DNA from: Comamonadaceae bacterium
GTDB taxonomy: Bacteria > Pseudomonadota > Gammaproteobacteria > Burkholderiales > Burkholderiaceae_C
DNA: 64,000 nucleotides
Direction of reading: 5' to 3'
NCBI GenBank assembly: GCA_027483665.1
Contig: JAIXUC010000005.1
Location: 1 to 64,000, forward strand
Shown here: piece by piece, positions 1 through 64,000 of the stretch
Layout of the letters: each line of letters starts with the position of its first letter
Position numbering within the stretch: the first letter of the stretch is position 1
Program-made: the position numbers and the translations under genes
The notes under the pieces: model-generated
What the model was told of the DNA's origin: nothing
Seen by the model: only the letters and a program-made list of their open reading frames with translations
Databases searched by the model: none

Positions 1-403
1 CGATTGAAGCAGTGGTTGCGTGCAACCTGACTCTCCCGCTGCAGCACTTCCGGCGCGCACCAGCAGGCGGTCTACTTCTCCACTCACAGGGGTCGGTGGC
101 TGGAGTCGGGCGCAGGCCCCATTCGCGGTTGCCAGCACGCAAGCGTTCTACAAAAGGCGTTCACGCAGCAACCAATGAGCACCAAAAGCAGCCGCCCGCG
201 AGCGTGGGCCGGAGAACGAGCCGGACGCCGACACCTGGCGCGAGGTGTAGGCGTTAATCAAAAGTGGCGCTGGCCGGAGAACGAACAGGATGCCGACACC
301 TGGCGCGAGGTCTAGGCCTGCATGAACCAAGGCGTGGGCCGGAGAACGAACAGGACGCCGACACCCCGCGCGAGGTGCAGGCCTGCATAAACCAAGGCGC
401 GCC
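1..403. other. Left-edge region without a convincing gene
   Basis: No reading frame here has a recognisable protein family, and the short open frames on both strands run through repeated DNA, so I do not call a gene. On the plus strand the first 30 bases read RLKQWLRAT followed by a stop at 28-30. This could be the last codons of a gene that begins left of the window, but ten codons are too few to decide. The right half (207-401) is a tandem repeat described separately. The nicotinamidase-like gene on the minus strand stops at 404, so this region lies downstream of a long minus-strand gene run. Confidence 0.5.
207..401. repeat. Three tandem copies of a 65-bp repeat
   Basis: Units begin at 207, 272 and 337, each opening with GGCCGGAGAACGA, giving an exact 65-bp period. 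Copies 2 and 3 are nearly identical. Copy 1 agrees well over the first 40 bases and diverges after GCGCGAGGT. Because 65 is not a multiple of three, the repeat does not encode a repeated peptide. It starts directly after the stop codon of the minus-strand hydrolase gene. The shared core GACGCCGACACC...GCGCGAGGT is partly self-complementary. Its function is unknown; an intergenic minisatellite or a dispersed extragenic element is the simplest reading. Confidence 0.85.
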
Positions 404-1261
404 CTAGCCCTTGCGCAACATCACCAAGGCCTCTTCGCATCGCATGCTGCGCACACCCCTGGCGCTCATGTGCTGCAAGAACTCTTGATGCTGCGACTCG
501 AACCCCGCCACAGGGCTCATCGCGTCGGTGAGCAATATCACCCGCTCGGGCCTTCCACCGGGCCAGTGGTCGATGATGTCGTGGACCGTGGCGCGCACGC
601 AGTGGCTGCTGGCCTCACCAGCTACCAGCAGCACGTCGGCTGTGTTCAGGCGGTTCAACAACTCGGTGTTGAGCAGCGTGTGCGGGTCTGCCGGGTCAGG
701 CACTTCAGCCTGCAAGGCGCTGTAGTGCTCGGTCCAAGGGTTGCTGCCTTTCATCACCTTGTAGACGCTGCTCTGGTGCGCGGTTTCCCAAAGGTTGTAG
801 GCCAACCTCACAGCAGGGTGGACGTTGTGGCCCCAACTGCCGATTTCGCAGTGCACGGGCCAGACCATGAGGGTGTAGCGCAGCCGTGCTTCGAGCGCAT
901 CCAGATAGGCCAGGGTGCGTGGCAAGTCCTGTGGCAGGCGCGGTGCATAGGTGCCAAAGCGCACCTGCGCCGCTGTGATGGGCGTGAAAGGCGCGACGGC
1001 GCTGCCATCGGCGTGTTGCCAGAAGGCCGGGTGCGCGATGTCGATGCGGTGGTGCGAATCGAGCGTGACGGTGATCGCCTGCAGCAGGTGTGAGGCCTGC
1101 TCGATAAAGGCCGCTGTTCGCAGCATGTCGGCGTGCGCTCCAGCCACGGGCAGCGCCGAAAGCAGCGGCTCTCCGCTGGGCTGCCTGCCTTGCCAATCGG
1201 GCGGCAAATCACAGAAATCGTTTTGAGGATCTACCAACAAAAGGTGGTTGATGGACGTCAT
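404..1261 (-). CDS. Cysteine hydrolase, nicotinamidase/isochorismatase-like
   Basis: A 285-residue cytosolic hydrolase of the isochorismatase-like superfamily, whose nicotinamidase branch deamidates nicotinamide to nicotinate for NAD salvage. Visible are the N-terminal VDPQNDF motif with the catalytic Asp (residue 11), a nicotinamidase-type metal site pattern (Asp68, His70, His77), a lysine pair near 168-171, and the nucleophile in ASSHCV (Cys221). It is longer than typical PncA (about 210 residues), with extra sequence between the metal site and the Cys, so the substrate may differ. The start at 1261 (MTSINHLLLV) is preferred because the upstream alternative at 1342 would overlap the HD-GYP gene and add an unconserved leader. 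It is the last gene of the minus-strand run. Confidence 0.8.
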   Translation of the reverse strand: MTSINHLLLVDPQNDFCDLPPDWQGRQPSGEPLLSALPVAGAHADMLRTAAFIEQASHLLQAITVTLDSHHRIDIAHPAFWQHADGSAVAPFTPITAAQVRFGTYAPRLPQDLPRTLAYLDALEARLRYTLMVWPVHCEIGSWGHNVHPAVRLAYNLWETAHQSSVYKVMKGSNPWTEHYSALQAEVPDPADPHTLLNTELLNRLNTADVLLVAGEASSHCVRATVHDIIDHWPGGRPERVILLTDAMSPVAGFESQHQEFLQHMSARGVRSMRCEEALVMLRKG

Positions 1262-1298
1262 GGGGAGTGATGAATGAAGGTGTACTTGTGGGGCGCGC

Positions 1299-2981
1299 TC
1301 AGCGAGTGGCGGCAGGTGAAGCTGCCAGCAACACGGCGTCATCGTCCACCCCGTCGATTTGTGCGGCCTCCAGGTGCGCTTGCGCGTACTCCAGGTAGAC
1401 GCGGCTGCGCACGAACACGGTGAACAAGTCGGGGTCGATGTGGCCGCCGCGCGAGAAGCCAGCCATGATCGACATCGCTTGCGACAGCTTCATGCCCGGC
1501 TTGTAGGGGCGGTCGCGGGCTGTGAGCGCCTCGAAGATGTCGGCCACACCCATCATGCGCGCCTGCAGCGACATCTGTTCGCGCTTGAGGCCACGCGGGT
1601 AGCCTTTGCCGTCCATGCGCTCGTGGTGGCCCCCAGCGTACTCGGGCACGCGCGACAAGTGGCTGGGCCAAGGCAGGGCTTCCAACATGCGAATGGTGGC
1701 CACGATGTGGTGGTTGATGATTTGCCGCTCGGCCGCTGTGAGCGTGCCAGCGCGGATGCTGAGGTTCTCCACCTCGTCTGTGTTGAGCACGTCGGCCAGA
1801 GTGCCGTCGGGCGCGGTCCACTGCCGTGAGCGGGCAATGTCTTTCACGCGCTGCTGGTCGGCTGGGCTCATGGCCTCGCTGCCGATGTTGGCGTGCCGCA
1901 GGAAGTCGCGCTGCCCGTCCAGCTCGGCCAACTCCGCAGCCAATTGCTGGTGGATGTGCTCGGCCTGGTCTGCTGCACTGGCCATGCTGCGATCGGCGGC
2001 AGCGGTGGCGTCGCTGGGGGCTTGCAGCGCCATCAGGCGTTGCAGCGCTCGAATTTGCGCATCGCGCTTGAGCACTTCAAAGCGTGTGTCGATGAGGGCC
2101 ATGCGGTCGAAGATGGTTTGCAGTTTGGTGGCTTTGTCCACCACATGCACAGGCGTGGTGATCTTGCCGCAGTCATGCAGCAGGCCCGCAATCTTCAGCT
2201 CGTAGCGGTCTTTGTCGGTCATGGCGAAATCCGCCAGCGGCCCCTCGCGCGTGGCGTCCACCGCTTCGGCCAACATCATCGTGAGGGCAGGCACGCGCCG
2301 GCAATGGCCGCCGGTGTATTGCGACTTGTCATCGATGGCGAGGTTGATGAGGTCGATGAAGGACTCGAACAGCTCTTCTTGTTGCAGCAGCAGTTTGCGG
2401 TTGGTCAGCGCCACCGCGGCTTGCGAAGCCAGCGACTCGGCCAGCCGCTCGTCGGCCTTTGAAAACCCAACAGTGGCCTTCGTCTTGGGGTCGGTGGCGT
2501 TGATGAGCTGCAGCACGCCGATGACTTCGCCGTCGTGCCCGGTCATGGGCACCGTCAAAAACGATTGCGACCGGTAGCCCGTGCGCTCATCAAAACGCCG
2601 TGTGCCGCTGAAGTCGAAGCCTTGCTCGGTGTAGGCGTCGGCAATGTTGACGGTGCGCCGGTTGATCGCCGCCCAAGCGGCCACCAGGCTCTGGTTGGGT
2701 TGACCCTCTGGCGTCATGAGCTGCAGGTCGGGCAGGGTGACCGGGTTGCCGCTGGTGCCGCCCATGGCCACGTCCAAGGAGGCGCTTTGCAAAATCGCGA
2801 ACCGGAGCGCGCTGCGCTCTTCGTTCATGACGTAGAGCGTGCCGCCGTCGGCGCGGGTGATGTCCTTGGCCGCCACCAAGATGCGCTCCAGCAAGCTGTC
2901 GATGTCGCGCTCGCCAGACAGCGCAGCACCGATGTCATTGAGCTGGTTGAGGCGGCGAAACAGGTCGTCAATTTGGTCCAT
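1299..2981 (-). CDS. GAF domain HD-GYP phosphodiesterase-type protein
   Basis: A 560-residue soluble protein. Residues about 24-195 form a GAF sensor domain and about 220-530 an HD-GYP domain, the family that hydrolyses cyclic-di-GMP. The HD motif is HDCGK (His269, Asp270), a second histidine pair is near 423-425, and the signature HHERMDGKGYP is at 452-462. The HD motif and the second histidine pair are about 150 residues apart, much more than in compact HD-GYP domains. The intervening segment is rich in Ala, Gln and charged residues and is probably helical. No membrane segment is seen, so the signal would be cytoplasmic. It lies 30 bp after trpS and 37 bp before the hydrolase gene. The enzymatic role follows from motifs only. 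Confidence 0.88.
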   Translation of the reverse strand: MDQIDDLFRRLNQLNDIGAALSGERDIDSLLERILVAAKDITRADGGTLYVMNEERSALRFAILQSASLDVAMGGTSGNPVTLPDLQLMTPEGQPNQSLVAAWAAINRRTVNIADAYTEQGFDFSGTRRFDERTGYRSQSFLTVPMTGHDGEVIGVLQLINATDPKTKATVGFSKADERLAESLASQAAVALTNRKLLLQQEELFESFIDLINLAIDDKSQYTGGHCRRVPALTMMLAEAVDATREGPLADFAMTDKDRYELKIAGLLHDCGKITTPVHVVDKATKLQTIFDRMALIDTRFEVLKRDAQIRALQRLMALQAPSDATAAADRSMASAADQAEHIHQQLAAELAELDGQRDFLRHANIGSEAMSPADQQRVKDIARSRQWTAPDGTLADVLNTDEVENLSIRAGTLTAAERQIINHHIVATIRMLEALPWPSHLSRVPEYAGGHHERMDGKGYPRGLKREQMSLQARMMGVADIFEALTARDRPYKPGMKLSQAMSIMAGFSRGGHIDPDLFTVFVRSRVYLEYAQAHLEAAQIDGVDDDAVLLAASPAATR

Positions 2982-3011
2982 GGCTGCAGGCCCCTCAAAC
3001 GGTGTGGATGG

Positions 3012-4286
3012 TCAGTAATTGAGCCCCATGGCTTCGCGCACGTCGCGCATGGTCTCACGCGCCGTGATGCGTGCCCGTTCGGTGCCCGCGTCCACGATGT
3101 CGCGCACCCGTTGCGGTTGGCTGATGTAGGGCTCGGCGCGCGCCAGCATGGGCTGCTGCTCGCGCAAGATACCGTCGATGACCGGTTGCTTGCACTCCAG
3201 GCAACCAATGCCCGCCGTGGTGCAGCCGCGCACCACCCAATCGCGCGTGGGCGCATCGGAGTACACCTGATGAAACTGCCACACCGGGCATTTCTCGGGG
3301 TTGCCCGGGTCGGTGCGCTTCACGCGTGCAGGGTCAGTGGGCATGCGCCTGATCTTTTGCTCGACGCTGGCTTTGTCTTCGCGCAGGGCAATGGTGTTGC
3401 CGTAGCTTTTGCTCATCTTGGCGCCGTCCAGCCCCGGCAGCTTGCTGGCCTCGGTCAGCAGCACTTGCGGCTCTGTCAGGATGGCTTTGCCGGTGCCTCT
3501 GAGCCAACCCTCCAGGCGCTCGCGGTCGGCTGCCGACAAGGCCCCGCTCGCGGCAATCAGTGCCTGCCCTTGGCCCAAGGCTTCCACGCTGCCGCTTTGC
3601 TGGTAGGCCACGCGCGCAGCCTCGAAAGCACGGGCATCGGACTTGGAGAGCTTTTTCACGGAGGCCAAGGCCTGTTGCTCGAAGTCGGGTGCGCGCCCGT
3701 AGAGGTGGTTGAAGCGCCGCGCGGCCTCGCGCGTCAGCTCGACGTGGCTGGCCTGGTCTTCGCCCACGGGCACCCATTTGGCGCGGTAAATCAAGATGTC
3801 GGCGGCTTGCAGCAGCGGGTAGCCCAGAAAGCCGTAGGTGGACAGGTCGCGGTCGCGCAGCTTTTCTTGTTGGTCTTTGTAGGTGGGCACGCGCTCCAGC
3901 CAACCCAGCGGTGTGCCCATGGCCAAGAGCGTGAACAACTCCGCGTGTTCTGGCAGGCGGCTTTGCAAAAAGATGGTGCAACGCTCGGGGTCCAGCCCGG
4001 CGGCGAGCCAGTCGATCACCATTTCATAGACGCTTTTCTCGATGACCTCGCGGCTTTCGTAGTGCGTGGTCAGCGCATGCCAGTCGGCCACAAAGTAGTA
4101 GCAAGACATGTCGGCTTGGAGGCGCACCCAGTTTTTCAAGGCACCGTGGTAGTGCCCCAAGTGCAAGGCCCCCGTCGGGCGCATGCCAGAGAGCACGCGG
4201 TCACCGGGCTGGGGCTGGGCTGTCTGGCGGGCCTGCTCAGACGGCGCTGGGGCACTGGGTGTGTGGGGTGTTGTGGGAGCGCTCAT
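3012..4286 (-). CDS. trpS: Tryptophanyl-tRNA synthetase
   Basis: A class I aminoacyl-tRNA synthetase that charges tRNA-Trp. The HIGH-like motif is HLGH at 42-45 and the KMSKS loop is at 290-294 within LDGAKMSKSYGN. The protein has 424 residues, about 90 more than the common bacterial form. About 30 extra residues are a Pro/Ala/Thr-rich N-terminal extension, and most of the rest lies between the VPVGEDQ region (residue 173) and the KMSKS loop. That stretch also contains KKLSKSDAR, which resembles but is not the true loop. It sits 30 bp upstream of the HD-GYP gene and 73 bp downstream of the YciO-like gene. Confidence 0.96.
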   Translation of the reverse strand: MSAPTTPHTPSAPAPSEQARQTAQPQPGDRVLSGMRPTGALHLGHYHGALKNWVRLQADMSCYYFVADWHALTTHYESREVIEKSVYEMVIDWLAAGLDPERCTIFLQSRLPEHAELFTLLAMGTPLGWLERVPTYKDQQEKLRDRDLSTYGFLGYPLLQAADILIYRAKWVPVGEDQASHVELTREAARRFNHLYGRAPDFEQQALASVKKLSKSDARAFEAARVAYQQSGSVEALGQGQALIAASGALSAADRERLEGWLRGTGKAILTEPQVLLTEASKLPGLDGAKMSKSYGNTIALREDKASVEQKIRRMPTDPARVKRTDPGNPEKCPVWQFHQVYSDAPTRDWVVRGCTTAGIGCLECKQPVIDGILREQQPMLARAEPYISQPQRVRDIVDAGTERARITARETMRDVREAMGLNY

Positions 4287-4359
4287 GTGGGTGCTGGGGC
4301 CTGGGACTGGCTGCGCGCTGGATGGGCACTCCCCACCCGCACGGGTTCAAAAGATTGTG

Positions 4360-5004
4360 TCAGACGGTTTGCAGGCCCAGGCGCGAAAGTGGGCCGCCAC
4401 CCAGGCGCTGCACCAGCGCCTCGCCGCCGCTGCCCATGGCCGTGAGGTCGAGCACGGTGGTGGGTTCTTGTGCGCAGGCACCTGCATCGACCACAGCAGC
4501 CACCGCGTGCTCGAAACGTTCGCGGATGTCTTGCGGGTCGTTCAGCGGCTCGGTGTCGCCGGGCGCAATCAGGGTGGTGGCCAACAGCGGCGCGCCGTGT
4601 ACCGCCAGCAAAGCTTGCAAGGTGGCGTGGTCGGGCACGCGCAAGCCGATGGTCTTGCGCTGCGGGTGGCTGAGGCGGCGCGGCACTTCCTTGGTTGCTT
4701 CCAGGATGAAGGTGTAAGGCCCGGGCGTGCCCAGCTTGAGCAGGCGGTACTGGCGGTTGTCCACACGGGCATAGCTGGACAGCTCACCCAAGTCTCGGCA
4801 CAGCAAGGTGAGGTGATGGCGCTCATCGACACCACGGATACGCCGCAGCGCGTCGGCAGCGGCCTTGTCGTCAATGTGGCAGACCAGGGCATAGCTGGAA
4901 TCGGTGGGTACGGCCAACACCCGCCCCTGTTGCAGCAGAGCCACCGCTTGCTTGAGCAATCGCGGCTGCGGGTTGTCGGGGTGTACTTCAAACAGCTGGG
5001 CCAT
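4360..5004 (-). CDS. yciO: YciO/Sua5/YrdC family protein (threonylcarbamoyl-AMP synthase-like)
   Basis: A 214-residue protein of the YrdC/Sua5 fold. Family members bind RNA and ATP, and TsaC/Sua5 makes threonylcarbamoyl-adenylate for t6A tRNA modification; YciO is a paralogue whose own role is less settled. Seen are the N-terminal PTDSSYAL segment, the KLGTPGPYTFIL region and RLSHPQRKTIGLRVPDH, which match the YciO type. A GAGG ribosome site lies about seven bases before the ATG. The gene follows the EamA permease by 21 bp. As in E. coli, yciO is near the yciV-type phosphatase, which supports this paralogue over TsaC. Confidence 0.85.
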   Translation of the reverse strand: MAQLFEVHPDNPQPRLLKQAVALLQQGRVLAVPTDSSYALVCHIDDKAAADALRRIRGVDERHHLTLLCRDLGELSSYARVDNRQYRLLKLGTPGPYTFILEATKEVPRRLSHPQRKTIGLRVPDHATLQALLAVHGAPLLATTLIAPGDTEPLNDPQDIRERFEHAVAAVVDAGACAQEPTTVLDLTAMGSGGEALVQRLGGGPLSRLGLQTV

Positions 5005-5025
5005 GAGCTTGCCTCAGATCTCGCG

Positions 5026-5946
5026 TCAGGCCTCGGCGGGCGACAAAGGCTGGTGGCGCTCGCGCACGGTGAGCCAAGCGCCCATGGCGCCGCACAGGGC
5101 AATCATGCCCATGCCCACCCAAGACCACAGGTCCGGGCTGTGGCCAAACACCAGCCAGCCGCCCAGCACCGCAAACGGGATCTGCATGTACAGATAAGGC
5201 ACCAGCGTGGCTGCAGGTGCGCGCTGGTAGGCCATGATCAAAAAGAAGTGGCCCACGGTGCCTGCCAAACCCATCAATGCCAAGCCGCCCCAAAGCCAAG
5301 GGTCGCTGATGTTTTGCCACACAAAGGGCAGCGCCAGCGACAACGCCAAAGTGCCCACCCAGCCGGTGTAGACGTGCATGGTCACCGGGTCTTCGGTGCG
5401 CGACATGCGGCTGGTGAGCACCTGAAAGCAGGCATTGCTGGCCACCACGCACAAAGGCAGCAGTGCCACCCAACCCAGACCATCACCGCCGGGTCGCACG
5501 ATCACCAAGGTGCCGGCAAAACCGCCGGCTACCAAAGCCCAGCGCAGCAAGGACGCGCGCTCCTTCAGCACAGTGGCTGCCAGCACCGTGATGGCCAGTG
5601 GCGTGATCATGACCAAGGCAGTGAATTCGCCCACGGGCATGTAACGGAGGCTCAAAAACGCGAAGAAGCTGGTCGACAGCAACAACACGCCGCGCAACAA
5701 CTGAAAGCGCGGGTGGCGCGTGTGCCAAAGCCGCATGCCACGCTGAGGCCAGACCACGGCAGTGGTCACCATGGCTTGGAAGGCATAGCGAAACCACAGC
5801 GCCATGAGAACCGGAACCCCCAAGCCGACGCGTTTGCTCGTGGTGTCGAGCACCGCAAAACAAGCCACGGCTGCCACCACCAGCGCGATACCTGCTGCGG
5901 CGCGCCCCGCTACCCGAAACCCGGCAGCCACCGCGGGCTGACTCAT
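5026..5946 (-). CDS. EamA/DMT family permease
   Basis: A 306-residue inner-membrane protein with about ten hydrophobic segments in two EamA repeats, the architecture of drug/metabolite transporters. Recognisable are the N-terminal helix followed by KRVGLGVPVLMALWFRYAF, the end-of-repeat GGFAGTLVIVRPGG and the C-terminal GMGMIALCGAMGAWL. The substrate cannot be read from sequence. Its ATG overlaps the stop of the upstream PHP gene by four bases, so translation is coupled. Its insertion between yciV and yciO suggests export of a metabolite related to that operon, but this is only contextual. Confidence 0.88.
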   Translation of the reverse strand: MSQPAVAAGFRVAGRAAAGIALVVAAVACFAVLDTTSKRVGLGVPVLMALWFRYAFQAMVTTAVVWPQRGMRLWHTRHPRFQLLRGVLLLSTSFFAFLSLRYMPVGEFTALVMITPLAITVLAATVLKERASLLRWALVAGGFAGTLVIVRPGGDGLGWVALLPLCVVASNACFQVLTSRMSRTEDPVTMHVYTGWVGTLALSLALPFVWQNISDPWLWGGLALMGLAGTVGHFFLIMAYQRAPAATLVPYLYMQIPFAVLGGWLVFGHSPDLWSWVGMGMIALCGAMGAWLTVRERHQPLSPAEA

Positions 5947-6797
5947 TGGATGCGGTGGGCCAAAAGCTCCCAGACGGGCCGCAGGTGACCGGGCAGCAGC
6001 GGCAAGCGGCCCAAATCGGTATGGCTTTCTTCGGGGCTGTGGAAGTCACTGCCGCGCGAGGCCGCCAATCCGTGCTCTTGGGCGACTTGGGCGTAACGCA
6101 CTTGTTCGGCTGCGGTGTGGCTGCCGGTGACGACTTCCACCGCCTGCCCGCCATGACCGATGAACTCGGTGAGCAGAGCAAATTCTTCGTTGGCCGTGAA
6201 GTCGTAGCGGGCCGGGTGGGCAATGACCGCCACACCGCCAGCCTCGGTGATCCAGCGCACCGCTTCGCCCAAGCTGGCCCACCGGTGCGGCACGAAGCCG
6301 GGCTTGCCATCGGTGAGGAAGCGTCGAAACACCTCGTGGGTGTCTTTGCAAACGCCCGACTCCACCAAATGCCGCGCAAAGTGGGTGCGCGAAATCAGGT
6401 CGGGGTTGCCCACGTAAGCCAGCGCGCCTTCGTAGCAGCCGGGAATGCCCACTTTGGCCAAACCCTCGGCCATTTCTCGCGCCCGCTGCTCTCGCCCGCC
6501 ACGCGTGTTGGCCAACCCGGCGAGCAACTGCGCGTTGCCGGCATCGAATCCCAGGCCCACGATGTGCACGGTTTTGCCAATGAAAGTCACCGAGATTTCT
6601 GCGCCAGTGAGGTAGCGCATGCCGCTCGCCGCCGCTGCCGCTGCCGCGCGCTGCTGACCGCCAATTTCGTCGTGGTCGGTGAGTGACCACAAGTCCACGC
6701 CGTTGGCACTCGCGCGCTCGGCGAGGGCTTCCGGGGTCAAGGTGCCGTCGGACACCACCGAGTGGCAGTGAAGGTCAGCGTTGAGGATGGAAGCCAT
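5943..6797 (-). CDS. yciV: PHP-domain 3',5'-nucleoside bisphosphate phosphatase / 5'-3' exoribonuclease (YciV type)
   Basis: A 284-residue PHP-domain metal-dependent phosphoesterase. The N-terminal ADLHCHSVVSDGTLTP contains the HxH metal motif, followed by LTDHDE, GAEIS, a central AHPARYDF and the C-terminal GSDFHSPEE. This is the arrangement of the YciV family, members of which cleave 3',5'-nucleoside bisphosphates and trim rRNA 5' ends (RNase AM). The protein is cytosolic. It starts 9 bp after recJ and overlaps the EamA gene by four bases, so it is in the same transcription unit. Pairing with recJ, another 5'-3' exonuclease, fits a nucleic-acid turnover role. Confidence 0.9.
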   Translation of the reverse strand: MASILNADLHCHSVVSDGTLTPEALAERASANGVDLWSLTDHDEIGGQQRAAAAAAASGMRYLTGAEISVTFIGKTVHIVGLGFDAGNAQLLAGLANTRGGREQRAREMAEGLAKVGIPGCYEGALAYVGNPDLISRTHFARHLVESGVCKDTHEVFRRFLTDGKPGFVPHRWASLGEAVRWITEAGGVAVIAHPARYDFTANEEFALLTEFIGHGGQAVEVVTGSHTAAEQVRYAQVAQEHGLAASRGSDFHSPEESHTDLGRLPLLPGHLRPVWELLAHRIQ

Positions 6798-6806
6798 GGC
6801 GAGATT

Positions 6807-8516
6807 TTAGGTATCGGCTGCTTCGACCAAGAAGCGCAGCCGTTTCGTCCCCTGCCATTCATCGGCATCCAGCCTGTAAGCCAGGCGGGCCCGGGCGGGC
6901 AGCGGCTCGGTGTGGCCGAACCACATGGCGTCCACGGGCTGACCTTGGTGGCGTAATTTGAGCGACAAGTGGCGCTCAGCGACCAGCCGTTGCGACAGCA
7001 CCTCGAACTCATCGCAAAACACCGGTGCTGCGAAGCCTTGGCCCCAGACCTGCGCCTGCAAGGTGTCGGCCAGATCGGCGCGGCGGAACTCAGGCGGCAG
7101 CGGGCCGTCGGTGTCGAGTGTTTGCGCCAGTGTGGCGGCGTCGAGCCACTCGCTGGCCACTTGCACCAAGGCTTGCTCGAAGGTGTCGATGTGCTCTTCT
7201 GCCACTGTGCAGCCGGCGGCCATGGCGTGCCCCCCGAAGCGCAAGATGACGCCGGGGTGACGCTTGGCCACCAAGTCGAGCGCATCGCGCAAGTGAAAGC
7301 CCGCAATGGAGCGCCCTGAGCCTTTGAGCTCGTGTGCTCGGCCCGGCGCGCCACTGGGCGCAAACACAAAGCAGGGCCGGTGCAGCCTGTCTTTGATGCG
7401 CGAGGCCACGATGCCCACCACGCCCTCGTGGAAGTCGGGGTCGAACACCACCACGGCGGGCGGTGGTTCGTCTTCCGGATCGAACAGGCCATCGACGATC
7501 TCCATGGCCTGGTCGCGCATGTCGCCTTCAATCTCGCGGCGCTCGCGGTTGATCTGCTCCAGCGTCTGAGCCAGCGCCTGCGCTTGCGCCGCGTCGTCGG
7601 TGATGAGGCATTCGATGCCCAGGCGCATGTCCTGCAGGCGCCCAGCAGCGTTGATGCGTGGCCCCAGTGCAAAGCCAAAGTCGAAACTGCTGGCGCGCTG
7701 TGGTTGCCGCGCCGCCACTTCGAACAGCGCGGCCATGCCGGGGGGCATGCGGCCCGCCCGGACACGCTTGAGCCCTTGCGCCACCAGTCGGCGGTTATTC
7801 GCGTCCAGGCGCACCACGTCGGCCACGGTGCCCAAGGCCACCAGTGGCAACAGCGCGTCCAGAGCGGGTTGGGCCGCATCGCCAAAAGCACCGCGGGCGC
7901 GCAACTCCGCCCGCAGCGCCAGCAGCACATAGAACATCACGCCCACGCCAGCCAGGGCTTTGCTGGCAAAGCCGCAGCCCGGCTGATTCGGGTTGACGAT
8001 GACCTGCGCTGCGGGCAACTCGGGCCCGGGCAAGTGGTGGTCCGTCACCAGCACGGCCAGCCCGAGGGCGTTGGCAGCGGCTACGCCTTCCACACTGGCG
8101 ATGCCGTTGTCCACGGTGATCAGCACGTCGGCACCAGAGTCTTTGACGCGCTGTGCAATGGTGGGCGTCAGGCCATAGCCGTCCACCACGCGGTCTGGCA
8201 CGAGGTAGCTGACGCGCTGGGCGCCCAGAGCGCGCAGTCCGCGCAGGGCCACTGCACAGGCAGTGGCGCCGTCGCAGTCGTAGTCGGCCACGATGCACAG
8301 CGACTGCTGCGCCTGAATGGCATCGGCCAAAAACACAGCTGCCGGCGTCGCTCCCAGCAGCCCATCGGGTGGCAGCAGGTGCTGCAACTGCTCGTCGAGT
8401 TCATCGGGCGACTGAACACCGCGCGCCGCATACAGCCGGGCCAGCAGCGGGTGAACGCCGGCTTGTTCCAGCGCCCACACGCTGCGAGGTGGGACATCTC
8501 TCTCGCGAATCTTCAC
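6807..8516 (-). CDS. recJ: Single-stranded-DNA exonuclease RecJ
   Basis: RecJ degrades single-stranded DNA 5' to 3' in recombination and mismatch or base-excision repair. The 569-residue protein has DHH-family motifs: VADYDCDGATA, ITVDNGI and LVTDHHLPG in the first half, and the DHHA1 motif RFGGHAMAAG in the second. The start is a GTG at 8516 giving VKIRERDVPPRS. It is chosen because a perfect GGAGG stands five bases upstream and because the GTG overlaps the TGA of the preceding gene in a GTGA junction. A farther upstream ATG would add 38 unconserved residues and overlap that gene. The length matches other RecJ proteins. Confidence 0.96.
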   Translation of the reverse strand: MKIRERDVPPRSVWALEQAGVHPLLARLYAARGVQSPDELDEQLQHLLPPDGLLGATPAAVFLADAIQAQQSLCIVADYDCDGATACAVALRGLRALGAQRVSYLVPDRVVDGYGLTPTIAQRVKDSGADVLITVDNGIASVEGVAAANALGLAVLVTDHHLPGPELPAAQVIVNPNQPGCGFASKALAGVGVMFYVLLALRAELRARGAFGDAAQPALDALLPLVALGTVADVVRLDANNRRLVAQGLKRVRAGRMPPGMAALFEVAARQPQRASSFDFGFALGPRINAAGRLQDMRLGIECLITDDAAQAQALAQTLEQINRERREIEGDMRDQAMEIVDGLFDPEDEPPPAVVVFDPDFHEGVVGIVASRIKDRLHRPCFVFAPSGAPGRAHELKGSGRSIAGFHLRDALDLVAKRHPGVILRFGGHAMAAGCTVAEEHIDTFEQALVQVASEWLDAATLAQTLDTDGPLPPEFRRADLADTLQAQVWGQGFAAPVFCDEFEVLSQRLVAERHLSLKLRHQGQPVDAMWFGHTEPLPARARLAYRLDADEWQGTKRLRFLVEAADT

Positions 8517-9508
8517 AGAGCCTCCAGTTGCTTGGTCACAGGCAGCACCCGATTGAAAAAGCCAGCCAGTCGTTGGCTCAGGCTGCGTGTGCCCCTGCTT
8601 TGTGCCGAGACGCTCGCGCGTGCGCCGCACAGCACCAGTTGCAAGGGCCGGCCTGCGCGCACTTGTGCCAGGGCAGAAGCCATGTCGGTGGCGTCGAGTT
8701 GCTGCCAGGCTTGCGTCCAGGCATGGGCGTCGTCAAGCCGGGCTCGCGCACACAGCGAGTCAAGCCATTTCACGCGCGCAGCGTGCGCGGGCTGGGCTGC
8801 TGTGGCGCGGCCCAAGCCCCAAGGCCAGAAAGCGTTGACGGTGGGCAGACCGCGCGCGCTGCGTGCGTCGTTGATGGGGTGGGTGTAGAGCAGCATCTGC
8901 ATTTCGTTTTGCAGCCGGCGCAGCAGGCCGCTCGGGCAGGCCAGCGGTAGCCAGGTTTGCAGCGATTCGCCGTTGATGCGGTCTGCGCAAGCGCTGGCCA
9001 CACCGGATAAAACTTCGCCGCAGGCCAGCCAGTGCCGTGCGTCGACCCATTCCAAAGCAATGCCGTCTTGCGCTGCGTAGGGGGCCACGGCAGCCATCAG
9101 GTTTTGCGACTCTTCGTCGGACAAATCCAGATGCTGTGGTGGTTCCATGTGAATGTCGTGGCTGCCTGCGCTCCAGTGACAAGGCTCAAACCAAGCCCAG
9201 GCCTTGGTGCCGGGCTCGCGCGCCACGAGTGCTGTTGGCGCCAAGCCCTGGGGCAACAAGCCCTGGGGCAACAAGCCCTGCAAGGCCCAGGCAGCCCAGG
9301 GCGTTTGGCCATCGGCAGCGGGCAGCCCCAGCGCTTTCAGCAGCGCCCGCTCGTGCGGCATCGTCAACGCATCAGCAGGAACAGGGTCGCTGCTGGTCAG
9401 TTGCATGAGAGGCCAAAGCGCCTGCAAGTTGGGTAGCTGCAATGACTGGGTGGCCTGTCGGCATGCAGGCCCCCAAGGTCCAGCCGCCGGGACGATCCAG
9501 CACAGCAT
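8513..9508 (-). CDS. RpfE-type / phosphoglycerate-mutase-like regulatory protein
   Basis: A 331-residue protein with no signal peptide or membrane segment. It matches the family found next to recJ in betaproteobacteria and xanthomonads and named RpfE. The opening MLCWIVPAAGPWG, the DLSDEES segment and the C-terminal DARSARGLPTVNAFWPWG fit that family, which has been likened to alkaline-phosphatase-superfamily mutases; its biochemical role is not established. The start at 9508 is preferred because GGGGAAG lies just upstream. A longer reading to 9658 adds 50 low-complexity residues. A 15-bp tandem duplication inside the gene produces repeated LLPQG. It overlaps recJ by four bases and is divergent from lolC. 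Confidence 0.7.
   Translation of the reverse strand: MLCWIVPAAGPWGPACRQATQSLQLPNLQALWPLMQLTSSDPVPADALTMPHERALLKALGLPAADGQTPWAAWALQGLLPQGLLPQGLAPTALVAREPGTKAWAWFEPCHWSAGSHDIHMEPPQHLDLSDEESQNLMAAVAPYAAQDGIALEWVDARHWLACGEVLSGVASACADRINGESLQTWLPLACPSGLLRRLQNEMQMLLYTHPINDARSARGLPTVNAFWPWGLGRATAAQPAHAARVKWLDSLCARARLDDAHAWTQAWQQLDATDMASALAQVRAGRPLQLVLCGARASVSAQSRGTRSLSQRLAGFFNRVLPVTKQLEAL
8521..8525 (-). promoter_or_regulatory. recJ: GGAGG ribosome-binding site fixing the GTG start of recJ
   Basis: On the minus strand GGAGG is followed by CTCT and then the GTG of recJ. The site lies inside the last codons of the rpfE-like gene, so recJ translation is probably coupled to it. Confidence 0.8.
9243..9280. 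repeat. 15-bp tandem duplication inside the rpfE-like gene
   Basis: AAGCCCTGGGGCAAC occurs at 9243 and 9258, and a third partial copy begins at 9273. Being in frame, it adds repeated LLPQG units near residue 80 of the minus-strand protein. It lies in a variable linker and should be tolerated. Confidence 0.85.
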
Positions 9509-9685
9509 TTCTTCCCCGCCGGTTGCCGGCTTGTGCTGCGCAGAACCAGGGCTGTTGCTACCCGAATCGGGGGACCCTTGGCCCAGACTGAGGTGGTGTG
9601 CATCGCCCTGTGTAAGACCCATGGGGACATTGTCTGTGATGCCACAATGCCCAGCCATTAACAGAGCGATCTGCTCGGACCGCTG

Positions 9686-10942
9686 ATGCCCATCCCCTAT
9701 GAATTAGTCCTCGGCTGGCGCTACACCCGTGCCGGCCGGGCCACGCGGCGCAACGGTTTCATTTCCTTCATCTCAGGGGTGTCGATGTTGGGCATCGCTT
9801 TGGGCGTGGCTGCGCTCATCATCGTGCTCAGCGTGATGAACGGCTTTCAGAAAGAAGTGCGTGACCGCATGCTGGGCGTGGTGTCGCATATAGAAATCTA
9901 CGGGCCCTTCGGAGCGCCGATTGCCGACTTGGCCGGCACCTTGCGCACGGTCCGCCAGAACCCGCAGGTGCGCGGCGCTGCCCCGTTCATTGCTGCCCAA
10001 GGCTTGCTCGCGCGCGGCGAAGACATGCGCGGCAGCCTGGTGCGCGGCATTGACCCAGCCCTGGAGCCACAAGTCACAGACTTGGCGCAGGGTGCGGGGG
10101 CGCAGGTCATTGCGAAGCTGGTTCCGGGGGAGTTTTTGGTGGTGCTGGGCATCGACCTGGCCCGTGCCATGGGCGTACGCGAGGGGGATGTGATCACGCT
10201 CATCGTGCCCAGCGGCCAAGTGACACCCGCAGGCGTGGTGCCCCGCTTGCGGCAGTTGCAAGTGGCGGGCACGTTCTCCTCGGGGCATTACGAGTACGAC
10301 TCCACTTTGGCTCTGCTGCACCAGGAAGATGCGGCGCGGATTTTCAGGCTGGAAGGCCCCACCGGCGTGCGCGTGAAGTTGGCTGATTTGCACCAAGCCC
10401 GCAGCGTGGCGCGCGATTTGGTTGCTGCCTTGCCCCCGGACTTGCTGGTGCGCGACTGGACTCAGCAGAACCGCACCTGGTTTGCTGCGGTCCAGTTGGA
10501 AAAACGCATGATGTTCGTCATCCTCACGCTCATCGTGGCCGTGGCTGCTTTCAACTTGGTCAGTACCTTGGTGATGACCGTCACCGACAAGCGCGCCGAC
10601 ATCGCCATCCTGCGCACCCTGGGCGCGAGCCCGGCCAGCATCATGCTGGTGTTTGTGGTTCAGGGCGCGCTGGTCGGCGTGATCGGCACCTTGGCGGGTT
10701 TGTTGTTGGGCCTGGGTGTTGCCTACAACATCGACACCATCGTGCCCGCCTTGGAGGCCCTGTTCAATGCCAGCTTTTTGCCGCGCGATGTCTATCTGAT
10801 CAGCCGCATGCCCAGTGAGCCACAGTCGGCCGACATCGTGCCGATTGCGGTTATTTCGCTGGTCCTGGCTTTCCTGGCCACGCTCTACCCCAGTTGGCGC
10901 GCCAGCCGCGTTCAGCCAGCTGAGGCACTGCGCTATGAGTGA
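9686..10942 (+). CDS. lolC: Lipoprotein-releasing ABC transporter permease LolC/LolE
   Basis: An inner-membrane permease of 418 residues that, with the LolD ATPase, extracts outer-membrane lipoproteins from the inner membrane and hands them to LolA. The N-terminus [26 protein letters not shown] followed by the first transmembrane helix is typical, as is the [15 protein letters not shown] segment after it. A large periplasmic domain spans about residues 50-270, and three helices with a FtsX-like [15 protein letters not shown] motif form the C-terminal third. Only one permease is present beside lolD, so it may serve as the single LolF-type subunit. It overlaps lolD by eight bases. (The opening segment is described rather than given in full.). 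Confidence 0.95.
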
Positions 10943-11699
10943 GCTCACATCTGTGCCCGCACCATCCACTGCTTTCAAAAGCACTAACGGGTCCTTGGAC
11001 AGCGCGGCTGTTGGGCTGGTCTTGGAGGCCCGCGGACTGGTGCGGCGCTTCCATGAAGGCCGTCTCGACGTCACTGTGCTGCAGGGCTGCGATTTGAGCG
11101 TGTCGAAGGGCGAAACCGTGGCGGTGGTGGGCGCTTCGGGCTCTGGGAAAAGTACCTTGCTGCACCTGTTGGGCGGCTTGGACCGCCCAGACGCGGGCGA
11201 GGTGGTGTTGCTGGGACAACCGCTGTCCCGGTTAGGGCCTGCTGCCTTGGGCGTGCTGCGCAACCAGCACCTGGGTTTTGTCTATCAATTTCATCACCTG
11301 CTTCCCGAATTCACTGCTGCGCAAAACGTCGCCATGCCGCTGTGGATTCGGCGCATGGACCGTCCAGCAGCGCTGCAACGAGCTCGGGAGATGTTGGGTC
11401 AAGTGGGCCTTGCAGCCCGGGTTGACCACCGGCCTTCAGAGCTGTCGGGGGGCGAGCGTCAGCGCGTGGCGCTGGCCCGATCTTTGGTGACGCAGCCCGC
11501 TTGCGTCATGGCTGACGAGCCCACAGGCAACCTGGACCGCAGCAGCGCCAACGAAGTTTTCGAGCTGATGCTGAAGCTGGCCCGTGAGCAAGGGACCGCC
11601 TTTATCTTGGTAACCCATGACACCAGCTTGGCTCGTCGTTGTCAGCGGGCATTGCGCTTGCACGCTGGACGTTTGCAGCTCATGGAGTCCCCAGACTGA
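10935..11699 (+). CDS. lolD: Lipoprotein-releasing system ATP-binding protein LolD
   Basis: The cytoplasmic ATPase of the Lol lipoprotein exporter, 254 residues. Visible are Walker [10 protein letters not shown], the Q-loop region [12 protein letters not shown], the signature [15 protein letters not shown], Walker [12 protein letters not shown] and the H-loop LVTHD. The ATG at 10935 overlaps the end of lolC by eight bases. It is preferred over an in-frame ATG at 10815, which would put 40 unconserved residues inside the permease gene. The protein has about 30 more N-terminal residues than E. coli LolD. It ends 33 bp before the convergent Rrf2 gene. Confidence 0.95.
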
Positions 11700-11732
11700 G
11701 GGGTTTGCACGCAGGCCTCCAGGCCCGCACCG

Positions 11733-12266
11733 TCAGCGACGAGCCGCGGTGGCGAATTGCCCTAAAGCGAACACAGAGTTGGGGCCCCTGGCTCGGACGG
11801 CTTCTGTCTTGGGTCGCTCGAATACGGCCTTCTTGAAGGAGCGGTTGGGTTCCGGTTCTACTGCCGGGCCTTGTTCTTCAAGCAAGCTCGCCAGTGAAAC
11901 CGAGCGCATGTAGTCGAGCATTCGAGCGTTGACGCCAGCCCAGACAGCGCTCTGGGTCCAGTTGCCAGCGGGGTCTTCCGAACGGTCATCCTCGCCGGCC
12001 TGATCGTCCATGGCATCGACAGCAACCATGACATCGGCCAAAGAGATGTCCGACGCCGCACGTGCTAGTGAATACCCACCGCCCGGGCCCCGGGTGCTTT
12101 CCACCAAGCCCGCAGTGCGCAGCTTGCTGAACAGCTGCTCCAGATACGACAGCGAGACGCGCTGACGCTGGCTGATGGCCGACAAGGCCACTGGGCCCGT
12201 GCCGCCACGAAGGGCTACATCAATCAGACTGGCAACCGCAAAGCGGCCTTTGGTGCTCAAGCGCAT
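11733..12266 (-). CDS. Rrf2-family regulator, IscR-like but lacking Fe-S ligands
   Basis: A 177-residue winged-helix regulator. The first 70 residues follow IscR closely (MRLSTKGRFAVASLIDVAL, VSLSYLEQLFSKLR, RGPGGGYSLAR). IscR then carries three Cys and one His that bind a [2Fe-2S] cluster. Here the matching loop (about residues 88-108) is acidic and reads DDQAGEDDRSEDPAGNW, with no Cys anywhere in the protein; the position of the third Cys is Trp and that of the His is Ser. It therefore should not carry that cluster and may act like apo-IscR or sense another signal. There is no isc operon alongside. The intergenic region shared with nhaR holds palindromes. Confidence 0.88.
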   Translation of the reverse strand: MRLSTKGRFAVASLIDVALRGGTGPVALSAISQRQRVSLSYLEQLFSKLRTAGLVESTRGPGGGYSLARAASDISLADVMVAVDAMDDQAGEDDRSEDPAGNWTQSAVWAGVNARMLDYMRSVSLASLLEEQGPAVEPEPNRSFKKAVFERPKTEAVRARGPNSVFALGQFATAARR

Positions 12267-12290
12267 GGTCTTCTCCTTAAGAAGATGAAC

Positions 12291-12320
12291 AGAACCGACA
12301 ATCTAGGGGCGTTCGGTTCT
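12291..12320. promoter_or_regulatory. Inverted repeat near the Rrf2 start codon
   Basis: AGAACCGA (12291-12298) and TCGGTTCT (12313-12320) are perfect 8-bp arms separated by 14 bases. The element begins 25 bp upstream of the Rrf2 start. It could be an operator for autoregulation or a 5'-leader hairpin; the sequence alone cannot choose. Confidence 0.5.
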
Positions 12321-12323
12321 CTA

Positions 12324-12339
12324 GTAAATTCGAATTTAC
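12324..12339. promoter_or_regulatory. 16-bp perfect palindrome in the divergent regulator region
   Basis: GTAAATTCGAATTTAC is its own reverse complement. It lies between two divergent transcription-factor genes in an AT-rich stretch inside GC-rich DNA. This is the expected form of a homodimer operator for the Rrf2 or LysR-type protein. Confidence 0.6.
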
Positions 12340-12348
12340 AAGACATTC

Positions 12349-12367
12349 ATTTCGAATTAATCGAAAT
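12349..12367. promoter_or_regulatory. Second AT-rich inverted repeat upstream of nhaR
   Basis: ATTTCGA (12349-12355) and TCGAAAT (12361-12367) are 7-bp arms around ATTAA. It shares TTCGAATT with the palindrome 12 bp to the left, so the two may be a pair of sites for the same protein. The spacing fits LysR-type regulators, which usually bind tandem sites upstream of a promoter. Confidence 0.5.
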
Positions 12368-12487
12368 GTTGCGTTATGTGCGCCAGCCGCTTTTGCACCA
12401 TCGGCAAAGCTGCTATCTCTTTCTCAGCGATGGCTCTGTAGCCATTTCTGGCGATTCAACGACATGGCCATGCCAGGAGCTTGACCG

Positions 12488-13444
12488 ATGAACTTCAAAC
12501 ATCTGCACTATTTCTGGGTCACGGCCAAGGCGGGAGGCGTGGTGCGGGCTGGAGAACAGCTGCACATCACGCCGCAGACTTTGTCGTCTCAGATCAAGTT
12601 GTTGGAGGACCGCCTGGGGCAAAGGTTGTTCAAGAAGGCCGGGCGGAGTCTGGAGCTGACGGCGCAGGGCAAGGTCGCCTTGGCTTACGCCGAAGAAATC
12701 TTCAACCTGGGCCACGAGCTGGAGGGGGCTGTGCGCCGCGCGCGCAGCCAATCTCCTGTGCTTGACTTCCGCGTGGGTGTCGCTGATTCAGTCGCGAAAT
12801 CTGTCGCCTATCGGTTGCTGGAGCCCGCCATGGGCCTGGGGCAACGCGTGCACCTGATTTGCAGTGAGGGCAAGCTGACCGACTTGCTGGGCCAGCTGGC
12901 TTTGCATCGTTTGGACTTGGTTCTCGCCGACGAGCCCTTGTCGCGACGGCTCAACATCAAAGCGTTCAATCACCCCTTGGGCCGCTCGAGCATGAGTTTT
13001 TTCTGCGCTCCTGCGCTGCGCGCCAGCTTGAAGGGTCGCTTTCCTCAAAGCCTTGACGATGCACCCATGTTGTTGCCTGGCGCGGCGGCTTCTGTGCGCC
13101 AGCAGTGGGACGCCTGGGTGGAGCGCCATCGCATCGCGCCGCGCGTGCTGGCCGAGTTCGATGACGGCGCACTCATGAATGCCTTCGGTCGAGCAGGGCA
13201 GGGCGTGTTCATGGGGCCTGCGGTGTTCGAGGAAGAGATCTGCCAGCAGCTGGGGGTCGACTTGCTGGGCCGGGCGCCTGAGCTCTTCGAGGAGTTCTAC
13301 GCCATTTCCGTGGAGCGGCGCATCACCCACCCGGGCGTGGCCGCCATCACAGAGGCAGCCCGCGGTCGTCTGGGGCCTGCCGAGCCTGCTGGCAGCACAG
13401 GACCGAGTAACAGCCCGCTGCCCGCAGCTCGATCATTCGGCTAA
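12488..13444 (+). CDS. nhaR: LysR-family transcriptional activator NhaR
   Basis: A 318-residue LysR-type regulator. The N-terminus MNFKHLHYFWVTAKAGGVVR with the helix-turn-helix HITPQTLSSQIKLLED is the NhaR form, and a periplasmic-binding-like effector domain follows (about 95-300). E. coli NhaR responds to sodium and activates the nhaA antiporter. No antiporter gene is in this window, so targets here are unknown. GGAG stands about eight bases before the ATG. The gene ends inside a 13-bp tandem repeat that also contains the stop of the convergent VWA gene. The last 25 residues are Pro/Ser-rich and probably disordered. Confidence 0.88.
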   Translation: MNFKHLHYFWVTAKAGGVVRAGEQLHITPQTLSSQIKLLEDRLGQRLFKKAGRSLELTAQGKVALAYAEEIFNLGHELEGAVRRARSQSPVLDFRVGVADSVAKSVAYRLLEPAMGLGQRVHLICSEGKLTDLLGQLALHRLDLVLADEPLSRRLNIKAFNHPLGRSSMSFFCAPALRASLKGRFPQSLDDAPMLLPGAAASVRQQWDAWVERHRIAPRVLAEFDDGALMNAFGRAGQGVFMGPAVFEEEICQQLGVDLLGRAPELFEEFYAISVERRITHPGVAAITEAARGRLGPAEPAGSTGPSNSPLPAARSFG

Positions 13445-13484
13445 ATCACTCGGCTAAATCATTCGGCTAAATCATTCGGCTAGA
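13433..13484. repeat. Four tandem copies of a 13-bp repeat carrying both convergent stop codons
   Basis: Units start at 13433, 13446, 13459 and 13472 with consensus TCATTCGGCTAAA; copy 2 has C for T at position 4 and copy 4 ends AGA. The nhaR stop TAA (13442-13444) is in copy 1 and the VWA stop (13480-13482, minus strand) is in copy 4. Confidence 0.9.
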
Positions 13485-14532
13485 GCACGCGGCTGAACCA
13501 CACCAGCGACAAGCTGCCCGAAATGATGGCCAGCAGTGCAGCGGCCAAAGCAAACAAGGCGGACACCTCGGTCTCCTTTTTCTCGACCAACAGCCGCGAG
13601 CCGAGTGAGGCGTAAACCTTTTTGAGGTCTTCTGCGGTTCCGGCGTAGAAGTACTCGCCCTCAGTGGCAGTGGCGATGGCTTTCAGCGTGTCTTCGTCCA
13701 AGCGCACACGCATGGACCAACCTTCGAACCCGATCGTCTCGCCAGCAACGGTGCCCACGCCCACGGTGTAGATGCGCACCCCGCGGTCAGCCGACATCTT
13801 GGCGGCCTCCAAAGAGTCCACCCCCGTGGTGCGTTGCCCGTCGGTGAGCAAGATGATCGCAGCCGAGCCGTAGGAGCCAGGTGCAACCGGCGTGAAAGGC
13901 TTCGGGTCTGGGCTGGTTGGCTGGTCGATTGATCGACTGGCCGGCCGGGCGTTGTTGTTGCCCATTTGCTGCAGGTCGATCCCCGAATTGGGAAACAGGG
14001 TGTTGAGCGACATCACGATGCCGTTGCCAATGGCTGTGCCGCGCTGCAGTTGAAACTGGTCAATGGCGCGCACCAAATCTTCGCGGTTGACGGTGGGCAG
14101 TTGCGCCACCTGTGCCGAGCCAGCGAAGGCGACGATGCCCACCTTCACGTTGCGCGGCAGCGCGGTGAGAAAAGCTTTGGCAGCGTTCTGTGCGGCCACC
14201 AGCCGGTTGGGTTCCACATCTGTGGCCCTCATGCTGCCCGATACATCCATGGCCAAGATGATGGTTTCTTGATTGGAGGGCAGCGATATGACGGCCAAAG
14301 GGCGTGCCGCTGCCAGCAGCATCGCCGCGAGCGACAACAAAAACAAGGCGGGAGGCACATGCCGGCGCCAGCGTTGTGCACCCACAGCCTCTTTGATGAT
14401 GCTCAGGGAAGCGAAGCGAAGGGCGGTCTTCTTCTTGCGCGACAAAAACCAGAAGTACAGCGCTACCAGCACCGGCAACAGCAGCAGCATCCACAGAAAG
14501 TGCGGCCAAAGAAAAATCAGGGGCGATGTCAT
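13480..14532 (-). CDS. VWA-domain membrane protein (BatA-like)
   Basis: A 350-residue inner-membrane protein. Hydrophobic helices at about 8-30 and 60-82 precede a von Willebrand factor A domain, and a third helix at about 325-347 ends the protein. The MIDAS metal site is DVSGSM (96-101), with later TAIGNG and LLTDGQRTTG segments. In MoxR-DUF58-VWA operons these proteins act with the MoxR ATPase as chaperone or metal-insertion machinery, or in envelope stress; which applies here is not visible. A 40-residue Asn/Pro/Ser-rich insert interrupts the VWA domain near 190-225. It is the last gene of its operon, 17 bp after the DUF58 gene. Confidence 0.88.
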   Translation of the reverse strand: MTSPLIFLWPHFLWMLLLLPVLVALYFWFLSRKKKTALRFASLSIIKEAVGAQRWRRHVPPALFLLSLAAMLLAAARPLAVISLPSNQETIILAMDVSGSMRATDVEPNRLVAAQNAAKAFLTALPRNVKVGIVAFAGSAQVAQLPTVNREDLVRAIDQFQLQRGTAIGNGIVMSLNTLFPNSGIDLQQMGNNNARPASRSIDQPTSPDPKPFTPVAPGSYGSAAIILLTDGQRTTGVDSLEAAKMSADRGVRIYTVGVGTVAGETIGFEGWSMRVRLDEDTLKAIATATEGEYFYAGTAEDLKKVYASLGSRLLVEKKETEVSALFALAAALLAIISGSLSLVWFSRVL

Positions 14533-14549
14533 GTTGGAAGCCCTCGGTG

Positions 14550-15521
14550 TCAGGTGGGTGAGTTCGCCGCCGAGGCAGCCGCATGCAGGTGTGTGGGCAT
14601 CGGCCTGCCGCCGGCTGCCGCTGCAGTCGAGCGCAAGCGTTGCAAGCGCAGATCGACAAAGCGCACCACGGCATCAAACAGGTCTCCGTCGGTGGCCAGC
14701 TCCAACGTGTCGACGCCGGCTGCTTCAAAACTGGCGCGCAGCTGCGCTTCGCGCTGGGCGGCAATGCGTGCGAAGCGCTTTCTGAAACCCGGGTCGTGCG
14801 TGTCGACCAGCATCTGCTCGCCGGTTTCGGCGTCGCGCAAGGTGACAAGGCCGAGGTCGGGCATGTCCAACTCCAGAGGATCGAACAAGCGCACGGCGAC
14901 CACGTCGTGGCGTTGCGCGAGACGGCCCAGTGGTGCTTCCCAGCCGGGCTCGCTGATGAAATCGGACACCACGAACAGGGTGCAGCGTCTGCGCACCACA
15001 CCGGCCGCGGCGTCCAGCAAGTCTTTCAGGCGTGTCGGGTGTCCCACAGGCGCGTCAGGGCGATGGCGCAGCGCGTGTAACAGCGCCAAGACGTGCTGGC
15101 GGCCGCTGCGGGCTGGCAGCACGGTGTCCACACCGCGTCCGTACAGCATGGCGCCGATGCGGTTGCCATGTCGGCTGAGCAAGCGCGCAATCGCACCGAC
15201 AAAGCCGGTGGAGATGTCGCGTTTGTCCAGATCAAAGGAGCCGAAATCGACTGAGGCGCTGAGGTCGAGCAAGAACCAGGCGGTCATCTCGCGGTCTTCG
15301 ATAAAAACGCGCACGTGCGGCTGGCCCATGCGCGCAGTGACGTTCCAGTCCATGTGGCGAACGTCGTCTCCGGGTTGGTATTCGCGCAGGTCGGCCAAGT
15401 CCAGGCCTTGGCCTCGCAGCAAGGTGCGGTGGTCGCCTTGGAGCAGCCCGTCGAGGCGGCGCAGCACACGCCACTCGATGCCGCGCAACAGCGCTTCGGT
15501 CTCAGGCGGCGCGCTGCTCAT
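14550..15521 (-). CDS. DUF58 domain protein
   Basis: A 323-residue protein of the DUF58 family, which is regularly encoded between MoxR ATPases and VWA proteins. The diagnostic region is DLADLREYQPGDDVRHMDWN at about 41-60, followed by a VWA-like fold with FLLDLSASVDFGS and FVVSDFISEPGWEAP. No membrane helix is seen, unlike many family members that have two N-terminal helices. The start overlaps the end of the MoxR gene by 20 bases, so the two are translationally coupled. The exact function is unknown; a client-presenting role for MoxR is the usual hypothesis. Confidence 0.9.
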   Translation of the reverse strand: MSSAPPETEALLRGIEWRVLRRLDGLLQGDHRTLLRGQGLDLADLREYQPGDDVRHMDWNVTARMGQPHVRVFIEDREMTAWFLLDLSASVDFGSFDLDKRDISTGFVGAIARLLSRHGNRIGAMLYGRGVDTVLPARSGRQHVLALLHALRHRPDAPVGHPTRLKDLLDAAAGVVRRRCTLFVVSDFISEPGWEAPLGRLAQRHDVVAVRLFDPLELDMPDLGLVTLRDAETGEQMLVDTHDPGFRKRFARIAAQREAQLRASFEAAGVDTLELATDGDLFDAVVRFVDLRLQRLRSTAAAAGGRPMPTHLHAAASAANSPT

Positions 15522-16518
15522 GTTCCAGAGGTTTGGCTGGAGGCTGCACGCGGGCCATGACGCGCTCGATCACCTTGGCCGGGGTCAGGCCAGACGACAG
15601 GCCTTCGTAGGACAGCATCAGGCGGTGGCGCAGCACATCGGGCACCAAGGCCACCACGTCGTCAGGCAAGGCATAGCCACGACCGCGCAACAAAGCCATG
15701 GCACGTGCACCTTCGATGAGGTTGATCGTGGCGCGCGGGCTGGCGCCGAAGGTGATCATGCCAGCCAGTTCCTTGAGGCCGTGCGCCTCCGGGCGACGGG
15801 TTGCGGCCACCAATTTCACGGCGTATTGAATGAGCGAAGGATCGACATAGACCTGCCTGCAGGTCTGCTGCAGTTGGCCGAGTTGTTCAGTGCTGGCAAC
15901 CTGGTTAACCACCACTGGCGCGCCAATGACACGCGAGACGATGACGAACTCTTCTTCATCGGTGGGGTAGTCCACGACCACCTTCATCATGAAGCGGTCT
16001 ACCTGCGCTTCGGGCAGGGGATAGGTGCCTTCGGTCTCGATCGGGTTTTGTGTGGCCATCACCAAAAATGGGCTGGGCACTTTGTGGGTCTCGCCCGCGA
16101 TCGTGACTTGGCGCTCTTGCATCACTTCCAACAACGCGCTTTGCACCTTGGCGGGCGCGCGGTTGATTTCGTCGGCCAGCAGCAGGTTGGCAAACACGGG
16201 GCCGAGCGCCGTGCTGAATTCGCCGGTTTTCTGATTGAAGATGCGTGTGCCCACCAGGTCAGCGGGCACCAGGTCTGGTGTGAACTGGATGCGCTTGAAC
16301 TGCCCGCGTACCGTGGCCGCCAAGGTTTTCACGGTCAGCGTTTTCGCCAAGCCCGGCACACCTTCGACCAGCAAGTGGCCTTGCGCCAGCATGGCCACCA
16401 TGACCCGCTCCAGGAACACGTCCTGGCCGACCACCACGCGCTTGACCTCATACAAGATCTGCTCCATGAGTTGGGCAGTAGCGGTGTCGATGTGGGCGGC
16501 TTGGCTGGGTTCGTTCAT
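15502..16518 (-). CDS. MoxR-family AAA+ ATPase
   Basis: A 338-residue AAA+ ATPase with a MoxR-type Walker A (GVPGLAKT), Walker B LLADEINRAP, sensor 1 MATQNPIE and the downstream EAQVDRF segment. MoxR proteins are chaperone-like ATPases that work with the DUF58 and VWA partners encoded next. The ATG at 16518 (MNEPSQAAH) is preferred: GGAG lies five bases upstream and the ATPase alignment begins shortly after it. Two upstream ATG codons (16575, 16659) would add an unconserved leader, the latter running into the protease gene. The gap to the upstream protease gene is 76 bp. Confidence 0.93.
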   Translation of the reverse strand: MNEPSQAAHIDTATAQLMEQILYEVKRVVVGQDVFLERVMVAMLAQGHLLVEGVPGLAKTLTVKTLAATVRGQFKRIQFTPDLVPADLVGTRIFNQKTGEFSTALGPVFANLLLADEINRAPAKVQSALLEVMQERQVTIAGETHKVPSPFLVMATQNPIETEGTYPLPEAQVDRFMMKVVVDYPTDEEEFVIVSRVIGAPVVVNQVASTEQLGQLQQTCRQVYVDPSLIQYAVKLVAATRRPEAHGLKELAGMITFGASPRATINLIEGARAMALLRGRGYALPDDVVALVPDVLRHRLMLSYEGLSSGLTPAKVIERVMARVQPPAKPLEHEQRAA

Positions 16519-16594
16519 GGGCGCTCCGGTGGCGTTCGCTGGGTTGTTGGGGCTCAGGCTGGGCAGGCGTGACATGGCTGTACGAAGCTGATGT

Positions 16595-17542
16595 TCAAAA
16601 CGGCGGCATGCCAGCGGCCGATGCGGCGTTCTCGATCGGAACAGCAAAACCGATGCCAATGAATGTCCGCGCCGAGGTCGGGTTGAGGATGGCGGTAACG
16701 ATGCCCACCACCTCGCCGTCCGCAGTCACCAACGGCCCGCCAGAGTTACCAGGGTTGGCAGCAGCGTCGAACTGAATCAGATTGGTCATCTGTTGTTTGC
16801 CTTCTGGCGATCGGAAGCTGCGCTTGAGGCCCGAGACCACGCCCGCAGACACGGACGGGCCAATGCCGAACGGAAAGCCAACCGCTACCACTTCATCACC
16901 CGGCAGCAAGTCTGCTGTGGAGCGCAGTGTGGCGGGCTTGAGGTCATCGGGGATGCGGTGCGCCTGCAGCACGGCCAGGTCGTCTTGCGGCTGGACATTG
17001 ACCACAGATGCTGTTGATTCGGTGCCATCGGAGAAAGTAATGCGGATGGTGGGCGAGCCCTGGACCACGTGCAGGTTGGTCAAGATCACGCCGGTGTCGG
17101 TGATGACAACACCGCTGCCAACCCCGTTTTGCTGTTCCTCGGCTTGGCCCTTTTCGGGTGCAAAGCCGCTGACCATGACCACCGATGGCCCGATGGCCTG
17201 CGCTGCGCGGCTGGCCACCGAAGGCAGTCGGGTGGTTTCCAAGGTTTTGAGTACCGCGGCATTGATGTCGGCCTGCGTGAGCTTGCGCGCTGGCTGACCG
17301 GTTCGCCAGGCGGCTGCAGCCAGCACCAGCACCGCCACCAACAGCAGCCAGGTGACCACTGGCGGTGGGTTGCGTAGCCAACTCGCCTTTGACGGGGGCA
17401 CCTTTGAATTCCGGTGGCTCTGTTCAACCGCCGCGCCGTCGGCTGCAGGGGCGCTTGTGTTGCTGCCCGAGCTTGCACCAGGCGTGATGGGGGCTGCAGC
17501 AGAGCGGCTTCTGGACGTGCTGTAGAGCGGGCGTTGACGCAT
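16595..17542 (-). CDS. Membrane-anchored trypsin-like serine protease (HtrA type, no PDZ)
   Basis: A 315-residue protein. A 55-residue Ser/Pro/Ala-rich cytoplasmic tail precedes one transmembrane helix (VVTWLLLVAVLVLAAAAW), placing the protease domain in the periplasm. The triad is complete: His in LTNLHVV, Asp in QDDLAVL and Ser in NPGNSGGPL. No PDZ domain follows; the chain ends soon after FIGIGFAVP, shorter than DegP/DegS. The start at 17542 has GGGGA nearby; an upstream ATG exists at 17602. It reads in the same direction as MoxR-DUF58-VWA and may be co-transcribed, suggesting a shared envelope quality-control role. It is divergent from tatD. Confidence 0.9.
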   Translation of the reverse strand: MRQRPLYSTSRSRSAAAPITPGASSGSNTSAPAADGAAVEQSHRNSKVPPSKASWLRNPPPVVTWLLLVAVLVLAAAAWRTGQPARKLTQADINAAVLKTLETTRLPSVASRAAQAIGPSVVMVSGFAPEKGQAEEQQNGVGSGVVITDTGVILTNLHVVQGSPTIRITFSDGTESTASVVNVQPQDDLAVLQAHRIPDDLKPATLRSTADLLPGDEVVAVGFPFGIGPSVSAGVVSGLKRSFRSPEGKQQMTNLIQFDAAANPGNSGGPLVTADGEVVGIVTAILNPTSARTFIGIGFAVPIENAASAAGMPPF

Positions 17543-17627
17543 GGCATTCCCCGGGGATTGGCGATCGAAATGCACCTTATCACGGTTGCTCAGTCCCTGC
17601 ACCTTGTTCAGGCATCATGAGTCAGCC

Positions 17628-18488
17628 ATGCGCTGGATCGACACCCACTGCCACTTGGACGCCCCCGAATTCGCGGGCGATGTCCAAGCTGTGCGCCAGC
17701 GGGCGCGCAGCGCTGGCGTGCAAATGCTGGTGTTGCCCGCTGTGCGGGTGTCTGACTTTGCCCATGTGAGGGCCATGGCGCACCAGTTTGGTGATGGTTA
17801 TGCGTTGGGCATTCACCCCTTGTTCACTGGCCAGGCCGCGGACGATGATTTGCAGCAGTGTGGCGCCGCACTGCAGATTCACCGCAGCGACCCACGCCTG
17901 CTGGCTGTCGGCGAGGTGGGTCTCGATGGCTTTGTGCCTGGGCTCGACATGGCGCGCCAAGAGCACTTCTACCGCTCGCAGTTGCGCTTTGCCAAAGACT
18001 TGCAGTTGCCTTTGATCCTGCACGTGCGCAAGTCCGCAGATCGGCTGCTCAAGGGTCTGCGGGATGTTGGCGGTCCGAGCCATGTCTGGAGCGGTATCGC
18101 TCACGCGTTCAACGGTAGCCAGCAACAGGCACACGCCTTTCTTGACTTGGGGTTCAAGCTGGGTTTTGGCGGCAGCATCACCTACGAACGTGCACTGAAT
18201 TTGCGGCGTCTGGCAAAAACACTGCCACTGTCTGCCTTGGTTCTCGAGACCGACTCGCCCGATATCCCACCCCAGTGGCTCTACACCAGCGCCGCCCTTC
18301 GCGCCGCGGGCCAAGAGCAGGGCCGCAATGAGCCCGGGCAATTGCCACGCATTGCGCGCGCTTTGGCTGAACTGCGTGGCATTGAATTGGAAGACTTGGC
18401 TCTTGCCCACCGCGACAACGCGTGCCAAGCCCTTCCGCGCCTCGCCAACCTTTGGGCCATGAGCGGCGCGCTTGCCGAGACTCCATGA
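17628..18488 (+). CDS. tatD: TatD-family metal-dependent hydrolase
   Basis: A 286-residue TIM-barrel metallohydrolase of the TatD family, members of which are 3'-5' DNA/RNA exonucleases or deoxyribonucleases. The HxH metal motif is in DTHCHLD (residues 5-11). Further ligands are in VGEVGLD, LILHVRK, AHAFNGS and LETDSPDIPP. The family length is about 260, so this is near complete. The ATG at 17628 is used because the conserved motif follows immediately; no strong ribosome site precedes it. Its last codons overlap the start of the spermidine-synthase-like gene (ATGA), so the two form an operon. Confidence 0.92.
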   Translation: MRWIDTHCHLDAPEFAGDVQAVRQRARSAGVQMLVLPAVRVSDFAHVRAMAHQFGDGYALGIHPLFTGQAADDDLQQCGAALQIHRSDPRLLAVGEVGLDGFVPGLDMARQEHFYRSQLRFAKDLQLPLILHVRKSADRLLKGLRDVGGPSHVWSGIAHAFNGSQQQAHAFLDLGFKLGFGGSITYERALNLRRLAKTLPLSALVLETDSPDIPPQWLYTSAALRAAGQEQGRNEPGQLPRIARALAELRGIELEDLALAHRDNACQALPRLANLWAMSGALAETP

Positions 18489-19273
18489 AAGCAAAGGCCG
18501 TGCTGTTACCCGAGGTCAATATCTCTGAGCTGAATGGTGTGCGCTACCTGCACTTGGGCAGCGAGTGGGTGCAGGGCAGCATGCGGATTGCCAAGCCCAA
18601 CGACATCGCGCTGGAGTACGTGCAGCGCATGATGGCTTGGTTGCTGTTTATGCAGCCGAGCGATCTGGCCAACAGTGCAGCGGCACATTGGAGTGAAAAG
18701 CACGCTGTGCAACTGGGGTTGGGTGCGGGTGCTCTCACCAAGTTCTGCCATCAGCGCTTGGGCATGCGAACCACGGCTGTCGAGCTCAACCCACAAGTGG
18801 TTCAGGCCTGCAGACAGTGGTTTCGTCTGCCCCACGACGATGCGCGGCTGCAGGTGCTGCTGGCCGACGCAGGCCAAGCGGTGCGGTGGCCGCACTGGGA
18901 ACAAACCATCGACGCTTTGCAAGTGGATTTGTACGACGAAGAAGCTGCAGCGCCGGTGTTGGACGACGCCGGGTTCTATGGCGACTGCAAACGCTTGTTG
19001 AAGCCGGGGGGGTGCATGAGCGTGAACCTGTTCGGTCGGGCCTCCAGTTTCGATGACAGCCTGCAGCGCATCGTTGCTGCTTTTGGGCAGGAATCTGTTT
19101 GGGCCTTTCGGCCCACCCGCGAAGGCAACACCATCGTGCTGGCCAGGCAAGCGGCCGACAAGCCCACGCGGCAGGAGCTCGCCGAGCGTGCGCAGGCCGT
19201 GCAAGACCTGTGTGGTCTTCCAGCTGCAAAATGGCTAAAGGTGCTCTGCTCACCCACTGGAGAGCCCATTTAG
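18485..19273 (+). CDS. Spermidine-synthase-like methyltransferase-fold protein
   Basis: A 262-residue protein with the Rossmann-like fold of spermine/spermidine synthases. The glycine-rich nucleotide loop is VQLGLGAGALTKF, followed by the acidic end of strand 2 (AVELNP) and a central DALQVDLYDEEAA. True spermidine synthases have an Asp-rich loop that binds the amine; here DLYDEEAA stands at that place, so the substrate is uncertain. It begins with the TatD stop (ATGA overlap), giving a two-gene operon. A GspE-type ATPase gene starts 82 bp downstream on the same strand. Confidence 0.75.
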   Translation: MKAKAVLLPEVNISELNGVRYLHLGSEWVQGSMRIAKPNDIALEYVQRMMAWLLFMQPSDLANSAAAHWSEKHAVQLGLGAGALTKFCHQRLGMRTTAVELNPQVVQACRQWFRLPHDDARLQVLLADAGQAVRWPHWEQTIDALQVDLYDEEAAAPVLDDAGFYGDCKRLLKPGGCMSVNLFGRASSFDDSLQRIVAAFGQESVWAFRPTREGNTIVLARQAADKPTRQELAERAQAVQDLCGLPAAKWLKVLCSPTGEPI

Positions 19274-19355
19274 GGCGCGAACCGTGCGGCACCTGCGCAC
19301 CGTCTGACGAAGCTTTGCACCACGCCCGCTACAACGTCTATTCAAAGTTGCCGCC

Positions 19356-21230
<1,875 letters not shown>

Positions 21231-21340
21231 GGCGGTCACGCTCAGACAGAAACCAGCCCGGCTTTGATCAGCTTGTTTGGTGTTCCTAGGTGAAACCCAC
21301 ATCGGCGACGAGGCTTTGCCCCCGCAGAATCCGGCGCTTG

Positions 21341-21356
21341 ACCTGCATATGCAGGT
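21341..21356. promoter_or_regulatory. 16-bp perfect palindrome abutting the tctB ribosome-binding site
   Basis: ACCTGCATATGCAGGT is its own reverse complement, ends at 21356, and the GAGGAG ribosome site of tctB begins at the next base. The TTG start is at 21369. It could be an operator or, in RNA, a hairpin against the ribosome site. Confidence 0.6.
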
Positions 21357-21368
21357 GAGGAGACCCCC

Positions 21369-21857
21369 TTGAAGATTAAAAGTCAAAAAGACTTCTACGC
21401 CGGGCTGATGTACAGCGCCTTCGGGGGCGCTTTCGTTTGGACCGCCAGTGGCTACACCATCGGCAGTGCTGCGCGAATGGGCCCCGGCTACTTCCCCATC
21501 TTGTTGGGCACCATCTTGGCTGCGATTGGTGTCTTGATCATGGTGACGGCGTTGCGCAAAGGACCAGCCGACGGGGACAAGGTGGGCAGTTGGGCTTGGA
21601 GGCCATTGTTTTTTGTGTTGGGTGCCAACGTTTTGTTCGGCGCTTTGTTGGCGGGTGTTCCAGCTTTGGGCATTCCCTCATTCGGTTTGATCGTGGCAAC
21701 TTACGTTCTGGTGCCCTTCGCCGCCTTGGGGGGTGACGAGTTCAAGCTCAAAGAAATACTCATTGCCGCCACCGTGCTGGCGCTGGGCAGCTATCTGGCC
21801 TTCGTGAAGCTGCTGAATTTGCAGTTTCCAGTTTGGCCCTCTTTCATCACTGGCTGA
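21369..21857 (+). CDS. tctB: Tripartite tricarboxylate transporter small membrane subunit TctB
   Basis: A 162-residue protein with four hydrophobic segments, typical of TctB (DUF1468), the small membrane subunit of tripartite tricarboxylate transporters. Opening residues are MKIKSQKDFYAGLMYSAFGG, and the RMGPGYFPILLG motif is characteristic. The start is a TTG at 21369 supported by GAGGAG seven bases upstream. tctA begins 24 bp downstream. No tctC receptor gene accompanies them. Substrate is likely a carboxylate, but the receptor, which sets specificity, is missing from the operon. Confidence 0.92.
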   Translation: MKIKSQKDFYAGLMYSAFGGAFVWTASGYTIGSAARMGPGYFPILLGTILAAIGVLIMVTALRKGPADGDKVGSWAWRPLFFVLGANVLFGALLAGVPALGIPSFGLIVATYVLVPFAALGGDEFKLKEILIAATVLALGSYLAFVKLLNLQFPVWPSFITG

Positions 21858-21881
21858 CCGCCGCCGCACCGGGCTTTGATC

Positions 21882-23393
21882 ATGGAACTTTTTGACAACC
21901 TCGCGCTGGGCTTCGGCGTCGCTTTCACCTTTCAAAACCTGCTGTACGCATTCATTGGTTGTCTGCTGGGTACCCTCATCGGCGTGTTGCCAGGCCTCGG
22001 GCCTGTGGCGACCATCGCCATGCTGCTGCCAGCGACCTACGCTCTACCCCCGGTGGCTGCACTCATCATGCTGGCGGGCATTTATTACGGGGCGCAGTAC
22101 GGCGGATCGACCACCGCGATTTTGGTCAACTTGCCGGGAGAGTCGTCTTCTGTGGTGACCATGATCGACGGCTACCAGATGGCCCGCAAAGGCAGGGCTG
22201 GCCCTGCGCTGGCTGCTGCGGGCTTGGGCTCTTTCTTTGCTGGGTGCGTGGGCACCATGATCGTGGCCGCATTCGCTGCGCCTCTGATTGAAGTGGCTTT
22301 CAAGTTTGGCCCGGCAGAGTACTTTTCTTTGATGGTGCTGGGATTGATCGGTGCGGTCGTGCTGGCCTCGGGCTCTTTGGTCAAGGCCATTGGCATGATC
22401 GTCTTGGGCCTTTTGTTGGGGCTGGTCGGCACCGACGTCAACTCCGGGTCCGCACGATTTACTTTTGACATCCCAGAGCTGAGCGACGGCATCAGCTTCG
22501 TGGTGGTCGCCATGGGTGTTTTTGGATATGGCGAAATCATCAGCAACTTGGCCAAATCTGCAGAGCATCGCGAGATCTTCACCTCCAAGGTGAGCGGTCT
22601 GATGCCGACCAAGCAAGACTTCAAACGCATGGTGCCCGCCGTGCTGCGCGGTACTGCGATCGGCTCGGCGCTGGGCATCTTGCCTGGCGGCGGCGCCTTG
22701 CTGTCGGCTTTTGCGGCTTACACCATCGAGAAGAAAACCAAGCTGCAGCCCGGTGAGGTGCCCTTTGGTCAAGGCAACATTCGGGGTGTTGCGGCTCCTG
22801 AGTCCGCCAACAATGCAGGCTCACAAACCTCCTTTATTCCCTTGTTGACTTTGGGCATTCCGCCCAACGCTGTGATGGCGTTGATGGTGGGCGCCATGAC
22901 CATTCACAACATACAACCCGGCCCGCAAGTGATGTCGAGCAACCCAGAGTTGTTCTGGGGTTTGATTGCTTCGATGTGGATCGGCAACTTGATGTTGGTT
23001 ATTTTGAACCTGCCGCTCATTGGCATTTGGGTCAAGCTGCTCACCATTCCGTACCGCTGGCTGTTCCCGGCCATCGTCTTGTTCTGCGCGATCGGCGTGT
23101 ACTCCACCAACAACAACAACTTTGATGTCTGGATGGTGGCGCTGTTCGGGCTGATTGGGTATGTATTCATCAAACTCGGTTGCGAGCCTGCACCGCTATT
23201 GCTCGGCTTCATCTTGGGGCCCATGATGGAAGAGAACTTGCGGCGCGCGCTGTTGTTGTCGCGTGGCGACTGGAGTGTGTTCGTCACGCGGCCTTTGTCC
23301 ATGAGTCTGCTCATCGTGGCCGTGCTGCTTTTGGTCGTGGTTTCTTTGCCGGCCATCAAGAAGAAGCGGGAAGACGTTTTCGTCGAGGAGTGA
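21882..23393 (+). CDS. tctA: Tripartite tricarboxylate transporter large membrane subunit TctA
   Basis: A 503-residue inner-membrane protein with about 12 hydrophobic segments, the transport subunit of a TctABC secondary transporter. Visible are GVLPGLGPVATIAMLLP and the matched loop GILPGGGALLSAFAAY, the two halves of the internal repeat, plus the family motif YGAQYGGSTTAILVNLPGE. The ATG at 21882 (MELFDNL) is used; a TTG two codons earlier is also in frame. It follows tctB by 24 bp. The nearest Bug-type receptor gene is about 30 kb away and on the other strand. Confidence 0.95.
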   Translation: MELFDNLALGFGVAFTFQNLLYAFIGCLLGTLIGVLPGLGPVATIAMLLPATYALPPVAALIMLAGIYYGAQYGGSTTAILVNLPGESSSVVTMIDGYQMARKGRAGPALAAAGLGSFFAGCVGTMIVAAFAAPLIEVAFKFGPAEYFSLMVLGLIGAVVLASGSLVKAIGMIVLGLLLGLVGTDVNSGSARFTFDIPELSDGISFVVVAMGVFGYGEIISNLAKSAEHREIFTSKVSGLMPTKQDFKRMVPAVLRGTAIGSALGILPGGGALLSAFAAYTIEKKTKLQPGEVPFGQGNIRGVAAPESANNAGSQTSFIPLLTLGIPPNAVMALMVGAMTIHNIQPGPQVMSSNPELFWGLIASMWIGNLMLVILNLPLIGIWVKLLTIPYRWLFPAIVLFCAIGVYSTNNNNFDVWMVALFGLIGYVFIKLGCEPAPLLLGFILGPMMEENLRRALLLSRGDWSVFVTRPLSMSLLIVAVLLLVVVSLPAIKKKREDVFVEE

Positions 23394-23490
23394 GGGCAGC
23401 TGCGGGTCGGCCGCTGCTGCTTTGCTTGCCGCGTAGGCGTTGTTTAAGCCCTGGGGGCATCGGTCACAATGCCCTGACACGAGGTGCCTC

Positions 23491-24765
23491 ATGATCGATC
23501 ACGCGCAGCGCGTTGCGCTCCACAACGAAATACACGCCAGGCCTCCAGAGGCACTCAACGCCCCGCTGGCCATCTCACATGTGGTGATGCTGGGGGACGC
23601 AGCCCAGCGGCGCGCCAGCCGCGAGCACCTAAGCCAGCTGCTGCGTGATCGGCACTTGCCGCTGCCCGATGCCGACGCCACCCACCTGCGCATGGACTGC
23701 GGTGCTTTTCGCATGCGTTGGGAGCTGCACACCGAGTTCGTTAGCTGGACCTTCATGCGGCCCTGCGACACCTCGGGCATCGCCGAGCGGGATCTGCCCG
23801 ATGCCTTGCAGGCCTTGCCTCAGGCTTGGCTCGCAGCTTTACCCGGCCAGTGCCTCGTCAAGCTGCACCTGTGGGCGCTGCCGACGAAGGGTCTGGACGC
23901 CGACCCTATCGTGCGCCGCAGCCTGCACGAAGATTCGCTGGTGGCGTCCACCGTGGCCGATGGCCTGGGCGAGATCTACACCGACTTTGCCATCCACGCC
24001 GATGGCGCTTCGCGCATGGTGCTGCTGGTGGGCGGCATTTCGCCACGTCGCCTCGGGCGGCTGGTGCAGCAGTTGCTCGAAATCGAGACCTACCGCATGG
24101 CCGCTTTGCTCGGTCTGCCCGCGGCGCGCGAGGCGTCTTCTGTGCTGGCTTACGCCGAGCGGGAGCTGGCCGAGCTGGCCGAGTCCATCCGCGCTGCCGC
24201 CCAAGCCGACGAGCCCCAGCTCCTGGACCGGCTGACCAAGCTGGCCGGCCAGGTGGAGAGCCAGTACGCATCCTCGCATTCGCGCTTCTCGGCCAGTTCG
24301 GCCTACTTTGAACTGGTCGACCGCCGCATCGACGACATCGCCGAATCGCGTCTGGCCGGTATGCAGACCATCCGTGAATTCATGGACCGTCGCCTGACAC
24401 CAGCCCGTTCCACCTGCGAATGGGCCACCCGCCGCCAGGATGCTTTGTCGCAGCGCGTCTCGCGCATGAGCAACTTGCTGCGCACCCGCGTAGAGATCGA
24501 GCAGCAGGAAAGCTCGCAGGAATTGCTGGCCACCATGAATGCCCGCCAAGGCATGCAACTCAAGCTGCAGTCCACGGTGGAGGGCCTGTCGGTGGCGGCC
24601 ATCACGTACTACATCGTCGGGCTGGTGAGTTTTCTGGCCAAGGGTGCTCAAGGCTTGGGTTGGCCTTTTGGTGCAGAAGCCACCACCGCCTTTGCCATTC
24701 CAGTGATCGGCTTCACCGTGTGGTGGCTGCTGCGCCGCGTACACCGCCGGATCGTCGGTAACTGA
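23491..24765 (+). CDS. DUF3422 family membrane-anchored protein
   Basis: A 424-residue protein of the DUF3422 family, common in proteobacteria and of unknown function. The N-terminus has the conserved LHNEIHARPPEAL motif. The central part includes LHTEFVSWTF and a long helical region (about 210-370). Two transmembrane helices close to the C-terminus (about 370-418) anchor it with the bulk in the cytoplasm. GAGG lies about seven bases before the ATG at 23491, favouring it over an in-frame ATG at 23440. The stop overlaps the next ATG (TGATG), so it is translationally coupled to the gamma-glutamyltransferase-like gene. Confidence 0.85.
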   Translation: MIDHAQRVALHNEIHARPPEALNAPLAISHVVMLGDAAQRRASREHLSQLLRDRHLPLPDADATHLRMDCGAFRMRWELHTEFVSWTFMRPCDTSGIAERDLPDALQALPQAWLAALPGQCLVKLHLWALPTKGLDADPIVRRSLHEDSLVASTVADGLGEIYTDFAIHADGASRMVLLVGGISPRRLGRLVQQLLEIETYRMAALLGLPAAREASSVLAYAERELAELAESIRAAAQADEPQLLDRLTKLAGQVESQYASSHSRFSASSAYFELVDRRIDDIAESRLAGMQTIREFMDRRLTPARSTCEWATRRQDALSQRVSRMSNLLRTRVEIEQQESSQELLATMNARQGMQLKLQSTVEGLSVAAITYYIVGLVSFLAKGAQGLGWPFGAEATTAFAIPVIGFTVWWLLRRVHRRIVGN

Positions 24766-26402
24766 TGCGCTCCATGAACTTCGACTTCACCAATCCCTAT
24801 CCGTCGATTCGCGTGCCGGTGTTTGCCCGCAACGCGGTCTCTACTTCGCACCCGGCCGCCGCTCAGGCTGGCCTGCGCATGTTGCAAATGGGCGGTAACG
24901 CGGTGGACGCGGCAGTGGCTGCTGCCGCTGTCATGACTGTCGCCGAGCCCGTGAGCAACGGGCTGGGCAGCGATGCCTTTTGCATTGTTTGGGATGGGCA
25001 TCAGTTGCATGGCTTGAACGCCTCGGGTCGTGCGCCGGCGGCTTGGCGTCCTGCTTACTTTCACCGCAAGTACGGCGCAGCAGCCACCGCACCGCCCAAG
25101 CGCGGACTCGACTCGGTCACGGTGCCTGGTGCTGTCAGCGCTTGGTCGGCTTTGAGCGAGCGGTTTGGAAAGCTGCCCTTTGCAGACTTGATAGACCCGG
25201 CCATCGAACTCGCTGAGCGCGGGTATCTGGTTCCTCCCATCGTGCAAGGAAAGTGGGCCGCGCCTGTGGCAGAGCTGTCGGGGCAGCCGGGCTTTGCACA
25301 GGCTTTTCTGCCTAAGGGCCGTGCGCCCGAGGTGGGCGAGTTATTTCGCTTCCCCGCTGCTGCGCGCGGGTTGCGGGCCATAGCGGCCAGCAAGGGCGAG
25401 GCCTTCTACCGAGGCGAGATCGCGCAAGCCATGGCGCGTTTTCATGCAGAGCTTGGCGGTGCCATGACCGAGGCCGATTTGGCCGCGCACCAGCCGGAGT
25501 GGGTCACGCCCATCGCGCACGACTACAGGGGCTACACCCTGCACGAGATTCCACCCAATGGGCAAGGTATTGCTGCACTCATCGCGCTGGGCATCTTGTC
25601 GCACTTGGAGGCGTATCCAGAACTCTCCGCTGCGCACGGCCCTGACTCCGTTGCCGCACAACATCTGCAAATTGAGGCGATGAAGCTGGCTTTTGCAGAC
25701 GTCTATCAACACGTTGCCGAGCGCAGCGCCATGCGCGTCAGCACCGAGCAGCTGCTGTCCGACGATTACCTGCGCCAGCGCGCGCGACTGATTGACCCGC
25801 AGCGCGCACAAGACTTCCGCGCCGGCAACCCGGTGCGAGGCGGCACGATCTACCTCACGGCAGCCGACGAGCGCGGCATGATGGTGAGCTTCATTCAAAG
25901 CAACTACATGGGTTTTGGTTCGGGCTGCGTCGAGCCCAACTTTGGCATCAGCCTGCAAAACCGCGGCCACGGTTTTTCGCTGGATGCAGACAGCCCCAAC
26001 GTGGTGGCGTCGGGCAAGCGGCCCTTTCACACCATCATCCCGGCCTTCCTCACCCGCGCTGGGCTGCCGGTGATGAGTTTTGGCGTGATGGGCGGCAACA
26101 TGCAGCCGCAGGCGCATTTGCAGACCTTGGTTCGGATGCTGGACCATCGTCAAAACCCGCAAGCAGCTTGCGATGCGCCACGTTGGCGCTTCAACCAAGG
26201 CTTTGAGATCAATGTCGAGGCGCACATGCCGTCGGCCACAGTGGAAGGCCTGGCTGCGCTGGGGCACCACATGGAAGTCATCAACGACTCCTACCAAGAT
26301 TTTGGTGCAGGCCAGTTCATTTGGCGCATGGGCGACCCCTCGGTCGAGGGCTACGTGGTGGCCAGCGACCCACGCCGCGATGGGCAAGTCGCCGGTTTCT
26401 GA
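24765..26402 (+). CDS. Gamma-glutamyltranspeptidase family Ntn-hydrolase
   Basis: A 545-residue protein of the gamma-glutamyltransferase superfamily, which cleaves gamma-glutamyl bonds such as in glutathione after self-cleavage. The autoprocessing and nucleophile Thr is Thr361 in RGGTIYLTAADE, and the downstream FIQSNYMGFGSG and FHTIIPAFL segments match the cytosolic YwrD-like branch. No signal peptide is seen, so it differs from periplasmic Ggt. It is coupled to the DUF3422 gene (one-base overlap) and overlaps the start of an EamA permease gene by 23 bases. Substrate is not visible. Confidence 0.9.
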   Translation: MRSMNFDFTNPYPSIRVPVFARNAVSTSHPAAAQAGLRMLQMGGNAVDAAVAAAAVMTVAEPVSNGLGSDAFCIVWDGHQLHGLNASGRAPAAWRPAYFHRKYGAAATAPPKRGLDSVTVPGAVSAWSALSERFGKLPFADLIDPAIELAERGYLVPPIVQGKWAAPVAELSGQPGFAQAFLPKGRAPEVGELFRFPAAARGLRAIAASKGEAFYRGEIAQAMARFHAELGGAMTEADLAAHQPEWVTPIAHDYRGYTLHEIPPNGQGIAALIALGILSHLEAYPELSAAHGPDSVAAQHLQIEAMKLAFADVYQHVAERSAMRVSTEQLLSDDYLRQRARLIDPQRAQDFRAGNPVRGGTIYLTAADERGMMVSFIQSNYMGFGSGCVEPNFGISLQNRGHGFSLDADSPNVVASGKRPFHTIIPAFLTRAGLPVMSFGVMGGNMQPQAHLQTLVRMLDHRQNPQAACDAPRWRFNQGFEINVEAHMPSATVEGLAALGHHMEVINDSYQDFGAGQFIWRMGDPSVEGYVVASDPRRDGQVAGF

Positions 26403-27309
26403 CCGAGCGTTGGGGTTGGCTCTGGCTGCGGCCGGTGCGGTGGCCTTCAGCGGCAAGGCCATCATCGTCAAGCTGGCCTATCGGCATGGCGTGGACGCGG
26501 TCACGCTCATCATGTACCGCATGCTCATGGCCTTGCCCATCTTCGCGCTCATGGCGTGGTGGTGCAGCCGAGGCCAGCCGGCTTTGAGCCGGCGTGACTG
26601 GTTGGGTGTGTTGTGGCTGGGCTTCACCGGCTACTACCTCGCCAGCTTTCTGGACTTTGCGGGCCTGCAGTACGTGAGCGCGAGCCTGGAGCGGCTCATC
26701 CTCTACCTCAACCCCACCTTGGTCGTGTTGTTGGGTGTGTTTTTGTACCGGCTGCGCGTCAGCGGACAGCAGATGTGGGCCATGGGCATCAGTTACAGCG
26801 GCGTGCTGCTGGTGTTTGGGCATGAGGCGATGCTGCAGGGCCCCCAGCTGGCGTCCAGCGTGGCATGGGGCGCGGTGCTGATCTTCCTGAGCGCGGTGAG
26901 TTACGCGCTGTACCTGTCCTACAGCGGCGAGTTGGTGCAACGCTTGGGTTCGCTGCGTCTGGTGGGGTTGGCGACCAGCGTAGCCTGTGTGTTGTGCTTG
27001 CTGCAATTCGTGCTGTTGCGCCCGTTGTCTGCGGCTGTGGTGGCGCCCGAGGTGCTGTGGCTGTCTTTGCTCAACGCCACCTTGTGCACAGCGCTGCCAG
27101 TGGTCATGGTGATGATGGCCATCGAGCGCATTGGGTCCAGCGCCACGGCCCAAACCGGCATGGTCGGCCCCATGGCCACGCTTTTCATGGGCTGGCTGAT
27201 CTTGGGCGAGCCGATCAACGCTTGGGTGATCGCAGGCACCGTGCTGGTGCTGCTGGGTATCTTTGCCTTCAACACGCCTTGGCAAAAGATGCTTAAACGC
27301 ACGGCTTGA
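26380..27309 (+). CDS. EamA/DMT family permease
   Basis: A 309-residue inner-membrane protein with ten predicted helices in two EamA repeats. Features include AFSGKAIIVKLAYRHGVDAV at the start of repeat 1, LERLILYLNPTLVVLLGV at its end, and the closing GEPINAWVIAGTVLVLLGI of repeat 2. The ATG at 26380 (MGKSPVSDRALG) is chosen because hydrophobic sequence begins soon after; its overlap with the upstream gene argues for one operon. It could export the product or substrate of the gamma-glutamyltransferase-like enzyme, but no specificity can be read. Confidence 0.88.
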   Translation: MGKSPVSDRALGLALAAAGAVAFSGKAIIVKLAYRHGVDAVTLIMYRMLMALPIFALMAWWCSRGQPALSRRDWLGVLWLGFTGYYLASFLDFAGLQYVSASLERLILYLNPTLVVLLGVFLYRLRVSGQQMWAMGISYSGVLLVFGHEAMLQGPQLASSVAWGAVLIFLSAVSYALYLSYSGELVQRLGSLRLVGLATSVACVLCLLQFVLLRPLSAAVVAPEVLWLSLLNATLCTALPVVMVMMAIERIGSSATAQTGMVGPMATLFMGWLILGEPINAWVIAGTVLVLLGIFAFNTPWQKMLKRTA

Positions 27310-27344
27310 GCCGATCGCCAAGCGGCTGGTGTGTCAGCCCGATT

Positions 27345-28436
27345 TCAAGGCTTTCCCGTGGCGCTGTTGGCTTTTGGCGCGGGCTGTCCTGGGCGGGGGT
27401 TGGTTGCTCGAGGATTGGTCGTGCGGACGTTGGTCGCGCGCTCTGGGCTGGGGGTGTTGGCTATTTGCCCGAAGCGGGCTACGCGTTGCGCCACCGGGAC
27501 ACTCGGGCGCCCCGACAGCGCATCGAGTCTTCGCTCCATGGACTGAGCCAGTAACTCCAGCCTTGCATCTGCCGGCGGGTGCGTGCTGAAGGTGAGTGCA
27601 AAAATCGGGTCTTCTGGCGGGGCTGTGCGCAGTTGCTGCAAAGCCGCCACCAAGCCGTACGGGTCAAAGCCCGCGCGGCTGGCCAGCTCGACACCAAGAC
27701 GGTCGGCTTCGAATTCGTCTTGGCGGTCCAGCCCGCGGCCATACAGGTTGCGGCCCAGCGCCAACAGTTGCCCTGAAAGTGCCCCGCCCACGTCCTGGCG
27801 CAACTGCGATCCGACCAGCTGTAGCAGCAGCCCACTTTGAGCGCTCTTGCGAATGGCGCGCAAATGGTGGCGCTCTGTCACGTGCGCAATTTCATGCGCC
27901 AAGATGCCTGCCAGCTCAGCCTCATCTGCCACGCGCTCGAGCAGTCCACGCGTGATGAAGATGTAGCCGCCCGGCGTGGCAAACGCGTTGTAGCCTGAGT
28001 CGTCAATCACAGCGAAAGACCAAGGCAGCCCGGGCCGGGTGGAATGCAGGGTGATCCAGCGCCCCAGTTGGTTGACGTAGCGCTGGGTGGCCAGATCGCT
28101 CAGCAATGGCTTGCTGCCCAGCAGGACCGCAGCCAACTGGCGACCAATCTCGATTTCTCGGGCTTCGTCGATCTCGGTGGACGACTCCGAGAGCAGTCGA
28201 ATCAACTCATCGGCCGGCACACCGCCGGCCCCCGCTTTCGCAGCAGAGCCGCCCTGGCCTTGGTTGACCAGCCCCTGCAGCAGTTGCAAGGGGTTCGGGC
28301 TTTGCGCTTGAGCGTGCGGTGCGGCACACACCACCAAGCTGGCTGTCAGTGCAGCAAAGACCACATGGGTGCGGGCTGGTCGCGCCCGCGAGGCGGTCGG
28401 TCGTGACTGGGGCTCAGAAGGCTGGTGCGTCGTCAT
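27345..28436 (-). CDS. Secreted M48-family zinc metalloprotease
   Basis: A 363-residue protein with an N-terminal signal peptide (hydrophobic core VVFAALTASLVVCAAPHAQA). The M48 zinc motif is HEIAH (181-185), and the third ligand region is EFEAD (241-245). It resembles the periplasmic BepA/LoiP branch, which degrades misassembled outer-membrane proteins. The tail from about 325 is a low-complexity Pro/Asn/Arg/Thr stretch. It starts on the base after the stop of the SH3-domain gene, so the two are an operon. BepA proteins often have TPR repeats; none is seen here, making it closer to the shorter LoiP/YcaL type. Confidence 0.9.
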   Translation of the reverse strand: MTTHQPSEPQSRPTASRARPARTHVVFAALTASLVVCAAPHAQAQSPNPLQLLQGLVNQGQGGSAAKAGAGGVPADELIRLLSESSTEIDEAREIEIGRQLAAVLLGSKPLLSDLATQRYVNQLGRWITLHSTRPGLPWSFAVIDDSGYNAFATPGGYIFITRGLLERVADEAELAGILAHEIAHVTERHHLRAIRKSAQSGLLLQLVGSQLRQDVGGALSGQLLALGRNLYGRGLDRQDEFEADRLGVELASRAGFDPYGLVAALQQLRTAPPEDPIFALTFSTHPPADARLELLAQSMERRLDALSGRPSVPVAQRVARFGQIANTPSPERATNVRTTNPRATNPRPGQPAPKANSATGKP

Positions 28437-29117
28437 TCAACGATCACCCAAAGGCAAACTGCCATCGCCGACTGGCCCCGGCCTGCCAGGGGCACCGGTC
28501 GATCCTGAAGGCCCTGCCGACCCCGTGAGCGCTGGGCTTACCACCGGCAGTGGCTCGATGGCCTTGGCACTGATGGCCCCCAGCGTCGCGAAGCGCCGCG
28601 CTTGTTCGTCCGAAACGCGCCACCCGTCCACTTGCGCCAGGGCCGCCATGCTGGGTTGAGCCTGGTTGATGTCTTCCGCGCTCAGCCCGCGTATGCCAAC
28701 GGTGGCGGTGGCCACTGCCGGCTGATTGGCCGGGGCGCTGCGACCAAAAAAGCTGGAGAGCCCGCGCAGAGCCCCGGTTGCTGCGTTGCCACCGCCCTGT
28801 GGCTTGTTGGCAGAAGACACATCGAACAAGTGCACCCAGCCGACCTTGCCGTCAACCGTCGTCACCGTAACCCAAGCGCCCTGGCGTTGAGGCGTGCGCG
28901 TCAGGGGAGTCTGGGCTGGCAGACTGACCAAGCCGGGCGATTGGTCGCTGGGGCCTTGGCGAAGCTCGGTGGCCCGCTTGAGCACCACCGCCTCGGCGGC
29001 TGGCGCTTGTGCCAAGGCCGCACTGGCAAGCCCAACCCCGGTCAAACACAAGCCAACCACGCGAAACAGGGCGGGCAGCGCGGCCTTGATGGGTTGGCAA
29101 GAAGTGGCTCTTAACAT
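28437..29117 (-). CDS. Secreted SH3-like domain protein
   Basis: A 226-residue protein with a signal peptide (AALPALFRVVGLCLTGVGLA then ALAQA). A bacterial SH3-like domain follows at about 42-105, with VVLKRATELRQGP and GAWVTVTTVDGKVGWVHLFDV. The remainder holds a conserved-looking region RGLSAEDINQAQPSMAAL and a Gly/Pro/Ser tail. Bacterial SH3 domains often bind cell-wall peptides. Its stop abuts the ATG of the M48 protease gene, so the pair is presumably co-translated and acts in the periplasm. The ATG at 29117 is preferred to a TTG at 29165 because it gives a standard signal peptide. Confidence 0.78.
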   Translation of the reverse strand: MLRATSCQPIKAALPALFRVVGLCLTGVGLASAALAQAPAAEAVVLKRATELRQGPSDQSPGLVSLPAQTPLTRTPQRQGAWVTVTTVDGKVGWVHLFDVSSANKPQGGGNAATGALRGLSSFFGRSAPANQPAVATATVGIRGLSAEDINQAQPSMAALAQVDGWRVSDEQARRFATLGAISAKAIEPLPVVSPALTGSAGPSGSTGAPGRPGPVGDGSLPLGDR

Positions 29118-29221
29118 CGGAAGCTGGGGTCGGGGTGGGGCAACCACGTGGGCTGTTGTGTGCAACCGCTATGTCCATCGGGTGCTTTTTCTGAATCGTA
29201 CATGGCTGAACAAGGATATCT

Positions 29222-30028
29222 ATGGATCTCGGCATAGCAGGCAAGTGGGCGCTCGTGGGTGGCGCCAGCAAGGGTTTGGGACACGGATGCGCTCGCGCGT
29301 TGGCCTTGGAGGGTGTGCATGTCGTCATGGTGGCGCGTACAGAAGCTGCCTTGACGCAGGCAGCATTGGCTCTGGCGGCAGACCCTGCATTGCCACCGGG
29401 CACTCGGGTCTTGAGCGTGCCCGCAGACATCACCACTGAAGCGGGGCGCGAAGCGGCATTCCAAGTGGCGGGCGGCCCGGGGTTTGCCTTTGACATCGTC
29501 GTCACCAACGCGGGCGGGCCGCCACCGGGCGATTTCCGCCAGTGGGACCGCGCGACGTGGCTGCGCGCCATCGACGCCAACATGCTGACTCCCATCGAGC
29601 TCATCAAGGCTACCGTGGACGGCATGGCCGAGCGCGGCTTTGGTCGGGTGATCAACATCACCTCGAGCGCCGTGAAGGCACCCATCGACAGCCTGGGCTT
29701 GTCCAACGGAGCCCGCAGCGGCCTCACAGGTTTCATCGCGGGCCTGGCACGCAGCTCGCTGGCTGCACGCGGCGTCACCATGAACAGCCTGCTGCCAGGA
29801 CCGTTCGATACCGACCGATTGCGCGCCAACACCCAGGGCGCGGCGCAACGCTTGGGTCAAGACTTCGACGTGCTGTGGCAGCAGCGCCAGCAAGCGGTGC
29901 CGGCCAAACGCTTCGGCACACCGGCCGAGTTCGGCGCAGCTTGTGCTTTTCTATGCAGCCGGCACGCGGGCTACATCAACGGCCAAAACATCTTGCTTGA
30001 TGGCGGGGCGTTTGCTGGAACGTTTTAG
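29222..30028 (+). CDS. Short-chain dehydrogenase/reductase with atypical active site
   Basis: A 268-residue SDR. The cofactor loop is GGASKGLG (13-20) and the NAG motif is TNAGG (95-99). The conserved Ser is at 148 in NITSSA. The usual Tyr-x-x-x-Lys follows 13 residues later; here the matching positions read Ser161 and Arg165 in LGLSNGARSGL. Such Ser/Asn...Arg replacement occurs in a divergent SDR branch annotated as 3-oxoacyl-ACP reductase-like, so it is not necessarily dead. AAGGA stands five bases before the ATG. It is divergent from the SH3 gene and its end overlaps the convergent EamA gene by four bases. Confidence 0.86.
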   Translation: MDLGIAGKWALVGGASKGLGHGCARALALEGVHVVMVARTEAALTQAALALAADPALPPGTRVLSVPADITTEAGREAAFQVAGGPGFAFDIVVTNAGGPPPGDFRQWDRATWLRAIDANMLTPIELIKATVDGMAERGFGRVINITSSAVKAPIDSLGLSNGARSGLTGFIAGLARSSLAARGVTMNSLLPGPFDTDRLRANTQGAAQRLGQDFDVLWQQRQQAVPAKRFGTPAEFGAACAFLCSRHAGYINGQNILLDGGAFAGTF

Positions 30029-30969
30029 ATGGTGTGGGTGAGCGCCGCCTTGGCGGCAGGCTTCGAAGCTGATGACACCACGATCCCGCCCACGATCAGC
30101 AAGAAAGCCAAGCCGTGGTACGCCTGCGGCCACTCGCCCAGAAAAACAGCCGAAAGCACAGCGGCAAACAGCGGCGTCAGGTTGACGAAAAAACCCGCGA
30201 TATTGGGCCCCACCTGCGACACCCCATGGCCCCAGGCTCGATAAGCAAGCAGAGAAGGGCCGACCGCCACAAACGCCAATGCCGCCACCAGCGGCCAGCC
30301 CCAATTCACCGATGGTGCGCTGGTGCTCCACTCCATCCCGGTGAACAGTGCCGACCAGCACAGCCCAAACATCATTTGCGCCATGAGAAACAAAGCCCAG
30401 TCGGTGCGTACCTCGGTTGGCTCTCGTGTGGTGCTGAGCAGCCAGCTGTAGAAGGCCCACGCCACCGTGGCCAGCAGGATGTAGAGATCACCCTGCGTGA
30501 GTGCGATGCCGCTCAATACCTGCCAACTACCGCGCGACAAGACCAGCAGCACCCCAGCGATGGACAGCACTGCCCCCGCGATTTGGCGCTTTTGCAGGCG
30601 CTGCCCGAAAAACAGCACGCCGATGCCCAACATCCAGATGGGTGTGCTGGACGCCACGAGCGTGACGTTGAGCGGCGTCGACGTGTGCAAAGCCAAGTAC
30701 TGCAGGGTGTTGTAGCAGCCCACGCCCAGCAGGCCCAGCCAGGCGTAGCGCTGCCAATGGGCCCAAAGCGCATGACCAGGCCGCCAAAGCTGGCGCACGG
30801 ATGGCACCAACAAAGCCAGCAGAGCCAGGGCCAGCAGCCAGCGCATGAAGTTCAATGTCGCGGGCGGCGCCAGTGTGCTGACCAGCCTGCCCACCACCGC
30901 ATTGGCCGCCCACAGCAATGGCGGCAAACTCAGCAAGGCAGCAGTTCGCAGGTTCAGGGGGGATGACAT
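30025..30969 (-). CDS. EamA/DMT family permease
   Basis: A 314-residue inner-membrane protein with ten hydrophobic segments in two EamA repeats. The N-terminus LPPLLWAANAVVGRL and the repeat end IAGAVLSIAGVLLVLSRG are typical of the family. The ATG at 30969 (MSSPLNLRTAAL) is used because hydrophobic sequence begins at once; a longer in-frame start at 31185 would run into the divergent oxidoreductase gene. It is the third EamA permease of this window. Substrate unknown. Confidence 0.88.
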   Translation of the reverse strand: MSSPLNLRTAALLSLPPLLWAANAVVGRLVSTLAPPATLNFMRWLLALALLALLVPSVRQLWRPGHALWAHWQRYAWLGLLGVGCYNTLQYLALHTSTPLNVTLVASSTPIWMLGIGVLFFGQRLQKRQIAGAVLSIAGVLLVLSRGSWQVLSGIALTQGDLYILLATVAWAFYSWLLSTTREPTEVRTDWALFLMAQMMFGLCWSALFTGMEWSTSAPSVNWGWPLVAALAFVAVGPSLLAYRAWGHGVSQVGPNIAGFFVNLTPLFAAVLSAVFLGEWPQAYHGLAFLLIVGGIVVSSASKPAAKAALTHTI

Positions 30970-31078
30970 CCGGCGGCACTGTATAGGAGTCGATCTGACC
31001 TGAACCCCTGCAGTCAGCCGGCGTGGGCGCTGCGGCTGCGAGCGTGGCACCATGCCACCCTTCCAACGAGGAGAGACC

Positions 31079-32071
31079 ATGTCCATCACTACACGCTGCA
31101 TCCAGATCAACGCCCAGGGGGGCCCCGAGCAATTGAAGTTAGCAGAGCAAACCGTGGGCGAACCAGGCCCGGGCGAAGTGCGCATCCGGCATCACGCTGT
31201 GGGGCTGAATTACATCGACGTCTATCAGCGCAATGGGCTCTATCCCATGAGCCTGCCCGCCACGCTGGGCATGGAGGGGGCGGGTGTGATCGAAGCGGTG
31301 GGTGACGGCGTTCAGCACCTGAAGGCCGGAGACCGTGCGGCTTACGCGAGCCAACCGCCGGGGGCCTACTGCGATGTTCGTGTCATGCCTGCGCGCTGCG
31401 TTTGCCGACTACCCGACGGGATTGGGTTCGATACCGCAGCCGCGATGATGCTCAAGGGTCTGACCGCTCAGTACCTGCTGAAAAAAACGCTGCCTGCAGG
31501 TGGCTTGCAGCCCGGCGACTTCGTTCTGTTCCACGCTGCCGCCGGTGGTGTAGGCCTGATCGCTTGTCAGTGGGCCAAGGCGCTGGGTCTGCGGCTGATA
31601 GGCACAGCCGGCTCGACCGCCAAATGCGAGTTGGCCTTGGCCCATGGCGCCGAATACGCCGTCAACTACAGCACCGAAGACTTTGCCGAGAAGGTCAAGG
31701 CGATCACCGGTGGCCGTGGGGTGAAGGTGGTGTACGACTCGGTGGGGAAAGACACCTGGGACCGCTCACTGGATTGCCTGGCGCCTTTTGGTCTCATGGC
31801 CAGCTTTGGCAATGCATCGGGGCCAGTGGCTGCGTTTGCTCCCGGCATCCTAGGCCCCAAGGGCTCGCTGTATGTCACGCGCCAGACCTTGTTCACGCAC
31901 ATCGCAACGCGTGAAAGCACACAAGCCATGGCAGACGACCTGTTCGCTGTCGTCGGCAGTGGGCAAGTGAAGATTCGCATTGACCAGCGGTTTGCACTGG
32001 AACAAGTGCAGCAAGCGCATGTCGCCCTGGAAGCGCGCCAGACCACGGGCTCCACCATCCTCACCCTGTGA
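31079..32071 (+). CDS. qor: NADPH:quinone oxidoreductase, zinc-free MDR family
   Basis: A 330-residue medium-chain dehydrogenase/reductase of the quinone oxidoreductase type. Visible are GLNYIDVYQRNGLYP and PATLGMEGAGVIEAVG in the catalytic domain, the cofactor loop HAAAGGVGLIACQWAKA and a VYDSVGKDTW segment. No zinc-ligand pattern is seen, as expected for Qor. AGGAG lies just before the ATG at 31079. The TGA overlaps the GTG start of the Nudix gene. E. coli Qor reduces quinones by one electron using NADPH. Confidence 0.94.
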   Translation: MSITTRCIQINAQGGPEQLKLAEQTVGEPGPGEVRIRHHAVGLNYIDVYQRNGLYPMSLPATLGMEGAGVIEAVGDGVQHLKAGDRAAYASQPPGAYCDVRVMPARCVCRLPDGIGFDTAAAMMLKGLTAQYLLKKTLPAGGLQPGDFVLFHAAAGGVGLIACQWAKALGLRLIGTAGSTAKCELALAHGAEYAVNYSTEDFAEKVKAITGGRGVKVVYDSVGKDTWDRSLDCLAPFGLMASFGNASGPVAAFAPGILGPKGSLYVTRQTLFTHIATRESTQAMADDLFAVVGSGQVKIRIDQRFALEQVQQAHVALEARQTTGSTILTL

Positions 32072-33057
32072 CGGGCAGCGCCCTCGGGCAGCCGCTGGAA
32101 CCCATCCACGAGCCAGACTGGTTGGTCAGGGCCAAGCTGGCTGCGCAGCAAAGCCCGACCAAGCTCAGGCAACCGTTGGTTTTGGCCACCGACGGACACG
32201 CCGCTTTTGCCACGGAAGCATCCCCAGCATCGGTGCTCGCGCGCGGCGCATCGGTGTTGGTGGGCTCTGTCGAGCCGCAGGTGCTGCTACCGCTGCGCGG
32301 GCTTGCGCGTGCTGATGGCCAAGCTTTGCTGTCGTGCGCCTCGCCCCATGGACAGGGACCCTGGGCGGTGCAGGGGGCCACACCCAGTGATTGGAGCGAC
32401 AGTCTGGACGTATTGGCCCGCGCCCTGCGAGCGCAGGGCCACGTGGGGCCTTGGCGCAACGAGGCCTTGGCTGTGCGCGGACCAGACGGCCAAGTTTGGG
32501 CTCGGCTGGAGCGCGGCTTGGTCCGGGTTCTGGGCGTGGCCACTCAGGCGGTGCATTTGCTGGGCTGGAGTGGCCAAGTGCCGCCGGCGCTCCGCGCGGG
32601 CGCAACCCCTCAGGCACCACGAGGGGTTGCGCAGCAGGTCAGCATGTGGGTGCAACAGCGCGCATTGAACAAGCCCAATGACCCTGGCATGTGGGACACG
32701 CTGATGGGCGGTATGGTCCCGGCCAGTGACAGCCTGAAAGAAGCGCTGGCGCGAGAAACATGGGAAGAGGCCGGTTTGCAAATCGACCAGTTGCACGGCC
32801 TGCGCTATGGCGGCCAGTTGCGCATAGAGCGCCCCAGCGCAGACGGGCAGGGCACAGGCTACATGGTTGAACTCATCGACTGGTTCGAAGCCGCTTTGCC
32901 CGAGGGTTTGCAGCCCAGTAACCAAGACGGCGAGGTCGCTCAGTTTGGCAACTGGCCCTTGCCAGCCTTGATGCAGCGGCTGCAGTCGGGTGACTTCACG
33001 CTGGAGGCCAGCCTGGTTCTTGCGCAAGCCTTGGGTTTCGGCAGCCGCAGCGCCTAG
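32068..33057 (+). CDS. Two-domain Nudix hydrolase (DUF4743-like N-terminus)
   Basis: A 329-residue protein with a GTG start at 32068 overlapping the qor stop (GTGA). The C-terminal half is a Nudix domain whose box spans about 214-237, with GG, then RETWEEAGL carrying the metal-binding glutamates. The N-terminal 150 residues match the DUF4743-type domain found in Nudix proteins related to yeast Tnr3, where it precedes a hydrolase that acts on oxidised thiamine diphosphate. The N-terminal part is long and Ala/Leu-rich here. A role in sanitising a diphosphate metabolite is plausible. Confidence 0.83.
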   Translation: MTGSALGQPLEPIHEPDWLVRAKLAAQQSPTKLRQPLVLATDGHAAFATEASPASVLARGASVLVGSVEPQVLLPLRGLARADGQALLSCASPHGQGPWAVQGATPSDWSDSLDVLARALRAQGHVGPWRNEALAVRGPDGQVWARLERGLVRVLGVATQAVHLLGWSGQVPPALRAGATPQAPRGVAQQVSMWVQQRALNKPNDPGMWDTLMGGMVPASDSLKEALARETWEEAGLQIDQLHGLRYGGQLRIERPSADGQGTGYMVELIDWFEAALPEGLQPSNQDGEVAQFGNWPLPALMQRLQSGDFTLEASLVLAQALGFGSRSA

Positions 33058-33068
33058 TGGGGTGGACC

Positions 33069-33572
33069 CTAGCTGCGTTTAACGCGCAGCAGTTCATCCA
33101 AGATCAAACCGACCGCGCCCAGCGTGATGGCGCTGTCGGCGATGTTGAATGAAGGGAAGTGCCAGCCCCCGTAGTGGAAGTCGAGAAAGTCCACCACGTA
33201 GCCATGCAGCGCCCGGTCGATCACGTTGCCGACCGCTCCACCCAAGATGCAAGCCAGCGCCAAGCAGAACAGGCGCGGGCTGGGGTGCGCGCGCAGCATC
33301 CAGACGATGAAGATGGCAGCGGCCACGCCAATGCCGGTGAACAACCAGCGTTGCCAGCCGCCGGCGTCGGCCAGGAAAGAAAACGCAGCCCCCGGGTTGT
33401 GCACCCGAACGATGTTGAAGAAGCTCGTCACCCGGGTGCTGTCACCCAGTTGGTAATAGCCCAGGATCAAGACCTTGGTGAATTGATCGGCCAGCACGAT
33501 GATGGCGGCCAATGCCAGCCAAGGCCAGAAAGTGGGTGCTGGGCGAAAGGGGTTGGAGCGGTTGCGGGCCAT
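33069..33572 (-). CDS. lspA: Lipoprotein signal peptidase (signal peptidase II)
   Basis: A 167-residue inner-membrane aspartic protease that removes the signal peptide from prolipoproteins. Four transmembrane segments are visible. The two catalytic aspartates are in [15 protein letters not shown] and [11 protein letters not shown]. The ATG at 33572 overlaps the ileS stop by one base (TGATG), the classical ileS-lspA arrangement, so expression is coupled. Its product feeds the Lol pathway, components of which (LolC, LolD, LolA) are also encoded in this window. Confidence 0.97.
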
Positions 33573-36487
33573 CAGGCGTACTCGCGGACTTCGCCGCTGC
33601 CGTAGAGGTTGCTGGTGCAGCGCCCACACAAGTCGGGGTGCTCGGGGTCGTGACCCACGTCGTCGCGGTAGTGCCAGCAGCGCCCGCATTTGGCAGCGCT
33701 GGACGGCGCGACGTGGATGGTGTTGGGCGCACCCGGCTCGGCCAGATGCAACTCGACCTTGGAGGTGATGAAGACGAACTTCAAGTCTTCGCCCAGGGAG
33801 GCAAGCGTGCCGTAGAGAGGCTCCGGCAAGTGAAGGCGCAGTTCAGCTTGCAGCGAAGAGCCGAGCGAGCCTGCCGCGCGCAGCTCTTCGATCTTTTTGT
33901 TGGCCAAATCCCGCACCTGCTGAATGTCTCCCCAGCGGTCGAGCAGGGCCTGATCGGGTGCGCCCAAATCGCTGTAGGTCTCGACAAAAATGCTCACGCT
34001 GCCCGCGCCCAGACGCGGGCCCATCACCTGCCAAGCTTCTTCAGCGGTGAACGACAAGAACGGCGCCATCCAGCGCAGCATGGCGTGGGTCAGCCGGTAG
34101 AGCACGGTTTGCGCCGAGCGCCGCGCCAGGGAGTTGGGCGCTGTGGTGTAGAGCCGGTCCTTGAGCACATCGAGGTAGAAAGCGCCCAAGTCCTCGCTGC
34201 AATACACCTGCAGTTTGGCCACGACCGGGTGAAATTCATAAGCCTCGTAATGCGCCAAGATGTCGGCTTGTAGCTGCGCCGCTCGAGCCAGCGCGTAGCG
34301 GTCGATTTCCAGCAAGTGGCTTTCAGCCACCGTGTGCTGCGCTGGGTCGAAGTCGCTGATGTTGGCCAGCAAGAAGCGCAGCGTGTTGCGGATGCGGCGG
34401 TAGCTGTCCACCACACGCGCCAAAATTTTGTCGTCTATTCCCAAGTCGCCAGAGTAGTCGGTGGCTGCCACCCACAGCCGGATGATCTCCGCCCCCAGCT
34501 TGTTGCTGATCTCTTGCGGGGCGATGACGTTGCCCACGCTCTTGCTCATCTTGCGGCCTTGGCCGTCTACGGTGAAGCCGTGGGTCAGCAAGCCGCGGTA
34601 GGGCGCGCGCCCAACCATGGCGCAGGCGGTCAAGAGCGAGCTGTGGAACCAGCCTCGGTGCTGGTCATGGCCTTCCAAGTACAGGTCGGCTTCGGGTCCG
34701 ACATCGTGCGCGTGGGCCAGGCCAGCGCCTGTGCCTCGGTGGCTGCCGCGCAGCACGGTGGTGTGGGTGGTGCCCGAGTCAAACCACACCTCCAGGATGT
34801 CGTTGCTTTTGCTGTAGTCGCCGGCGTCTGCGGCAGCGGTGGTTCCACCCGCGAGCAGCAAGACGTCTGCGACGCTGGCTTTGCTCCAAGCCTCGATGCC
34901 GCCCACTTCAACCATGTCAGCAGCCACATCCAAGATACGCAAGGTCTGCGGGTGCAATTCCCCGGTGTCTTTGTGCAACAGCAGCGCCAGCGGCACGCCC
35001 CAGCTTCTTTGGCGGCTGATGCACCAGTCGGGCCGGTGCGCAATCATGTCGCGCAGTCGCGAGCGGCCACTCTCTGGGTAGAACTGAGTCTGGTCGATGG
35101 CAGCCAGCGCCAATTCGCGCAAGGTGGCAGGCGCTGCATCGGTGGTGAACACGCCGACGCCTTCGTCCATGCGCACAAACCACTGCGCCGCTGCGCGGTA
35201 GATGACCGGGGTTTTGTGGCGCCAGCAGTGCGGGTAGCTGTGCGTGATGTCGTGCGTGGCCATCAAGCGGCCCGCTTCGCGCAGCGTGTCGATGATCTGC
35301 GGCACGGCCTTCCAGATGTTGAGGCCGCCGAACAGGGGGAAATCTGCCGCGTACCGGCCATCGCCCTGCACCGGGTTGAGGATGTCCTCGTAGGCCATGC
35401 CGTGTGCGACGCAGGAGTTGAAGTCGTCCACGCCGTAAGCCGGCGAGGAGTGCACCAAGCCGGTCCCGTCGTCCGCCGTGGCGTATTCGGCCAAGTAAAC
35501 GGGGCTCAGGCGTCGGTAGCCTGCGTCGACCTCGAACAAAGGGTGCTCGAACCTGATCAGGCTCAACGCTCTGCCCAGCGCGGTGGCGCGCACCTCGCCC
35601 GGCAGGCCGTAGCGGGCCAGACAGGCTGCCACGAGCGACTCGGCCAGCACCAGCAGTCCACGTGGCGTATCCACGAGGGCATAGACGAGGTCTGGGTTGA
35701 GGTTGAGCGCTTGGTTGGCAGGGATGGTCCAGGCGGTTGTCGTCCAGATGACGGCGAAAGCCTGTTGCTCGATGGCGGGCAGGCCGAAAGCCGCTGCCAG
35801 CTTGCTCGGCTCAGCGCAGCGAAACGCCACGTCGAGCGTGGTGCTCTTCTTGTCGGCGTACTCGATCTCAAACTCGGCCAAGGAAGAGCCGCAATCGAAA
35901 CACCAATAAACCGGCTTCAAGCCCCGGTAGACAAAGCCCCGTTCCATGACGCGTTTGAAAGCGCGGATCTCCTCGGCTTCGTTGGCGAAGTCCATGGTTC
36001 GGTAAGGCGCCTCCCACTGGCCCAGCACCCCCAAGCGTTGGAAATCGGCCATCTGCTGGCCAATTTGTTCGGTGGCAAAAGCACGGCTCTTGGCCTGCAT
36101 GTCGTCGCGTGGCAAGTTGCGCCCGTGCAGCTTTTCGATGGCGTTTTCAATCGGCAGGCCGTGGCAGTCCCAACCGGGGATGTACTGCGCATCCAAGCCC
36201 TTGAGTTGCCGCGCTTTGACGATCATGTCTTTGAGCACCTTGTTCACCGCATGCCCGATGTGAATCTGGCCGTTGGCATAGGGCGGGCCGTCGTGCAGGA
36301 TGAACTTGGGTGCGCCGCGGCGGGCATCGCGCAAGCGTTGGTAGATGCCTTGCTCTTGCCATGTCCGGACCCAACCCGGCTCTCGCTTGGGCAAGTCTCC
36401 GCGCATGGGAAACGCGGTGTCGGGCAGGTTCAGGGTGCTGCGGTGTCCGCTGTCGGCGCGGGCGGCATCGGGTGCTGGTGAGTTCAT
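33572..36487 (-). CDS. ileS: Isoleucyl-tRNA synthetase
   Basis: A 971-residue class I tRNA synthetase. The HIGH motif is in [15 protein letters not shown], the KMSKS loop in [10 protein letters not shown], and the WDCHGLPIE segment marks the Ile/Val/Leu group. The C-terminal zinc finger is present ([10 protein letters not shown] and LCGRC). The ATG at 36487 ([14 protein letters not shown]) is preferred; an earlier in-frame start would overlap ribF by 80 bp. The first 25 residues are a short extension before [14 protein letters not shown]. ribF lies 109 bp upstream and lspA overlaps downstream. Confidence 0.97.
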
Positions 36488-36596
36488 GGAAGCAAACGTG
36501 ATGGCTGGGGTCAGCAACCCCAATTTCTGCGGGGCCGGGCAGGGTGTCGGCGTTCGGCGGGTAGCGCGACCCGCCATGGTGCTGAGGGCACCCGTT

Positions 36597-37619
36597 TCAA
36601 ATTCGGTCGCGGGTGGTCTGGCGCTGTGTGGCTGCAAACCAGTCGCGCGCTTCTTCACAGTCCGCCGCGATGCCAAGCCGCAGTGCGTCCAGGCTGTCGT
36701 AGCGGCGCTCGTCGTGCAATTTGTGCAGAAGTTCCACCCGAATGAGTCTACCGTAGGCCTCCCAGCCGCTCAGGTGTGGCCATGACAGGCAGTGCGTCTC
36801 CAGCAGTACGCGCCCACCGTTGACGTCGCTGGCGTCCAGTGAGGGGCGCACACCCAGGTTGGCCACGCCGGGAAGCGGCTGATCGGCCAGGCCATGAACC
36901 TTGACCACAAAGATGCCGCTTGCCGCTGGCTTCCAATGCGCAAAGCGCTGATTGAGCGTGCGAAAGCCATCGCCCTTGCCCGGCGCGGACTCGCCCAACT
37001 CTCGACCCAATTGCCGTCCCCGTACCACGCGGCCTGAAATGGCATAGGGCCGACCCAACAGCCGGGCTGCGTCTTCCATGCGGCCTTCGGCCAGTGCCTC
37101 GCGGACAGCGGAGCTGGACACGCGCTGGCCGTGGACTTGGTAGCTGTTCATGCGGGCCACGTCGAAGCCATTGGCAAGGCCCAGGGCGTCGAGCATCGCG
37201 TAGTCCCCTCGTCTTTGGGCACCGAAGCGAAAGTCGTCGCCGACCAACACATAACGCGCCCTCAGCCCTTCCATTAGCACGCGCCGTATGAACATGTCTG
37301 GCGTCAAAGCGGCGAACGCCGCGTTGAAAGGCAGCACGACGCACTGTTGAACCCCGCAGCGGGCTAGTTCTGTGAGCTTGTCACGCAGCGTGGCAATGCG
37401 CGCTGGAGCCTGCGCAGCGCTGGCGCGGGCACCCGCAAAATAGTCTCTCGGGTGGGGCTCGAAGGTCAGGGCGCAAGACACCACACCTCGGTGCTCAGCC
37501 TCGCTGCGCAACAAGGCGAACATGGCTTGATGGCCTCTGTGCACGCCGTCGAAGTTGCCGATCGTCAGCGCGCAGGCTGGGCCCAGAGTTGGGTGGTGGA
37601 GTCCGCGGAAGATCTTCAT
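36597..37619 (-). CDS. ribF: Bifunctional riboflavin kinase / FAD synthetase
   Basis: A 340-residue enzyme that makes FMN from riboflavin and then FAD. The N-terminal adenylyltransferase domain shows [15 protein letters not shown] and the [16 protein letters not shown] loop. The C-terminal kinase domain shows [20 protein letters not shown] and the later [10 protein letters not shown]. The ATG at 37619 ([10 protein letters not shown]) is chosen because the FAD-synthetase domain begins there. It is upstream of ileS-lspA on the same strand, a gene order common in proteobacteria, and divergent from the HNH endonuclease gene. Confidence 0.96.
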
Positions 37620-37708
37620 GTGGGGCGCTTGACAAGGGCTGTCTGTGCGGCGGGGCCTTTTCCCAGCACGCAGAACTGTCAACTGGAACAGGTATATTGT
37701 CCCGCAGC

Positions 37709-37727
37709 CTGCAGCCCCAGGCTGCAG
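37709..37727 (+). promoter_or_regulatory. Tight hairpin in the leader of the HNH gene
   Basis: CTGCAGCC and GGCTGCAG are perfect 8-bp arms around CCA. It lies 58 bp before the start codon of the HNH gene and has no T-run after it, so it is not a standard terminator. A TATATT that could be a -10 element sits just before it at 37693-37698, which would put the hairpin at the very 5' end of the mRNA. Confidence 0.4.
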
Positions 37728-37773
37728 ACCTCGGCATCGCGTGCGTGAGCCCGCCGCTTTTTGCGGCATTCAC

Positions 37774-37780
37774 AGGAGGT
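37774..37780 (+). promoter_or_regulatory. AGGAGGT ribosome-binding site fixing a TTG start
   Basis: A complete anti-16S match stands five bases before TTG at 37786. It decides the start of the HNH gene, since the only in-frame ATG lies 141 bp upstream and would give an unconserved leader. Confidence 0.8.
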
Positions 37781-37785
37781 GTGTC

Positions 37786-38343
37786 TTGAAGGTCTTGAAG
37801 TTGTCGGCGCAAGGTTTGCCCCAGTCTTGGATTTCTTTGGAGCAAGCCGTCATTCACTACGCAGCCGAGGAGGTGCGCTGGGAAATGGGCGCGGAAGTGG
37901 CCGTGTTCCGTGGCGGGCACAACGCTGTGACCGGGGAACAGTCGATCATCCGCGTCAACAGCATCATTGGGACCAAAGGCGTCCCCAACATCAACCCCTT
38001 TCAGTTGCGCCCGGGCCTCACCAATGCGAAGCTGTTTTCCAGAGACCGCAACATATGTGCCTATTGCGGAGAGCACTTTCACGACGAAGACCTGACGCGC
38101 GAGCACATCGTGCCGTTCGCTCAGAACGGACAGGATGCGTGGATGAACGTGGTCACAGCCTGTCGTGCTTGCAACCATCGAAAAAGCAGCCGTACCCCAG
38201 AGCAGGCGGGCATGCCGTTGCTCTACACCCCCTACGTTCCCAGCCTGTGGGAAGACTTCATCTTGCGCAACCGCCGCATCTTGGCGGACCAGATGGAATT
38301 CCTGATGTCGCACCTGCCGAAGTCTTCAAGGCTCGCTGCCTGA
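37786..38343 (+). CDS. HNH endonuclease family protein
   Basis: A 185-residue protein with an HNH nuclease motif. Two zinc-binding CxxC pairs (CAYCGEHF and CRACNHRKSS) flank the catalytic DLTREHIVPFAQNG...W-NVVTAC region. The start is a TTG at 37786 supported by a perfect ribosome site. This compact form resembles the housekeeping-type HNH proteins found alone on proteobacterial chromosomes rather than a restriction enzyme: no methyltransferase, toxin or mobile gene adjoins it. The substrate is unknown. It is divergent from ribF, and purN starts 52 bp downstream. Confidence 0.88.
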   Translation: MKVLKLSAQGLPQSWISLEQAVIHYAAEEVRWEMGAEVAVFRGGHNAVTGEQSIIRVNSIIGTKGVPNINPFQLRPGLTNAKLFSRDRNICAYCGEHFHDEDLTREHIVPFAQNGQDAWMNVVTACRACNHRKSSRTPEQAGMPLLYTPYVPSLWEDFILRNRRILADQMEFLMSHLPKSSRLAA

Positions 38344-38395
38344 CGCTTGGCCGGGCGTGCCAAGCGTTCTGGGCACGCGTCGATAATCCGAGCGG

Positions 38396-39007
38396 ATGTC
38401 CAACGAGCACAACATCGTCATTTTGATCTCCGGCAGCGGCTCCAACATGGCGGCCATCGTTCGAGCAGCACGAAGGGATAACTGGGCTCAAAAGTACCGC
38501 GCCAGGGTTGCCGCCGTCATCAGCAACAAAGCCGATGCGGGCGGCCTGGCCCAAGCGCAAGAGTTGGGCGTGTTGACCGAAGTAGTCGAGCACCAGGTTT
38601 TTTCTGACCGTGACGATCCCCGGGGCGCATTCGATGCCGAGTTGGCGCGTCGCATTGAAAGTCACCGTCCGGCCTTGGTGGTTCTCGCAGGCTTCATGCG
38701 AATCCTGAGCCCCAGTTTTGTCGCCCAATTTCAGGGTCGGTTGATGAATATCCACCCATCCTTGCTGCCTGCGTTTCCAGGCCTCCATACCCACCAGCGC
38801 GCACTCGATGCAGGGTGTCGCGTGACCGGGGCAACGGTTCACATGGTCACTGCTGACCTCGACAGCGGCCCCATCCTCGCGCAAGCCGTTGTACCAGTCG
38901 TCTTGGGCGACACGGCAGGGACTTTGGTCGAGCGGGTGCTTCACCAAGAGCACCTGATTTACCCAGCCGCCATCGAGGCTTGGTTGTCACAGCATGCCGC
39001 TGCCTGA
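38396..39007 (+). CDS. purN: Phosphoribosylglycinamide formyltransferase
   Basis: A 203-residue folate-dependent enzyme that formylates glycinamide ribonucleotide in de novo purine synthesis. The N-terminal LISGSGSNMAAI phosphate loop, the catalytic NIHPSLLPAFPGLHTHQRAL and the DLDSGPILAQ segment are all present, containing the catalytic Asn, His and Asp. Length is normal. The last 14 bases overlap the start of the rsmB-type gene, so the two are probably co-translated. Confidence 0.97.
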   Translation: MSNEHNIVILISGSGSNMAAIVRAARRDNWAQKYRARVAAVISNKADAGGLAQAQELGVLTEVVEHQVFSDRDDPRGAFDAELARRIESHRPALVVLAGFMRILSPSFVAQFQGRLMNIHPSLLPAFPGLHTHQRALDAGCRVTGATVHMVTADLDSGPILAQAVVPVVLGDTAGTLVERVLHQEHLIYPAAIEAWLSQHAAA

Positions 39008-40286
39008 CCACCGACTGCAGGCGCTGGCCGCGTCGGCGCTCGAACGGGTGTTGCGTTTTGATCAAGCGGCTGAGTCGGTTCTGTCAGATGTGCTGCGGGC
39101 GCCCCACATCAAGCCTGCGCTTGGGCAGCGGGAGCGCCAAGCGTTGGGCGACACGGTGTTCGCCGTTCTTCGACGGCTGCCCATCCTGAAAACCCTCGCA
39201 GCTTCTGGGCCGTCGAGCATGGGTTCTGTTCACCACAGGTTAGCCCTGCTGGCGTGGCCAGGCCGCATTCCGGCCGATTCGCAGGGTTTGCCAGACCCTG
39301 TTTGCACATGGCTTGAAAAAGCCGATCAAAGCCTGTCTGACCCAGCTTCTTGGGCGCCGGCGCTGCGCCATCATTTGCCGGCGTGGTTGGCGCAGCGCCT
39401 GCAAGCGCAGTTGCAGGATGACTTCGACGTTTTGGCTGAAACGTTGCTGCAGCCGGCCCCGCTGGACTTGCGCGTCAACGTGGCCCGCGCCAAGCGCGCC
39501 CATGTGCAGAGTCGCTTGGAGGCGGACGGATACCGCTGTGAGGCCACGCCTTGGTCACCCTTGGGGTTACGAATGGGCGGCAAGCCATCGCTCAAAAATC
39601 ACCCCTTGTTCTTGGACGGCAGCATCGAAGTGCAAGACGAGGGGTCTCAACTGTTGGCGTGGTTGCTGGATGCCCACCGAGGCGACATGGTGTGCGACTT
39701 CTGCGCGGGCTCCGGCGGTAAAACTTTAGCCCTGGCTGCGGCGATGCGCGATCAAGGAAGGCTATATGCCATGGACACTTCTGCTCACCGACTGCAGTCG
39801 CTCGCGCCGCGTTTGCAAAGAGCAGGGGTGAGCTGCGTTTATCCCATGGCGCTTGCGCACGAGCAGGACGAGCGGCTCGAGCGCCTGATTGGAAAGATGG
39901 ATCGGGTTCTGGTCGACGCGCCATGCTCTGGTATGGGTACTCTGCGCCGCAGCCCTGACTTGAAGTGGCGGCACGGCCCCGATGACATCCAGGCATTTCA
40001 GTCGGTGCAACACCGCATTTTGGTGTCGGCTGCTCGACTGGTGAAGCCTGGTGGGCGCTTGATTTATGCGACGTGCAGCCTGCTCAAGGAAGAGAACGAA
40101 GACGTGGTGGCAACGTTTGGAGCAGCCACCGCAGGTTTTGACCACCTGCCGATAGTTGATCTGCTGAAATCCCTAGGCGCGGCAGATTCGGCTGGCTTGT
40201 GTTGTGAAAACGGTCAATTTCTTCGTTTGTGGCCGCATCGGCACGCAACGGACGGCTTTTTTGCAGCCGCTTGGACCCGGCGCTAA
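38994..40286 (+). CDS. rsmB: 16S rRNA m5C967 methyltransferase RsmB-type
   Basis: A 430-residue RNA (cytosine-5) methyltransferase of the NOL1/NOP2/Sun family. The SAM-binding loop is CDFCAGSGGKTLALAAAM, and the two conserved cysteines are Cys311 (VDAPCSGMG) and Cys361 (YATCSL), the second being the usual catalytic nucleophile. An N-terminal helical NusB-like domain (about 1-140) supports RsmB over YebU. It overlaps purN by 14 bases. A desaturase gene begins 123 bp downstream. Confidence 0.9.
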   Translation: MPLPDHRLQALAASALERVLRFDQAAESVLSDVLRAPHIKPALGQRERQALGDTVFAVLRRLPILKTLAASGPSSMGSVHHRLALLAWPGRIPADSQGLPDPVCTWLEKADQSLSDPASWAPALRHHLPAWLAQRLQAQLQDDFDVLAETLLQPAPLDLRVNVARAKRAHVQSRLEADGYRCEATPWSPLGLRMGGKPSLKNHPLFLDGSIEVQDEGSQLLAWLLDAHRGDMVCDFCAGSGGKTLALAAAMRDQGRLYAMDTSAHRLQSLAPRLQRAGVSCVYPMALAHEQDERLERLIGKMDRVLVDAPCSGMGTLRRSPDLKWRHGPDDIQAFQSVQHRILVSAARLVKPGGRLIYATCSLLKEENEDVVATFGAATAGFDHLPIVDLLKSLGAADSAGLCCENGQFLRLWPHRHATDGFFAAAWTRR

Positions 40287-40336
40287 GCAAACTTTCCCCT
40301 TGCAACTGGTCGGGGCTCGAAAACCCTCCCCGGGCC

Positions 40337-40342
40337 TACAAT
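40337..40342 (+). promoter_or_regulatory. Possible -10 element of the desaturase promoter
   Basis: TACAAT matches a sigma-70 -10 hexamer and lies 67 bp before the start codon. No good -35 hexamer is seen 16-18 bp upstream, so the call is weak. Confidence 0.35.
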
Positions 40343-40409
40343 CGAGCGGCCTTCACGGACGCTGATTTCCAAGCGTCGTTGGAGTGACTCATAGATAAGG
40401 ATATGGAAC

Positions 40410-41624
40410 ATGCTGTTGCCCGATTGGCCTTTGTTGCAGGCCGCAATGGATTGGATGGCTGGAGGAGCATGGAATTTGGCCTGGTGGCAGATCGTGCTGT
40501 ACACGCTGGCGACTACGCACATCACGATCATCAGCGTCACTTTGTTTTTGCATCGCCACCAAGCGCACCGCGCTCTGGATCTTCACCCGGCGGTGGCTCA
40601 CTTTTTTAGGTTTTGGCTTTGGATTGGCACTGGCATGGTGACCAAAGAATGGGCAGCCATTCATCGCAAGCACCATGCGAAGTGCGAAACAGCCGAAGAC
40701 CCCCACAGCCCGCAGGTAAAGGGCATCGAAACTGTGTTTTGGAAGGGCGCAGAGTTGTACGGCCAAGAGGCCAGCAACCCCCAGACCATGGTCAAGTACG
40801 GCCACGGCACGCCGGATGACTGGGTTGAGCGCAACGTCTACAGCCGGTACACATGGCAAGGCGTTGGGTTGATGCTGGTTTTGAACCTGGCCTTGTTCGG
40901 AGCTGCAGGCGCGGCCGTTTGGGCGGTTCAAATGGCTTGGATTCCCGTGACTGCTGCCGGTGTCATCAATGGCATTGGTCATTACTGGGGTTATCGCAAT
41001 TTCGAGGCGCCCGATGCAAGCACCAACATCTCCCCATGGGGCGTGCTGATTGGTGGCGAAGAGCTCCACAACAATCACCACACGTATCCAACTTCCGCCA
41101 AGTTTTCTGTGAAGCCATACGAGTTCGATGTGGGTTGGCTCTACATCTTGTTGCTGGAGTCTGTTGGCCTCGCACGGGCCAAGAAAGTTCCTCCGAAGTT
41201 GCAGTTGGGGGATATCCAGCCGGTGGCTGACGAAAGAACGTTGGAAGCCTTGATTGCAAACCGCTATGAAGTCATGGCCAAGTTCGCGCGTGAGTTGCGC
41301 CGTGCATGCAACGAGGAGATGCACGCACTCAAGATGAAACGAGCGGACGTTAGCTCCTTGCGGGTGGCCAGAAGGTGGCTACCGCGCGACGAGCAACGCA
41401 TTCCGGCTACAGCCCTTCACACGCTGAGGCAAGCGCGAGCACATCACCCCGCTTTGGACAAGATGGTGACGATGCGCGAAGAGCTACGCCAGATGTGGAT
41501 GAACACTTCGTCCTCCAGGGAACACTTGGCTGGCGATTTGCAGGCTTGGTGCAAGCGTGCAGAGGACAGTGGCGTTGCTGCCCTCCGGGAATTTTCTATT
41601 GGGCTACGCGCGGCCAGAGCCTGA
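40410..41624 (+). CDS. Membrane fatty-acid desaturase (delta-9 acyl-CoA/acyl-lipid type)
   Basis: A 404-residue membrane di-iron desaturase. The three histidine boxes are HRHQAH (48-53), HRKHH (85-89) and HNNHH (220-224), the pattern of stearoyl-CoA-type delta-9 desaturases, with two pairs of membrane helices between them. The core ends at about residue 270. The last 130 residues form an extra, highly charged helical extension not needed for catalysis. AAGGAT stands a few bases before the ATG. A TACAAT at 40337 may be its -10 promoter element. The gene is followed by a strong bidirectional terminator. Likely role is membrane-lipid unsaturation. Confidence 0.92.
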   Translation: MLLPDWPLLQAAMDWMAGGAWNLAWWQIVLYTLATTHITIISVTLFLHRHQAHRALDLHPAVAHFFRFWLWIGTGMVTKEWAAIHRKHHAKCETAEDPHSPQVKGIETVFWKGAELYGQEASNPQTMVKYGHGTPDDWVERNVYSRYTWQGVGLMLVLNLALFGAAGAAVWAVQMAWIPVTAAGVINGIGHYWGYRNFEAPDASTNISPWGVLIGGEELHNNHHTYPTSAKFSVKPYEFDVGWLYILLLESVGLARAKKVPPKLQLGDIQPVADERTLEALIANRYEVMAKFARELRRACNEEMHALKMKRADVSSLRVARRWLPRDEQRIPATALHTLRQARAHHPALDKMVTMREELRQMWMNTSSSREHLAGDLQAWCKRAEDSGVAALREFSIGLRAARA

Positions 41625-41655
41625 TTTACTTTATTCCCGCTTGGCATTCGCGAAC

Positions 41656-41685
41656 AAAAAAGCCACTCGTCAGAGTGGCTTTTTT
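41656..41685. terminator. Bidirectional intrinsic terminator between desaturase and rpmG
   Basis: GCCACTC (41662-41668) and GAGTGGC (41673-41679) form a perfect 7-bp stem with a GTCA loop. It is flanked by six A on the left and six T on the right, so it terminates both the plus-strand desaturase transcript and the minus-strand rpmB-rpmG transcript. Confidence 0.93.
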
Positions 41686-41726
41686 GCGTCTATCTGAATG
41701 AAATCTCAATCAGACGGTTTCCGGGA

Positions 41727-41897
41727 CTACTTGAGCTTGACCTCTTTGTAATCGACGTGCTTGCGTGCCTTGGGATCAAACTTGGAGATCAACATTTTCT
41801 CCGGCATGGTTTTCTTGTTCTTGGTCGTGGTGTAGAAATGACCGGTTCCTGCGGTCGATTCCAGTTTGATTTTCTCGCGTCCGCCTTTTGATGCCAT
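41727..41897 (-). CDS. rpmG: 50S ribosomal protein L33
   Basis: A 56-residue basic ribosomal protein beginning [20 protein letters not shown] and ending DYKEVKLK. The internal FYTTTKNKK and [14 protein letters not shown] are diagnostic. It lacks the Cys pairs of the zinc-binding L33 type, so it is the zinc-independent form. AGGAG stands seven bases before the ATG. It is the second gene of rpmB-rpmG, 12 bp after rpmB, and is followed by a strong terminator. Confidence 0.97.
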
Positions 41898-41909
41898 GGT
41901 GATGCTCCT

Positions 41910-42143
41910 TTACGCTTGACCGCGCGAGCGCAGGTCGGCCAGCACCGAATCGATGCCGTTCTTGTCAATCAGACGCAGAGCCGCGCTGGAAACTCGTAGA
42001 CGAATCCAGCGGTTTTCACTTTCCACCCAGAACCGGCGATATTGCAGGTTTGGCAAAAAGCGGCGTTTGGTTTTGTTGTTGGCATGGGAAACGTTGTTTC
42101 CCACCATCGGGCCCTTGCCCGTTACTTCGCATACACGTGCCAT
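41910..42143 (-). CDS. rpmB: 50S ribosomal protein L28
   Basis: A 77-residue ribosomal protein beginning [20 protein letters not shown], with [19 protein letters not shown] typical of L28. GAGGAG precedes the ATG. The next gene, rpmG, begins 12 bp downstream, and the shared promoter must be in the 220-bp gap to trxB. Confidence 0.98.
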
Positions 42144-42363
42144 CGGGACACTCCTCGTAATGGATCAACGGCAGAAGCCGCACCTCGTTCACAGTTGCCA
42201 CCGATGATGACAACCAACCCTTGTAGGTTGTGTGAACGGTAAGAAATTTGCCTCGGGCTCTTCCTGTGGGGGCGGGCCGTCACCAGCAAAGCCAGCTATT
42301 CTAGCCCGCATAAATGGGGCCGCTGGATTTGCACTCGACCAGCAGCAAAGCCTCAGTGCTGAA
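42144..42363 (-). promoter_or_regulatory. Leader/promoter region of rpmB-rpmG
   Basis: This 220-bp gap separates trxB from rpmB. A minus-strand TAGAAT at 42298-42303 is a possible -10 element; a good -35 is not seen at normal spacing. Nearer rpmB, ACAACC and GGTTGT (about 42210-42231) could form a leader hairpin. No terminator with a T-run is visible for trxB. Confidence 0.35.
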
Positions 42364-43332
<969 letters not shown>

Positions 43333-43394
43333 CTAGGGCTGGATGATGGACGAGCCGGCATCGTGATAATGCAAGCTGTCTAAGGGGAGGCGTG

Positions 43395-44063
43395 ATGTTA
43401 TCCAATCTCGAGCTGATCCGTCGTGTGCCGCTGTTTTCCACCCTGACTGCGGCGCAGGCGGAAGTGGTGGCCAGCGCCATCGTCAAGCGCCGGTTCAGGC
43501 GTGGCGAATTGATTCTCGAGCAAGGCAAAAAGACCAATGCCCTTTTCATCTTGCTGTCTGGGCGGGCACGTGTCATGACTTCTGATGCCCGCGGGCGCGA
43601 GGTCATTTTGGCGACCCTGCAGCCCAGCGATTACCTCGGCGAGATGAGTCTGATCGATAACCAGCCCCACTCGGCCACAGTGCGGGCAGATATCCAAACG
43701 GACGTCATGGTGCTGTCTGGTGACGCTTTCGCGCGCTGTTTGCCAGAGCCGGGTTCGGTGGCGCTGGCTTTAATGGTGGGCTTGGTTCGGCGCTTGCGCC
43801 AAGCTGATCGCAAGATCGAATCACTGGCTTTAATGGATGTGTATGGCCGCGTGGCCCGTATCTTGTTGGACATGGCCGAGCCGCAAGCCGATGGCAGCTT
43901 GTTGGTACGCGACAAGTTGTCGCGCCAGGATGTCGCCAAGATGGTGGGCGCGTCGCGCGAGATGGTTAGCCGCGTGATGAAAGATCTGGCGGAGCGGGGC
44001 TTCACCGAGCAGGCAGACGACGGAACCCTGCACCTCAAGGAGCGCTTGCATGCCTTGGGTTGA
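43395..44063 (+). CDS. Crp/Fnr-family transcriptional regulator
   Basis: A 222-residue regulator. An N-terminal cyclic-nucleotide-binding-like beta-roll (about 1-120) is followed by a dimer helix and a winged helix with DVAKMVGASREMVSRVMKD. In CRP the phosphate-binding part of the pocket is Glu...Arg-Ser; here GEMSLIDNQPHSATVRA keeps Glu and Ser but has His in place of Arg. The N-terminal cysteines of FNR are absent. So neither cAMP nor an Fe-S cluster is assured as ligand. GGGGAGG precedes the ATG at 43395. It is divergent from trxB. Confidence 0.88.
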   Translation: MLSNLELIRRVPLFSTLTAAQAEVVASAIVKRRFRRGELILEQGKKTNALFILLSGRARVMTSDARGREVILATLQPSDYLGEMSLIDNQPHSATVRADIQTDVMVLSGDAFARCLPEPGSVALALMVGLVRRLRQADRKIESLALMDVYGRVARILLDMAEPQADGSLLVRDKLSRQDVAKMVGASREMVSRVMKDLAERGFTEQADDGTLHLKERLHALG

Positions 44064-44111
44064 AAGCCTCCCAACTGTCTTGCCTGACAGTGCCGGTCAC
44101 CCGCGTCCGGC

Positions 44112-46466
44112 ATGAATCCTTCGGGCGCAGGCTACCGAGGCCGCCAAGGCGCTGCAGCACGTGGAGCGATGCGGCGCTTCACCCGAGAGATTGGTCTCCT
44201 CTGCGGTTTGGCAGCGTTGGGTTTTTGGGTTCTGGCACTCATCTCTTACACGCCTGCTGATGCCGCATGGTCTACCTCAGGCACTGGTGCGCCAACCCAG
44301 AACATGGCCGGCCAGTTGGGGGCGTGGTTTGCAGATCTGAGTTACTTCTCAGCCGGAGCTTCGGTCTGGTGGGCCGTTCTGGCGGGCTGTCTGGCGTGGG
44401 CGCGCGGTGTGCGTGGATGGTGGCTAGGCGCAAAAAGCGGGCCGCAAGCCGCGAGCCCAAACCCAACCTCGGATGTGCATTCCAGTTGGGTCGAAGCCTC
44501 GCCCAATTGGCTTCGGGCTGTGGGTTTGATGCTGCTCTTGATATGCAGCACCACCTTGGAATCCACCCGGCTGTATGCGCTGGAGTCTTGGTTGCCCGAT
44601 CACAGTGGCGGAGTCCTGGGGTTCACGCTCGGCGCTTACGCTCAGGCATGGCTGGGGTTCACGGGCTCTGGGTTGGTTGCCATTGTCTTGGGCCTTCTGG
44701 CAGCCTCGCTGGCTTTCGGATTTTCATGGGCGCAGGTGGCCCAAGGCTTGGGAGCAATCTTGGACCATGCCGTTGAAGCCGTGCGCCAAAGACGTGAAAG
44801 GGCGCAGGACTTGGCCGTTGGCCGCGAAGCAGCCCGAGAGCGCAATGTGGTTCTTGCACAAGAGCGGGACGCGGTGGAGCAGGTGCACCCCGTGCCCGTT
44901 ATCTTGGAGCCCGAAGCGCCGCCGACACTCCCCAGTTTGCGAGTGGCCAAGGAGCGTCAAAAACCGCTCTTTGCGGAGTTGCCAGACTCTCGTCTGCCAC
45001 AGGTGGATCTTCTGGATGCGGCCAGTGTGCGCCAAGAGACAGTGGGTCCAGAGACCCTGGAAATGACCAGCCGCCTGATCGAGAAAAAGCTCAAGGACTT
45101 TGGTGTGGATGTGCGTGTGGTGCTGGCTTCGCCCGGACCGGTCATCACCAGGTATGAAATTGAGCCTGCAACCGGCGTGAAGGGCTCGCAGATCGTGGGC
45201 TTGGCTAAAGACTTGGCCCGTTCTCTGAGCTTGGTGTCGATTCGTGTGATCGAAACCATTCCGGGCAAAAACTACATGGCCCTGGAGTTGCCCAACGCCA
45301 AGCGCCAAACCATCCGATTGAGTGAAATCTTGGGTTCGCAGACCTACCACGAAGCCCGCTCCATGTTGACGATCGGCTTGGGCAAGGACATCGCAGGGCA
45401 CTCGGTGGTGGCCGACTTGGCCAAGATGCCGCACCTCTTGGTGGCAGGCACCACAGGTTCTGGCAAGTCGGTGGGCATCAACGCCATGATCTTGAGCCTG
45501 CTCTACAAAGCCGAGGCGCGCGATGTGCGCTTGCTCATGATCGACCCGAAGATGCTGGAGATGTCGGTTTACGAGGGCATTCCGCATTTGCTGGCCCCGG
45601 TCGTCACGGACATGAAGCAGGCAGCTCATGGCCTGAACTGGTGCGTGGCAGAGATGGAGCGTCGCTACAAGCTGATGAGCAGGCTGGGTGTGCGCAATCT
45701 GGCGGGCTACAACGCCAAGATTGACGAGGCCAAGGCCCGCGGTGAACACATTGGCAATCCGTTCAGCCTGACGCCAGACGCGCCTGAGCCGCTGCAGCGC
45801 CTGCCTCACATCGTGGTCATGATCGATGAGTTGGCTGACCTGATGATGGTGGTCGGCAAAAAGATCGAGGAGCTCATTGCCCGGTTGGCGCAAAAGGCAC
45901 GTGCCGCGGGCATCCACCTGATATTGGCCACGCAACGCCCCAGCGTAGATGTCATCACGGGCCTCATCAAAGCCAATATTCCGACACGCATTGCCTTTCA
46001 GGTCAGCAGCAAAATCGACAGCAGAACCATCCTCGATCAGATGGGAGCGGAAGCCCTGCTGGGCATGGGCGACATGCTCTACATGCCCAGCGGCACCGGA
46101 CTGCCGGTGCGGGTTCACGGCGCTTTTGTCAGTGACGATGAAGTGCACCGAGTGGTCAGCTATCTCAAAAGCCAAGGACCGCCCGACTACATCGAAGGCG
46201 TGCTTGAAGGTGGCAACGTCGAGGAAGAATCGGGCGATGCCTCGGGCGAGAGCGGCGGTGAGAAAGATCCCATGTACGACCAGGCCGTGGAGGTGGTGTT
46301 GAAAAACCGCAAGGCCAGCATCTCGCTCGTGCAGCGGCATTTGAAGATTGGCTACAACCGTGCCGCTCGCTTGGTTGAGGACATGGAACATGCAGGCTTG
46401 GTAAGCGCCATGAGCAGCAGCGGGCAGCGTGACATCCTGGTGCCTGCGCGCGGGGGTGACGCATGA
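44112..46466 (+). CDS. ftsK: DNA translocase FtsK
   Basis: A 784-residue divisome DNA pump. Four to five transmembrane helices lie in the first 210 residues, then a short linker (about 215-300), then the motor with Walker A GTTGSGKS (446-453) and Walker [12 protein letters not shown]. The C-terminal gamma winged-helix domain includes [20 protein letters not shown], which reads KOPS sites and contacts XerD. The linker is much shorter than in E. coli FtsK, as in many other bacteria. The stop overlaps the lolA ATG (ATGA). The set ftsK-lolA-rarA is a conserved order. Confidence 0.97.
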
Positions 46467-47110
46467 GTCGTTGGCTCGCTGGTTTGTTGGCCCTGCTGTT
46501 GTCGGCACCCGCGTGGTCAGAAGATGGGTTGGTTCTGCTGGAGCGTTTCGTCAAAGACACGCGCACTGGCCAGTCCAGCTTCACACAATCGGTCACGGCC
46601 CCTGCGCGCGATGGCCAACCCTCGCGGGTAAAAACTTCGTCTGGACGCTTCGAGTTCAGCCGTCCTGCGCGCTTTCGGTTTACCTACAGCCGACCGTTCG
46701 AGCAAATGATCGTGGCCGATGGTCAGACCTTGTGGCTGCACGATGTAGACCTGAATCAGGTGACCGCGCGCAAGCAGGCCGATGTCTTGGGTAGCACGCC
46801 GGCTGCGTTGTTCGCGTCGGCTAGCGACCTGCAGTCTTTGCAGGCCGACTTCGAATTGCGCGACGACGGCCAACGTGATGGGCTGACGTGGGTGCGGGCC
46901 ACGCCGAAATCGCGCGACGGCTCGGTACAGGTGGTGCGCGCTGGCCTGCAAACGAGCGCGCGCGGGGTGGTGCTTTCGGTGCTGGAAATCGACGACAGCC
47001 TGGGCCAAAAGTCGGTCATGCGTTTTCCCGACATGCAAGTCAACCTGACCTTGCCAACCAGCACCTTTCGCTTTCAGCCACCGCCGGGGGCTGATGTGCT
47101 GAGGCCATGA
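46463..47110 (+). CDS. lolA: Outer-membrane lipoprotein carrier protein LolA
   Basis: A 215-residue periplasmic chaperone with a signal peptide ([19 protein letters not shown]). It carries lipoproteins from the LolCD exporter to the outer membrane. Typical segments are [38 protein letters not shown] and the later LNLT-like [17 protein letters not shown]. It overlaps ftsK and rarA by four bases on both sides, so all three are translated together. Confidence 0.96.
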
Positions 47111-48453
47111 GCCTGGGCACTGCGCCAGAAAGTCAGCGGGTTCCCTTGGCGGAGCGCTTGCGCCCCAGCCAATTGGGCGAGGTCATCGGACAAGAGCAGG
47201 TGCTGGGCGAAGGCATGCCCTTGCGCATCGCATTCGAGAGCGGCCAGCCGCACAGCTGCATCTTGTGGGGGCCACCTGGGGTTGGCAAAACCACCATCGC
47301 GCGTCTGATGGCCCATGCGTTTGACGCACAGTTTTTGGCCATCAGTGCCGTGCTAGGCGGGGTGAAGGACATCCGAGAGGCGGTCGAACGCGCTCAGTTG
47401 GGCCTTGGCCTGCAACCGCCTCGACGCACCATCGTGTTTGTCGACGAGGTCCACCGCTTCAATAAAAGTCAGCAGGACGCTTTCCTGCCGCACGTAGAGT
47501 CTGGCCTGTTCACGTTTGTCGGCGCTACCACTGAAAACCCTTCTTTCGAGGTCAACGCTGCGCTGTTGTCACGAGCAGCGGTGTACGTGCTCAAGCCGCT
47601 GAGCCTTGAAGACCTTCAACAGCTCTTGCAGCGTGCCCTGCAGTTGCCCGGCATGCCCGATTTAGCCTGCGCGGCTGCAGAGCGCTTGGTGGCTTACGCC
47701 GACGGCGATGCGCGCCGCCTTCTCAACACGCTGGAAGCTGTAGCGATAGCAGCACAAGCGCAAAGCGTGGCGGTGGTGGAGGACGGCTGGTTGCTCAAGC
47801 TGATGGGCGAGCGCATGCGGCGTTATGACAAGGGCGGCGACCAGTTCTACGACAGCATCAGCGCGCTACACAAGTCTGTGCGCGGTTCCGACCCCGATGC
47901 AGCTTTGTACTGGATGGTCCGCATGCTCGATGGCGGCGCTGACCCCTTGTACATCGGCAGGCGGCTGATTCGCATGGCCAGCGAAGACATCGGCTTGGCC
48001 GACCCGCGCGCGCTGCGCCTTGCGCTGGACGCCGTAGAGGTTTACGAACGCCTTGGTTCACCCGAAGGTGAATTGGCGCTGGCCCAGTGCGTGCTGTATC
48101 TGGCGGTAGCGCCCAAATCAAATGCGGCTTACAAAGCCTACAACGCCGCTCGCGCATGGGTCCGTGCCGACGGCACCCGTCCGGTACCGCTGCATCTGCG
48201 CAACGCGCCTACCGCGCTGATGAAGTCGCTCGACCACGGCAGCGGCTATCGCTATGCGCACGATGAGTTTGATGGCTTCGCAGCGGGCGAGCGTTACCTT
48301 CCCGACGGGATGCCAGACCCTGACTTCTATAGGCCCGTGGATCGCGGCTTGGAGCAGCGCATTGCGGACAAACTGCGTGATTTGCGGGAGCGCAATGCAG
48401 CCGCTCGCCCAGACTCTGGCGTCATTGCTGCGCCCTCTAACAAGGCTCGCTAA
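47107..48453 (+). CDS. rarA: Replication-associated recombination protein A
   Basis: A 448-residue AAA+ ATPase of the RarA/MgsA/WRNIP1 family that acts at stalled replication forks. Walker A is GPPGVGKT (55-62), Walker B is [19 protein letters not shown], sensor 1 is [10 protein letters not shown], and the C-terminal tetramerisation domain has [20 protein letters not shown]. It overlaps lolA by four bases. A 253-bp leader separates it from livH. Confidence 0.97.
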
Positions 48454-48483
48454 CGAGGGGAAAACCCTCGGCTGCGCAGCGCA

Positions 48484-48509
48484 TTGACCGGGGGGTGCTT
48501 GGCTAGAAT
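48484..48509 (+). promoter_or_regulatory. Possible sigma-70 promoter of livHMGF
   Basis: TTGACC at 48484-48489 and TAGAAT at 48504-48509 match consensus hexamers well, but the spacer is only 14 bp, below the usual 16-18. The position right after the rarA stop is where a liv promoter should be. Confidence 0.4.
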
Positions 48510-48518
48510 GCCGCACTT

Positions 48519-48649
48519 TCGCCAACCGGGGAATGACACTCTGGCCCCCATTTGGCGAGCTTATTGCTAGCTTGCTATTGGGGTCCGAAGAATCGCCCGA
48601 AAGAGCGCTTCTTGCGCCCCAGCAGGGCGTGCAGGGACTATCCGCCCTA
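48519..48649 (+). promoter_or_regulatory. Structured 5' leader of livHMGF
   Basis: Two inverted repeats lie between rarA and livH: TCGCCAA (48519-48525) with TTGGCGA (48552-48558), and AGGGCG (48625-48630) with CGCCCT (48644-48649). No leader peptide rich in Leu/Ile/Val codons and no known riboswitch motif is evident. Confidence 0.35.
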
Positions 48650-48706
48650 CAAGGCCGCACGCAAATCTTCCTCGGGCACAACCCGATCACCCATCCGGAG
48701 ACATCT

Positions 48707-49636
48707 ATGGATATCTTGCTGCAGCAGATCATCAACGGTCTGGTGCTGGGCAGCATGTACGCCCTGATCGCACTCGGCTACACGATGGTGTACGGCATCA
48801 TCAACCTGATCAACTTCGCGCATGGTGACGTGCTGATGATCGGCGCGCTGACCAGTTGGTCGATCATCACCATGATGCAAGCAGCCATGCCCGGCTCGCC
48901 AGGCTGGATCATCCTTCTGCTGGCTTTTCTGATTGCCGCAGCTGTGGCGGCAGCCCTGAACTTCTCCATCGAAAAAATTGCTTACCGGCCGCTGCGCAAC
49001 AGCCCGCGCCTGGCCCCGCTGATCACGGCGCTGGGTGTGTCGATCTTGTTGCAGACCATGGCCATGATCATCTGGAAGGCGAACTACAAGCCCTATCCCA
49101 CCCTGTTGCCTTCGGCGCCCTTCCAGATTGGCGGTGCGGTGATCACTGCCACGCAAATCATGATTCTCGGAATGACTGCCGTTTCCCTGGCAGTGCTCAC
49201 CTGGCTCGTCAGCCGAACCAATTTGGGCCGCGCCATGCGAGCGACTGCTGAGAACCCTCGCGTGGCGGCGCTCATGGGTGTGAAACCCGATGTGGTGATC
49301 TCGGCCACTTTCATCATTGGCGCTGTCTTGGCTACTTTGGCGGGCGTGATGTACGCCAGCAATTACGGCACGGTGCAGCACACCATGGGCTTTCTGCCCG
49401 GCTTGAAAGCCTTCACGGCGGCGGTGCTCGGTGGCATTGGCAACCTGCCCGGCGCTGTGGTGGGAGGCATCTTGCTGGGGTTGGTGGAGTCGATCGGCGC
49501 TGGCTACATTGGCCCACTAACCGGTGGTCTGCTGGGCAGCCACTACACCGACATCTTTGCTTTCGTTGTGCTCATCATCATCCTGACCCTGCGACCGTCT
49601 GGTTTGCTGGGCGAGCGCGTGGCAGACCGAGCCTGA
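48707..49636 (+). CDS. livH: Branched-chain amino acid ABC transporter permease LivH
   Basis: A 309-residue inner-membrane permease with eight or more hydrophobic segments. Characteristic are GLVLGSMYALIALGYTMVYG, INFAHGDVLMIGAL and SRTNLGRAMRATAENP. CCGGAG stands six bases before the ATG at 48707, preferred over an upstream in-frame ATG at 48533 that lies in the leader. It opens the livHMGF operon, which imports Leu/Ile/Val or related solutes. No periplasmic receptor gene (livJ/livK) is adjacent. Confidence 0.96.
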   Translation: MDILLQQIINGLVLGSMYALIALGYTMVYGIINLINFAHGDVLMIGALTSWSIITMMQAAMPGSPGWIILLLAFLIAAAVAAALNFSIEKIAYRPLRNSPRLAPLITALGVSILLQTMAMIIWKANYKPYPTLLPSAPFQIGGAVITATQIMILGMTAVSLAVLTWLVSRTNLGRAMRATAENPRVAALMGVKPDVVISATFIIGAVLATLAGVMYASNYGTVQHTMGFLPGLKAFTAAVLGGIGNLPGAVVGGILLGLVESIGAGYIGPLTGGLLGSHYTDIFAFVVLIIILTLRPSGLLGERVADRA

Positions 49637-49646
49637 GGTTCTTCTC

Positions 49647-50750
49647 ATGACCCAGAAACAAAAAATTGCAATCTATGTCGTGCTGGCGGTCTTGGTGCTG
49701 GCCTTGCCCTTGCTGGTGCAAGCCGCCCTTACCGCGATGGGTGTGGGCTACAGCGGTTGGATCCGCATAGCCTGCACGGCGTTGCTCTACGTTCTTTTGG
49801 CTTTGGGCCTGAACATCGTCGTGGGCTATGCCGGTCTGCTTGATTTGGGCTTCGTCGCTTTCTATGCGGTCGGGGCTTACATGTTTGGCCTGATGGCTTC
49901 ACCGCACCTCACCGACACCTTCCCCGCGTTCGCTGCCGCTTTCCCGAACGGTTTGCACACACCGCTGTGGATCGTGATCCCCTTGGCAGCAGGGCTTGCT
50001 GCGTTTTTCGGCGTGTTGCTCGGCGCGCCCACCTTGAAGTTGCGCGGCGACTACCTGGCCATCGTTACCCTGGGGTTCGGCGAAATCATTCGAATCTTCC
50101 TGAACAACCTGGACCACCCCGTCAACATCACCAACGGGCCCAAGGGGCTGAACCAGATCGACTCGATCACGTTCTTTGGTGTGAGCCTGGGCCGCCCGTT
50201 GGAGATCTTTGGCATCACGCTGCCGTCGGTCACTTTGTACTACTACCTATTTTTGGTACTGGTCGTCGTCAGCGTCGTCATTTGCCATCGGCTTGAAGTC
50301 TCGCGCGTGGGCCGCGCCTGGATGGCCATTCGTGAAGACGAAATCGCGGCCAAGGCCATGGGCATCAACACCCGCAACATGAAGCTGTTGGCCTTTGGCA
50401 TGGGCGCGACTTTCGGCGGCGTAGCGGGCTCGATGTTTGGAGCCTTCCAGGGCTTCGTGTCACCCGAATCTTTCAGCTTGATGGAGTCGGTGATGATCGT
50501 TGCCATGGTGGTGCTCGGCGGCATCGGGCACCTGCCCGGTGTGGTGCTGGGTGCCGTGCTGTTGGCCGCTCTGCCCGAAGTGCTGCGCTACGTGGCTGGG
50601 CCTCTACAGGCCATGACCGATGGCCGGCTGGATGCAGCCATCCTGCGCCAGTTGCTGATTGCCTTGGCCATGATCGGCATCATGTTGTTGCGTCCGCGCG
50701 GTTTGTGGCCCGCACCTGACCACGGCAAGTCGCTGCAGAACAAAGCCTGA
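49647..50750 (+). CDS. livM: Branched-chain amino acid ABC transporter permease LivM
   Basis: A 367-residue permease, the partner of LivH. About ten hydrophobic segments are visible, with ALGLNIVVGYAGLLDLGFVA, LGAPTLKLRGDYLAIVTLGF and SRVGRAWMAIREDEIAAKAM, the last being the ATPase-contact loop. It begins 10 bp after livH. Confidence 0.96.
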   Translation: MTQKQKIAIYVVLAVLVLALPLLVQAALTAMGVGYSGWIRIACTALLYVLLALGLNIVVGYAGLLDLGFVAFYAVGAYMFGLMASPHLTDTFPAFAAAFPNGLHTPLWIVIPLAAGLAAFFGVLLGAPTLKLRGDYLAIVTLGFGEIIRIFLNNLDHPVNITNGPKGLNQIDSITFFGVSLGRPLEIFGITLPSVTLYYYLFLVLVVVSVVICHRLEVSRVGRAWMAIREDEIAAKAMGINTRNMKLLAFGMGATFGGVAGSMFGAFQGFVSPESFSLMESVMIVAMVVLGGIGHLPGVVLGAVLLAALPEVLRYVAGPLQAMTDGRLDAAILRQLLIALAMIGIMLLRPRGLWPAPDHGKSLQNKA

Positions 50751-50767
50751 CCCGGAGCGCAGACAAC

Positions 50768-51538
50768 ATGGCAGACACCATTCTCAAAGTCGCGGGCATT
50801 TCCAAGCGCTTCGGCGGCTTGCAAGCCTTGAGCGAAGTCGGCATCACCATTGAGCGTGGGCAGGTCTACGGACTGATCGGCCCCAATGGCGCCGGCAAAA
50901 CCACCTTCTTCAACGTCATCACGGGCCTGTACACGCCCGACAGTGGCAGCTTTGAGTTGGCTGGCAAGCCCTACGAGCCGACGGCGGTTCACAAAGTGGC
51001 GCAGGCCGGCATTGCAAGAACCTTTCAGAACATTCGGCTGTTTGCCGAGATGACGGCTCTGGAGAACGTGATGGTGGGGCGCCACGTGCGAACAGGCTCG
51101 GGCTTGTGGGGTGCGATTTTGCGCACGCCCGGCTTCAAAGCCGAAGAGGCGGCGATTGCGCGCCGCGCTCAAGAGTTGCTTGACTATGTGGGCATCGGCA
51201 GCTTTGCTGACTACAAGGCCCGAACCCTGAGCTACGGTGATCAACGTCGGCTCGAGATCGCACGTGCGTTGGCCACAGACCCGCAACTGATCGCGCTGGA
51301 CGAGCCCGCTGCTGGCATGAACGCCACCGAAAAGGTGGCACTGCGCGGCCTCATTGACCAGATTCGCCGCGACAACCGCACGATCTTGCTCATCGAGCAC
51401 GACGTGAAGTTGGTCATGGGCTTGTGCGATCGCGTGACCGTACTCGATTACGGCAAACAGATAGCCGATGGCACGCCCGCTGAAGTGCAAAAGAACGAAA
51501 AAGTAATCGAGGCATACCTCGGAACAGGAGGCCACTGA
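50768..51538 (+). CDS. livG: Branched-chain amino acid ABC transporter ATPase LivG
   Basis: A 256-residue ABC ATPase. Walker A is GPNGAGKTT, the family-specific ARTFQNIRLFAEMTALENVM follows the Q-loop, the signature is LSYGDQRRLEIARAL, Walker B LIALDEPAAGMN, and the H-loop LIEHD. It starts 17 bp after livM and ends one base before livF, so it is co-expressed. Confidence 0.97.
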   Translation: MADTILKVAGISKRFGGLQALSEVGITIERGQVYGLIGPNGAGKTTFFNVITGLYTPDSGSFELAGKPYEPTAVHKVAQAGIARTFQNIRLFAEMTALENVMVGRHVRTGSGLWGAILRTPGFKAEEAAIARRAQELLDYVGIGSFADYKARTLSYGDQRRLEIARALATDPQLIALDEPAAGMNATEKVALRGLIDQIRRDNRTILLIEHDVKLVMGLCDRVTVLDYGKQIADGTPAEVQKNEKVIEAYLGTGGH

Positions 51539-51539
51539 G

Positions 51540-52262
51540 ATGGCAAATACCTTGTTGAAAGTCACAGGACTGAAGGTTGCCTACGGTGGTATCCAAGCCG
51601 TCAAGGGCGTGGATTTTGAAGTGCAAGAGGGGGAGCTGGTCACGCTGATCGGCTCTAACGGCGCTGGCAAAACCACGACCATGAAAGCCATTACGGGCAC
51701 GCTGCCGCCATCAGATGGTGACATTGAGTACCTCGGTAAAAGCATCAAAGGCAAGGGGCCTTGGGACTTGGTCAAACAAGGCTTGGCCATGGTGCCCGAG
51801 GGTCGTGGCGTTTTCACGCGCATGACAATCACCGAGAACCTGCAGATGGGGGCTTACATCCGCAGAGACAAAGCCGCCATCAAAGACGACATGGAGCGGG
51901 TCTTCACCATTTTCCCGCGCCTTCGCGAGCGCAAAGATCAACTGGCAGGCACGATGTCTGGCGGTGAGCAACAGATGCTCGCCATGGGCCGCGCCCTCAT
52001 GAGCCGCCCTCGCGTGCTGCTGCTGGACGAGCCCTCCATGGGTCTTAGCCCGATCATGGTGGACAAGATTTTCGAGGTGGTGCGCGACGTGTACGCCCAG
52101 GGAGTGACCGTGTTGCTGGTAGAACAAAACGCGAGCAGGGCTTTGTCCATCGCCAATCGCGGCTACGTCATGGAGTCGGGTGTCATCACCATGACCGGTG
52201 AAGCCAAAGCCCTGTTGAGCGACCCGAAAGTGCGGGCCGCCTACCTCGGCGAAGCGGCCTGA
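51540..52262 (+). CDS. livF: Branched-chain amino acid ABC transporter ATPase LivF
   Basis: A 240-residue ABC ATPase, the second nucleotide-binding subunit. Walker A is GSNGAGKTT, the signature MSGGEQQMLAMGRAL, Walker B LLLDEPSMGLSP and the H-loop replaced by Gln (LVEQNA), as is normal in LivF. GGAGG precedes the ATG. It closes the operon nine bases before the end of the convergent Bug-receptor gene. Confidence 0.97.
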   Translation: MANTLLKVTGLKVAYGGIQAVKGVDFEVQEGELVTLIGSNGAGKTTTMKAITGTLPPSDGDIEYLGKSIKGKGPWDLVKQGLAMVPEGRGVFTRMTITENLQMGAYIRRDKAAIKDDMERVFTIFPRLRERKDQLAGTMSGGEQQMLAMGRALMSRPRVLLLDEPSMGLSPIMVDKIFEVVRDVYAQGVTVLLVEQNASRALSIANRGYVMESGVITMTGEAKALLSDPKVRAAYLGEAA

Positions 52263-52271
52263 GTCTCGTGA

Positions 52272-53279
52272 TCAGTCGACCCGGGCACCGCTGGCTTTGA
52301 CCACGGGCTGGTACTTGTCGAGCTCGGCTTTCATGAAAGCCCCAAACGATTCTGGTGTGGTGGGCACTGGGTCTGCCAATAGACCAGCGAAGCGGGTTTT
52401 TGCCTCAGGCGAGTTCAGCGCAGCGACAAAAGCGGTGTTGAGCCGCGTGATGGTCTCGCGGGGCGTGTTGGCTGGCGCCACCAGGCCCCACCAGGTGTCG
52501 ATTGCAAAACCTGGCAGTGTCTCGCTCACAGCGGGAACGTCTGGAAGGGCGCTGGAGCGCTGAGCTGTCGTCACCGCCAAGGCCTTCAGCTTTCCGGAGC
52601 GAATATTCGGTGCTGCGGTCGCCAAATTGTCGAAATTGAAGTCGACTTGTCCACTCAGCAAGGCCAACTGCGCCGGGTTGCCGCCGTTGTAAGGTATGTG
52701 CACTGCAAAGATGCCAGCGCGGGCTTTGAACAGTTCGCCCGCCAAGTGCCCGGCACTGCCGTTGCCGCCGCTGCCGTAGTTGAGCTTGGCTGGGTTGGCT
52801 TTGGCATAGGTCACCATGTCGGCCAAAGAGTTGATGTTCAGGCGAGCCGCAGCTTCTGCGTTCATCACCAACACGTTGGGCACCCGGACCATCTGTGTGA
52901 TGGGCGAAAAATCTGTGGCTGCGTTGTAGGGCATCTTCGCGAACAGCCAAGGGTTGATGGCGTGCGTCGCGACAGCTGCAATGCCGATGGTCAACCCATC
53001 TGGTGCTGCCTTGGCCACCGCGTCAGCGCCGATATTGCCGCCCGCACCGGGGCGGTTCTCCACAATCACCGGGCCTAAAGAGTCCTTCACGCGCTCTGCC
53101 AGCAGTCGAGCAGTCACGTCGATCGGCCCACCTGCGGCGTAGGGGACGATCAGGCGGATGGGCCGCGCATTGTTGGCAGTGCTGGGGCTGGTTTGAGCCA
53201 CAGCTGGAAAGACCGCGCCGAGGGTCCAAGTGGCCAGAGAAGCGCTCAAGGCGCAGCGAAAGATGTGGCGACGTTTCAT
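52272..53279 (-). CDS. Bug/TctC-family periplasmic solute receptor
   Basis: A 335-residue protein with a signal peptide (MKRRHIFRCALSASLATWTL, ending near VAQT). It belongs to the Bug family of tripartite tricarboxylate transporter receptors, very numerous in Burkholderiales. Family motifs are IRLIVPYAAGGPIDVTARLL, VENRPGAGGNIGADAVAKA and NYGSGGNGSAGHLAGELF. The ATG at 53279 is preferred over 53360, which adds 27 residues before the signal. No TctA/TctB gene is alongside; its ligand is unknown. It is convergent with livF. Confidence 0.93.
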   Translation of the reverse strand: MKRRHIFRCALSASLATWTLGAVFPAVAQTSPSTANNARPIRLIVPYAAGGPIDVTARLLAERVKDSLGPVIVENRPGAGGNIGADAVAKAAPDGLTIGIAAVATHAINPWLFAKMPYNAATDFSPITQMVRVPNVLVMNAEAAARLNINSLADMVTYAKANPAKLNYGSGGNGSAGHLAGELFKARAGIFAVHIPYNGGNPAQLALLSGQVDFNFDNLATAAPNIRSGKLKALAVTTAQRSSALPDVPAVSETLPGFAIDTWWGLVAPANTPRETITRLNTAFVAALNSPEAKTRFAGLLADPVPTTPESFGAFMKAELDKYQPVVKASGARVD

Positions 53280-53383
53280 GCGCTGATTGTCCAGCGGCAG
53301 ACCATTAATCTCATCAGGGTTGGCCCGCAGATGCCGGTCTGCAGACAGGCCAGACGCCATCTGCTTCGATGATGTTCAAGCGG

Positions 53384-54499
53384 TCAGTTGACCTTGTCTG
53401 CTGCGCTGGTAAATGAATCCGCAAAGAAAGCGTCGGGATCCAGATCAGCCAGGGCCACGAAGTCGCGCTGGGCGCTGGACACCACGATAGGAGCGCCACA
53501 AGCGTAGACCTGGTAGCCCGACAGATCGGGCAAGTCTTGAAGTACGGCTTGGTGAACGAAGCCGGTGCGCCCGTTCCAGCCGTCTTGTGGCTGCGCGTCC
53601 GAGACCACCGGCACGTAGCGCAGTTGGGGCAGGTAGGTTTGCTGCTCCAACACCCAGTCTTGCATGTAGAGGTCGGCCGGGCGGCGCCCACCCCAATACA
53701 AAGTGGCTTCTCGCTGAATGCCATGCTGGCGCATCTGCTCAATGATGGCCTTGATGGGTGCAAAGCCAGTACCCGATGCCAACAGCACGATGGGCAGGTC
53801 GGGGGAATCGCGCAAGTAAAAGCTGCCGTATGGCCCTTCGATGCGTACGATTTCCTTTTCCTTCATGGCCCCGAAGACGTGGTCTGTGAACAGCCCACCG
53901 GGCATGTGCCGCAGATGCAGCTCGATGCCCGCAGGCTGGGCTGGCTGTACCGAGGCACCAGCCTGCGGATCAGCGGCTGAAGCGGCGCCAGCCAGGGCCG
54001 CTGGACTGGTGACTGTGGCGGGCGCGCTGTTCGGTGCGTTGGCCATCGAATAGCTACGCCTTGAGCCGTCACGCAGGATGAATTCGATGTACTGGCCTGC
54101 GCGGTATTGCAACGTGTCGTTGGCCGGCAGTTGCAGACGCATGCGCATGACGTCCTCGTTGAGCCGCTCCAGGCTGGCCACGCGCGCCGGCATTTTCTTG
54201 ACCGGGAAAGCACCCACATCAGTGACTTGGCGCGATTCGATCTCGACATCGGTCATGGGTCGAGCGCAGCAGGTCAGGATGAAACCAGCCGCTTCTTCAT
54301 CGGCATTCAAAGCCTTGGTCTGGTGTGGGCCGTGCACCACCTCACCACTGAGCTTGCGGCACTTGCAAGAGCCGCAAGCGCCGTCTTTGCAGCCATAGGG
54401 CAGGCCCACGCCCTGTCGAATGCCAGCCGCCAAAATAGCTTCGCCTTCTTCGGCTAAAAAACTCCGGCCACTGGGGGCCACGCTGATGGTGAAAGCCAT
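53384..54499 (-). CDS. 2Fe-2S ferredoxin / FAD-NAD reductase fusion
   Basis: A 371-residue flavoprotein reductase. The N-terminal ferredoxin domain holds Cys37, Cys42, Cys45 and Cys77 or Cys78 for a [2Fe-2S] cluster. A FAD domain follows (RSYSMAN at about 148-154) and then an NAD domain with LLASGTGFAPIKAIIEQM. An Ala/Pro-rich insertion of about 34 residues (157-190) splits the FAD domain. It resembles reductases of oxygenases and the CDP-6-deoxy-glucoseen reductase. The oxygenase or other acceptor is not encoded nearby. It is divergent from the epimerase gene. Confidence 0.88.
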   Translation of the reverse strand: MAFTISVAPSGRSFLAEEGEAILAAGIRQGVGLPYGCKDGACGSCKCRKLSGEVVHGPHQTKALNADEEAAGFILTCCARPMTDVEIESRQVTDVGAFPVKKMPARVASLERLNEDVMRMRLQLPANDTLQYRAGQYIEFILRDGSRRSYSMANAPNSAPATVTSPAALAGAASAADPQAGASVQPAQPAGIELHLRHMPGGLFTDHVFGAMKEKEIVRIEGPYGSFYLRDSPDLPIVLLASGTGFAPIKAIIEQMRQHGIQREATLYWGGRRPADLYMQDWVLEQQTYLPQLRYVPVVSDAQPQDGWNGRTGFVHQAVLQDLPDLSGYQVYACGAPIVVSSAQRDFVALADLDPDAFFADSFTSAADKVN

Positions 54500-54541
54500 G
54501 TTGTCGTTATCCTCGTCGCCTGCCTAGAACAGCCCTCGATT

Positions 54542-55492
54542 TTGCCCGCAAACACCTCGCCCCTTGGCGCATTGCCAGCTCGATTTCGCCGTGAAAGAGT
54601 CCTCATCGTCGGATGCGGAGATGTTGGCCTGCGAGTGCTGCGTTTGCTGCCTCAGTCAGTTGGTCGCCTGGCATTGAGTTCCAGTCCTGCCCGGGGCCCT
54701 GAACTGCGCGCGCAGGGCGCTCGGGTGTTGTGGGGCAATCTGGATCAGGCGCAGACCCTCGGTCGTCTGAGCGGCGTGGCCACGCGGGTTTTGCACCTCG
54801 CGCCGCCGCCTATCGATGCCGCGGCCTCGCACGACAGCCGAAGCCGAGCCCTGGTGCGTGCGCTGGCCAAGCGCACTTCAGCACGATCTTGGGTGTATGG
54901 GTCAACTTCCGGTGTGTATGGCGACTGCGGCGGCGACTGGGTGAGCGAGACACGGCAAGTCCGCCCTGGTACAGCGCGCGCCAAGCGGCGGGTGGATGCA
55001 GAGCAGGTCATGCGCAAGAGCGGGCGGCGCGCCAGTGTGCGGGTGTCGGTTCTTCGCATTCCGGGAATCTACGCGCCTGACCGAGAAGGCGGAACCCCGC
55101 GCGAGCGCCTGATGCGCGGCTTGCCGGTTTTGCGCGAGGCTGATGATGTCTTCACCAATCACATTCACGCGGATGATCTGGCGCGGGCCTGTGTGCTGGC
55201 TCTTTGGCGCGGCTTGCCGCAAAGAGTGGTGAACGTGAGCGATGACACCCAACTGCGCATGGGCGAGTACATGCGCTTGGCTGCTCGTCTGTTCGCTTTG
55301 CCCGAGCCGCCGCAGGTCTCGTGGGCAGAGGCCTCAGTACGCCTGACGCCGATGGCTCTCAGCTTCATGAGCGAATCGCGTCGTTTGCTCAATCAGCGCA
55401 TGAAAGCGGAGCTGCGGCTGCGCTTGCGCCATCCGACGGTGGCGACTGGCTTGTTGTCTTCAGACCCAGTCGCAAGCGAGAGACAGCCTTAA
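54542..55492 (+). CDS. NAD-dependent epimerase/dehydratase family protein (YeeZ-like)
   Basis: A 316-residue Rossmann-fold protein of the extended-SDR type. The cofactor loop is VLIVGCGDVGLRVLR, close to the N-terminus. Further segments are YGSTSGVYGD, VLRIPGIYAPDR and NHIHADDLARACVLAL, matching YeeZ-type proteins of unknown substrate. The start is a TTG, either 54542 or 54572, since no ATG or GTG precedes the cofactor loop; neither has a strong ribosome site. It is divergent from the ferredoxin-reductase gene and overlaps the end of the convergent protease-like gene by four bases. Confidence 0.8.
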   Translation: MPANTSPLGALPARFRRERVLIVGCGDVGLRVLRLLPQSVGRLALSSSPARGPELRAQGARVLWGNLDQAQTLGRLSGVATRVLHLAPPPIDAAASHDSRSRALVRALAKRTSARSWVYGSTSGVYGDCGGDWVSETRQVRPGTARAKRRVDAEQVMRKSGRRASVRVSVLRIPGIYAPDREGGTPRERLMRGLPVLREADDVFTNHIHADDLARACVLALWRGLPQRVVNVSDDTQLRMGEYMRLAARLFALPEPPQVSWAEASVRLTPMALSFMSESRRLLNQRMKAELRLRLRHPTVATGLLSSDPVASERQP

Positions 55493-56592
55493 ATCGCGCC
55501 GGGTTGCCGCAGCGTGCCCATGCGATCAACCGGCTTGATGCGAAGGGTTTTGACGGCTGCGCCTTGCAAGACGGTCAACTCCAGCTCGGTTTCAGGGCTG
55601 GGCTTGGCCCAAATGGCTTTGTAGAACGACTCCAGTGAAGTCACCGCTTGTCCGTCCACGGCCAACACCAAGTCACCCGCAGCAACACCTGCCGTTTGCG
55701 CCGGACCCTTGGGCGAGGTTCTGTCGACATGGACACGGCCTTCTCGCTCAGATGAGTTGAGTCCCAGCCAGGGTCTGCGGCTGCGTTGGCTTCTTCCCTG
55801 GGCCTGCAACTCTGCGAACACGGGCTTGAGCAGATCAATGGCAACAAACATGTTTCCGGGCGCACGCTGGCCCCGACCACTCACGTCTGACATGAGCAAG
55901 CTGCCAATTCCGACCAGCTGCCCTTTGTCATCGAACACGCCAGCGCCACTGTGGTTCATGCCAGAGGCCAGCAAGGGCGGGCTGGTGAACAACGCAGTCT
56001 CGATGTGGTACTCCCAACTGCCAGAGAAAGAGCGCCTGTCGACCAGCTGGACCGTGGTGATATCGCCCGAAGGTCCGCCGCTGGCAGCCAACAGGGGTTG
56101 GCCTTCCCGCAAGTCGCGGGCCGACCCCAAAGGCACTGGTTGTAAGCCAGTGATCGGCACCAATGGTTTCACCAACCCAAAGCCGGTATCGATGTCATAA
56201 GCCACGATGCGAGCAGGAACGTTGCGCTTGCCGGGCAAGGTCAGCGTGACTGACTCGGCCTCCAGCAGCAAATAGCCAATGGTCAACACCAAACCATCTT
56301 CACCGATCAACACGCCAGAGCCCTCGCGTTGACGCCCGAGGCTGCTGGCTGACGCAGCACCTTCGGAGACGCGTGTTTGCAGCCCCACCACCGACGCGGC
56401 CGCCCGACTCAGTGCCTCGAGCAAATCTTTGGCAGCTACTGGCGATGGCGCGACAGGGGCACTCTCTGCTCGAGCCAATGTCCAGCCAGCCAGCAGAGTG
56501 AGCGTCATCAACGTGCACCAAGAGAGACGCCAAACCGTTCTCAGACGAACAGCAGTGGCGACCTTTCCACAGGCGATTGGGCTGGTTGCCAT
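55489..56592 (-). CDS. HtrA-like PDZ protein with a degenerate catalytic triad
   Basis: A 367-residue exported protein: signal peptide or anchor at about 20-42, trypsin-like domain (about 85-255) and a PDZ domain (about 275-355, GPAQTAGVAAGDLVLAVDG). In active HtrA proteases the triad is His in LTNxHVV, Asp in TDLALL and Ser in GNSGGP. Here the matching positions are Tyr107 (LTIGYLLLEA), Gly137 (DTGFGLVK) and Ser215 (NHSGAGV). With His and Asp missing it is unlikely to be a classical serine protease and may act as a chaperone or sensor. AGGAG precedes the ATG at 56592. It is divergent from the GGDEF gene. Confidence 0.85.
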   Translation of the reverse strand: MATSPIACGKVATAVRLRTVWRLSWCTLMTLTLLAGWTLARAESAPVAPSPVAAKDLLEALSRAAASVVGLQTRVSEGAASASSLGRQREGSGVLIGEDGLVLTIGYLLLEAESVTLTLPGKRNVPARIVAYDIDTGFGLVKPLVPITGLQPVPLGSARDLREGQPLLAASGGPSGDITTVQLVDRRSFSGSWEYHIETALFTSPPLLASGMNHSGAGVFDDKGQLVGIGSLLMSDVSGRGQRAPGNMFVAIDLLKPVFAELQAQGRSQRSRRPWLGLNSSEREGRVHVDRTSPKGPAQTAGVAAGDLVLAVDGQAVTSLESFYKAIWAKPSPETELELTVLQGAAVKTLRIKPVDRMGTLRQPGAI

Positions 56593-56736
56593 GACGACTC
56601 CTAGAAAGTTCAAGGATGGAGAATGCACCGATCACTAATTCCGATCAGTACGCCGGGGATTCCGCGCTGAAGCGACAGCACCTCGTTGGGCCTTCGGCCG
56701 AGTACCGGGTGCTAGACTAAATCTGCCCTCAAATTC

Positions 56737-57504
56737 ATGGTCGTGAACCTGCCTAACGCTCCAGACACGGTGCAGCTCAGCGAGCTGCAACTTGAACATG
56801 CACGCATGTTGCTGGAGCAAGCTGGCAGCAGTGTGGGCGATGACGCGCTGGATGCCACGCAAGTCGTGCAGAGAATCATCGATGGTCTGTGCGAGTTGTC
56901 GCTTCGAGATCCCCTCACCGGGCTTGCAAATCGCCGACAGTTCAACGCGGTCATCGAGCGGGAGATCGACCGGGTGGCCCGATCGGGTGAATCAGCACTT
57001 CTCATGCTGTTGGATCTTGACCATTTCAAGCAAGTCAACGACGTTTATGGTCACCCAGCCGGCGATCTGGTTTTGCAAACAGTGGCGCTGCGCCTCATGC
57101 AGGCGGTGCGACCGATGGACTCTGTGGCGCGCATTGGAGGTGAAGAGTTTGCAGTCATCTTGCCCAACTGCCAGGCCGCTTTTGGTCGTTTGGTAGCAGA
57201 GCGCATCCGTCGAACCGTGGAAGGCGACAGCATCACGGTGGCCCCGGGAGTTCAGGTGAAGGTGACAGTCAGTTTGGGCGGAGCCTTTGCTCCGCAATGG
57301 ATTCGCTCTACGGCAGCGCTCTGGGTCGAGCGCGCCGATCGGCAGCTTTACAAGGCCAAATTGGACGGGCGAAATCGAGTCAACATGGAAGAACTGCTTT
57401 TAAGTTCGGTGTCAGCTGAAGAAAAGGACTTGCTGTTTGGCGCACTCAGTGCCGAGCTTGCCGACGTCTTGCTGGGCTCGGATACAGACGGAGTTCGCCA
57501 ATGA
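56737..57504 (+). CDS. GGDEF-domain diguanylate cyclase
   Basis: A 255-residue soluble protein with a short helical N-terminal part (about 1-50) and a GGDEF domain. The active-site motif is GGEEF (134-138), and an RxxD inhibitory I-site (Arg125 to Asp128) is five residues upstream, so it should be an active, product-inhibited diguanylate cyclase. Substrate segments LRDPLTGLANRR and LDLDHFKQVND are intact. No sensor domain or membrane helix is visible. The stop overlaps the ATG of the MinD-like ATPase gene (ATGA), coupling their synthesis. A 40-residue helical tail follows the domain. Confidence 0.92.
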   Translation: MVVNLPNAPDTVQLSELQLEHARMLLEQAGSSVGDDALDATQVVQRIIDGLCELSLRDPLTGLANRRQFNAVIEREIDRVARSGESALLMLLDLDHFKQVNDVYGHPAGDLVLQTVALRLMQAVRPMDSVARIGGEEFAVILPNCQAAFGRLVAERIRRTVEGDSITVAPGVQVKVTVSLGGAFAPQWIRSTAALWVERADRQLYKAKLDGRNRVNMEELLLSSVSAEEKDLLFGALSAELADVLLGSDTDGVRQ

Positions 57505-58373
57505 GCACAGAAGCCAGCGCTGGCTCCAAGCCCTTGATTGCACCTGAAGCACTGGTTGCGGCAACAGCAGTGTCTGGCAGCGTGCCATCAGCGACCCAGC
57601 ACCGTGCAACGGTGATGGCCGTCACCAGTGGCAAAGGCGGGGTCGGCAAGACCTTCGTTTCTGCCAACGTCGCCGCTGCGCTTGCCAAGCGCGGGCTGCG
57701 CGTGTTGGTGCTCGACGCCGATTTGGGCCTGGCCAATTTGGACGTGGTGCTCAACCTTCACCCCAAGATCACGCTGCACGATGTCTTTACCGGCAAGGCC
57801 AAGCTGGAAGAAGCGGTGCTTCGGGCCCCTGGTGGTTTTCATGTGCTGTTGGCGGGGTCCGGTTTGGTGGAGTACTCCAGACTGACAACCGAAGTACGTG
57901 ACCAGTTTCAGCGTGTTATCCAGCAACTCATGCCAAGTTACGACATCGTGCTGCTCGATACAGGAGCAGGCATTTCCGATGTCGTTTTGTACGCCGTATC
58001 ACTGGCTGATGAAGTCTTGCTGGTGGTCACGCCAGAGCCGACCTCTCTGACAGACGCGTATGCCACCATCAAAGTGCTGGCCTCGCAGCAAAACCGTCAG
58101 CAGATTCGAATGATCATCAACCAGACCCTCAAAATGGGCGACGGGCGTCTCATCACCGCGCAGCTGCAGCGGGTCGTTGACCGGTTTGTGAGTGGACAGG
58201 CCGGTGCCCTGGTCAAGTTGGTTCATATGGGTGACATCCCATCCGACAACGCTGTGCGTGAGGCGCTACAGCGCCGCCAATTGCTGTTCACAACCCAACC
58301 TGGTTCTCCACCAGCTTTGGCTCTGGCGGCGCTCGCGGGACGCCTACAAGAAGTGGCTGCACGCTGGGCCTGA
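57501..58373 (+). CDS. MinD/FlhG-like P-loop ATPase
   Basis: A 290-residue deviant-Walker ATPase. Walker A is GKGGVGKT (44-51), followed by LDADLGLANLDVVL and LLDTGAGISDVVL. The C-terminal IPSDNAVREALQRRQLL and an amphipathic end resemble FlhG/FleN/YlxH, which count and place flagella. However, the 35-residue N-terminal extension is Ala/Ser-rich and lacks the DQAxxLR-type motif by which FlhG stimulates FlhF, and no flagellar gene is nearby. It is translationally coupled to a diguanylate cyclase gene. It may position another polar complex or link c-di-GMP to cell division. Confidence 0.86.
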   Translation: MSTEASAGSKPLIAPEALVAATAVSGSVPSATQHRATVMAVTSGKGGVGKTFVSANVAAALAKRGLRVLVLDADLGLANLDVVLNLHPKITLHDVFTGKAKLEEAVLRAPGGFHVLLAGSGLVEYSRLTTEVRDQFQRVIQQLMPSYDIVLLDTGAGISDVVLYAVSLADEVLLVVTPEPTSLTDAYATIKVLASQQNRQQIRMIINQTLKMGDGRLITAQLQRVVDRFVSGQAGALVKLVHMGDIPSDNAVREALQRRQLLFTTQPGSPPALALAALAGRLQEVAARWA

Positions 58374-58387
58374 GTGCCTGCGGCAAT

Positions 58388-59518
58388 CTAGCCTACGCGT
58401 ACGCGATTGCGGCCCAGTCTTTTGGCATCGTGCAAGGCCAAGTCAGCTGCCTTGTACAAGTTATCCAACCCCCCCGGCTGAGTGGCGGCAAGGCCAATGC
58501 TGACGGTGATGTTCAGGGGGCGTATGCCATCCATAACGGGGCTCAACGCTACCGCCTTTCTGATTTTTTCAGCCAAGGGCTCGGCAGCGGCCAAGGTGGT
58601 CTGCGGCAGGAGCACGATGAACTCTTCGCCCCCCAGCCGAGCGATCAGATCGGTCGATCGAAGGCTTCGCTGAAGCAAGGCTGCCATTTCCTTCAATACC
58701 AAGTCACCCGACTGCGTACCGAAGCGCTGGTTGACACGCCGGAAGTTGTCAATGTCTGCGATGAACACACAGGTCGGCAGGCTGTAGCGCTGCGCTCGAG
58801 CAAGTTCCATGTCGGCCAGTTGCGCAAAAGCGCGGCGGTTGTATAGCCCGGTCAGCGAGTCGTGGCGCGACAAGAATTCCACCTCATGTTGCTTGGCCGC
58901 CAAGGCCTCGCTCGTCACTTCAAGCTGCCTTTGGAGCAAAGCCGAAGTTTGAAAACGCCGCCACCCTACAAGGCACAGAAACGCTGCCAGCAGAGCCGGA
59001 GCCCAGGTCGGCTCAATTGCCACAGGGCTGACACCCCAAAGCAGCCAGATCGCCAACATCGGCACCGCTGTGTGAGGTGCAATCTTCAGGCTGGCTGCCG
59101 CGGCGCACACCAGCCACGGCACCCACTGCGCAAGCCAGCCAGAGGTTTGGGTCCATGTCGAAACCGACCCTAATGCGATGGCATAGGCGAGCAAGACGCC
59201 TAGCAACACGGGTCCAAGCCAACGCCAAGGCGGCACACCAGAACGGTAGAAGCTGCCCCTGAACCCCAGGCCGCCCAGTGCGGCAGCAACGCCAACATGC
59301 ATGCCAGCCCAGACAAGGCTGCCCGCGGTCATGGCTTGCCAGCCCATGTAGAGCGTGGGGGCGGCGGATGCAGCACAGAGCCATGTAACGCGCTGGGCAT
59401 TCACCGAGGCTGCCGCCGGAGTGACTTCGGGTGAAGCTGTGAAAAAAGCCATCGCCCTCATCGCAGCCGTCGGGCTCGGCATGTCCAACATGCTGGGCGG
59501 GCGAGGATCTGGGCTCAT
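58388..59518 (-). CDS. Membrane-bound GGDEF diguanylate cyclase
   Basis: A 376-residue protein. Five or six hydrophobic helices span about residues 45-185, then a coiled-coil-like linker (about 190-215) leads to a GGDEF domain. The active-site motif is GGEEF (296-300) with an RSTD I-site at 287-290, so catalysis and product inhibition are both expected. The membrane part has no recognised sensor name. The gene converges on the MinD-like ATPase gene with 14 bp between stops. Two further in-frame ATGs lie within the first 22 codons. Confidence 0.9.
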   Translation of the reverse strand: MSPDPRPPSMLDMPSPTAAMRAMAFFTASPEVTPAAASVNAQRVTWLCAASAAPTLYMGWQAMTAGSLVWAGMHVGVAAALGGLGFRGSFYRSGVPPWRWLGPVLLGVLLAYAIALGSVSTWTQTSGWLAQWVPWLVCAAAASLKIAPHTAVPMLAIWLLWGVSPVAIEPTWAPALLAAFLCLVGWRRFQTSALLQRQLEVTSEALAAKQHEVEFLSRHDSLTGLYNRRAFAQLADMELARAQRYSLPTCVFIADIDNFRRVNQRFGTQSGDLVLKEMAALLQRSLRSTDLIARLGGEEFIVLLPQTTLAAAEPLAEKIRKAVALSPVMDGIRPLNITVSIGLAATQPGGLDNLYKAADLALHDAKRLGRNRVRVG

Positions 59519-59591
59519 GTGAGATGAGGCTCTTGGAGGGAGTGTGATCTCGAAGAGGCCGCAACCAACGGCTGGTCACGGGTCAATCACT

Positions 59592-59676
59592 TGGTGCCGA
59601 GGGTCGGACTCGAACCGACACGCCTTTCGGCGGGGGATTTTGAGTCCCCTGCGTCTACCAATTTCACCACCCCGGC
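59592..59676 (-). tRNA. tRNA-Leu (anticodon CAA)
   Basis: On the minus strand the gene begins GCCGGGG and ends with the complementary CCTCGGC, then A and an encoded CCA. The anticodon stem is GGGGA/TCCCC around the loop CTCAAAA, giving anticodon CAA for UUG. A long variable arm (CGCC-GAAA-GGCG) marks a class II tRNA-Leu, and TTCGAAC lies in the T-loop. Confidence 0.96.
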
Positions 59677-59717
59677 AAGGGCTCAGAAGAGTCAGAAATT
59701 ATGGCACAGTGCCATGG

Positions 59718-60620
59718 ATGAACTACCCCACCATCGAAGAAGCGGTCGGGCGCACGCCCTTGGCGAGGCTGCAGCGTCTGGCTCGCAGCGCTTGCGAAGA
59801 AAGAGGCAATGTCCTGCTTGGAAAGCTCGAAGGGAACAACCCGGCTGGCTCTGTGAAGGACCGGCCCGCTTTGTCGATGATTGCGCGCGCCCAAGAGCGC
59901 GGAGAAATCAAACCTGGCGACACACTGATAGAAGCAACGTCGGGAAACACTGGAATTGCTCTGGCGATGGCTGCCGCCATCAAAGGCTACCGCATGGTGT
60001 TGATCATGCCCGAGGACCTGTCGGTGGAACGTGCGCAAACTATGAAGGCGTTTGGAGCAGAACTCATCCTCACGCCGAAAAGTGGCGGCATGGAGTACGC
60101 GCGGGACTTGGCCCAACAAATGCAGCTATCTGGCAAGGGCAGGGTGTTGGATCAGTTTGCCAATGCCGACAACCCGCATGCCCACTTCGAAACCACGGGC
60201 CCTGAAATTTGGGAGCAGACCAAGGGACAAGTCACGCATTTTGTGAGCGCCATGGGGACCACCGGCACCATCACGGGCGTGTCGCGCTTTCTGAAGCAAA
60301 AGAACCCGGAGATCCGCATCATTGGAGCGCAGCCGGCGGAAGGTTCACGAATTCCTGGCATTCGCAAGTGGCCCGCGGAATACATGCCCAAGATCTATGA
60401 CCCTACCCATGTTGATGAGCTTGTGCAGGTGACGCAGTCAGACGCAGAAGACATGTGCCGGCGCATGGCGCGTGAAGAGGGCATCTTTGCCGGCATATCT
60501 GCCGCTGGTGCTTGCTGGGTGGCTCAGCAAGTGGCCGCCAGCGTGAGCAACGCGACGATCGTGTTCATCGTTTGCGATCGGGGTGACCGCTACCTCTCAA
60601 CAGGCGTCTTCCCCGCCTGA
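59718..60620 (+). CDS. cysM: Cysteine synthase B
   Basis: A 300-residue pyridoxal-phosphate enzyme that makes cysteine from O-acetylserine (or O-phosphoserine) and sulfide or thiosulfate. The PLP lysine is Lys47 in NNPAGSVKDRPA, a CysM-type sequence, and the phosphate-binding loops are EATSGNTGIA and GTTGTI. The PAEGSRIPGIRKWP segment is also CysM-like. The ATG at 59718 is used because the first conserved residues follow directly; no strong ribosome site is seen. tusA lies 36 bp downstream, so sulfur metabolism genes are grouped. Confidence 0.94.
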   Translation: MNYPTIEEAVGRTPLARLQRLARSACEERGNVLLGKLEGNNPAGSVKDRPALSMIARAQERGEIKPGDTLIEATSGNTGIALAMAAAIKGYRMVLIMPEDLSVERAQTMKAFGAELILTPKSGGMEYARDLAQQMQLSGKGRVLDQFANADNPHAHFETTGPEIWEQTKGQVTHFVSAMGTTGTITGVSRFLKQKNPEIRIIGAQPAEGSRIPGIRKWPAEYMPKIYDPTHVDELVQVTQSDAEDMCRRMAREEGIFAGISAAGACWVAQQVAASVSNATIVFIVCDRGDRYLSTGVFPA

Positions 60621-60656
60621 GTGCTTACAATTTTTGGCTTTATCAAGGACATTGGC

Positions 60657-60884
60657 ATGAGCGCATCACGTGAAATCGACACCCGCGGCCTGAATTGCCC
60701 GTTGCCGATTCTCAAGGCAAAGAAGGCGTTGACCGACATGCAAAGCGGGCAATTGCTGCGCGTGGTGTCTACGGACGCCGGCTCTGTGCGCGATTTCCAA
60801 GCTTTTGCTCGACAGACCGGCAATGAGTTGATCGAACAAAGCAGTGGGGCCGGGGAGTTTGTTCACGTCTTGCGCAGACGCTAA
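60657..60884 (+). CDS. tusA: TusA/SirA-family sulfurtransferase
   Basis: A 75-residue protein of the TusA family, which passes sulfur as a persulfide for tRNA thiolation or other sulfur trafficking. The conserved Cys-Pro motif is CPLPILKAKKAL with Cys14, preceded by DTRGLN. AAGGA lies seven bases before the ATG. It follows cysM by 36 bp and is probably co-transcribed. The stop is seven bases from the end of convergent valS. Confidence 0.93.
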   Translation: MSASREIDTRGLNCPLPILKAKKALTDMQSGQLLRVVSTDAGSVRDFQAFARQTGNELIEQSSGAGEFVHVLRRR

Positions 60885-60891
60885 AGGCGCA

Positions 60892-63825
60892 TCAGCCCAG
60901 CCGAGTTCTTTGGGCTTGAAGTTTGACCAGTGTGTCCGCGAAAGTGGTTTGTCGTTGCCGCTCCTGCGCGATGACGGAGGCTGGCGCTTTGGCTACGAAC
61001 GCTTCATTGCTCAACTTGGCCACGGTTTTGTCCAATTCCCCCTGCAAGCGGGCCACTTCCTTGTCGATGCGGGCGCGCTCCGCATCAACATCCACCTCGA
61101 CAAACAAGCACAACTTGGCGTCGCCCACCACAGCCACTGGCGCTGCACCGGCGGCCTGCGCCCAAGCTGCTTCGTCGTCGAACACCCGAAGGTCAGACAG
61201 CTTGGCCAAGGCCTTCAACACCGCTGCGTTCGACTGCAAAAAGACGGCGTCGCCCAGGGCATAGAGCGGCAAGCGCACGGCTGGCGACACGCCCATTTCG
61301 CCGCGCAAGTTGCGGCACACATCCACCAACGCCTTCAGCCGCTGCACGTTGGCGACGGCCACGGGGTCGATCTTCTGCGGTTGGGCTTGCGGGTAGCGTG
61401 CCAAGCTCACCGAATCGCCAGCCATGCCCGCCACGGGCGCTACCTTCTGCCAGAGCGCCTCGGTGATGAAGGGAATGATGGGGTGCGTCAAGCGCAGCAC
61501 AGCTTCGAGCACGCGGATAAGCGTGCGGCGGGTGGCACGCTGCTGTGCCGCATCACCACTCTGGATTTGCACCTTCGCGATCTCCAGATACCAGTCACAA
61601 AACTCGTTCCAGACAAAGTCGTAGAGGGTGTTGGCGACATGGTCCAAACGGTACTCTGCGAAGCCCTTATCCACATCAGCCTCGACCTGCTGCAGCACCG
61701 ACACGATCCACCGGTCGGGTGCGCTGAAGTTCAGGTAGCCCCCAGGTCCACAAGCGCCGGCTTCGTGTTCTGCCAGCCCGCAGTCGTGGCCTTCGCAGTT
61801 CATCAAGACAAAGCGCGTGGCATTCCAGAGCTTGTTGCAGAAGTTGCGATAGCCCTCGCAGCGCTTGCTGTCGAAATTGATGCTGCGTCCCAGGCTAGCC
61901 AAGGCTGCAAACGTGAAGCGCAACGCGTCTGCGCCGTAGGCCGGTATACCTTCTGGAAACTCTTTTTCGGTCGCCTTTCGCACGGTGGGCGCGGTTTCAG
62001 GCTTGCGCAGGCCGGTGGTGCGCTTGTCCAGCAACAAGCCCAATTCAATGCCGTCGATCAAGTCGACGGGGTCGAGCACATTGCCTTCGGACTTGCTCAT
62101 CTTCTTGCCCTGCGCATCGCGCACAAGGCCGTGGATGTAGACATGGCGAAACGGCACGCGCCCGGTGAAGTGCGTGGTCATCATGATCATCCGGGCTACC
62201 CAGAAAAAGATGATGTCGTAGCCAGTCACCAGCACTGAGCTGGGCAGATAGAGGTTGTAGTCGTCGGCGGCCGAATCGGTCTGATTGGGCCAGCCCATGG
62301 TGCTGAAGGGCACCAGCGCAGACGAATACCAAGTGTCGAGCACGTCAGGGTCGCGCTGCAGCACTGCGTGCGCGCCTGCTTGCGCCTGCGCATCGGCCTG
62401 CGTGCGAGCCACAAACACGCGCCCTTGTTCGTCGTACCAAGCTGGAATTTGGTGACCCCACCACAGTTGGCGGCTGATGCACCAGTCTTGGATGTTGTTC
62501 ATCCATTGGTCGTAGGTGTTGACCCAGTTCTCGGGCACAAAGCGCACTTGTCCGCTGTGCACAGCGTCAATGGCCTTTTGCGCAATGCTTTTTCCCGTGG
62601 GGTCTTGGTCGCTCACCTTGTTGACGGCGACGAACCATTGATCGGTGAGCATGGGTTCGACCACTTGGCCCGTTCGCGCGCAGATAGGCAGCATCAGCTT
62701 GTGCGGTTTGATGTCCTGCATCAGACCCAGGGTCTGCAGGTCGCGAACCACGGCCTTGCGGGCCTCGAAGCGGTCCAGGCCGCGGTAGGCCTCTGGGCCT
62801 TGGTCGTTGATGCGCGCATCCAGCGTGAAGATGGTGATCAGGGGCAGGCCGTGGCGCTGGGCGCAGGCGTAGTCATTGAAATCATGGGCGCCCGTGATCT
62901 TGACGCACCCAGAGCCGAAGGCGGGGTCTACGAAAGCGTCGGCAATGATGGGAATTTGCCGGTCGCACAGCGGCAGATCGACCACTTGACCAACCAGGTG
63001 TTGGTAGCGGGCGTCATCTGGGTGAACTGCCAGTGCGCCGTCGGCCAGCATGGTTTCAGGCCGGGTGGTGGCAATCGTCATGCCGCGCTGCAGCTGGCCG
63101 TCGATGGCTTGCGGACCCGCGGAAAACGGGTACGTGATGTAGTGCATGCGGCCTTCGGCCTCGGTGCTCTCGACTTCCAGGTCGGAGACCGCGCTCTTGA
63201 GCACGGGGTCCCAGTTGACCAGCCGTTTGCCGCGATAAATCAAACCCTGCTCGTAGAGCCGAACGAAGGTTTCTGTGACCACGCCCGAGAGCTTCGGGTC
63301 CATGGTGAAGTACTCGCGATCCCAGTCGACGCTATCGCCCATGCGGCGCATCTGCGTGGTGATGGTGTGGCCCGATTGTTCTTTCCACTCCCACACACGA
63401 GCGACAAAGTTCTTGCGCGCTTCTTCTGGCGTGGGGCCCATGTTGTGCCGGCTAAGCCCTTGGGCCTGCAACTGCCGCTCGACCACGATTTGAGTGGCTA
63501 TGCCCGCATGGTCGGTACCGGGCACCCAGGTGGTGTTGTGGCCCCGCATGCGGTGGTAGCGCGTGAGCGCATCCATGATGGTTTGATTGAACGCATGCCC
63601 CATGTGCAGCGTGCCTGTGACATTGGGCGGCGGCAGCTGGATGGAGAACGATGGTGCGTTCGCGTCCGGCACGCCGGAGCCGCGGATCCCGGACTTACCG
63701 TAGCCCCTTTGCTCCCAAGTGGGGCCCCAATGCGCTTCGATGGCGGCGGGCTCGAATGACTTCGCCAAGGCATTCAGCCCAGGTTGGTCTGGCAGGGTGC
63801 TGGGGGCCGGGGTGGGTGCTGTCAT
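60892..63825 (-). CDS. valS: Valyl-tRNA synthetase
   Basis: A 977-residue class I tRNA synthetase. The HIGH-like motif is [16 protein letters not shown], the KMSKS loop [13 protein letters not shown], and the editing domain has [11 protein letters not shown]-terminal coiled coil (about 910-975) is a ValS hallmark. The ATG at 63825 ([14 protein letters not shown]) is chosen because [14 protein letters not shown] follows soon; an in-frame upstream start at 63924 would add an Arg/Ser/Pro-rich leader. It converges on tusA with seven bases between. Confidence 0.97.
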
Positions 63826-63936
63826 GTTGCGTCTGTTGCGCCAGGTGCTGGCTGGTCTGAGGTTCCCGCGTGGCGGGCAACTTGGGCTGCGGCTTGGCGA
63901 TGCACCGCGTGCTTCGACCACCAAAACCGCCTGATT

Positions 63937-64000
63937 TTAGGTCTCGGCTGTACCGTGCCGTGGCCTGCCCTGCATGGCCTCTTGGGCGATGGCCAGGCAG
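63937..64000 (-). CDS. Possible 3' end of an unidentified minus-strand gene
   Basis: On the minus strand a frame enters from the right edge and reads CLAIAQEAMQGRPRHGTAET, then TAA at 63937-63939. Twenty codons cannot be assigned to a family. Direction and position (112 bp upstream of valS) are compatible with a co-directional neighbour of valS. Confidence 0.3.
   Translation of the reverse strand, partial: CLAIAQEAMQGRPRHGTAET

Follow-up and report, generated by a model that had tools for sequence, protein, structure and literature searches.

The window that we have analysed is a stretch of 64,000 nucleotides from a Comamonadaceae bacterium. On its forward strand, a gene for a predicted diguanylate cyclase is followed by a gene for a P-loop ATPase, and the two show the following features:

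56737-57504, forward strand: GGDEF open reading frame, predicted stand-alone diguanylate cyclase of 255 aa (Pfam PF00990)
57109-57120, forward strand: RPMD allosteric I-site (RxxD), residues 125-128; RPxD in 46/46 aligned orthologues
57136-57150, forward strand: GGEEF active site, residues 134-138; found in 46/46 orthologues
57409-57438, forward strand: motif VSAEEKDLLF of the C-terminal tail of the cyclase; such a tail in essentially all 46 orthologues
57501-57504, forward strand: ATGA stop-start overlap, read from the sequence as translational coupling
57501-58373, forward strand: FlhG-clade P-loop ATPase of 290 aa, lacking both the DQAxxLR helix and a membrane-targeting tail at the C-terminus
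57501-57605, forward strand: Ala/Ser-rich N-terminal extension of the ATPase; sequence and length vary among relatives
57627-57653, forward strand: deviant Walker A motif SGKGGVGKT of the ATPase, kept in aligned orthologues
57942-57974, forward strand: Walker B/switch region DIVLLDTGAGI of the ATPase; D148, L152 and D153-T-G-A-G-I158 invariant (alignment A1)

As the original prediction had described, the two frames overlap by ATGA, the GGEEF and RxxD sites are intact, and the first ~35 residues of the ATPase form an Ala/Ser-rich extension, which is modelled as disordered. In addition, GGAG stands a few bases 5' of the ATPase ATG. The upstream protein matches PF00990 with 155.9 bits and consists of a short N-terminal stretch, the GGDEF domain and a C-terminal tail of ~40 residues, with no sensor domain. 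The spacing of five residues between RPMD and GGEEF is correct for an I-site. Having both a GG(D/E)EF site and an RxxD I-site, the protein has the sequence expected of a diguanylate cyclase.

Several neighbours of the pair were also recorded. A second diguanylate cyclase, probably membrane-bound, is encoded convergently on the reverse strand (58388-59518), and one related locus (L035) has a GGDEF gene likewise. The host genome (G000) holds 21 GGDEF matches versus one PilZ match, which lies in a short open frame; that is, there are few classical c-di-GMP effectors for many cyclases. On the other side of the pair, an HtrA/DegS-like protein with a PDZ domain (55489-56628, reverse strand) has its catalytic His position apparently replaced (TIGYLLLEAE versus the TNNHVV type), and is possibly an inactive protease. 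No structured RNA was found at the pair, and the downstream tRNA-Leu is the sole RNA.

We have assigned the ATPase by tree, profile and structure, and all of them agree with the FlhG/FleN type originally proposed. The solved structure nearest to it is FleN of P. aeruginosa (180 bits), FleQ-FleN complexes also being among the closest, and its AlphaFold model (mean pLDDT 86.6) superposes on FleN with an rmsd of 1.4 Å and on FlhG with 2.1-2.4 Å. In profile comparison, the pair ATPases match FlhG with E=7e-60. In the tree, which comes from a quick search, the pair clade lies within the FlhG group and is separated from MinD with 100% support. The deviant Walker A, switch and Walker B motifs are all intact. 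Overall, the sequence and fold of the ATPase are nearest to FlhG/FleN rather than to MinD/ParA; the ParA and Mrp identities were rejected, their matches scoring under the model cut-offs or grouping in other clades. A wide search over ~85,000 species genomes returned the pair at 31 loci, and after these came 49 weaker matches, with 35-43% identity and from many phyla. Each of these 49 is adjoined by FlhF, FlhA and/or FliA, i.e., they are canonical FlhGs in flagellar operons.

On the other hand, the ATPase departs from FlhG in three defining features. A 2025 review describes flhG as consistently lying directly downstream of flhF, and the glutamine of the FlhG helix DQAxxLR as co-catalytic for the FlhF GTPase (PMC12826062). 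In the host genome, flhF is on another contig with a different protein in the slot next to it. The original prediction was thus right to place the ATPase gene away from the flagellar operon, and right about the missing DQAxxLR motif as well. This enhancer helix is absent from the window ATPase and from the aligned orthologues alike. By sequence, the C-terminal membrane-targeting sequence is absent as well: the ATPase ends after the last core helix, and the pair ATPases in general lack the FMQRLIQ-type tail seen in canonical FlhGs. Since helix, tail and place all fail, we name the protein an FlhG-clade ATPase, not FlhG proper, though by homology it would be expected to work like FlhG. Within the tree, the pair ATPases form one clade (70% support), and the canonical FlhGs of proteobacteria form another (99% support) that does not include it. 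This does not favour a recent splitting or copying of the local flhG, and the ATPase is probably a replacement or an old paralogue which did not come from a betaproteobacterial flhG, rather than one half of a literally split gene.

The pair is widely conserved, as a check among relatives suggested along with the original prediction has revealed. In a family sample of 151 genomes from 141 genera, ATPase orthologues (59-77% identity) occur in 92, with the cyclase upstream wherever the sequence reaches far enough, and they are found in further families of the order too; named carriers include Rhodoferax, Hylemonella, Xylophilus, Simplicispira, Macromonas, Aquabacterium and Rubrivivax. The cyclase gene immediately precedes the ATPase gene in 29/29 short loci, 20/20 longer loci (three genomes are common to these two sets), 4/4 wider-order loci and 30/31 named loci, where the sole exception is a sequence that starts 79 bases before the ATPase match. 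In all complete loci the upstream cyclases are orthologous, with 44-64% identity, and in nearly all relatives the two frames overlap by four bases or are separated by a gap of at most 13 bases. All loci examined that were long enough have kept the pairing, far more than chance would allow. Clustering of all open reading frames around the pair was noisy, and two consistent contexts emerged, neither of which is present in the window. One is a cheR-cheD-cheB cluster, confirmed by Pfam, which is the adjacent divergent neighbour in 22 loci of the Sphaerotilaceae type, one large lineage. The other is a SulP-type sulfate permease gene that immediately precedes the pair on the same strand, seen in many Comamonadaceae-type loci (L129, L133, L135, L191, L196, L198, L201, L203, L212 and others).

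The pair had been described as being without flagellar genes, which is right for its neighbourhood and wrong for the genome. Contig C6 of the host genome carries a cluster of flhB-flhA-flhF-[flhG slot]-fliA, together with flhC and genes for the rod, the hook and the motor (apart from flhF, flhA and flhC, the names were read by eye from translations). Across the family, FlhF scores above the curated cut-off in 106/151 genomes, and the pair is present in 90/106 genomes with FlhF versus 2/45 without it (Fisher p=7e-22, a value which is too small, the genomes being related). As for the two genomes that break this pattern, G148 carries FlhA at the edge of a contig, and G040 is 74% complete. An intact P-loop FlhG occupies the slot in eight family genomes, and the pair is found in 0/8 of these versus 91/106 flagellated genomes; no sampled genome has the pair and an intact canonical FlhG together. 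In about 13 genomes that have FlhF, both the pair and an intact FlhG are missing (G022, G042, G044, G051, G052, G057, G071, G101, G104, G105, G114, G122, G140). Therefore, an FlhF flagellum does not strictly require the ATPase, which is dispensable in some lineages. At the corresponding loci (L136-L146, L150, L112), the flhG slot is empty in some.

The slot itself is filled in the host genome by a protein of 273 residues between flhF and fliA (G000:C6:35589-36407), which begins MLDGFFDQGASLRGLRQAG. It matches no Pfam family and lacks a Walker A motif, and it has kept the helix glutamine (DQGASLR). Likewise, none of the pair genomes examined has a P-loop in its slot protein. From 45 loci we have recovered 40 slot proteins, in which three intact FlhGs are included and a few genomes are counted twice, and xQ[AG]xxL is found in 40/40; in the other five loci, flhF runs straight into fliA (three) or the automatic picker missed the protein (two). 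By profile, the slot proteins match FlhG with E=5e-14. The slot protein model includes the N-terminal helix, and its best fold hits are FlhG structures 4rz3 and 4rz2 at a moderate TM of 0.5-0.6. The dN/dS values are 0.17-0.42 (six pairs), so the slot genes are not dead and have been kept under purifying selection. Other families of the order show intermediate P-loop decay, such as SGRxGVGKT (signature lysine lost) and SGKPxVGQT (P-loop lysine lost). In L163, L166 and L168-L182, which belong to these families and have no pair, the canonical FlhG next to flhF has a decaying P-loop and a changed DADLGLAN motif; read from the sequences, these loci form a graded series toward ATPase loss.

A second flhF-flhG locus with a P-loop FlhG is not there: flhF is present and its slot protein lacks the P-loop. 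As the other relatives that targeted searches of the host genome gave for the window ATPase are weak (ParA and Mrp/ApbC are among them), the window ATPase is the sole P-loop FlhG of this genome, which the original prediction had named as one part of what would count against it.

The module resembles several known systems in part. With FlhG/FleN/YlxH, the MinD-like ATPases of flagellar placement and number, the pair ATPase shares the sequence clade, the fold, the deviant Walker A, the switch motifs and the co-occurrence with FlhF, but unlike them it is encoded away from flhF, lacks the DQAxxLR helix and the membrane-targeting sequence, has a short insert near residues 230-236 and is translationally coupled to a diguanylate cyclase. 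The FleQ-FleN system of Pseudomonas likewise brings an FlhG-type ATPase together with c-di-GMP in flagellar control, although its link is a c-di-GMP-binding activator, while the link of the pair is a c-di-GMP-making enzyme in an organism with FlhC. BcsQ, in the BcsE-BcsR-BcsQ system, is also a MinD-family ATPase tied to c-di-GMP signalling, but the pair ATPase reaches only 77 of 158 bits, far below the curated cut-off, and its distribution follows flagella. MinD shares the fold and the P-loop, and here the ATPase differs by score (129 of 213 bits, below the curated cut-off) and by its separate clade. We have found no description of the pair or of a decayed FlhG in these bacteria in the open-access literature.

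Based on the above analyses, we somewhat favour the explanation that the pair serves as a module for flagellar regulation, with the ATPase part of FlhG encoded at a distance from the flhF operon and linked to a diguanylate cyclase. The original prediction had pictured a c-di-GMP module for a polar complex other than, or in addition to, flagella; the conserved c-di-GMP/ATPase module stands, while "other than flagella" is not supported, the pair following FlhF and not type IV pili. It is still conceivable, at a low probability, that the ATPase acts like ParC/PpfA and positions or counts some other structure at the pole, such as type IV pili or chemoreceptor arrays, which the cyclase would feed. 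ParA/MinD-type ATPases have many cargos, cheR-cheD-cheB adjoins the pair in one lineage, and type IV pili are near-universal across the family. However, the ATPase falls in the FlhG clade, and only 2/36 genomes with PilM but no FlhF have the pair, yet it is present in 2/3 FlhF genomes without PilM; this distribution does not fit a type IV pilus module.

Transcriptional control in the manner of FleQ-FleN, where the ATPase would restrain a flagellar activator and the cyclase would set the c-di-GMP sensed by it, appears equally improbable to us. FleN and the FleQ-FleN complexes are indeed the closest structures, but FlhC adjoins the flagellar genes, and FlhDC is therefore likely the master regulator. 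We give the same low probability to an operon that simply expresses two flagellar-programme proteins together, without mutual action. An interaction between cyclase and ATPase is a prediction from their genes, and the genome holds about 20 further GGDEF matches; against this, the pairing holds strictly over many genera, with frames that overlap or almost touch, and the conserved tail of the cyclase is not seen in the other cyclases scanned. The consensus of this tail, C-terminal of the GGDEF domain, is V[ST]AEEKxxLF, and no tail of this type was found in eight other GGDEF loci of the own genome that were scanned. From its conservation, it is a possible docking site for the ATPase.

For the favoured flagellar module, we infer that the two activities of FlhG have been divided between the slot protein and the detached ATPase, where the distribution, the homology and the motif loss are observed. 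The slot protein would stimulate the FlhF GTPase through its retained glutamine helix, and the detached ATPase would do the switching between ATP and ADP states. FlhG as a MinD-like ATPase cycles between a monomer and a membrane-bound dimer (PMC12826062). Since the membrane tail is missing, the detached ATPase may be unable to undergo this cycle on the membrane. It would recruit or switch the cyclase via the conserved tail, and local c-di-GMP output would follow, and presumably be controlled by, the ATPase state. This output would in turn adjust flagellar number, assembly or the motile-sessile switch. With less confidence, we suggest as a tentative idea that a large part of the Burkholderiales has rebuilt the FlhF-FlhG switch as separate parts, i.e., a P-loop-less FlhG that would only stimulate FlhF, an FlhG-clade ATPase, and a cyclase that would bind this ATPase and convert its ATP state to local c-di-GMP.

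FlhF-FlhG has been treated as a conserved two-gene switch, and here, in many genera, one protein has the ATPase and another has the FlhF-stimulating helix. For annotation, this is a warning that the flhF-adjacent gene in these bacteria has no P-loop and is unlikely to encode an ATPase. Being on separate proteins, the two functions of FlhG would allow separate testing, and the strict pairing with a cyclase would directly connect the control of flagellar number and c-di-GMP.
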